From Sphingobacteriaceae bacterium (GTDB taxonomy: Bacteria; Bacteroidota; Bacteroidia; Sphingobacteriales; Sphingobacteriaceae), in NCBI GenBank assembly GCA_947479815.1, contig CANKAT010000032.1, positions 1 through 33,227 on the forward strand: a stretch of 33,227 bases of DNA, written 5' to 3'. Position 1 is the first letter of the stretch; each line of letters starts with the position of its first letter. The notes beneath the pieces are model-generated. The model saw only the letters and a program-made list of their open reading frames with translations, had not been told where the DNA came from and did not search any database. Made by a program: the position numbers and the translations under genes. Of this stretch, positions 1 through 33,227 are shown one piece after another.

Positions 1-596
1 AATCACCAACTTGGTACAGTATAAACGATAGCTATTCTGAAGGTCTAGATACTAAATATGGTAAAACAAAAGTAGATTCTCAATTTTTGAATAAAGATAA
101 GACTTATGATTTTGTTTACAATTTAAGAACACCTCTAAAAATAAGTGGTGGAATTGGAATATTTATAAATAACCAGGGATTTATATCGGCCGATGTTGAC
201 TATGTAGATTATTCCACTATAAACTTTTCTGCAGCACCCAATTACGACGATCCAGAAGTAATAATAGATAATAACAGAGAAGTTTTAAATAATTATAAAA
301 GCGCTATAAACTATCGTCTAGGTGCAGAATATAAGATTAATAAACTAATGCTTAGAGCAGGATATGGTGTTCAGGGCAATCCGTATAAAGCACTGGATAA
401 TAACAAGTTTAAAATTAGCACCTATAGTGGCGGTATGGGATATCGTTTTAACAACATTTATGTAGATATGACCTATCAGCAAATGGTTTATCATTCTGAT
501 ATTAAACCATACACTTTGAACCCAGGTAATAGTCCAATGGCCTCAATTAATAATACAAGAAACAATGTTTTTCTTACCATTGGGAGACGGTTTTAA
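1..596 (+). CDS. OmpP1/FadL-family outer-membrane transport protein, 3' part only
   Basis: The reading frame is open from base 3 with no start in view, so the gene begins upstream of the window; about 197 C-terminal residues are visible. The piece starts with SPTWYSINDSY and alternates short polar turns with amphipathic strands (for example GGMGYRFNNIYVDMTYQQMVY), as expected of the last strands of a beta barrel. It ends in an aromatic residue (LTIGRRF), the usual outer-membrane insertion signal recognised by the BAM complex. The SPTWYxIND segment resembles Bacteroidota OmpP1/FadL/TodX proteins, which move hydrophobic compounds across the outer membrane. The N-terminal hatch and signal peptide are outside the window, so the substrate cannot be judged. 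I see no clear terminator after it before the next gene. Confidence 0.75.
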   Translation, partial: SPTWYSINDSYSEGLDTKYGKTKVDSQFLNKDKTYDFVYNLRTPLKISGGIGIFINNQGFISADVDYVDYSTINFSAAPNYDDPEVIIDNNREVLNNYKSAINYRLGAEYKINKLMLRAGYGVQGNPYKALDNNKFKISTYSGGMGYRFNNIYVDMTYQQMVYHSDIKPYTLNPGNSPMASINNTRNNVFLTIGRRF

Positions 597-687
597 TCAA
601 TTACATATGCGCTGCTAGGCAAACTATTTCTTCTTCATAAAATAGATCAACTACCTTATACGAATTTTATTGAAGCATAAATTGATG

Positions 688-695
688 TACTTTTG
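688..695 (+). promoter_or_regulatory. Bacteroidota -7 promoter box (TAnnTTTG)
   Basis: TACTTTTG matches the Bacteroidota housekeeping sigma factor -7 consensus TAnnTTTG exactly. It ends 6 bases before the ATG at 702, so transcription would begin at or next to the start codon. A TTG at 670-672 could be the -33 element, but the 15-base spacer is short. This is a motif match only. Confidence 0.45.
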
Positions 696-701
696 TATTT
701 G

Positions 702-1466
702 ATGGCATTTAAAGAAGGACATTTGAAGCAGGTTTTTTCCGAAAAATTCAAGGGTTTAATATGGAAGATTCGTATTCATGAGGAAAATGGATATATCGCT
801 ATAGAAAGTCGTCAATTGGAATCTAGAAATGTATCCTTTACTGTTTTAGATATTCAGACTGGAAAGATATTTTTCAAAGAGCGGTCTTACTTAGAGCCTA
901 TGAATCTAAATCTTGAATATGCAGCTCAAGAAAATCTAATTTTAACGGTTAACGAACATGCAGAAAATCCGGAATCTAAGGGATTGATTTCAATAAATGT
1001 TTTAACTGGTGATATTCTTTGGGAACGTTACAATTTTTCATTCAATCAGGCAGATTCATTAGGACTACAGGTTTATGATCCAAAGATTTATCCAAGAAAG
1101 TATTTGTGGATCAATCATCTAAATGCTGAAAATAGTATTAAACAAGAAAATAGTCCAATTAGAACTAGTGATCTTTTATTTCCTGATCTTTTTGAATCTT
1201 ATGTTTTGCCAGACTTTATTAAGCATGGTCTAATTATTGGCCAAATTTCTGTTTTACATAAAGATGGTCTATCCCTAGTTTCATTTCACCAAAAAACGGA
1301 AAATAATATGCAGCAGAGGCTAGTTGTTTACCAGGATGATAGAATTTTTATAGATGATATTATTATTGATGGTATAGAAAAACTACAACCTGAGTCGTTT
1401 TTTATAGCTAACAATCGTTTGTTATACGTCCAAAATAAGAATGAAATCGTTTCATATTTTGTATAA
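702..1466 (+). CDS. DUF4905 domain-containing protein
   Basis: A 254-residue protein when started at ATG 702; a TTG three codons upstream (693) is in frame, but it lies inside the likely promoter box and is less credible. The sequence resembles the DUF4905 family, known from Pedobacter-like Bacteroidota and of unknown function. It has repeated beta-strand blocks with aromatic/glycine turns (VLDIQTGKIFFKE, SINVLTGDILWERYNF) that look like PQQ/WD-type propeller blades. No signal peptide or membrane segment is visible, so it is probably cytoplasmic. It stands first in a same-strand run with the LysM protein (25-base gap) and uridine kinase. The family assignment is from recall of the sequence style; the propeller idea is inference. 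Confidence 0.65.
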   Translation: MAFKEGHLKQVFSEKFKGLIWKIRIHEENGYIAIESRQLESRNVSFTVLDIQTGKIFFKERSYLEPMNLNLEYAAQENLILTVNEHAENPESKGLISINVLTGDILWERYNFSFNQADSLGLQVYDPKIYPRKYLWINHLNAENSIKQENSPIRTSDLLFPDLFESYVLPDFIKHGLIIGQISVLHKDGLSLVSFHQKTENNMQQRLVVYQDDRIFIDDIIIDGIEKLQPESFFIANNRLLYVQNKNEIVSYFV

Positions 1467-1491
1467 TTGCACAAGTTTTAAAACCAAATAA

Positions 1492-2373
1492 ATGCTGAGA
1501 CATTTAGTTTTATCAATTTTCTTTGCCCTTTTTATAGGTAATGCAAGCGCTGCTATAGATTCTATAAGCGTTGAAAACCTCAATGGTAAAAAAAATATAG
1601 TTCATAAAGTTGAGGCTAAAGAAACTTATTATTCGATTGCACGGAAATATTATGTTACGCCACAATCTGTGATACAATTCAATAGTAATAAGTCATTACA
1701 AATCGGTACCATACTAAGAGTTCCTACAGAAAGACCTTTTGAAGAATCTAAGATCATAAATGCTGACAATAAACAAGAATCAAACACTTTAGCCAAAATA
1801 TCGGTGATTGATTACAAGGTTGGCCCCCGGGAATATTTAATTGCGATAGCAAAAAAGTTTAACACGACCGTTGAAGTTCTCAAGACACTAAACAATCTTT
1901 CAAGCAATAATCTTTCGATAGGGCAAATGATCAAGGTACCCCTTGGTTCTGCATCAGCCGAACAGCTAGCTCCTCCACCTTTAATTCCACTTGATGTCCC
2001 TAAGTTAGATCCAATAAGTGTTCCTACACCAGTAGACAGTAGCAAAAGCGCTAGCGAGAGGTTAAAATTACCCGTTGCCAGATATGGACTTCGGGAAGTG
2101 AATGAAAAAGGGCTTGCAATTTGGATTGAAGATGAAAATCTGGACAGGACTAAAATGCTGGCTCTTCATCAAACCGCTCCTATCGGCACAGTTATCAAAA
2201 TAACTAATCCTATGACAGGCAAAAGTACCTTTGCAAAAGTTGTTGGAAAGTTTACTCAAAATGAATCATCAAAAGATGCAATTATTATACTTACTAAAGC
2301 TACTGCTGATTTAATTGGAGCTTTAGACAAAAGATTTCAAGCAATCTTAATTTACGGTGTTCCTAATGAGTAA
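1492..2373 (+). CDS. Secreted protein with two LysM domains and a C-terminal double-psi-barrel-like domain
   Basis: 293 residues. An N-terminal signal peptide (residues 1 to about 20, cleavage near NASA-A) directs export to the periplasm. Two LysM peptidoglycan-binding modules follow: about 38-78 (HKVEAKETYYSIARKYYVT, ending ILRVP) and about 105-150 (YKVGPREYLIAIAKKFNTT, ending MIKVP). A proline-rich linker (APPPLIPLDVP) leads to a C-terminal domain, about 195-290, whose pattern (ASERLKLPVARYGLREVNEKGLAIWI, GTVIKITNPMTGKS) resembles RlpA-like double-psi barrels of lytic transglycosylase type. I see the LysM modules clearly; enzymatic activity is inference and may be absent. It probably acts at the cell wall. 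Its last 8 bases overlap the start of the uridine kinase gene. Confidence 0.75.
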   Translation: MLRHLVLSIFFALFIGNASAAIDSISVENLNGKKNIVHKVEAKETYYSIARKYYVTPQSVIQFNSNKSLQIGTILRVPTERPFEESKIINADNKQESNTLAKISVIDYKVGPREYLIAIAKKFNTTVEVLKTLNNLSSNNLSIGQMIKVPLGSASAEQLAPPPLIPLDVPKLDPISVPTPVDSSKSASERLKLPVARYGLREVNEKGLAIWIEDENLDRTKMLALHQTAPIGTVIKITNPMTGKSTFAKVVGKFTQNESSKDAIIILTKATADLIGALDKRFQAILIYGVPNE

Positions 2374-3004
2374 AAAACCATTTGTTATTGGTATTGCAGG
2401 AGGAAGTGGTTCCGGAAAAACATTCTTCTTAAAGTGCTTTCTAAATCATTTTAAGGAACATGAAGTATGCCTTTTATCGCAGGATGATTATTACTTTAGG
2501 GTAGGTCATAACATGACCGCTGAAGAAAACAAGCTTTACAACTTCGATCAGCCATCTACAATTGATAATGATCAGTTTTTAATTGATATTAAAAGACTGA
2601 TTAATGGAGAAACTGTTCATCAAAAAGAATACACTTTCAATAATCCAGATGCTGAACCTAAACTTTTAGAAATTAAGTCAGCTCCTATTGTAATGGTTGA
2701 AGGTTTATTTATTCTTCATTTCAAAGAAATTGCCGAAATAATAGATCTAAAGATTTTCATTGATACCAATCAAGATATCGCATTGCAAAGACGTCTAAAG
2801 CGCGACCTCATAGAACGTGGATATCCTGAAGATGATGTGCTTTATAAATGGAATAATCATGTCATGCCTGCGTTTAACGATTATCTTTTACCTCATAAAG
2901 AACTATGCGATAAGATTATTACTAATAATACTCATGTTGCAGAAGATATTATTAAGATCACTAGTGAGATTTCAGGAAATTTACGTGCAAACGTACTTGT
3001 TTAG
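2366..3004 (+). CDS. udk: Uridine kinase
   Basis: 212 residues from ATG 2366, which overlaps the upstream gene by 8 bases and suggests translational coupling; an in-frame GTG at 2357 is a less likely start. The enzyme phosphorylates uridine/cytidine with ATP or GTP in pyrimidine salvage. The P-loop GGSGSGKT is at residues 12-19. Other family landmarks are SQDDYYF, NFDQPSTID (usually FDHP; here the His is Gln), the YTFNNPDAEP loop, MVEGLFIL, and the R-rich lid RRLKRDLIERGYPEDDV. Length fits Udk (about 205-215). It converges on scoB with only 8 bases between the stop codons. Confidence 0.9.
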   Translation: MSKKPFVIGIAGGSGSGKTFFLKCFLNHFKEHEVCLLSQDDYYFRVGHNMTAEENKLYNFDQPSTIDNDQFLIDIKRLINGETVHQKEYTFNNPDAEPKLLEIKSAPIVMVEGLFILHFKEIAEIIDLKIFIDTNQDIALQRRLKRDLIERGYPEDDVLYKWNNHVMPAFNDYLLPHKELCDKIITNNTHVAEDIIKITSEISGNLRANVLV

Positions 3005-3012
3005 GAATCGAA

Positions 3013-3669
3013 TTATAGCTGCATTTCGGGAATTTCACCCTCAATTATTAGTCTTCCTAAGGTTGCTATCCTAATCTCTTCTACTGAAACGCCTGGTGCA
3101 CGCTCTAGCAATCTGAATCCACCTTCATTGGCTATCTCTAGAACTGCCAATTCTGTAACTATTTTTTTTACACATTTCACACCGGTTAAAGGCAGAGAGC
3201 ATTCAGCCAATAATTTACTTTCACACGCTTTGTTTACATGCTGCATGGCTACAATGATATTTTTAGCTGAAGCAACCAGATCCATTGCACCGCCCATCCC
3301 TTTAACCATTTTGCCAGGTATTTTCCAGTTTGCAATATCACCATACTCTGAAACCTCCATTGCTCCAAGAATGGTAAGGTCTACCTTTTGGGAACGGATC
3401 ATACCAAAGCTCAATGCAGAATCAAAGATTGACGAACCAGGCAATGTTGTTATAGTTTGCTTACCTGCATTGATCAAATCAGAATCTTCTTCACCCTCAA
3501 AAGGAAAAGGCCCCATACCTAATAATCCATTTTCAGACTGGAGAACTATATTTATACCTTTTGGAATATAGTTTGCAACTAAAGTTGGAATACCAATGCC
3601 AAGATTGACATAATATCCATCCTTTATTTCTTTTGCTATACGCTTAGCAATTCCTGTTTTATCAAGCAT
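3013..3669 (-). CDS. scoB: 3-oxoacid CoA-transferase (SCOT), subunit B
   Basis: 218 residues, full length for the bacterial B subunit. With subunit A it moves CoA from succinyl-CoA to acetoacetate or a related 3-oxoacid. The catalytic glutamate that forms the acyl-CoA thioester is seen at E46 in the SENG motif, after GIGIPTLVANYIP. The conserved C-terminal blocks (GGAMDLV, LLERAPGVSVEEI) are present. It lies downstream of scoA on the same strand but with an unusually long 123-base gap. Substrate choice among 3-oxoacids cannot be settled from sequence alone. Confidence 0.9.
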   Translation of the reverse strand: MLDKTGIAKRIAKEIKDGYYVNLGIGIPTLVANYIPKGINIVLQSENGLLGMGPFPFEGEEDSDLINAGKQTITTLPGSSIFDSALSFGMIRSQKVDLTILGAMEVSEYGDIANWKIPGKMVKGMGGAMDLVASAKNIIVAMQHVNKACESKLLAECSLPLTGVKCVKKIVTELAVLEIANEGGFRLLERAPGVSVEEIRIATLGRLIIEGEIPEMQL

Positions 3670-3792
3670 TTAAACTATCGTTTTGTTTATTAACCCAATT
3701 GTCGATATCTAGACGGCACGAATTAATTATAATATATAATTAGAAAATTATTTGTCAAATAGGTTCCAACAGACCAAACCTTTCAAATAAAA

Positions 3793-4491
3793 CTACTTTT
3801 CACGTATGGTCAGTTGTTCAATTCTTTTTTCATAGTCCTTTCCTTCAAATATTCGATGTACATAAATACCTGGTGTATGAATTTGATCAGGATCAAGATC
3901 GCCTATTTCAACAAGATGCTCTACTTCTGCTATTGTTATTTTTCCAGCCATAGCCATGACAGGATTAAAATTACGTGCGGTAGAACGAAAAATCAGGTTG
4001 CCAGCAGTGTCTCCTTTCCAAGCTTTAACTAGTGCAAAATCTGCATCGAATGCCATCTCCATTAAATATTCTTTACCATTAAAGTTTCGAGTTTCCTTCC
4101 CTTCTGCAACTTCTGTTCCAACACCAGCAGGAGTAAAAATAGCTGGCATTCCGTATCCTGCAGCCATACAACGTGTAGCTAAAGTTCCCTGTGGAACGAG
4201 TTCAACTTCCAATTCCCCACTCAATAATTGTCTTTCAAACTCCGCATTCTCACCAACATAAGAAGATATCATCTTTTTAACCTGTCGTTTTTTAAGCATT
4301 AATCCAATGCCAAAATCATCAATACCTGCATTGTTTGAAATACAGGTAAGCTGATCTATATCCTTGTTAACCAAGGCATTAATACAATTTTCAGGAATAC
4401 CACATAAACCAAAACCACCCAGCATTAGTGTCATGCCACTGGTAATATCTTGAATAGCCTCATCGGCATTCGCAACAACTTTATTGATCAT
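3793..4491 (-). CDS. scoA: 3-oxoacid CoA-transferase (SCOT), subunit A
   Basis: 232 residues, full length. The A-subunit signature [10 protein letters not shown] lies near residues 25-34, and [39 protein letters not shown] and TARNFNP are typical of the SCOT/AtoD family. It pairs with scoB just downstream to form a heteromeric CoA-transferase used in ketone-body or short-chain 3-oxoacid catabolism. It lies 195 bases downstream of mutS2 on the same strand; that spacer carries a long inverted repeat, so it may have its own promoter. No catalytic glutamate is expected in this subunit. Confidence 0.9.
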
Positions 4492-4528
4492 AATTATTGG
4501 TTTGGTAACGAAATTATCAAAAGCTAAG

Positions 4529-4587
4529 ATTCTTCAAGATATTTTATACCCTATAATAAACAGAGTTTTTAGGTATCGTTGAAGAAT
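4529..4587 (-). other. Long inverted repeat upstream of scoA
   Basis: Arms of 9 perfect bases at 4529-4537 (ATTCTTCAA) and 4579-4587 (TTGAAGAAT) enclose a second 5-base pair ATACC/GGTAT at 4546-4550 and 4572-4576. It lies in the 195-base space between the mutS2 stop and the scoA start. It could fold in the scoA leader or act as an operator; it has no U-run, so it is not a standard terminator. The space otherwise shows only AT-rich sequence. Confidence 0.3.
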
Positions 4588-4686
4588 TTTTACAGCTAAT
4601 TATTACTATCAGAAAAAGCATTTTTAATAATTTGACATTCTTTTCCATGATACCTGTTTTTATTAATTATATGAAATAACAAAACA

Positions 4687-7050
4687 CTATTTGAGATAAA
4701 CAAAAGTAATCCCATCTCCTCCTCTATCGGCATGTTCATCTTCAATATGACTCACTTGTGGATATTTGCGTAAATATTCCCGTATAAGTTTTCTTAGTAT
4801 ACCATCACCTTTTCCATGAATGATCTTTAAACCAGATAAACCTAACATTACAGCCCTATCTAGGTATTTTTCAATCTCATATAGCGCTTCATCTCCTCTC
4901 ATTCCTCTCAAATCTAGTTCGGTATTGAAGGTAGAAAAACTTTCTGTTAGATCAGTACTATGAGATTTTCTGATCTCTTTTGGAACAGATTTGTTAGAAA
5001 CTTTTTCAACTCTGCTTATTTTAACAACTGAACGTAGATCGCCCAAGGCAAGAATTACATTATCTCTGGCAATTTCCATAACCTGCCCAATATTATCAGA
5101 ATCTAAAAACTTAACCCAATCACCCTTTTTCAAATCTTCAGTTTGCTGATTTTTTGGAGTTTTATTATCCTTAATTTCATGCTTTTTAAGTTCCTGCTCT
5201 AAATTTTGTCTCAGATTTTGAGTTGAGACTTTATCAGCCTTACTTTGTTTGATCTCAGAAATTGTGTTTTCAATAAGCTTATTGGCATTTTTAATGATAC
5301 TTTGAGCTTCAATTTTAGCATCTTTAAGAATAAGTTTTTTGTTTTCTTCTAGATAAGCTTTTAATTGTTCATTTTCTAACAGCAAAGTTTTAACCTTTTG
5401 TTCCTTTTTTTCTACTGAAATTCGTGCATCAATCAATTCTTTTTTGTCTCGTTCAAGATCTACAAGCAAGGTATCAACCTTCTTTTGATAAGTTCCAATC
5501 TTGCGCTTAGCAGATTCCAACACCTCTGTACTTAATCCAATTTTTTGGGCAATTTCAAAAGCATATGAACTTCCCGGTTTGCCAAGTGAAAGAATATAAA
5601 GTGGTTGCATCTTTTCATTATTAAATAACATGGATGCATTTTCGAGCCCTGGCGTGGAATTCGCAAAGGTTTTTAAATTGGAATAATGAGTGGTAACAAC
5701 CCCTCTTACATTCTTTTTATTCAAATTTTCAAGTACTGCTTCAGCAATCGGACCACCAAACTGAGGATCTGTACCCGTACCGAATTCATCAATAAGAACC
5801 AGAGTATTTGAATTCGCAAAATCTATGAAATACTTCATTTTTGAAAGATGAGCACTATAGGTACTTAGGTCACTTTCAATTGATTGATCATCACCAATAT
5901 CCGCAAATATCTGCTTAAAAATTCCGACTTTGGAACGTTCATCGGCTGGAATGAGTAGTCCAGACTGTACCATAATTTGAAGTAAACCTACCGTTTTCAT
6001 ACAAACAGATTTACCTCCTGCATTGGGGCCCGAAACTACAATCACCCTTTCCTCATCGTCAATTTTAATATTCAGTGGAACAACGGTTTGTTTTTCTTTT
6101 TTAAAGTTCAAAAACAATAATGGATGTCTGGCATTGATCAGTTCGATTTCAGCTTCTTTTATTAAAACAGGCATTTCTGCCTCAATATTAATTGCAAACA
6201 GAGCCTTTGCTCTAACAAAATCAAGTTTGGTAAGTAAACCGTGATAGGATAATAATAATGGCACGTATGGCCTTAATTCATCCGTTAATTGAACCAGTAA
6301 TTTAATAATCTCTCTTCTTCTCTCAAATTCAAGATCACGAATGATATTATTCAAATGAAATACCTCATCAGGTTCAAGATACACTGTTTGACCAGACGCA
6401 GATTCATCATGAATAAATCCCTTTATTTTTCTTTTGTTTTCAGAAAGTACCGGAATACATAATCTACCATCGCGAATAGTTAAGTTACCATCAGCAGTCC
6501 AGCCATTGTTCTGCGCACTTTTGAATATCTGATCTATCTTTTTCCGAGCCTCCTGCTCTGCTTTGGCAATACCTGACGATATAGTCATCAGTTCGGAAGA
6601 GGCATTATTCTTAATTTTACCTTTAGGATCTATGATCAGTTCGATTTTACGAATGATCGATTTTTCTATAGGAAGATGCTCAAAAAGCGCTTCCAGATTA
6701 GGATATTGACCTTCCCTTTCTGTAAAATACTGAATTACAGAGAAAACTGTACCTAAAGATAAAGAGACTTTAAAAAACTCATCCTCTAAAAGGTAGGTGC
6801 CTTCAATCCTTGCCTTTTCAACCATAGTCTTGATGTCGAAAAAGTTTTGAATGGGTAAAGAGGTGTCATTCTGTAATATATTTTTGAATTCATAAGTTTG
6901 CCGAAGAAACTTATTTATATACTCATAATTGCTCATTACCTGAATTTTATCAACCATTTGCTGACCCATAGTACTCAGACAATATGTTTTGATCAATTCT
7001 TTAATATCAAAGAAACCCAGCTTTTCGCCGGCATTATTGGGGTATATCAT
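4687..7050 (-). CDS. mutS2: Endonuclease MutS2 (MutS-like ATPase with Smr domain)
   Basis: 787 residues, normal for MutS2. It lacks the MutS mismatch-recognition domain and begins with the core/clamp region. Walker A is GPNAGGKS at 341-348, Walker B is LVLIDEFGTGTD with D421/E422. A long coiled coil (about 520-640, rich in E/K/L) follows, then a KOW-like stretch (KKGDWVKFLDSDNIGQVMEI) and a C-terminal Smr nuclease domain from about 714 (LDLRGMRGDEALYEIEKYL, then IIHGKGDG). The family acts on recombination intermediates or, in Firmicutes, on collided ribosomes; which role applies here is unknown. Its start ATG overlaps the stop of the upstream DUF4296 gene as ATGA, so the two are translationally coupled. 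Confidence 0.93.
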   Translation of the reverse strand: MIYPNNAGEKLGFFDIKELIKTYCLSTMGQQMVDKIQVMSNYEYINKFLRQTYEFKNILQNDTSLPIQNFFDIKTMVEKARIEGTYLLEDEFFKVSLSLGTVFSVIQYFTEREGQYPNLEALFEHLPIEKSIIRKIELIIDPKGKIKNNASSELMTISSGIAKAEQEARKKIDQIFKSAQNNGWTADGNLTIRDGRLCIPVLSENKRKIKGFIHDESASGQTVYLEPDEVFHLNNIIRDLEFERRREIIKLLVQLTDELRPYVPLLLSYHGLLTKLDFVRAKALFAINIEAEMPVLIKEAEIELINARHPLLFLNFKKEKQTVVPLNIKIDDEERVIVVSGPNAGGKSVCMKTVGLLQIMVQSGLLIPADERSKVGIFKQIFADIGDDQSIESDLSTYSAHLSKMKYFIDFANSNTLVLIDEFGTGTDPQFGGPIAEAVLENLNKKNVRGVVTTHYSNLKTFANSTPGLENASMLFNNEKMQPLYILSLGKPGSSYAFEIAQKIGLSTEVLESAKRKIGTYQKKVDTLLVDLERDKKELIDARISVEKKEQKVKTLLLENEQLKAYLEENKKLILKDAKIEAQSIIKNANKLIENTISEIKQSKADKVSTQNLRQNLEQELKKHEIKDNKTPKNQQTEDLKKGDWVKFLDSDNIGQVMEIARDNVILALGDLRSVVKISRVEKVSNKSVPKEIRKSHSTDLTESFSTFNTELDLRGMRGDEALYEIEKYLDRAVMLGLSGLKIIHGKGDGILRKLIREYLRKYPQVSHIEDEHADRGGDGITFVYLK

Positions 7051-7412
7051 TGTTTAATCTCAGGATTCTTTAACTGAATTTTGTTCAGTTTACGTTCTTT
7101 ATTCGCTAATAAAACTTCTACACGGTTATACATACTATCCAGACGAACAGGATCCATACTGTAATATTTTAAACTTTTTTCATATACTGCTTTTGTGGTT
7201 TTATGACTTTTGTACACAGTAGCATAAAAATTTTTACCATTTATCCTGGTAGAATCGGTATACACCAGCGTGGCCATATAACCATCAATAATATGCAGAT
7301 CAGCAATAATTTGTATCATTTTTTGCTCTTCAATCAAATCCTTTGGCAAATCATTATCCCTGCAAGAAACAATAAGAAACAATCCCAAAATAAGTAGTTT
7401 AAATACCTTCAT
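7047..7412 (-). CDS. DUF4296 lipoprotein
   Basis: About 121 residues from the ATG at 7412; an in-frame GTG three codons earlier (7421) is possible. A lipoprotein signal is visible: hydrophobic LLILGLFLIVSC with the lipobox Cys at residue 17. The mature part (KMIQIIADLHIIDGYM, then YKSHKTTKAVYEKSLKYYSMDPVRLDSMYNRVEVLL) matches the pattern of DUF4296, a Bacteroidota family of unknown function. It is probably anchored in the outer or inner membrane facing the periplasm. Its stop codon overlaps the mutS2 start by 4 bases, although there is no obvious functional link between a lipoprotein and a DNA-acting ATPase. Confidence 0.75.
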   Translation of the reverse strand: MKVFKLLILGLFLIVSCRDNDLPKDLIEEQKMIQIIADLHIIDGYMATLVYTDSTRINGKNFYATVYKSHKTTKAVYEKSLKYYSMDPVRLDSMYNRVEVLLANKERKLNKIQLKNPEIKQ

Positions 7413-7501
7413 TTGAATCACAATTTATATGGATTTGATAATGAGAATACAGTTGCATATTAGTATAGTATCACGTAGGTTTATCTTTTAAAAAATTCAA
7501 T

Positions 7502-7509
7502 CAAAAATA
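7502..7509 (-). promoter_or_regulatory. Possible -7 box for the DUF4296-mutS2 operon
   Basis: Read on the minus strand this is TATTTTTG, an exact match to TAnnTTTG. It lies about 90 bases upstream of the DUF4296 ATG, in the space shared with yggS. I could not find a convincing -33 TTTG, so the call is weak. Confidence 0.25.
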
Positions 7510-7516
7510 CAGATTA

Positions 7517-8197
7517 ATGAGCATTGCAGCTAATATATCAGCCATAAAGAAAGAAATAGGAACCAGAAATGTAAAGCTGATTGCAGTTTCCAAAACCAAA
7601 CCTGTAGAAAGTATACTTGAAGCCTATGAAGCCGGACATCGTTTGTTTGGTGAAAACATGGTGCAGGAGTTAGTAGAAAAGCATGAAAAACTTCCTAAAG
7701 ATATTGAATGGCATTTGATTGGCCATTTGCAGACCAATAAAGTTAAATATATAGCACCTTTTATTAATTTGATCCATTCAGTAGATAGTCTAAAATTAAT
7801 TCAAGAAATAAATAAACAAGCTTTAAAAAATAATAGAGTTATTGATTGTTTACTCCAATTAGAGATCGCCGATGAGGAAACTAAATTCGGAATGGATATG
7901 GCAGAGGCTATTGAATTTTTAAGATCAAATGAATTCCAAGAATTGAAGAATGTTCGCATCTGCGGGGTAATGGGAATAGCAACATTAACTGATAATCCAA
8001 AAATGACTGAAGAAGAGTTTTATGAATTAAAAACCTTTTTCAATGGTCTTAAAGACACATTTTTTAGAAAAGACCCTGCATTTAAAGAGATTTCAATGGG
8101 CATGTCTGGTGATTATAATATAGCTATTGAAAAAGGAAGTACCCTGATCAGACTTGGCAGTACAATCTTTGGTGGAAGGCAAGTAAAGTCTAAATAA
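7517..8197 (+). CDS. yggS: YggS-family pyridoxal phosphate homeostasis protein
   Basis: 226 residues, the usual length. It belongs to the YggS/PROSC family, single-domain alanine-racemase-fold proteins that bind PLP and keep free PLP and amino-acid pools balanced, without known catalysis. The PLP lysine is K26 in the strand LIAVSKTKP. Other family blocks are LFGENMVQEL, WHLIGHLQTNKVK, CGVMGIATLTDN, SMGMSGDYNIAIEKGSTLIRLGS (phosphate-binding) and FGGR near the end. It starts a plus-strand run with the GNAT gene 22 bases downstream, then aspartate kinase and a methyltransferase. Confidence 0.92.
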   Translation: MSIAANISAIKKEIGTRNVKLIAVSKTKPVESILEAYEAGHRLFGENMVQELVEKHEKLPKDIEWHLIGHLQTNKVKYIAPFINLIHSVDSLKLIQEINKQALKNNRVIDCLLQLEIADEETKFGMDMAEAIEFLRSNEFQELKNVRICGVMGIATLTDNPKMTEEEFYELKTFFNGLKDTFFRKDPAFKEISMGMSGDYNIAIEKGSTLIRLGSTIFGGRQVKSK

Positions 8198-8219
8198 AAA
8201 AGATTGAAAAGTATTTTGA

Positions 8220-8705
8220 ATGATAATGGAAATAAAGATTAGAAGAGCCGTTAAGGAAGACTGCCCAAGGCTACTGGAATTAATTTTTGAACTTGCTGTT
8301 TATGAGAAGGCTCCTGATGAAGTAAGTGTCAGCCTTAATGAGTTTCAAGAGGCTGGTTTTGGAAATAATCCGGTATGGAAAGCATTTGTTGCTGAAGAGA
8401 ATGAAACAATTCACGGTTTTGGATTATATTATATTCGTTATTCTACTTGGAAAGGATGCAGAATGTACCTTGAAGACCTTTTGGTAACAGATAAGATGCG
8501 AGGAAAGGGCATTGGCAAAATGATCTTTGACAGACTAATTCAGGAAGCTGTTGAAATGGAATTCAAAGGTATGACCTGGCAAGTACTTGACTGGAATGAA
8601 CCAGCAATAAATTTTTACAAAAAGTATCAATCCAATTTTGATGCGGGTTGGTTAAATGTGGCGCTATCAAAAGAGCAAATAAAAAGCTTAAATAATATCT
8701 TATAA
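8220..8705 (+). CDS. GNAT N-acetyltransferase, diamine/thialysine (SSAT-like) type
   Basis: 161 residues. The acetyl-CoA pyrophosphate loop is seen as RGKGIGK following the strand MYLEDLLVTDKM. The central YYIRYSTWKGCRMYLEDLLV and the C-terminal WNEPAINFYKKYQSNFDAGWLN patterns resemble the SSAT/thialysine acetyltransferase branch, which acetylates polyamines or lysine analogues. Substrate is inferred only from that resemblance. A second ATG at 8226 is equally possible as start. It sits between yggS and the aspartate kinase gene (40 bases downstream). Confidence 0.85.
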   Translation: MIMEIKIRRAVKEDCPRLLELIFELAVYEKAPDEVSVSLNEFQEAGFGNNPVWKAFVAEENETIHGFGLYYIRYSTWKGCRMYLEDLLVTDKMRGKGIGKMIFDRLIQEAVEMEFKGMTWQVLDWNEPAINFYKKYQSNFDAGWLNVALSKEQIKSLNNIL

Positions 8706-8745
8706 AAACTTATTATATAAATATTTATAAAATTTACATAAACAA

Positions 8746-10005
8746 TTGATTAAGGTATTTAAATTTGGGGGATTTGCAGTTTCAGATGCTGCATCGGTTA
8801 AAAATCTGGTACAAATAGTAGGTACAAATAGTAGTGATCAGATTTTAATCATTGTTTCTGCAATTGGAAAAACTACTGATGCGCTTGAAAAACTCTGCAA
8901 GTCATTTGTGGAAGGAAACGACGATGCACAAGAAATTCTCAAATCAATAAAACAATTTCATGAAAACATCATGATTGAACTTTTTGAAACCAAAGTTCAT
9001 CCTGTATTTGATGAAATTGCCAATACCTTTGTTGAAATAGAATGGATGCTAGAGGATGAACCTCATCCAGACTATGATTTTAACTATGACCAGATAGTTT
9101 CGATAGGTGAATTTCTTTCAAGTAGAATTGTAGCTGCTTATTTAAATGCAAATAAAATTGATACCAAATGGGTTGATGCGAGAGATTTCATTCACACCGA
9201 CAACACCTATAGGGAAGGAATGATAGATATGCATAAAACCAGTTCTTCAATGCCTTATTTAAAGAATATGCTTGAAAAGCAAACAGTTATTACCCAGGGA
9301 TTTATTGGAGGAACTTCAGAAAACTTCAGTACAACGCTAGGTCGTGAAGGTTCAGATTACTCTGCTGCCATATTTGCTTCCTGTCTAAATGCTGAATCTC
9401 TTACCGTTTGGAAAGATGTTCCTGGAATTATGAATGTCGACCCTAGATTATTTAAAGACGCACAAAAATATGAAGAGCTCCCCTATTCTGAGGCATTGGA
9501 AATGGCTTATTACGGGGCAACAGTTATTCACCCCAAAACAATAAAACCATTACAGAATGCTGGAGTTCCATTATTTGTTAGGCCATTCTTGTTTCCAGAA
9601 GAAATGGGAACCCGAATTGACTCATCTGCCAAACTGAATACCGACCTATCTGCAATAATTGTCAAGCAAAATCAGATGTTATTATCGATTTCTTCAAAAG
9701 ATTTTTCATTCATTGATGAACATATTCTTATTTTTCTGTTACAAATTATTTCAGAAGCTCATATCAAATTAAATATGATGCAGCGTTCTGCGCTTAGTTT
9801 GTCTGTATGCTTCAATCAGGATGAAGCTAAATTCAATAAGGTATATGATGTCTTGAAAGATAAGTTTAAATGTAAGTATAATGAAGGATTAGATCTTATA
9901 ACTATACGGCATTTTAAAAGAGATAATTTGGAAACTATACTAGCAGGAAGAACTGTAATGATGGAACAATTTAGCAGGAATACTGCACAAATAATCTTGC
10001 GGTAA
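8746..10005 (+). CDS. lysC: Aspartate kinase, monofunctional
   Basis: 419 residues. It phosphorylates aspartate in the first step to lysine, threonine, methionine and diaminopimelate. The start appears to be TTG 8746: a stop lies in frame 18 bases upstream and no ATG is available before the conserved KFGG. The kinase domain carries GEFLSSRIVAAYL, TQGFIGGTSENFSTTLGREGSDYSAA and VWKDVPGIMNVDPR. A C-terminal ACT-type regulatory region follows from about 300. The N-terminal motif, usually KFGG(T/A)SV, reads KFGGFAV here (residues 6-12), so the hydroxyl residue after it is lost. The downstream methyltransferase begins 4 bases after the stop. Confidence 0.88.
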   Translation: MIKVFKFGGFAVSDAASVKNLVQIVGTNSSDQILIIVSAIGKTTDALEKLCKSFVEGNDDAQEILKSIKQFHENIMIELFETKVHPVFDEIANTFVEIEWMLEDEPHPDYDFNYDQIVSIGEFLSSRIVAAYLNANKIDTKWVDARDFIHTDNTYREGMIDMHKTSSSMPYLKNMLEKQTVITQGFIGGTSENFSTTLGREGSDYSAAIFASCLNAESLTVWKDVPGIMNVDPRLFKDAQKYEELPYSEALEMAYYGATVIHPKTIKPLQNAGVPLFVRPFLFPEEMGTRIDSSAKLNTDLSAIIVKQNQMLLSISSKDFSFIDEHILIFLLQIISEAHIKLNMMQRSALSLSVCFNQDEAKFNKVYDVLKDKFKCKYNEGLDLITIRHFKRDNLETILAGRTVMMEQFSRNTAQIILR

Positions 10006-10009
10006 AGTT

Positions 10010-11191
10010 GTGAATAAGAATATATTAGATAGCGAAGTACAGAAGTTCATACACCAAAACTTACAGGTTGATATTCCCACATTAAGCCTTAAAAAGAGTC
10101 CATTTGCTTTAGTAAGTTCAAAAGAACTAGCTGAACAAATAGATAGCAAAAAAAGATGTGAATTTAAGCTACCCCGCTGGTTCAATACACAAGGCATCTA
10201 TTATCCGGCTAAAATTGCCATTGAACAAGCATCATCAGAAATTACAGCAAAATATAAAGCAGAATTAATTCAAGGTAAAGAGCTTATCGACCTTACTGGA
10301 GGTATTGGTGTTGATACTCTATTTTTTGCTATGAAAATAACGTCAGTGACCCATTGTGAGATTAATCAGGATCTTTCTGAAATCGCTGAATATAATTCAA
10401 AACTATTTGGTCTTGACATCAATTATATTCATTCAAACGGTTTAGAATATCTCCTTAACTCAAATAAAACTTTTAGTACTATTTATATTGATCCGTCAAG
10501 AAGAATTAGTTCAAAGAAGGTTTTTATGCTTAAAGATTGCGAACCCGATATCATCCGTAATTTGCTACTATTAAGGGATCATTCATCACGCATAATAATT
10601 AAAACGGCTCCCCTGCTTGATATTCAATCCTCAATAAAAGAATTAAAACAGGTACACTCAATCCATGTGGTCAGCATCAAAAATGAATGTAAGGAATTGC
10701 TGATAATTATAGATAAAGAACAGGAAAGCGATGACCCCTTAATTACTTGTGCCTTATTGGGAGATGGTGAAAAAACCTATAGTTTTAAACTATCAGAAGA
10801 GAAAGAATTCCAAATCCATAAGTACTCTGAGCCATTAGAATATATCTATGAACCTGATGCAGCACTCCTCAAGGCAGGATGTTTTAAGCTGATTACACGT
10901 GATTTTAATACTAATAAAATTCATCAGCATACTCATTTATATACCTCCAATGAATTACTAAACTCTTTCCCAGGTAGAAAGTTCATTTTGAAAAAAGCTT
11001 GGGACTATGGTGCGTTTATCAAAGAAAATCAAGTAAAGAAAGCTAATATTATTTGCAGAAATTTTGGTTTAAGCCCAGAAGAGATCAAGAAAAAATTAAA
11101 GATCAATGATGGTGGTAATGAGTACTTGTTATTTTGTACCGGACCTAAAAATGAACGATTGGTCTTGAACTGTGAACGAATAGCTAAATAA
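10010..11191 (+). CDS. Class I SAM-dependent methyltransferase with THUMP-like C-terminal domain
   Basis: 393 residues from GTG 10010, 4 bases after the aspartate kinase stop. An N-terminal alpha-helical/ferredoxin-like part (1 to about 85) precedes a Rossmann methyltransferase core: motif I is DLTGGIGVDT from D94, an acidic ribose-binding residue is at E117, and motif IV reads IYIDPSRR with D161-P162. The C-terminal part (from about 310: FILKKAWDYGAFIKENQVKKANIICRNFGLSPEEIKKKLKI, then GGNEYLLFC) resembles the THUMP-like domain of the PG_1098 family of Bacteroidota, a probable RNA methyltransferase. Substrate is unknown. It ends the yggS run and is followed by a strong hairpin terminator. Confidence 0.8.
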   Translation: MNKNILDSEVQKFIHQNLQVDIPTLSLKKSPFALVSSKELAEQIDSKKRCEFKLPRWFNTQGIYYPAKIAIEQASSEITAKYKAELIQGKELIDLTGGIGVDTLFFAMKITSVTHCEINQDLSEIAEYNSKLFGLDINYIHSNGLEYLLNSNKTFSTIYIDPSRRISSKKVFMLKDCEPDIIRNLLLLRDHSSRIIIKTAPLLDIQSSIKELKQVHSIHVVSIKNECKELLIIIDKEQESDDPLITCALLGDGEKTYSFKLSEEKEFQIHKYSEPLEYIYEPDAALLKAGCFKLITRDFNTNKIHQHTHLYTSNELLNSFPGRKFILKKAWDYGAFIKENQVKKANIICRNFGLSPEEIKKKLKINDGGNEYLLFCTGPKNERLVLNCERIAK

Positions 11192-11362
11192 TTGAAATCA
11201 TTTAGATTAACTGCTATGCTAGCTATATAGTTTATTAAAAAAGATAATTAATATCAGCAAAAAAAAACAGCCTAGAGCAGCAAGTTTATTAAAACACCTA
11301 TCCTACTATTCTGATCGGTATTTTATGAACAGAAAATGAAAATAACCTCAATTTTGTATCCT

Positions 11363-11399
11363 AAAAAAGGAGTTCTAAATGAACTCCTTTTTTATTTTT
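11363..11399. terminator. Bidirectional intrinsic terminator between methyltransferase and peroxiredoxin genes
   Basis: A perfect 13-base-pair stem (11363-11375 with 11381-11393, centred on GGAGTTC/GAACTCC) with loop TAAAT is flanked by T-rich sequence on the plus side (to 11400) and by six As that give a U-run on the minus strand. It serves the converging genes on both sides. The rest of the 214-base gap (11192-11405) shows nothing recognisable. Confidence 0.85.
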
Positions 11400-11405
11400 T
11401 ATGAA

Positions 11406-12041
11406 TTATTTATTGGGTTGCGGTGTCATTCGCAAATAAGGTTTGATCTCTGTAAACCCTTTTGGAAACTTAGCAGGAATATCTGCTGTTTTAATAGCAG
11501 GAATTACAACCACATCCTCTCCTTCTTTCCAATCGGCGGGAGTTGCTACACTATAGTTTGCTGTTAACTGAAGTGAGTCAATTACTCTTAATATTTCAAC
11601 AAAATTTCTACCTGTTGAAGCAGGATAGGTAATCATTAATTTAATTTTTTTATCAGGTCCTATTACGAATAAAGAACGAACTGTAAATGTTTCTGAGGCA
11701 TTAGGATGCATCATTCCATACAATTCAGCTATTTCTCTATTTTCATCAGCTATGATCGGGAAATTAACTTCTACATGCTGGGTTTCATTGATATCAGTGA
11801 TCCATCCCTTGTGAGATTCTACTGAATCAACACTTAAGGCGATTACTTTTACATTACGCTTATCAAATTCACTTTTTAATGAAGCTGTTCTTCCTAATTC
11901 AGTAGTGCAGACAGGAGTATAATCTGCAGGGTGAGAAAAAAGCACTGCCCAACTATCCCCTAAATAATCGTGAAAACTGATATCACCCTGAGATGTCTTT
12001 GCAGTAAAATTCGGTGCAATATCGCCTAGTTTCAAATTCAT
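11406..12041 (-). CDS. 1-Cys peroxiredoxin (Prx6-type)
   Basis: 211 residues, normal for the Prx6/1-Cys class. It reduces peroxides with the peroxidatic cysteine C45 in HPADYTPVCTTELG. There is no other cysteine in the whole protein, so a resolving thiol must come from a partner. The long C-terminal domain (PADWKEGEDVVVIPAI, FPKGFTEIKPYLRMTPQP) is typical of this subfamily. It is probably cytoplasmic. It lies downstream of the S41 protease gene but is separated from it by a terminator, so it likely has its own promoter in 12042-12111, where I could not identify a clear -7 box. Confidence 0.92.
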   Translation of the reverse strand: MNLKLGDIAPNFTAKTSQGDISFHDYLGDSWAVLFSHPADYTPVCTTELGRTASLKSEFDKRNVKVIALSVDSVESHKGWITDINETQHVEVNFPIIADENREIAELYGMMHPNASETFTVRSLFVIGPDKKIKLMITYPASTGRNFVEILRVIDSLQLTANYSVATPADWKEGEDVVVIPAIKTADIPAKFPKGFTEIKPYLRMTPQPNK

Positions 12042-12103
12042 AATAGTATAATTTAAAATACGTTTAATAATCTACCAATTTACTAGATATTATTGATTGT
12101 AAC

Positions 12104-12134
12104 AAAAAAAACTCTCTAATTTATGATTAGAGAG
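12104..12134 (-). terminator. Intrinsic terminator of the S41 protease gene
   Basis: Read on the minus strand, a 9-base-pair stem (CTCTCTAAT with ATTAGAGAG, 12126-12134 and 12112-12120) and 5-base loop are followed by a run of eight Us (complement of 12104-12111). It lies 81 bases past the S41 stop codon and separates that gene from the peroxiredoxin gene. Confidence 0.8.
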
Positions 12135-12214
12135 CTTTCTTTGTAATCCAATTCTTTCATTAATCTTTATAATTAATAGAATGAAGAACATAAAAATTTA
12201 CAAAAAGCTATTCA

Positions 12215-13795
12215 TTATTGCTTTTTCAACTTTCTAGGTCGATCATCGATCATCCCATTAAATTTATTTTTTTCTAGGATTTGATTTAATACTTTTTCTT
12301 CAGAAACAGACATTCCAGAAAGACTGCTTAATGTATTACCCTTTGAGCTCACTGAGAAAAATCCTTTTTCAGAATAGGCTAAAGCTGCAGCTAAAAGCGC
12401 TTCTTTCTCATCACCAAAATCTTTAGTTACATCATCAGCAAGTGTTTTATCAACTATCAAGCCTTCATAAAATCCACCATAATTCTTTTGATTCCTAGTT
12501 TCAAACTGGGGTACATAAAGATCCAAATTGTCAATATTGATTGCAAAAAAACCAACGGGTTTACCATAGGTTTGACGACCAATTAATTTTACATCATTAG
12601 GCATGACACCCTTCAAGTTATTAATGACTAATTCACTCGCAGATGCCGTTCCACTAAGTACTAAGAAATAAATTTTTTTAAATTCTGCAGCACCTTCTTT
12701 AGCAAAATTTTCAATATTTCCTGCATCAACAGTAGGTTTATAATTAATATCAGCGTAGGTTGCCCATTTGCCATTTGCACCAGAGGTAAATGTCTGAAGT
12801 TTACCATTAGCATCTAATAAAGGTTGATTGACTAATATTTTGGCAAGCCCATCTTGCATAGTTTTTGTCCAATAGGTTGTGTACATTACTTGACCATTTA
12901 CTGAAGCAGGCGCTAAAAGATTAGTAAACACATCCGAAGTAGCTACAGAACCTCCACCATTGTAGCGTAAATCAACAATTAATTCAGAAGCACCATCAGT
13001 TTGAAATTTTCCGATTGCAGCTCTAAGACCATCTCTTGAATTGGTGGTAAAACTATTGTAAGCTATATATCCAACTTTTTTACTACCAACAGTAAATGTC
13101 TTGGTTGCAAATATTGGATTGTTAGCATAAGTTGCTCTCGCAATGGTCACGTCTTGACTGCTGCCATCAGGTTTTTTGACCGTCATAGTCACTGTTGTTG
13201 CACTTCCGAATACAGCTGTAGAAACAAAAGACACATTCGCTGACAAAGAAGTACTTAGAGCAGATCCAGTTCTTCCGTTTATCGTTGTAATCTGATAGCC
13301 TCTTTTCAGCCCTACAGTAGCAGCAGGAGATCCAGGTGAGACATATTTAACTCGAAGATCTTCTGTTGGAGTAGCTGAATTTCCATCATCATCATTATAA
13401 AATACGGAGAAGCCAAAATCACCACTTACTCCACCAAGTGAGGTAGATACTCCACCATTATCAAGAAATGAATATTTATCTACAGGTTTATTTGTTCCAG
13501 GCAATTTAATTATTGCATCGAGAACAGCCTGATCTGAAGAATATGACCTGGGTTTAAATATTTCATAGGTAGGCATACCATCATTCCAGAAATAAGTATC
13601 CCTGGCATAAAGAAAAATTGAATCCTTTGTTAACTCAGCTCTCGTAGGAGGCGTCACGATCACTGGTGGAGTTATCGTTGTTGTGGTTGTATTGGTTTGT
13701 TTAGGCTCTTTCTTGCAAGCAGAAGCCAGAATTAAAACACTAAAGGTGAAAATAACCGGTTTTATTAACGAACTCAAATTGATTTTATATGACAT
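12215..13795 (-). CDS. S41-family (C-terminal processing) peptidase, lipoprotein
   Basis: 526 residues. A lipoprotein signal ends in LILASAC with the lipidated cysteine at 27, followed by a Thr/Pro-rich tether (30-51). An N-terminal helical segment precedes a PDZ domain (about 120-210, with VSPGSPAATVGLKRGYQITTINGR) and the S41 core: VDLRYNGGG near 275-283, the Ser-rich nucleophile motif SGTASASELV (381-390), and the probable catalytic lysine K412 in YGKPVG. The enzyme would cleave proteins in the periplasm or at the membrane; the target is unknown. The start ATG at 13795 gives a good signal peptide. The upstream HAD-like gene ends 59 bases before it. Confidence 0.88.
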   Translation of the reverse strand: MSYKINLSSLIKPVIFTFSVLILASACKKEPKQTNTTTTTITPPVIVTPPTRAELTKDSIFLYARDTYFWNDGMPTYEIFKPRSYSSDQAVLDAIIKLPGTNKPVDKYSFLDNGGVSTSLGGVSGDFGFSVFYNDDDGNSATPTEDLRVKYVSPGSPAATVGLKRGYQITTINGRTGSALSTSLSANVSFVSTAVFGSATTVTMTVKKPDGSSQDVTIARATYANNPIFATKTFTVGSKKVGYIAYNSFTTNSRDGLRAAIGKFQTDGASELIVDLRYNGGGSVATSDVFTNLLAPASVNGQVMYTTYWTKTMQDGLAKILVNQPLLDANGKLQTFTSGANGKWATYADINYKPTVDAGNIENFAKEGAAEFKKIYFLVLSGTASASELVINNLKGVMPNDVKLIGRQTYGKPVGFFAINIDNLDLYVPQFETRNQKNYGGFYEGLIVDKTLADDVTKDFGDEKEALLAAALAYSEKGFFSVSSKGNTLSSLSGMSVSEEKVLNQILEKNKFNGMIDDRPRKLKKQ

Positions 13796-13854
13796 ATATT
13801 TCTTAAAGTTTATATAGGTTAGTTTTTTATATAAAAAATAAATAAGCTTCCAAT

Positions 13855-14469
13855 TTACATAAATTCACTGACATTTAGGTAATCCACTCCACTTGAACTA
13901 GCAAAATCTTTATCAGTTAAGGTATTGCCAATGACCAAAAGATCCTTCCTCAATAGATTGTGTTCTTTCAATATATACGACAATACGTCGGACTCTGGTT
14001 TCAGATTTATTTCCTGAGCATAATAAACCTTTATATATTTTTCAAGACCGTTCCATTCTGTTTGCATGATTTTATTCATCTGCACTTCGGGTTTAGCATT
14101 TGTAATAATGATTATTTCTTTTCTATCAATAACTATTTCCTGTAATAGAGTCAGCATATTTGAATACAATAATAGCTTCAAAGGTAATCTGGCGGTAAAA
14201 TAAAGCCGGTCAAAATTATCTCTGTATTTTTCATTAATAGCAAATACTTCTTTCGCCCTATCAAAAATACCATCATCACCATGGTGCAAATATGCTTTTT
14301 TGAAAAATTCAATCAGTTCAAGCGCAGGAGGAAAAGTCTCTGTAAATTCTATAAAATTGGAAAATAGATAGTATACCTGTAATAGATAATCTCTTTCAGG
14401 ATAAAGAACATCATCCAATTCAAAAATAAAAGCCTTCTTTCTGTGATCTAGATCAATATATTTAAGCAT
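13855..14469 (-). CDS. HAD-superfamily-like protein with substituted catalytic residues
   Basis: 204 residues from the ATG at 14469, one base after the stop of the upstream gene; a TTG at 14490 would overlap that gene and is less likely. The fold pattern is HAD (Cof/pyrimidine-nucleotidase-like cap): motif I appears as FIFELDDVLYPERD, motif II as IIITNAKPE, motif III lysine as NLKPESDVL, motif IV as LVIGNTLTDKDFA. The usual nucleophile Asp of DxDx(T/V) is Glu17, and the GD of motif IV is GN. Both metal-site changes argue against normal phosphatase activity. It is tightly coupled to the pre-ATP-grasp-like gene, so the two products probably act together. Function not known. Confidence 0.7.
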   Translation of the reverse strand: MLKYIDLDHRKKAFIFELDDVLYPERDYLLQVYYLFSNFIEFTETFPPALELIEFFKKAYLHHGDDGIFDRAKEVFAINEKYRDNFDRLYFTARLPLKLLLYSNMLTLLQEIVIDRKEIIIITNAKPEVQMNKIMQTEWNGLEKYIKVYYAQEINLKPESDVLSYILKEHNLLRKDLLVIGNTLTDKDFASSSGVDYLNVSEFM

Positions 14470-14470
14470 A

Positions 14471-14950
14471 TCAAACAATAAAAGAACCAAATATTAGCTG
14501 ATTATATCTTAATTCCCAATAAAAAACACCATTCTCTTCATTGAAAAGCTGCATACTCTCTTTGTCAATATTCCCTGCACATACTTTTCCATCAATTAAG
14601 ACAAATAAATTTGTTGAAAGAAATGGCGAATCTTTTAATCTTGTTTCTATCCATTTTATGGAAGGAATAATAAGTTTAATTTCAAATTCTTCAAAAAGCT
14701 GGCGGGATTTTGAAAATTCAACAATTTCATCAGGCAATAGTGGGTAAATTTCAACTATTTGATGATCAAGACATATTTTTAATACTTCATGAATAAAACT
14801 TGAAGAATTGCTAGAGGGAATCTTTAAAAATCTTTTTCCGGCCAAAACAGGAATATCCATATCAGAGCCAAAACATATATCCTCAGTATTGAGAATACGT
14901 GAAAGTTGAAAAGCTGCTGAATTAGTTGCAGCGGTGATCAATACAGACAT
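14471..14950 (-). CDS. Stand-alone pre-ATP-grasp-like (Rossmann-type) protein
   Basis: 159 residues. The N-terminal half (VLITAATNSAAFQLSRILN, FGSDMDIPVLAG, FIHEVLKICLDHQIVEIYPLLPDEIVEFSKSRQLFEEFEIKLIIPS) has the order of strands and helices of the pre-ATP-grasp domain that precedes the catalytic core in CarB/PylC-like ligases. The ATP-grasp core itself is absent: the protein ends about 50 residues later with no lysine/acidic ATP site. It sits one base after the LolD-like gene and one base before the HAD-like gene, so all three are likely cotranscribed. I do not recognise a named family; the fold call is inference from pattern. Confidence 0.6.
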   Translation of the reverse strand: MSVLITAATNSAAFQLSRILNTEDICFGSDMDIPVLAGKRFLKIPSSNSSSFIHEVLKICLDHQIVEIYPLLPDEIVEFSKSRQLFEEFEIKLIIPSIKWIETRLKDSPFLSTNLFVLIDGKVCAGNIDKESMQLFNEENGVFYWELRYNQLIFGSFIV

Positions 14951-14951
14951 T

Positions 14952-15608
14952 TTAATAATTAATTATTTGTCCATCTTTCATAAGAACCTTTCTATCTGCC
15001 AGATTAGCAAGATTTTCATTATGAGTAACAATCACAAAGGTTTGGTTTAGAGTATCACGTAGGTTGACAAACAAATGATGCAAATTTTCTGCATTATTTG
15101 AATCCAAATTTCCGGATGGTTCATCAGCTAATATTATTGCGGGGTTATTCACCATAGCCCTTGCTACTGCCACACGTTGTTGTTCCCCACCCGACAATTC
15201 ACTGGGTTTATGATTCGCACGATCTGAGAGACCAAGTAGGTCTAATAATTCAAATGCCTTATTTTCTGCATCTTTTTTACTTTTACCAGCTATAAAGGCC
15301 GGTATACATATGTTTTCTAAGGAAGTAAATTCAGGAAGTAAGTGATGAAATTGAAAAATGAATCCAATTTGCTCATTCCTGAATGCACTCAATTTTTTTG
15401 TTGATAGTGTATGAACATCCACATTGTTCAATCTGACTATTCCATGGTCAGGATGATCAAGAGTGCCAATAATATGAAGTAGAGTGCTTTTTCCTGCACC
15501 TGAAGCTCCAATTATCGTAATAATCTCACCTGTTTTAACATCAAGATCAACCCCTTTCAGGATTTGTAAATTACCGTATGATTTTTTAATTCCTCTTGCC
15601 TGAAGCAT
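14952..15608 (-). CDS. ABC transporter ATP-binding protein, LolD-like
   Basis: 218 residues from the ATG at 15608; the frame stays open for 45 further codons upstream, but that stretch has no family resemblance. Walker [10 protein letters not shown] is at 34-42, Q-loop Q86, signature LSGGEQQ at 138-144, Walker B IILADEP near 158-164 and the switch histidine in VTHNE. The [15 protein letters not shown] pattern is typical of LolD/MacB ATPases, which power lipoprotein release from the inner membrane or similar mechanotransmission. No permease (LolC/E) is adjacent, so the partner is encoded elsewhere. It is divergent from sucC. Confidence 0.85.
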
Positions 15609-15747
15609 AGATTTTGGCTGTATTGATATGCAAATGTGCAAATTGTTTATTAGAGTAAGGTCTGAGCACAAAAAAAAGACTTGTTTTTTGCATTTGCTAT
15701 TTTCAGGTTTGCAATAAAAACGTAGTTTTACGAGAAATAACAAGTAA

Positions 15748-16944
15748 ATGAATATTCACGAATATCAAGGAAAAGCAATATTAAAAAGTTTTGGCGTCAG
15801 AGTTCAAGAAGGCATTGTTGCCGATACTGCTGAGCAAGCTGTTGAGGCAGCTAAAAAGCTAAAAGTAGATTATAATTCAGACTGGGTAGTTATCAAAGCT
15901 CAGATACATGCGGGCGGGCGTGGAAAAGGTGGTGGTGTTAAGCTAGCAAAAAATCTGGAAGAAGTTAGAGAAAAAGCAGGTCATATCATCGGAATGCAAT
16001 TAATTACACCACAAACCGGACCAGAAGGTAAGTTAGTTAGCAAAGTTTTGGTTGCACAGGATGTTTACTACCCTGGCGAAAGTGAAACTAAAGAATTTTA
16101 TGTGAGCGTTTTACTCGACAGATCCAAAGGCCGTAACATCATCATGTATTCTACAGAAGGTGGAATGGATATTGAAGAAGTTGCAGAACACACCCCTCAT
16201 TTAATTTTTAAAGAAGAAATAGATCCAAAAGTTGGCCTTCAGGGCTTTCAGGCTCGTAAAATAGCCTTTAATCTGGGATTGAGTGGTGATGCATTCAAAG
16301 ACATGACCAAATTCATTGCTTCTTTGTATAAAGCATATGAAGCTACTGATTCATCTATGTTTGAGATTAACCCAGTATTGAAAACATCTGATAATAAAAT
16401 TCTTGCGGTTGATGCCAAAGTAAACCTAGATGATAACGGACTTTTCCGCCATCCTGATTTTGCTGCAATGCGTGATACATCAGAAGAAGATCCAACAGAA
16501 GTAGAAGCAAGCAAATCAAATCTGAACTATGTTAAGCTTGACGGAAACGTAGGTTGTATGGTGAATGGAGCTGGTCTTGCAATGGCTACAATGGATATTA
16601 TCAAACTTGCCGGTGGTGAGCCTGCAAATTTCTTAGATGTAGGTGGAACTGCAAATGCTGAAACAGTCAAAGCTGGATTTAATATTATCCTTTCTGATCC
16701 AAATGTAAAAGCTATTTTAATCAATATATTTGGAGGAATTGTACGCTGCGATCGTGTTGCTCAGGGAGTTATTGATGCATATAAAGAGATTGGAAATATT
16801 CCAGTTCCGATTATTGTACGTCTTCAGGGCACTAATGCTGTAGAAGCAAAAAAGTTAATTGATGAATCGGGACTAAAGGTTTACTCTGCTATTCTTCTTA
16901 AAGAAGCTGCTGCATTAGTAACTAAGGTTCTTGAAACTAAATAA
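15748..16944 (+). CDS. sucC: Succinyl-CoA synthetase (ADP-forming), beta subunit
   Basis: 398 residues, normal length. With SucD it makes ATP (or GTP) from succinyl-CoA in the TCA cycle. The N-terminal ATP-grasp domain shows [37 protein letters not shown] and MFEINP; the C-terminal CoA-ligase-type domain shows [26 protein letters not shown] and [17 protein letters not shown]. sucD is not in the window, so the two subunits are in separate loci here. The gene is followed by a strong hairpin. Its succinyl-CoA pool links it to SCOT encoded at 3013-4491. Confidence 0.95.
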
Positions 16945-16951
16945 TCTATAG

Positions 16952-16993
16952 ATTTCGTCATTCCTGACCCAAGCAGGGATGACGAAATTTTAT
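16952..16993 (+). terminator. Hairpin after sucC, probable terminator
   Basis: A 15-base-pair stem (16952-16966 with 16974-16988, one T-G pair) around the loop ACCCAAG is followed by TTTTATTA. The core CGTCATTCCTG/CAGGGATGACG looks like dispersed REP-type hairpins seen in many genomes, so it may be a repeat serving as terminator. Only one copy is in this window. Confidence 0.7.
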
Positions 16994-17037
16994 TACAGTT
17001 TAATATTATATCAACCTTTACAATTCAATCACAGGTT

Positions 17038-17125
17038 TAATACCTATTCCTTCTATTAGGTATTATTTATGCTAAATGAACTACATAGCTCTTTTACTTT
17101 AACTCTTATTGCTTTATAATAAGAG
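17038..17125. repeat. Two further hairpins in the sucC-rplT spacer
   Basis: One is TAATACCTA (17038-17046) with TAGGTATTA (17057-17065), 9 perfect pairs, 10-base loop. The other is CTCTTATT (17103-17110) with AATAAGAG (17118-17125), 8 perfect pairs, 7-base loop. Neither has a clean U-run. No coding frame is supported in this 262-base spacer. Confidence 0.4.
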
Positions 17126-17158
17126 CTCCTATAATAACTAAACTAATCTTAAGGGCAC

Positions 17159-17187
17159 AAAAAAAAGGGAGCTTTTGGCTCCCTTTT
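17159..17187 (-). terminator. Intrinsic terminator of the thrS-infC-rpmI-rplT operon
   Basis: Read on the minus strand, a 10-base-pair stem (AAAAGGGAGC with GCTCCCTTTT, 17178-17187 and 17163-17172, 5-base loop) runs into eight Us (complement of 17159-17166). It lies 20 bases past the rplT stop. Confidence 0.88.
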
Positions 17188-17206
17188 AAAAATATGATAT
17201 TAAAGA

Positions 17207-17551
17207 CTATTTTACTGTATCTATAACAGCTTTGAATGCATCTGGATGATTCATTGCAAGATCAGCCAAAACCTTACGGTTCAATTGATTTCCATTTGCA
17301 GTTAATTTACCCATTAATGCAGAATACGATAGTCCGTGCTGACGTGCACCAGCGTTGATACGCTGAATCCACAAAGCTCTGAATTCTCTTTTCTTATTTT
17401 TACGGTCACGGTATGCATATTGCAAACCTTTTTCGACTGTGTTCTTAGCAACGGTAAAAACCTTGCTTCTAGATCCCCAATAGCCTTTGGCTAAATTTAA
17501 GACCTTTTTTCTTCTTCTTCTTGACGCTACTGCGTTAACCGAACGTGGCAT
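17207..17551 (-). CDS. rplT: 50S ribosomal protein L20
   Basis: 114 residues, typical. A very basic N-terminal extension ([30 protein letters not shown]) enters the 23S rRNA core and is needed early in large-subunit assembly; the globular C-terminal part carries [21 protein letters not shown] and NRKVLADLA. It is last in the thrS-infC-rpmI-rplT order, 76 bases after rpmI. In E. coli and Bacillus L20 represses this operon; I see no mimic of its rRNA site that I could defend here. Confidence 0.97.
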
Positions 17552-17627
17552 GTTGTTTTGTGTTTTGGTAAGCGGTGTTCCTTGTCAGAAACTTAAAACC
17601 TGATACCTGGTTAAATTAATTTGTTGA

Positions 17628-17828
17628 TTACTTGCCTATACAAAGCATACGCTTAACGTTGCCTGAATCTGCATCAGAAACTAAACTTGTCTGACCCAAG
17701 GCACGCTTGCGTTTGTTACTCATCTTGGTTAAGATGTGACTTTTAAAAGCGTTCTTTCTTTTGATTTTACCTGTCCCAGTAAGCTTGAAGCGCTTTTTTG
17801 CACTGGAACACGTTTTCATTTTTGGCAT
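17628..17828 (-). CDS. rpmI: 50S ribosomal protein L35
   Basis: 66 residues, typical. [24 protein letters not shown] and the K/R-rich middle with [15 protein letters not shown] are diagnostic. A component of the large ribosomal subunit. It is separated from infC by 100 bases, long for this cluster; the spacer contains a short perfect palindrome CCGATTTAATCGG at 17908-17920. Confidence 0.97.
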
Positions 17829-17928
17829 AACTATATTTATTTATTTATCAATTATTCTGTTTGGATAATTGTCAGTTGCGAAATGCCACAAGGGCAAATT
17901 AACAAAACCGATTTAATCGGATGACGAA

Positions 17929-18501
17929 TTATCTTTTACCTATATGTTTAGGAGCAACGGTTAAAAACATGCGCTTTCCTTCTAATTTAGGTAATTGTTC
18001 AACCTTACCAACATCTTCCAATGCTTGAGCAAACTTTAGTAATAGGATTTCTCCTTGTTCTTTATAAACGATTGCACGACCTTTAAAGTGAACGTATGCA
18101 CGAACTTTCTCTCCACCTTCAAGGAAACCAATTGCATGTTTCAATTTAAACTGAAAATCATGATCGCTGGTATTAGGCCCAAAACGGATTTCTTTAATCA
18201 CCGTTTGTTTTGCGTTGGACTTAATTTCCTTCATTTTTTTCTTCTGCTCGTATATAAACTTGTTGTAATCAACAATCTTACATACAGGCGGAACTGCATT
18301 CGGAGAAATTTCTACAAGATCAAGATCCTGTTCAATAGCCATTGCTAAAGCCTCTCTGAATGGATAAATACCCGTTTCCACGTTATCACCAGTTAAGCGC
18401 ACCTCAGGTGCCCGGATCAAATCATTGATCTTATGTTCTGCTTCTTTCTTTTTAAACGGAGGGCGTGGTCCTCTGTTAAAGCCTGGTCTTCCTAATGCCA
18501 A
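17929..18501 (-). CDS. infC: Translation initiation factor IF-3
   Basis: 190 residues. IF-3 prevents premature subunit joining and rejects non-standard start codons. The N-domain ([25 protein letters not shown], then [24 protein letters not shown]) and C-domain ([35 protein letters not shown]) are intact. The only start consistent with the frame is TTG at 18501: an in-frame TAG lies 12 bases upstream and no ATG occurs before the conserved KIND motif at residue 24. A rare start is known for E. coli infC (AUU) and lets IF-3 limit its own synthesis; the same is plausible here. It begins 13 bases after the thrS stop. Confidence 0.95.
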
Positions 18502-18514
18502 ATTATACTTCTAT

Positions 18515-20440
18515 TTAAATTGTAATTTCTTTAACTAACTGATTATTAAATTCTTCAATTGTCATACTACCTACATCCCCTTGCCCATGTCTCCTAACAG
18601 AAACCATGCCTTCATTCATTTCTTTCTCACCTATAATGAGCATGAAAGGTATTTTTTTAACTTCAGCATCACGAATCTTTCTTCCAATCTTCTCATCTCG
18701 AGAGTCAATCAGCCCGCGAATATCGGAATTATTAAGCGATTCTAAAACTTTTTTTGCATAATCCTCATATTTTTCAGAGATAGGCAGCACTATAAATTGT
18801 TCTGGAGAGAGCCATAATGGAAATTCACCTGCGCAATGCTCGATCAAAACCGCCACAAACCGTTCTAAAGATCCGAATGGAGCTCTGTGAATCATTACCG
18901 GACGGTGTTTTTGATTATCACTTCCAGTATATTCAAGTTCAAATCGCTCAGGTAAATTGTAGTCTACCTGAATAGTTCCCAATTGCCATTTCCTACCAAG
19001 TGCATCCTTAACCATGAAATCAAGTTTCGGTCCATAGAAAGCTGCTTCACCTAACTCAATAACAGTGGTTAAGCCTTTTTCGTCAGCAGCTTCAATAATT
19101 GCCGATTCAGCAAGCTGCCAATTTTCATCACTTCCGATATATTTGGCTTTGTTTTCAGGATCTCTGAGTGAGATCTGAGCGGTATAATCATCGAACCCTA
19201 ATGCTTTAAATACATATAAAACCAAGTCGATAACTTTTTTAAACTCTTCTTTAACTTGATCTGGACGACAAAATAAATGTGCATCATCCTGAGTAAAACC
19301 TCTGACACGAGTTAATCCATGAAGCTCCCCGCTTTGTTCATAGCGATAAACTGTACCAAATTCTGCATACCGAACCGGAAGATCTTTATAAGAGCGAGGT
19401 TTTGTTTTATAAATTTCGCAATGATGAGGACAGTTCATTGGTTTCAAGAAAAACTCCTCACCTTCTTGAGGGGTTTTTATTGGCTGAAAGGAATCGGCAC
19501 CATATTTTTCATAGTGGCCAGAAGTAATATAAAGGTTCTTATGTCCAATATGTGGTGTAATAACCTGCTCATATCCAGACTTAACCTGAGCTCTTTGAAG
19601 AAAATTAACAAGCTTTTCGCGAAGTGCTGTCCCTTTTGGTAACCATAGCGGCAAACCCATACCTACTTTTTCAGAAAAAGCAAAAAGTTCTAGCTCTTTA
19701 CCCAGCTTACGATGATCCCGTTTTTTGGCCTCCTCAATCATGTGGAGATAGTCGGTTAGCTCACTTAGTTTTGGATAAGTAACGCCATATATACGAGTTA
19801 ATTGCTTTCTGGTTTCGTCGCCTCTCCAATAAGCACCTGCGACATTCATCAGCTTAACAGCCTTAATAAAGCCAGTGTTAGGAATATGTGGACCACGGCA
19901 AAGGTCAGTGAAATTACCCTGCGTATAAAAAGTAATTGAACCATCAGCTAGATCTTTGATCAAATCCAGTTTATATTCATCATCTTTTTCGGTAAAATAT
20001 TTAATGGCATCACTCTTAGAAACTCCTTTTCTAGAAAATTCAGACTTTGCTTTTGCCAATTCAATGATTTTATCTTCGATTTCTTTAAAATCATCTGATG
20101 AAAATTCGCGGTCACCAAAATCAACATCATAGTAAAAGCCTGTTTCAATTGCCGGGCCGATACCGAATTTTGTACCTGGATATAATGCTTCTAAAGCTTC
20201 AGCCATCAAATGTGCAGAGGAATGCCAGAATGTAGCCTTTCCTTCCTCATCATTCCAGGTTAAAAGTTTTACTAATGAATCTTTTTCAATTGGTCGCAAA
20301 GAATCCCATACCTCACCATTCACCATGGCAGCTAAAACGTTACGCGCTAATCCTTCAGAAATAGAAAGTGCTATCTGGTAGGCAGTAGTTCCTTGTTCGT
20401 ACTCCCGAACAGAACCATCAGGAAGAGTAATATTGATCAT
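18515..20440 (-). CDS. thrS: Threonyl-tRNA synthetase
   Basis: 641 residues, full length. It charges tRNA-Thr and edits Ser-tRNA-Thr. Domains in order: TGS (1 to about 62), editing domain with H73, H77 and C181/H185 ([15 protein letters not shown]), class II catalytic core with zinc ligands C337 (MNCPHHCE), H388 (QDDAHLF) and H518 (MIHRA), and the anticodon-binding domain from about 548. First gene of the thrS-infC-rpmI-rplT cluster. Its start region is duplicated 49 bases upstream (see the repeat entry), which may bear on its control. Confidence 0.97.
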
Positions 20441-20501
20441 CTACAAAATGATTTAAAAGTTATAATTTAAAAAAAAATCAAATGATCATCTACAAAGTGA
20501 T
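20434..20501 (-). repeat. Direct duplication of the thrS start region
   Basis: A 19-base sequence occurs at 20434-20452 and again at 20483-20501 with one mismatch, in the same orientation, 49 bases apart. On the minus strand each copy contains TTTGTAGATGATCA; in the proximal copy the ATG is the thrS start, in the distal copy the ATG (20487-20489) opens a three-codon frame M-I-I-stop ending at 20478. The flanks are not duplicated. The remainder of the 172-base space to the next gene is AT-rich and featureless. Confidence 0.6.
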
Positions 20502-20612
20502 CTTCATTTCAAGTACAAAAATAAGATTTTATAAAGGATTTTGAGGATAAAATGGGAACTAAAATAGGAGGAGCAATTTTATGAAGCTATTGAGAAAGAA
20601 AATCGTTGAGGT

Positions 20613-21341
20613 CTAAACATTACCCCATCCATGAGTTAAAACATCTGCAATATGCATTGTTTTGATCTTTAGATCATGCTGATCAATATAGGCCTGCAAA
20701 TTTAATAAACATGAAGAGTCTGTTGAAATTATATAGTCAGCACTCATTTCTAAAGCATTATTTACTTTTTGTTCTGCCATCGCACTTGAAATACCATCGA
20801 ATTTAACAGCAAATGTGCCACCAAATCCGCAACATACATCAGTATCTTTCATTTCTACAAGTTCAAGTCCATGAACTTTACTTAATAATTGCCTCGGTTC
20901 AGCTTTAATATTACATTCTCTTAAACCTGCACAAGAATCATGGTAAACAGCTCTTCCTTCAAGTTCAGCACCGAAATAATCCTTTTTAATAATATTAACG
21001 AGAAAATCACTTAACTCATGTATATTACTTTGAATAGCTCTACATTTATTATGAACTGCTGTGTTGGTAAACAGATCATTAAAAGAATTTTTAACCATCC
21101 CAGTACAAGAGGCCGATGGTGATACAATATAATTAGTTTCAGAAAAATCATTTAGGAATTTACCCCCAACTATTTTTGCTTCTTCCCAGAAACCTGCATT
21201 GTATGCTGGTTGTCCACAACAGGTTTGTTCTATATTATAAACCACTTTACATCCAGCTTTTTCAAGAATTTTGATGGAATTAAAAGCTGTCTGAGGATAA
21301 AGTTGGTCAATAAAACAGGGAATAAATAATTCGACAGTCAT
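20613..21341 (-). CDS. lutA: LutA/YkgE-like protein with two cysteine-rich (CCG) domains
   Basis: 242 residues, the usual length of LutA. Two CCG domains are complete: C9, C41-C42, C79 and C137, C170-C171, C211, which bind 4Fe-4S clusters or serve heterodisulfide-type chemistry. In other bacteria LutA works with LutB and LutC to oxidise L-lactate; LutB/C are not beside it here, so the role is inferred only from family. It lies 39 bases downstream of the MFS gene on the same strand, suggesting cotranscription; lactate or a related acid might be the shared theme, but nothing in the sequence proves it. Confidence 0.85.
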   Translation of the reverse strand: MTVELFIPCFIDQLYPQTAFNSIKILEKAGCKVVYNIEQTCCGQPAYNAGFWEEAKIVGGKFLNDFSETNYIVSPSASCTGMVKNSFNDLFTNTAVHNKCRAIQSNIHELSDFLVNIIKKDYFGAELEGRAVYHDSCAGLRECNIKAEPRQLLSKVHGLELVEMKDTDVCCGFGGTFAVKFDGISSAMAEQKVNNALEMSADYIISTDSSCLLNLQAYIDQHDLKIKTMHIADVLTHGWGNV

Positions 21342-21380
21342 AGGTGATTTCTTAAACAGTGCTAAATTCAGAAAAAAAAA

Positions 21381-22691
21381 CTAATCCTTAGCTAAGGAAT
21401 TCGAAGATTCTGTTTTTATAAAAAAGATTGACACTAAAATCAATAAACCTATAATAAAAAATCCGGCCAGACTAATTGCTGAATTTCGCATACTTCCTGT
21501 AAATTCTTCGATATATGCAAAACTGAATAAACCAATCACAATTGCCATTTTCTCAGTAACATCATAAAAACTAAAGAATGAAGCGGTATCAGGTGTGTTT
21601 TCTGGTAAAAATTTGGAATAAGTAGATCTTGAGATTGATTGTATTCCACCCATAACTAATCCCACAATAACAGCTACTGCATAAAACTGACCTTCATTTT
21701 GTATATAATAGGCTCCAACACATACTCCTATCCAAACTACTATAACTGCGATAATAACCTGGATATTACCATATTTTTTTGCAAAATATGACATGATCAA
21801 TGCACCAAAAATCGCTACAAGCTGTATAATTAGAATGATTGAGATCAATTTAGCGGTGCCCAGTTTCAGAATTTTTTCACCAAATCCAGCCGCTACAAGC
21901 ATTATGGTTTGAACTCCCATTGAGTAAAAAAAGAATCCGAGTAGAAATCTTTTCAGAATAGCCATTTCTTTTAGCTGATGCCATACTTTAACAAGTTCTT
22001 GAAACCCACTTTTAACAGCTATTTTAGATAGTTTATTATAATTAGGGCTTCCTGCAGGAAGTTTTTTAAATGGGATCTGAGAAAACGAAATCCACCAGAT
22101 TCCAACCAGTAAAAACGATAAACGTGCGGGCAAGGAAGGGTCTGTAATTCCAAATAATTCAGGTTTTAAAACAAAAACAAAGCAAATAATTTGCAATAAA
22201 ACACTGCCAACATATCCGTAAGCAAATCCTTTAGCACTTACCTTGTCTTGTTGATCAACTGAAGCTATTTCAGGTAGGTATGAATTGTTAAACATGGCTC
22301 CTCCTATATACCCAATTGCAGCAAGAGTAAAACAAATGATACCTAATTCTAGTGTCTCGAGCTTAAAAAAGAACAAACCTGCACAAGCAAAACTTCCAAT
22401 ATAGGTAAAGACCATCATAAACACCTTTTTATTACCTCTGAAATCTGCAATAGATGATAATACAGGTAGAATTAATGCCATTATCAGATAGGCTGCTGAT
22501 AGTGCATAATTTGAAAGAGCCGTATTTGTAAATTCACTCCCAAAAAATGTAACCTTATCCCCATTTTGCTCGGTTGTAGTAATGATGGTATAATATGCCG
22601 GAAAAATTGTTGAAGTAATTACCAGGTTATAGGCAGAATTTGACCAATCAAACATGGCCCAAGCCTTAATGGTATCTTTATTATTTCGCAT
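21381..22691 (-). CDS. MFS transporter, UMF1/Atg22-like family
   Basis: 436 residues with about 12 hydrophobic segments. The N-terminal AWAMFDWSNSAYNLVITSTIFPAYY is characteristic of the UMF1/Atg22-like MFS family; the loop SSIADFRGNKKVFM after TM2 corresponds to the MFS A-motif position, and GGIQSISRSTYSKFLPENTPDTASFFSFYDVTEK is a second family hallmark. Yeast Atg22 exports amino acids from the vacuole; bacterial members are mostly uncharacterised, so the substrate is unknown. An inner-membrane protein, followed by the LutA-like gene. Confidence 0.88.
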   Translation of the reverse strand: MRNNKDTIKAWAMFDWSNSAYNLVITSTIFPAYYTIITTTEQNGDKVTFFGSEFTNTALSNYALSAAYLIMALILPVLSSIADFRGNKKVFMMVFTYIGSFACAGLFFFKLETLELGIICFTLAAIGYIGGAMFNNSYLPEIASVDQQDKVSAKGFAYGYVGSVLLQIICFVFVLKPELFGITDPSLPARLSFLLVGIWWISFSQIPFKKLPAGSPNYNKLSKIAVKSGFQELVKVWHQLKEMAILKRFLLGFFFYSMGVQTIMLVAAGFGEKILKLGTAKLISIILIIQLVAIFGALIMSYFAKKYGNIQVIIAVIVVWIGVCVGAYYIQNEGQFYAVAVIVGLVMGGIQSISRSTYSKFLPENTPDTASFFSFYDVTEKMAIVIGLFSFAYIEEFTGSMRNSAISLAGFFIIGLLILVSIFFIKTESSNSLAKD

Positions 22692-22832
22692 TTTAGATCA
22701 AGAAATTTCAATTCAAGTTCAAATTAAAAAATTGATGAATTTGAATTATATAAGATTTGAAAATAAAGAAAATAATCAATCTTCAAGCTAATTATATTTA
22801 ATTAATTGTGATCTTAACGGCGCTTAAACTTA

Positions 22833-22850
22833 TGCTTTTGATTAAAAGCA
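22833..22850. other. Short hairpin in the recQ-MFS spacer
   Basis: TGCTTTT and AAAAGCA form a perfect 7-base-pair stem with loop GATT. It lies 65 bases past the recQ stop but lacks a U-run, so a terminator call is doubtful. The rest of 22692-22914 is AT-rich with no feature I can support. Confidence 0.3.
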
Positions 22851-22914
22851 GCATATAATCCTTTGTGCAATTTAGGGTAATATGAAAATTAAGGATTTCC
22901 TGTTATACTTTTCT

Positions 22915-24816
22915 TTATATATTTTCTAAATAATAATACTCCCCATTTACCTTGATAGTGCCTGCATCAAGGAGCATCCGGATAACATTTAATTTATCAT
23001 TATCATTTCCAATATGCAAAGATTCAATTAATTGACTTAGGTGCAAAGGTTTCTTAGTTAGCTCATTGAGTATCGATTTAACTAATTCATCAGTGTTTCC
23101 AGCTTTTTTTGAAGCCTTTTTATTTTCTAGGCATACATCACAAACACCACAAATGGGTGCATGAGCTTCATTGAAATAATTTAATAGTTGCTGACTTCTG
23201 CACTTATTATTTACGGCGAAGTTAATAATCGATTCAATCTGTAATTGATGAATCTGATAACGATCTTCATGATATCTTCTATCAATTAAAAGATGTAAAG
23301 TATCAACACGCGGTTTAATAAATAGTAAATGAGGTTTATCTGTTTGCTCAATATAATTAACGATTTGAAGTGTTTGAAGCTTTTGAAGAATCTTTATTAC
23401 TTCATTTCTATTAATTCCAAGTCTTTTACCAAGATCGCTTTCCTTAATAGCCGACAATTGATCAAAAATACCACCATATGATCTTAATAATACCTTAATA
23501 AACTGATCATAAGTGGGTTGTTCAACCTGGAATCGATAAAGATCTGCTGAAGCTGAAAGGACCTGAACTCTAGAGGCTAAAAAAACAGTTTCAGTTAAAG
23601 CAATATATTCGTCATGCTCCAAAAATTTAAGAGCATGCAAGGTTCGGAATGGGTCTAGTTTAAATCGATTGCAAAAATCAGCCAGGTCAAATTCCAATGA
23701 TAAACCTTCTCCTGCACCAAATGCAAGCTGATAATAATTGCCCAAATGATGATAAATCTGTTTTATTTCTTCAATAGAAGGATATTGTTGCTCAAATCTA
23801 TTTTTAAGTTGAAATACATCCGAATTATTATAAAGCAGGACAGCATAAGCCTTTTTTTCATCTCTTCCTCCCCTTCCTGCTTCCTGATAATAAGCCTCAA
23901 GGCTTTCAGGAAGATCCAGATGAACTACAAAACGAACGTCAGATTTATCGATACCCATTCCAAAAGCATTTGTGGCTACTATAATCTTTACCTCCGAATT
24001 TTTCCATGCGGCTTGCTTTTTCATCCTTAAAGGTGTATCCAGGCCCGCGTGATAAAAATCAGCTGAAATTCCTTGCATGTTAAGCTGCCGTGCTACTTCC
24101 TGAGTTTCTCTCCGGTTTCGAACATACACGATACCTGTTCCTTTTACATTTTTGGCGATAGAGAAAAGTTTTCTAAGTTTATTTTCTTCATTATAAACTA
24201 GATAACTAAGGTTTTTTCGCTCAAAAGACTTTCTAAAAATTTGAGCTTGCTTAAAGTTTAATTTTAGTTGAATATCTGCAGCAACTCTTTCTGTGGCAGT
24301 TGCTGTAAGAGCCAAAATAGGAACATTGGGATGTATTTCTCTAAGTTCTGCAAGATGTAAATAAGAAGGTCTGAAATCATATCCCCATTGGGAAATACAA
24401 TGAGCCTCATCTATCGCAATTAAATTAACCGGCATGTGTCTGAGCCTCACTCTAACCAGCTCAGACAAAAGCCTTTCAGGTGATAAATAAAGAAATTTTA
24501 TATCCCCATAAATACAGTTATCTAGGGCTATATCTACCTCCCGTTTCCCCATTCCTGAAATAATAGCTATAGCTTTAATTCCTTTCTCTTTCAGGTTCTC
24601 AACCTGATCTTTCATTAATGCAATCAAGGGCGATACCACAATGCATATCCCAGGATTCAAAAGAGCAGGAACCTGAAAACAAAGTGATTTACCTCCACCG
24701 GTTGGCATCAATGCCAGTGTATCTTTTCCATCCAAAACTGATTGGATAATATCCTCTTGTAAAGGACGAAATTTAGTAAAACCCCAGTATTTGGAAAGAA
24801 TATGATGAATTGTCAT
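22915..24816 (-). CDS. recQ: ATP-dependent DNA helicase RecQ
   Basis: 633 residues. A 3'-5' superfamily 2 helicase for recombination and repair. Motif 0 is FTKFRPLQ (13-20), Walker A MPTGGGKS ends at S44, DEAH is 136-139 (AIDEAHCISQWGYDFRPSY), motif VI is QEAGRGGRDEK. The RecQ-Ct zinc site shows the four cysteines in KCRSQQLL and CGVCDVC. The C-terminus (LHLSQLIESLHIGNDNDKLNVIRMLLDAGTIKVNGEYYYL) looks like a short winged-helix segment; I do not see the HRDC domain found in E. coli RecQ. This shorter form is common in Bacteroidota. Divergent from the amidohydrolase gene. Confidence 0.93.
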   Translation of the reverse strand: MTIHHILSKYWGFTKFRPLQEDIIQSVLDGKDTLALMPTGGGKSLCFQVPALLNPGICIVVSPLIALMKDQVENLKEKGIKAIAIISGMGKREVDIALDNCIYGDIKFLYLSPERLLSELVRVRLRHMPVNLIAIDEAHCISQWGYDFRPSYLHLAELREIHPNVPILALTATATERVAADIQLKLNFKQAQIFRKSFERKNLSYLVYNEENKLRKLFSIAKNVKGTGIVYVRNRRETQEVARQLNMQGISADFYHAGLDTPLRMKKQAAWKNSEVKIIVATNAFGMGIDKSDVRFVVHLDLPESLEAYYQEAGRGGRDEKKAYAVLLYNNSDVFQLKNRFEQQYPSIEEIKQIYHHLGNYYQLAFGAGEGLSLEFDLADFCNRFKLDPFRTLHALKFLEHDEYIALTETVFLASRVQVLSASADLYRFQVEQPTYDQFIKVLLRSYGGIFDQLSAIKESDLGKRLGINRNEVIKILQKLQTLQIVNYIEQTDKPHLLFIKPRVDTLHLLIDRRYHEDRYQIHQLQIESIINFAVNNKCRSQQLLNYFNEAHAPICGVCDVCLENKKASKKAGNTDELVKSILNELTKKPLHLSQLIESLHIGNDNDKLNVIRMLLDAGTIKVNGEYYYLENI

Positions 24817-24928
24817 AAAAACAAATTCAGTATAGAGTTAAAAATAAAAATCATAGGTCAAGAGAAGAATTTTGATAATACCAAAACTATGAATAATTGC
24901 TAAATTGCATGACCAATTAGATCAATAC

Positions 24929-27900
24929 ATGAATAGATCAATATTTTTAGTTTTCAGTATACTGCTGAGTTCACAAGTGTTTGCTCAAACCAATCCAAAA
25001 TGGAATGTAGAAAAACCTACAGGCCCGTCTAAATCATTAACTTTTCAAACCAATGAAGGTACCTGGATGAATCTGGATGTAAGTCCCGATGGTCAAGAAA
25101 TTGTTTTTGATTTACTTGGAGATATTTACAAAATGCCCATAACCGGAGGGAAAGCCATTATACTTGCCGGAGGAATGGCTTCAGAAGTACAACCCAGATT
25201 CAGCCCAAATGGCAAATTTATTTCTTATACCAGCGATAAAGACGGAGGAGATAATATTTGGGTCATGAATGTTGATGGATCCGGAAAAAGGGCAATAACA
25301 AAAGAAAATTTTAGGCTCCTTAATAATGCTACATGGTCTATAGACAATCAATATCTCATTGCTAGAAAACATTTTACAAGTAGCCGATCACTTGGAGCTG
25401 GTGAGATGTGGATGTACCATATTGCCGGAGGTGGAGAAGGTGTACAGCTAACAAAAAGAAAAAATGATCAGCAGGATGCTGGTGAGCCTGAAGTTTCACC
25501 TGATGGGAAATTTGTTTATTTCTCTGAAGATGTAAGTCAGGGACCGAATTTTCAATACAATAAAGATCCTAACGGAGAAATTTATAATATCCGCCGCTTA
25601 AATAGACTAACAGGTCAAATTGAAACTGTTGCAGGTGGTGATGGAGGTGCTATACGTCCAGAACTCTCACCTGATGGAAAATTTCTTGCCTTTGTTAGAA
25701 GAGTGCGTTTGAAATCTGAGCTATTTATACAGGATCTGCAAACTGGCGAAGAATGGTCTGTTTATGATAACCTTACGCATGATATGCAGGAGGCATGGGC
25801 TATTTTCGGGCCATATCCTAATTTTGCATGGACCCCTGACAGTAAGAATATCATTTTCTATGCACAAGGAAAAATCAGGAATCTTGAAGTACTAACTCAA
25901 TTTATAACTGAAATCCCATTTGATGTTACTGTTAATCAAACAATAACGGATGCTTTGCATTTTGAACAAAAAGTTTTCAATGATGAGTTTGACGTAAAAA
26001 TGATCCGGCAGTTAACAACATCTCCTGATGGAAAAAGGGTTGCTTTTAATGCTGCAGGTTTTATTTATCTAAAAAATATACCTGATGGTAAAGCTGAGCG
26101 TATTTCTACCAGTACAGAATTTGAGTTTGAGCCCGAGTTTAGTCCTGATGGTAAATACCTAGTCTATGTAAACTGGAGTGATGAAAATAGAGGCTCAATC
26201 ATGAAGTTAAGCCTTAAAGACTCTATTTTAACCAAATTGACCCCAGAAAAAGGGTACTATTATAGTCCTAAGTTTTCAAATAAAGGAGATAAGATCGTTT
26301 ATAGGAAAGGTGTTGGAAATGATGTACTTGGATATCCTTTTGGTAAAAATCCAGGAATTTATATGATAGCAACTGAAGGCGGAACTCCTGTAAAAGTGCT
26401 TGACAATGGAATCAGGCCTATCTTTAGTTCGGATGATAGTCGAATATTTTTCCAGAGCTCAGAGGGAAGTAAAAAAGCCTTAAAGAGTTCAGATCTTAAT
26501 GGTGGAACTATCCGAACTCATTATACCTCAACGTATGCGAATGTGTTTAACCCAAGCCCTGATGGAAAGTGGATCGCATTTAATGAATTATTTAACGTTT
26601 ATATCACTCCATTAGTTACTGTAGGCATGCCTTTAGACCTATCATCCGGTAACAAATCTCTACCAATTACAAAAGTTAGTAAAGATGCAGGCACTTATAT
26701 ACATTGGAGCAAAGATTCAGAACGTTTAAACTGGACCTTAGGTTCTCGTTATTTCTCAAAAGAAATAAAGAATTCTTTTGCATTTCTTGGAGGGGCAAGC
26801 GATAAGATCAATCGGGCTGATACTTTGGGAATAGACTTACAACTTAAACTTAAATCAGACAGGCCAGAAGGTAAAATTGCCATAACAAATGCACGAATCA
26901 TAACCATGAAGGGTGATGAAGTCATTGAGAATGGTACTATCATTATTGAAAACAATAAAATAATTTCTATTGGGTCAAAAATAGCTATTCCTACGGATGC
27001 TAAATTGATTGATGGTACAGGAAAAACCATTATGCCGGGGCTTATCGATGTACATAGTCATTTAAGAGCAAGCTATGATGGTGTATCCCCTCAGCAAGAC
27101 TGGAGTTATTTTGCAAACCTTGCCTTTGGTGTTACCACATCTCATGATCCATCGGCAAATACAGAGATGGTTTTTAGTCAAGCAGATATGGTTAAAGCCG
27201 GAACGATGATTGGACCTAGGGTTTATTCTACAGGTACCATAATTTATGGTGCAGATGGCGACTTTAAAACGGTAGTAAACAGTATTGATGATGCGCGTTC
27301 GGCACTAAGAAGAATGAAAGCTGTTGGTGCATTTTCTGTAAAATCATACAACCAGCCTAGGCGTGATCAACGTCAACAGATTATTCAGGCAGCAAGAGAA
27401 TTGCAAATGGAGGTAGTTCCTGAAGGTGGTTCAACCTTTGTTCATAATATCACTCATGTTCAGGATGGACATACCAGTCTGGAACATAATATTCCTCCTG
27501 CGCCACTTTATAAAGATGTAAATACCTTATGGAATAAAAGCACAACATCGTATACACCAACACTAATCGTGGCTTATGGAGCACAATCAGGCGAAAACTA
27601 TTGGTATGACAGAACTAATGTTTGGGAAAATGAGCGATTATTAAATTTTACACCTAGATCAATCATTGATTCAAGATCAAGAAGAAGAACTACATCAGCA
27701 TTTGCTGATTATGGCCATATAAATATTGCAAGAGCCGCAAAAGTATTGCAGGATGGTGGCACTAAAGTAAACCTGGGAGCACATGGACAACTTCAGGGCC
27801 TTGGAGCTCATTGGGAACTTTGGATGTTTGCTCAAGGAGGCATGTCAGCCCTTCAGGCAATTAGAAGTGCCACATTGAATGGAGCAGAGCATTTGGGTAT

Positions 27901-28168
27901 GGGAAAGGAAATTGGCTCATTAGAGAATGGTAAACTAGCCGATATGATCATTTTAGATGCTAATCCTCTGGATGATATCCGGAATACTGAAAAAATTAAA
28001 TACGTAATCATTAATGGAAGAGTTTATGATTCAGTCACAATGAATGAAACGATTAGCAGAGAAAAATCACGAAACCTCTTCTGGTGGCAAATGAACAAGT
28101 CTGAAAGCTTTACTATTCCTCAAGGAAATGTTGAAACCTATACATTTACCCATCCTAAATGTGACTAA
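24929..28168 (+). CDS. Secreted TolB-like propeller fused to an amidohydrolase
   Basis: 1079 residues from the ATG at 24929, which gives a clean signal peptide (NRSIFLVFSILLSSQVFAQ); a TTG at 24905 would place eight polar residues before it. Residues about 30-620 form a TolB/WD40-like propeller with repeated PD40 blades (VSPDGQEIVFDLLGDIYKM, FSPNGKFISYTSD, VSPDGKFVYFSED, LSPDGKFLAFVRR, TSPDGKRVAFNA, FSPDGKYLVYVNW). From about 640 an imidazolonepropionase-type amidohydrolase follows, with the metal-binding HSH at 709-711, FSVKSYNQP and LEHNIPP, and the terminal GSLENGKLADMIILD signature. A hydrolase or peptidase acting in the periplasm or outside the cell; the substrate is unknown. Confidence 0.88.
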   Translation: MNRSIFLVFSILLSSQVFAQTNPKWNVEKPTGPSKSLTFQTNEGTWMNLDVSPDGQEIVFDLLGDIYKMPITGGKAIILAGGMASEVQPRFSPNGKFISYTSDKDGGDNIWVMNVDGSGKRAITKENFRLLNNATWSIDNQYLIARKHFTSSRSLGAGEMWMYHIAGGGEGVQLTKRKNDQQDAGEPEVSPDGKFVYFSEDVSQGPNFQYNKDPNGEIYNIRRLNRLTGQIETVAGGDGGAIRPELSPDGKFLAFVRRVRLKSELFIQDLQTGEEWSVYDNLTHDMQEAWAIFGPYPNFAWTPDSKNIIFYAQGKIRNLEVLTQFITEIPFDVTVNQTITDALHFEQKVFNDEFDVKMIRQLTTSPDGKRVAFNAAGFIYLKNIPDGKAERISTSTEFEFEPEFSPDGKYLVYVNWSDENRGSIMKLSLKDSILTKLTPEKGYYYSPKFSNKGDKIVYRKGVGNDVLGYPFGKNPGIYMIATEGGTPVKVLDNGIRPIFSSDDSRIFFQSSEGSKKALKSSDLNGGTIRTHYTSTYANVFNPSPDGKWIAFNELFNVYITPLVTVGMPLDLSSGNKSLPITKVSKDAGTYIHWSKDSERLNWTLGSRYFSKEIKNSFAFLGGASDKINRADTLGIDLQLKLKSDRPEGKIAITNARIITMKGDEVIENGTIIIENNKIISIGSKIAIPTDAKLIDGTGKTIMPGLIDVHSHLRASYDGVSPQQDWSYFANLAFGVTTSHDPSANTEMVFSQADMVKAGTMIGPRVYSTGTIIYGADGDFKTVVNSIDDARSALRRMKAVGAFSVKSYNQPRRDQRQQIIQAARELQMEVVPEGGSTFVHNITHVQDGHTSLEHNIPPAPLYKDVNTLWNKSTTSYTPTLIVAYGAQSGENYWYDRTNVWENERLLNFTPRSIIDSRSRRRTTSAFADYGHINIARAAKVLQDGGTKVNLGAHGQLQGLGAHWELWMFAQGGMSALQAIRSATLNGAEHLGMGKEIGSLENGKLADMIILDANPLDDIRNTEKIKYVIINGRVYDSVTMNETISREKSRNLFWWQMNKSESFTIPQGNVETYTFTHPKCD

Positions 28169-28190
28169 TATTCACTAATTGAGTATTTGT

Positions 28191-28230
28191 AACGCTGATA
28201 GCTTGAATAAGCTGTCAGCGTTTTTTATTT
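28191..28230. terminator. Intrinsic terminator after the amidohydrolase gene
   Basis: A 14-base-pair stem (28191-28204 with 28209-28222, one T-G pair) with loop GAAT is followed by TTTTATTT on the plus strand. The gene on the minus strand converges here; its last codon lies at 28229, so the hairpin may stop both transcripts, although the minus-strand U-run is poor. Confidence 0.85.
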
Positions 28231-29428
28231 AAATATTTTGAGCAATAACAAATCCACTTGACCAGGCCCATTGAAAATTATATCCACCAAGCCATCCGGT
28301 TACATCCACGCACTCGCCACCAAAATACAGACCAGGTACCTTTTTTGATTCCAGTGTTTTTGAGGATAGTTCATCTGTAGCCACACCACCTCTCATTACC
28401 TCTGCTTTATCATAGCCCTTATCTCCTGCCGGTTTAACATCAAATTTATGAATGAGCTGATCGATCAAGAGAAAATCTTCTTTGTTCAGTGAGGCCAGGT
28501 TCTTCTCAACAGGCAGATATTTATCAAGTGCCTCTGCAAATTTTCTTGTAAAAATATCTGAAAGAAGTCCTAATAGTGTTTTCCGGCCATTGATCATTTT
28601 CTGCGACTGTATAATTTCAATGATATTATCATTTGGAAGCAGGTCTATCCTGATCTGCTCACCTGGTTTCCAGTAAGAAGAAATTTGCAGGATTGCCGGA
28701 CCACTAAGACCCCAATGTGTGAATAATATATTTTCTTCGAAACTTATTTTATCATTCGAAACCCTACAAAAAATAGAATTACCGCTAAGCTTTGCATACC
28801 ATTCGGCATCCTTTCCTGTTATTGTAAGAGGAACTAAGGCCGGAGCAGTTTCAGTAATTTTTAGTCCGAATTGTTTGGCTACTTTCAAACCAAAATCAGT
28901 AGCACCCATTTTAGGAATTGGTAAACCACCAGAAGCAATTACTACACTAGAAACTGTTACATCTTTAAGTTTATTGGCAAATGCAAAAGTGATCTTAAAC
29001 ATGCCAGAATCCAATTTTACTAGCTCTTTAACTTCAGAATTGGTAAGGATCTTGTGCCCAAAATCGGTACAAAGAGATTCAAAAACACGAACAATGTCTT
29101 TGGCATTATTGGTTGAGGGGAATAACTGACCCAACGTTTTTTCTTGCCCGTTTATTCCATAAGTTTTGAAAAAACTAATCGTATCATCAACAGAATATTG
29201 AGAAAACGCTGATTTACAGAAATGTGGGTTCTCGGAAATAAAGTTAGACTCTTCAGAATACAAGTTGGTATAATTACAACGCCCGCCACCTGAAATCAGA
29301 ATCTTAGCTCCAATTTTTTCATTTTTTTCAAGAATTAAAATTTTTTTACCAAGATATCCAGCTTGAACAGCACACATTAATCCACAGGCACCAGCCCCAA
29401 TAATTACTGCATCAAAAGTATTTTCCAT
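28229..29428 (-). CDS. BaiN/RdsA-family NAD(P)/FAD-dependent oxidoreductase (HI0933-like)
   Basis: 399 residues. The FAD dinucleotide motif GAGACG is at 11-16 with the ribose-binding E34 (LILEKNEKIGAKILISGGGRCNYTN), a block diagnostic of HI0933-like flavoproteins. The C-terminal RGGVATDELSSKTLESKKVPGLYFGGECVDVTGWLGGYNFQWAWSSGFV is also family-typical. BaiN reduces bile-acid intermediates in clostridia; in most bacteria the substrate is unknown. It lies 26 bases downstream of tex on the same strand. Confidence 0.9.
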   Translation of the reverse strand: MENTFDAVIIGAGACGLMCAVQAGYLGKKILILEKNEKIGAKILISGGGRCNYTNLYSEESNFISENPHFCKSAFSQYSVDDTISFFKTYGINGQEKTLGQLFPSTNNAKDIVRVFESLCTDFGHKILTNSEVKELVKLDSGMFKITFAFANKLKDVTVSSVVIASGGLPIPKMGATDFGLKVAKQFGLKITETAPALVPLTITGKDAEWYAKLSGNSIFCRVSNDKISFEENILFTHWGLSGPAILQISSYWKPGEQIRIDLLPNDNIIEIIQSQKMINGRKTLLGLLSDIFTRKFAEALDKYLPVEKNLASLNKEDFLLIDQLIHKFDVKPAGDKGYDKAEVMRGGVATDELSSKTLESKKVPGLYFGGECVDVTGWLGGYNFQWAWSSGFVIAQNI

Positions 29429-29454
29429 TATTTCACAAAGATAAACTGATTAGT

Positions 29455-31716
29455 TTATGAAAATCTATTCTTTAATGCAGCAAGTTTTATGGCGATATCC
29501 GTTTCAGGTTCTTCTTTTTTATATTGAATCTTATTTACTTGAACTTTAGGCTGTTGAATAACTGGTCTTGGTCTAGGTTCTTGCTTTTCATCCGTTTTCA
29601 TAGATAGAGCTATTCGTTTTCGAGCTATATCTACCTCAGTTACCTTAACCATCACTTTCTGACTCACTTTAACCACTTCATTTGGGTCTTTGATGTATCT
29701 ATTTGACAGCTGGCTCAGATGAACCAGTCCATCCTGATGAACGCCAATATCAACAAATGCACCAAAAGCAGTAATATTAGTTATTATTCCAGGAAGAGAC
29801 ATCCCTATATGAAGATCTGAAATTGCATTGATACCCTCTGAGAAGCTGAAGGCCTCAAACTGATCACGTGGGTCGAGCCCGGGTTTAGCCAATTCATTAA
29901 GGATATCATTTAAGGTTGGAAGACCAACAGTATCACTTATATAGTCCTGAAGTTTTATTCTCTTTCTAAGCTGATCATCTTTCATAAGATCATCCAACTT
30001 ACAATCAAGATCCTTTGCCATTTTTTCTACTAAAGCATAGCGTTCAGGATGAACCGCACTACTATCAAGAGGATGTTCTGCATTACGAATACGCAGGAAT
30101 CCAGCAGCCTGCTCAAAAGCCTTTTCGCCCAAACGTGGTATTTTTTTCAGATCGTTTCTTCGTTTAAAAGCACCATTCTTATTTCGATATTCTACAATAT
30201 TTTGGGCAAGTTGTGGACCAAGACCTGAAATATAGGACAAGATCTGTTTGGAAGCCGTATTTAATTCTACACCTATTGCATTCACACAACTAATCACGGT
30301 ATCATCAAGTGAGCTCTGAAGTTGATTCTGATCAACATCATGTTGGTATTGGCCTACTCCAATAGATTTTGGATCTATCTTTACCAATTCGGCTAATGGA
30401 TCCATTAAACGTCTGCCAATGGAAACAGCTCCTCTAACGGTAATGTCCTTGTCCGGAAATTCTTCCCTAGCCACATCTGAAGCAGAATAAATTGATGCAC
30501 CACTCTCATTCACCATAACTATAATCAAGTTGGGAATTTGTAAGCTACGAACAAATGTTTCAGTTTCACGACCAGCGGTTCCATTGCCAATAGCAATTGC
30601 CTCAATTTTATATTTATCAGACAAAAATTTAACAGTTTTTCCGGCCTCTTTCGATGCTTCAATCCCATTATGGGGATAAATATTTGTGTTTTCAATCAGC
30701 TGTCCCTGCTCATCTAGACAAACCAGTTTACATCCTGTACGAAACCCAGGGTCGATAGCCATAATTCTTTTCTGGCCTACCGGTGCAGCAAGCAATAATT
30801 GGCGTGCATTATCTGCAAACACACGTATGGCCTCCGTATCTGCTTGTTTCTTTGTAAACAAACGTACTTCTGTTTCCATAGATGGCTTGATTAATCGTTT
30901 GAAAGAGTCTGCCGCGGCCTGCCTGACTTGTTCTGATGAAGCATTCCTACCCTTAACAAAAAACGAGTCTAAAAGTGTAATAGCATCATCTTCAGGTACA
31001 ACAATATCCAAAGTAAGAATTATCTCTTTTTCAGCTCTTCTTAATGCCAAAATACGATGAGAAGGAGCTGTTTTTACCGCTTCAGTCCAATCAAAGTAAT
31101 CTTTATATTTTTGCCCCTCTATTTCCTTACCTTTTATCAATTTTGAGTGAAAACTACCTTTTTGGAGGAATATTTCTCTCATTTTCATTCTTAATTCAGG
31201 CTGCTCAGCCATAAACTCTGCAAGAATATCTCTAGCTCCAGACAAAGCATCTTCAATAGTTACTACTGCCTTTTCATCATTTATATATTTTAGCGCTTCT
31301 GCTTCAAGATCATCATTAGTTTGTTCTAAAATAAAATCCGCAAGTTTTTGCAACCCTTTTTCTCTGGCAATAGATGCCTTAGTTTTGCGCTTTGGCTTAA
31401 ATGGAAGATAAATATCCTCCAAATGAGTCATTGTTTCAGCTTCAAGTATTTGCTTTTCAAGTTCAAGGTTAAGCATTTCCATTTCATTCATGGATTTCAA
31501 TATTGCTTCCCTTCTTTTATCAAGTTCAACTAATTGTTGATTTCTATCACGAATAGCAGCAATCTGAACTTCATCTAGACTACCAGTCAGTTCTTTCCTA
31601 TAGCGGGCAATAAATGGAACCGTTCCACCTTCATCAAGCAAATCAATGGTAACCTGAACCTGTTTTTCTGTTATCGAAAGCTCGGTAGCTATTTTTTTAT
31701 TTTTATTAACGATCAT
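29455..31716 (-). CDS. tex: Tex-family RNA-binding transcriptional accessory protein
   Basis: 753 residues, normal for Tex. Domains in order: helical N-terminal Tex domain with FIARYRKELTGSLDE, a YqgF/RNase H-like domain (IMAIDPGFRTGCKLVCLDEQG), helix-hairpin-helix repeats (ISGLGPQLAQNIVEYRNKNG, LKKIPRLGEKAFEQAAGFLRI), and an S1 RNA-binding domain near 635-705 (GIITNITAFGAFVDIGVHQDGLVHLSQLS). A basic/polar tail follows. Tex is the bacterial relative of eukaryotic Spt6 and acts in transcription/RNA metabolism. Its gene diverges from nuoA over a 140-base space. Confidence 0.95.
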   Translation of the reverse strand: MIVNKNKKIATELSITEKQVQVTIDLLDEGGTVPFIARYRKELTGSLDEVQIAAIRDRNQQLVELDKRREAILKSMNEMEMLNLELEKQILEAETMTHLEDIYLPFKPKRKTKASIAREKGLQKLADFILEQTNDDLEAEALKYINDEKAVVTIEDALSGARDILAEFMAEQPELRMKMREIFLQKGSFHSKLIKGKEIEGQKYKDYFDWTEAVKTAPSHRILALRRAEKEIILTLDIVVPEDDAITLLDSFFVKGRNASSEQVRQAAADSFKRLIKPSMETEVRLFTKKQADTEAIRVFADNARQLLLAAPVGQKRIMAIDPGFRTGCKLVCLDEQGQLIENTNIYPHNGIEASKEAGKTVKFLSDKYKIEAIAIGNGTAGRETETFVRSLQIPNLIIVMVNESGASIYSASDVAREEFPDKDITVRGAVSIGRRLMDPLAELVKIDPKSIGVGQYQHDVDQNQLQSSLDDTVISCVNAIGVELNTASKQILSYISGLGPQLAQNIVEYRNKNGAFKRRNDLKKIPRLGEKAFEQAAGFLRIRNAEHPLDSSAVHPERYALVEKMAKDLDCKLDDLMKDDQLRKRIKLQDYISDTVGLPTLNDILNELAKPGLDPRDQFEAFSFSEGINAISDLHIGMSLPGIITNITAFGAFVDIGVHQDGLVHLSQLSNRYIKDPNEVVKVSQKVMVKVTEVDIARKRIALSMKTDEKQEPRPRPVIQQPKVQVNKIQYKKEEPETDIAIKLAALKNRFS

Positions 31717-31739
31717 TTTGTATTTCGTATTTCACAGCG

Positions 31740-31783
31740 AATTTGAGGCTAACAATTCAAATTTCAAAAAAAGCTTATCCACA
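31740..31783. promoter_or_regulatory. Inverted repeat and DnaA-box-like site in the tex-nuoA space
   Basis: AATTTGA (31740-31746) and TCAAATT (31757-31763) form an inverted repeat with 10 bases between, a plausible dimeric operator near the tex start. TTATCCACA at 31775-31783 equals the DnaA-box consensus but stands alone. Both may be chance in AT-rich DNA. Confidence 0.25.
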
Positions 31784-31844
31784 AAGTGAAATAAAAAAAT
31801 ATAGAAATAAATAACCCTTAATGAAACTTTAAATCAAATATTTA

Positions 31845-31852
31845 TAAATTTG
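31845..31852 (+). promoter_or_regulatory. -7 promoter box of nuoA (TAnnTTTG)
   Basis: TAAATTTG is an exact match to the Bacteroidota -7 consensus and ends only 4 bases before the nuoA ATG, implying a leaderless or near-leaderless mRNA. I see no convincing -33 TTTG at the expected distance. Confidence 0.5.
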
Positions 31853-31856
31853 AGCA

Positions 31857-32447
31857 ATGAACGAAATTTCACAAATATCCGAATTCGGCAAAGTGTTAAT
31901 TTATCTGATTATGGGAGTCTTATTCGTTCTATTCTCATTTTTTTTAGGGTGGCTTGTTGCACTTAAAAAACCAAATCCCGAAAAGTTAAGTTCCTATGAA
32001 TGCGGTGAAGAACCTACTGGGAATTCTTGGATACAGTTCAATTCACGTTTTTATGTTATTGCATTGATATTTCTACTATTTGATGTAGAATTAGTATTTA
32101 TTTTTCCATGGGCAACCGTATTTGGACAAGAAGTTTTATTAACTGCAGACCCGCGATGGGGATGGTTGAGTTTAATCGAAATGTTCATTTTTATTGGCAT
32201 ACTCCTTATTGGATTGGTTTATGTTTGGAAAAAAGGTGACCTTAACTGGATCAGACCAGAGCAGTTATTGCCTTCGGCACCTACTAAAATTCCTTATTCA
32301 GCATACCAGACATTGAATAATGAAAAATACCAGGTCAAAGAATTTACAATAGATCACGATATCATAGAATCAGAAAAAGTAGAGCCGATTCTAAACCCTA
32401 TACCGTTCAAACCGGCCTTTAAACCTAAATTTAAAAAAACTGAATAG
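31857..32447 (+). CDS. nuoA: NADH-quinone oxidoreductase subunit A, with C-terminal extension
   Basis: 196 residues. A small membrane subunit of complex I near the quinone site. Three membrane helices are seen at about 13-36, 66-90 and 106-128. The loop [42 protein letters not shown] is the family hallmark. The canonical protein ends soon after [11 protein letters not shown] (about residue 133); here about 63 further residues follow, ending in a Pro/Lys-rich tail ([15 protein letters not shown]) that would face the cytoplasm. Its stop shares one base with the nuoB start. Confidence 0.93.
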
Positions 32448-32929
32448 TGAGTCTAGAAATTAAAAGTGAAGGTGGATCTGTTTTAGTTGTTAAAGTTGAC
32501 GATTTGCTAAACTGGGCTCGTTTATCATCATTATGGCCAATGAGCTTTGGTATTGCTTGTTGTGCAATAGAAATGATGGGATCAATGGCATCTACCTATG
32601 ATCTAGATCGATTTGGTGTTTTTCCGCGGCCTTCGCCTCGACAGTCTGACGTCATAATAATTGCTGGAACAGTAACTTTTAAAATGGCAGAACGCATTAA
32701 AAGGCTTTATGAGCAAATGCCAGAACCTAAATATGTAATATCGATGGGATCTTGTTCCAATTGCGGAGGTCCTTACTGGCAACATGGCTATCATGTTGTA
32801 AAGGGTGTTAGCCGAATAATCCCAGTTGATATTTATGTTCAGGGTTGCCCGCCCCGACCTGAAGCATTAATTGGGGCAATTATTGAATTACAGAAAAAAA
32901 TAGAACAGGAAAGCCTGTTGAACAGCTAA
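32447..32929 (+). CDS. nuoB: NADH-quinone oxidoreductase subunit B
   Basis: 160 residues from GTG 32447, which overlaps the nuoA TAG by one base. It carries the terminal 4Fe-4S cluster N2 that passes electrons to quinone. All four ligands are present: C38 and C39 ([10 protein letters not shown]), C103 (MGSCSNCGG) and C134 ([10 protein letters not shown]). [15 protein letters not shown] and [19 protein letters not shown] are family signatures. The gene is not followed by nuoC: purK begins 107 bases downstream, so the rest of complex I must be encoded elsewhere or be missing. Confidence 0.95.
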
Positions 32930-33021
32930 AAAACAAGCTTATACTATATTTTCTGAGTATATATACTAAACCATTTATTCATGAAATCAAGAGGAAATTG
33001 GATATTCTCACAGATTTGGCC

Positions 33022-33029
33022 TAAACTTG
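33022..33029 (+). promoter_or_regulatory. Possible -7 box of purK
   Basis: TAAACTTG differs from TAnnTTTG at one base and ends 7 bases before the purK ATG. A weak motif match, supported by the same close spacing seen at nuoA and at the DUF4905 gene. Confidence 0.25.
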
Positions 33030-33036
33030 TAAGCAT

Positions 33037-33227
33037 ATGAAGGCATTTTACGGCGACTTGAAACTTGGAATATTAGGTGGCGGACAATTAGGACGCATGC
33101 TCATACAGGAATCAATTAATTTCAACATTAGTAGCTATGTTTTAGATCCTGATAACAATGCTCCATGCAAATACCTTTGTGAAAAATTTGTTCATGGTTC
33201 TTTGGTAGATTATGATACCGTTTATGA
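33037..33227 (+). CDS. purK: 5-(carboxyamino)imidazole ribonucleotide synthase, 5' part
   Basis: About 63 N-terminal residues before the window ends. LKLGILGGGQLGRMLIQESINFNI followed by YVLDPDNNAPCKYL and HGSLVDYD is the characteristic N-terminal nucleotide-fold region of PurK, which uses ATP and bicarbonate to carboxylate AIR in purine synthesis. The ATP-grasp core lies beyond the window. ATG 33037 overlaps the stop of a 19-codon frame (32981-33040) as ATGA. The upstream neighbour nuoB is functionally unrelated. Confidence 0.93.
   Translation, partial: MKAFYGDLKLGILGGGQLGRMLIQESINFNISSYVLDPDNNAPCKYLCEKFVHGSLVDYDTVY

Follow-up and report, generated by a model that had tools for sequence, protein, structure and literature searches.

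ATP-grasp ligases of the ATPgrasp_Ter (PF15632)/PRK12767-like type, with 2pn1 as the solved representative, possess a pre-ATP-grasp domain with a Gly-rich N-terminal motif and an ATP-grasp core bearing an ATP-binding Lys and an EINPR motif. Phosphatases of HAD subfamily IA with a C1 cap (HDHD4/NANP and YjjG type) display an Asp nucleophile, a motif II Thr, a motif III Lys and a motif IV acid, and PIG-L/BshB-type deacetylases are encoded in operons for the modification of glycans or thiol-sugars. Enzyme folds can outlive their chemistry: Tim50 is a HAD-fold pseudoenzyme, in which the fold was kept for binding after catalysis had been lost. To our knowledge, pseudoenzymes are usually encountered as such finished products. 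We describe here a locus of the Sphingobacteriaceae for which the evidence gives good support to the conversion of an operon of enzymes into a pair of apparent pseudoenzymes in one place, with the intermediates still alive today. It lies on a stretch of 33,227 nucleotides of a Sphingobacteriaceae bacterium, hereafter called the window.

The window codes on its reverse strand for a LolD-type ABC ATPase, a small protein that we term PAG and a HAD-fold protein (Table 1). A preliminary description had placed each of the outer two genes one base from PAG, and the ORF coordinates agree; the HAD ORF is also listed in a longer, overlapping form that starts with TTG. The same description had ascribed to PAG the pre-ATP-grasp fold of CarB/PylC-type ligases. 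The PRK12767 "carbamoyl phosphate synthase-like" profiles match PAG with E-values of 9e-6 to 2e-3, all far under their cut-offs, and Pfam PylC-like_N reaches 18.8 bits, under its curated cut-off of 27. Structure prediction bears out the assignment: the AlphaFold model (66-row alignment; mean pLDDT 93.1) is matched best, among PDB entries, by the ATP-grasp CPSase-like protein 2pn1 (Foldseek E 3.6e-6), which aligns with 155 of the 159 residues over the chain range 4..272 (VIA Z 12.2), only 1.2 ahead of a Rossmann-fold dehydrogenase (Z 11.0, 98 residues aligned). The further proposal that the chain stops before any ATP-grasp core needs amendment. The core is indeed absent from PAG, and with it the ATP-binding Lys, the Gly-rich loop and the EINPR (ExNxR-type) metal motif, but the tail appears to match the far end of that core. 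Judging from the aligned range, of which the structural alignment output gives the first and last residues only and so limits the mapping of the tail, the middle of the core is missing and residues ~106-159 fall on the distal end of the ATP-grasp domain. We rejected the tail as a remnant recognisable by sequence: with 47 tails, hhalign gave E-values of 0.088 against the long degenerate forms, 0.23 against the ligases and 0.38 against both, none of them significant, and the tail mapping is therefore a structural one.

Table 1. Features of the locus in the window (positions within the window). Frequencies in the last column are for 129 derived PAGs and 20 ligase rows; the ligase rows contain three genomes twice (G070, G080, G024), leaving 17 distinct. 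Alignments A4 and A5 have 66 rows each, picked from larger sets.
Feature	Position	Strand	Basis or remark
S41 peptidase gene, conserved downstream neighbour	12215..13795	-	ORF and locus comparison
HAD-fold protein, 204 aa, incomplete catalytic set	13855..14469	-	ATG at 14469
HAD N182 codon, at first motif IV acid position (GN for GD)	13924..13926	-	alignment, letters read
HAD E17 codon, at Asp nucleophile position (motif I, FELDD)	14419..14421	-	alignment, letters read
PAG, ligase remnant	14471..14950	-	159 aa, ATG start; pre-ATP-grasp domain and short C-terminal tail
PAG residues 106-159, two beta hairpins; possibly far end of ATP-grasp domain	14474..14635	-	model and dN/dS
PAG residues 1-105, pre-ATP-grasp (Rossmann-like) domain	14636..14950	-	model and dN/dS
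PAG L85 to E88 codons	14687..14698	-	L85 and E88 each in 100% of derived PAGs, each in 1/20 ligase rows
PAG D62 codon	14765..14767	-	89% of 129 derived PAGs, 0/20 ligase rows
PAG H54 codon	14789..14791	-	95% of 129 derived PAGs, 0/20 ligase rows
LolD-type ABC ATPase gene, upstream of PAG	14952..15608	-	TIGR02211 277 bits, cut-off 307.75 (below)
sucC-like gene, divergent neighbour	15748..16944	+	close to lolD in three of the basal loci as well

The neighbouring HAD protein scores above the cut-off of Pfam HAD_2 (33.8 versus 23.8 bits), and its AlphaFold model (pLDDT 96.4) shows a capped HAD fold with HDHD4 and NANP among the structural matches; its profile (A2) recovered no solved relatives by sequence at an E-value of 0.001. 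Its active site is substituted, as the preliminary description had said. Glu stands at the nucleophile and Asn at the first motif IV acid, and the motif II Thr and the motif III Lys are retained.

The origin of this arrangement emerges from seven genomes of the family, belonging to three genera (g11, g23 and g24; these and other genus codes, such as g5, are working labels, and one related record carries a name, L031, a Pedobacter schmidteae MAG). In these basal loci the PAG match is a full ATP-grasp ligase of ~350 aa with FKP..NGSRG, SEYLPG and EINPR, preceded by a PIG-L deacetylase gene and followed by a HAD with an Asp nucleophile. The basal ligase scores 121.3 bits against PF15632 (ATPgrasp_Ter; cut-off 29.1), 46.1 bits against PylC-like_N and 130 bits against PRK12767, below the cut-off of 218, and its single solved relative by sequence is 2pn1. 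The basal deacetylase reaches 60.3 bits against PF02585 (cut-off 28.2) and 63.6 bits against TIGR04001, below the cut-off of 182.5. In all four of the seven trio genomes inspected for it (G070, G023, G024, G033), a distance of ~1.5 kb separates lolD from the PIG-L gene; sucC lies 2.6-4.8 kb from that gene in three of the four, the contig of the fourth ending earlier. Relocation of the pair to lolD, an idea that arose from the short flanks of the trio loci showing no lolD, was rejected on this proximity. As lolD flanks the intact trio too, the degenerate pair is most simply the same locus minus the intervening genes, and we are confident that PAG is what remains, in place, of a complete ATP-grasp ligase. 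The orientation of lolD matches that of the trio in G024, the state also seen in derived loci. Both lolD and the gene next to it face away from the trio in G070 and G023, so that this arrangement needs an inversion besides a deletion, and a simple deletion fits G024 only. The gene in question codes for a ~490-aa protein, which stands between lolD and PIG-L in all three basal loci read fully (L223:5307-6779, L224:5082-6551, L235:2994-4475). Its N-terminal part looks hydrophobic, and the two copies tested (L223 and L235) match no Pfam family at an E-value of 0.01.

Outside the family, 12 loci of the same class code for a full-length ligase of this type, with PIG-L adjoining in eight and a HAD within the ~1.5 kb flanks in one (G358); on this count, we rejected the idea that a HAD belongs to all operons of the kind. 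A thirteenth locus, G381, which was found through its HAD, combines ligase and HAD and has no PIG-L. Within the family, G004 has both states: its lolD is followed by the degenerate pair, and elsewhere it carries an intact PIG-L/ligase/HAD trio (L209, G004:C1:375497-376525 and flanks), which is flanked by genes that by eye resemble those of polysaccharide export. In G045, which also has the degenerate pair, one ORF (L215 1483-2760) reads as a fusion, with an ATP-grasp ligase followed by a HAD-like C-terminal part. In G019, the g20 genome with PAG and no HAD, a PIG-L-like gene, reminiscent of BshB by eye, stands directly upstream of lolD (L237 8287-9012).

Forms of graded length lie between the full ligase and PAG. 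The open frames of the remnant, counted from stop to stop, span 98-302 codons in the lolD-linked genera. The longest of these forms (287-290 aa), from g5, can be aligned over much of the ligase, and in that alignment the ATP-binding Lys, the Gly loop and EINPR are all missing; those of g3 and g19 are shorter than the g5 forms, and the other lolD-linked genera have 98-200 codons. The derived HADs display a comparable loss, as none of the 130 retains the full catalytic set. At position 17, Glu is found in 117, Gly in six, Asp in four, and Ala, Cys and Thr in one each; the first motif IV acid is Asp or Glu in eight, the motif II Thr is present in 118 and the motif III Lys in 78. The Asp nucleophile is found in 9/9 basal and outgroup rows, one of which (G043) is truncated, with motifs III and IV missing. 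The derived HADs share Q31, Y33, P96, N132, K133, W139 and E153 with all seven basal catalytic HADs and have changed mainly at the catalytic positions. Reading the alignments in this way, we are confident that catalytic residues were lost in both PAG and the HAD. The four derived HADs with Asp at position 17 (G058, G074, G178, G103; loci L045, L148, L174, L194) have the motif IV acid in no case, and their Asp may be a retention or a reversal.

In a tree of 60 of the 139 HAD rows, which includes every basal and outgroup row and otherwise at most four rows from any genus, and whose bootstrap had not fully settled, a branch with support 80/100 and one change at the nucleophile sets the derived HADs apart, so that a single nucleophile switch is the simplest account. 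The outgroup comprises two long-branch rows that do not group together, with G358 placed beside a g23 row. As the tree thus leaves the root unplaced, the direction of change is taken from the intact motifs; the direction and order of the losses given below would follow from these motifs and parsimony.

Both remnants are under purifying selection in the vicinity of the window, that is, they are maintained. In three close pairs among the genomes G000, G134 and G149, dN/dS, computed on open frames that include a few codons outside genes or in overlaps, is 0.15-0.16 for the N domain of PAG; the HAD gives 0.12-0.13 and LolD 0.10-0.15. For the PAG tail in the same genomes it is 0.44-0.57, indicating weak constraint. 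Five pairs involving the ~100-codon forms give 0.06-0.23 for the N domain, with dS above 1 in three of them. The two proteins thus combine an enzyme fold, lost catalytic residues and purifying selection, the features by which a pseudoenzyme pair is recognised.

The maintained N domain is also a changed one. Its Gly-rich motif is largely gone from positions 7, 9-12 and 15, where the ligase rows have an invariant G, G, A, P, G and G, and it bears the new residues H54, D62, L85 and E88 (Table 1). This gain of near-invariant residues argues for a new binding role over plain decay. All four residues are already present in the four g5 forms whose core is still close to its former length, an indication that the new role preceded the discarding of the core. 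G019, which has no HAD, keeps all four, and G005, likewise without a HAD, keeps H54, L85 and E88 and not D62; hence, the signature is not strictly HAD-dependent.

The occurrence of PAG in the family goes beyond chance. Profile searches found it in 188/201 genomes of the family and in 178/186 near-complete ones, leaving eight of the latter without a match; the HAD was found in 149 of 151 genomes sampled from the order, all of them assigned to the same family, and, at an E-value of 1e-12, in 12/247 genomes drawn from the class, 10 of the 12 again belonging to the family. The preliminary description had made its proposal depend on conserved adjacency, and this was found: in 125 of 141 loci, which come from genomes already matching PAG or HAD rather than from a random draw and are counted once per genome with short flanks, LolD, PAG and HAD follow one another on one strand. 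The rest comprise the seven PIG-L trio loci, four with LolD and PAG and no HAD in the stretch, three centred on a HAD with no PAG in reach, and two with LolD and HAD and no PAG. Two of the four lacking a HAD in the stretch have it elsewhere (G014, G025), and the other two, G005 and G019, have none. G012 and G022 possess the HAD without PAG, and G067, G124, G007 and G032 have neither, with G067 and G032 retaining lolD followed by an unrelated gene. Among genomes without PAG and HAD, a search at an E-value of 1e-60 found no match to the window LolD in G124, G129 and G007, where LolD may be divergent or lost; one of these is a single-contig, 99% complete genome. The HAD is 9-31 kb distant in G014, G101, G116 and G025. 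A rearrangement in some g15 genomes places it 9-12 kb from LolD-PAG in L239 (G014:C13), G101:C1 and G116:C28, and in G014 an SMC-like gene and others separate it from PAG. With start codons guessed by script, the median gap is 2 bases between LolD and PAG (129 loci) and 1 base between PAG and HAD (132 loci, the seven trio loci included), with overlaps in 22 and 55 loci, respectively. Of the 125 ordered loci, short as these stretches are, 100 show the S41 peptidase gene and 91 show sucC. As the whole neighbourhood is stable, the adjacency alone says little on interaction and is partly passive.

We posit the following history. The ancestor would have had, near lolD, an operon for a PIG-L-type deacetylase, an ATP-grasp ligase and a HAD phosphatase, which, from the chemistry of their families, probably exposed the amine of an amino-sugar, joined a carboxylate to it and removed a phosphate; the ancestral ligase was thus probably sugar-modifying. 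Along a single branch of the family, the locus would have been stripped of the deacetylase gene and the adjoining ~490-aa gene, the ligase of its ATP- and metal-binding residues and the HAD of its nucleophile and metal acid, with both remnants ending up directly behind lolD. The ligase core would have eroded further, to genus-specific lengths, as the N domain gained H54, D62, L85 and E88. PAG and the HAD would now be made in step with LolD and presumably act by binding. The HAD may still bind the phosphorylated ligand of its ancestor, or else a partner, with no turnover; in PAG, the H54/D62/E88 region of the pre-ATP-grasp domain would be the site that contacts a partner or a small ligand, making the protein a cytoplasmic sensor or scaffold. 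We regard it as fairly probable that the ligase core was lost in place beside a HAD that lost its catalytic residues and that the remnants are now binding proteins. Counting against this account is the dispensability of the genes, seen in the eight near-complete genomes without PAG and in the four genomes with neither gene.

This last point leads to slow neutral decay, by which the operon became jobless and its leftovers are being shed, with the HAD keeping a minor role and PAG departing. The shrinkage of PAG frames from ~300 to ~100 codons, the relaxed tail, and the loss of PAG with the HAD kept in two genomes and of both in four are what it would predict, but the constraint on the N domain, which holds near the window and in the pairs with ~100-codon forms, the presence of PAG in nearly the whole family and its near-invariant new signature speak against it, and we deem it unlikely, albeit the strongest of the rivals. 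In another rival account, the two proteins would depend on each other in an obligate complex, with a phosphorylated sugar or a nucleotide-like compound as the ligand sensed and the neighbouring ABC ATPase LolD as the target. The tight gaps, the overlaps and the conserved order would fit a complex, but each gene is found alone, the HAD lies far off in four genomes, the co-variation of distances is not in excess, and flanking genes are conserved in place too. Specifically, over 125 loci the partial correlation of PAG and HAD distances with LolD controlled is r 0.21, below that of either gene with LolD (0.44 for each), and we rejected co-evolution as support for binding between the two. This obligate complex is accordingly improbable, and the earlier idea that the products bind each other has no support so far. 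Of the binding or sensing pair put forward in the preliminary description, the fold, the lost core, the HAD substitutions and the adjacency have been borne out, and the origin from a decayed operon had been overlooked. An HAD that is still enzymatic, with a Glu nucleophile or other chemistry and PAG as its substrate-delivery subunit, would agree with the regular capped fold and the motif II Thr and motif III Lys of most derived members; it is a very improbable account given Gly, Ala, Cys or Thr at position 17 in nine genomes and the rarity of a motif IV acid. The preferred reading, in-place loss with retention for binding, can be extended to a two-protein non-catalytic sensor that reports the level of a sugar-phosphate or envelope precursor to the co-transcribed lipoprotein export ATPase LolD, with H54/D62/E88 as the partner site; we offer this extension as a speculation that has a small chance of being right.

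Directly behind a LolD-type gene there are thus two conserved genes to which no function is assigned, and of which the titles and abstract openings in the open-licence literature that was searched give no description. One gene survives at this locus in forms that range, within a single family, from intact through half-worn and hollowed-out to a lone domain, beside a partner whose own active site is gone. This makes it testable what selection acts on after catalysis, and whether new residues arise before or after the core is lost. Set against the ATPgrasp_Ter/PRK12767-like ligases, PAG has the pre-ATP-grasp fold in common with them but is without the core, the Gly-rich N-terminal motif, the ATP-binding Lys and EINPR. 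The window HAD shares with the subfamily IA phosphatases of the HDHD4/NANP and YjjG type the capped fold, the motif II Thr and the motif III Lys, and departs from them in the change of the nucleophile from Asp to Glu and of the motif IV acid to Asn. The intact trio begins with a PIG-L protein like the PIG-L/BshB-type operons, unlike which the derived locus has neither a PIG-L gene nor a complete active site. Tim50 likewise offers a parallel for a HAD fold surviving its catalysis, from which the window HAD differs in lineage, partner and cell compartment.
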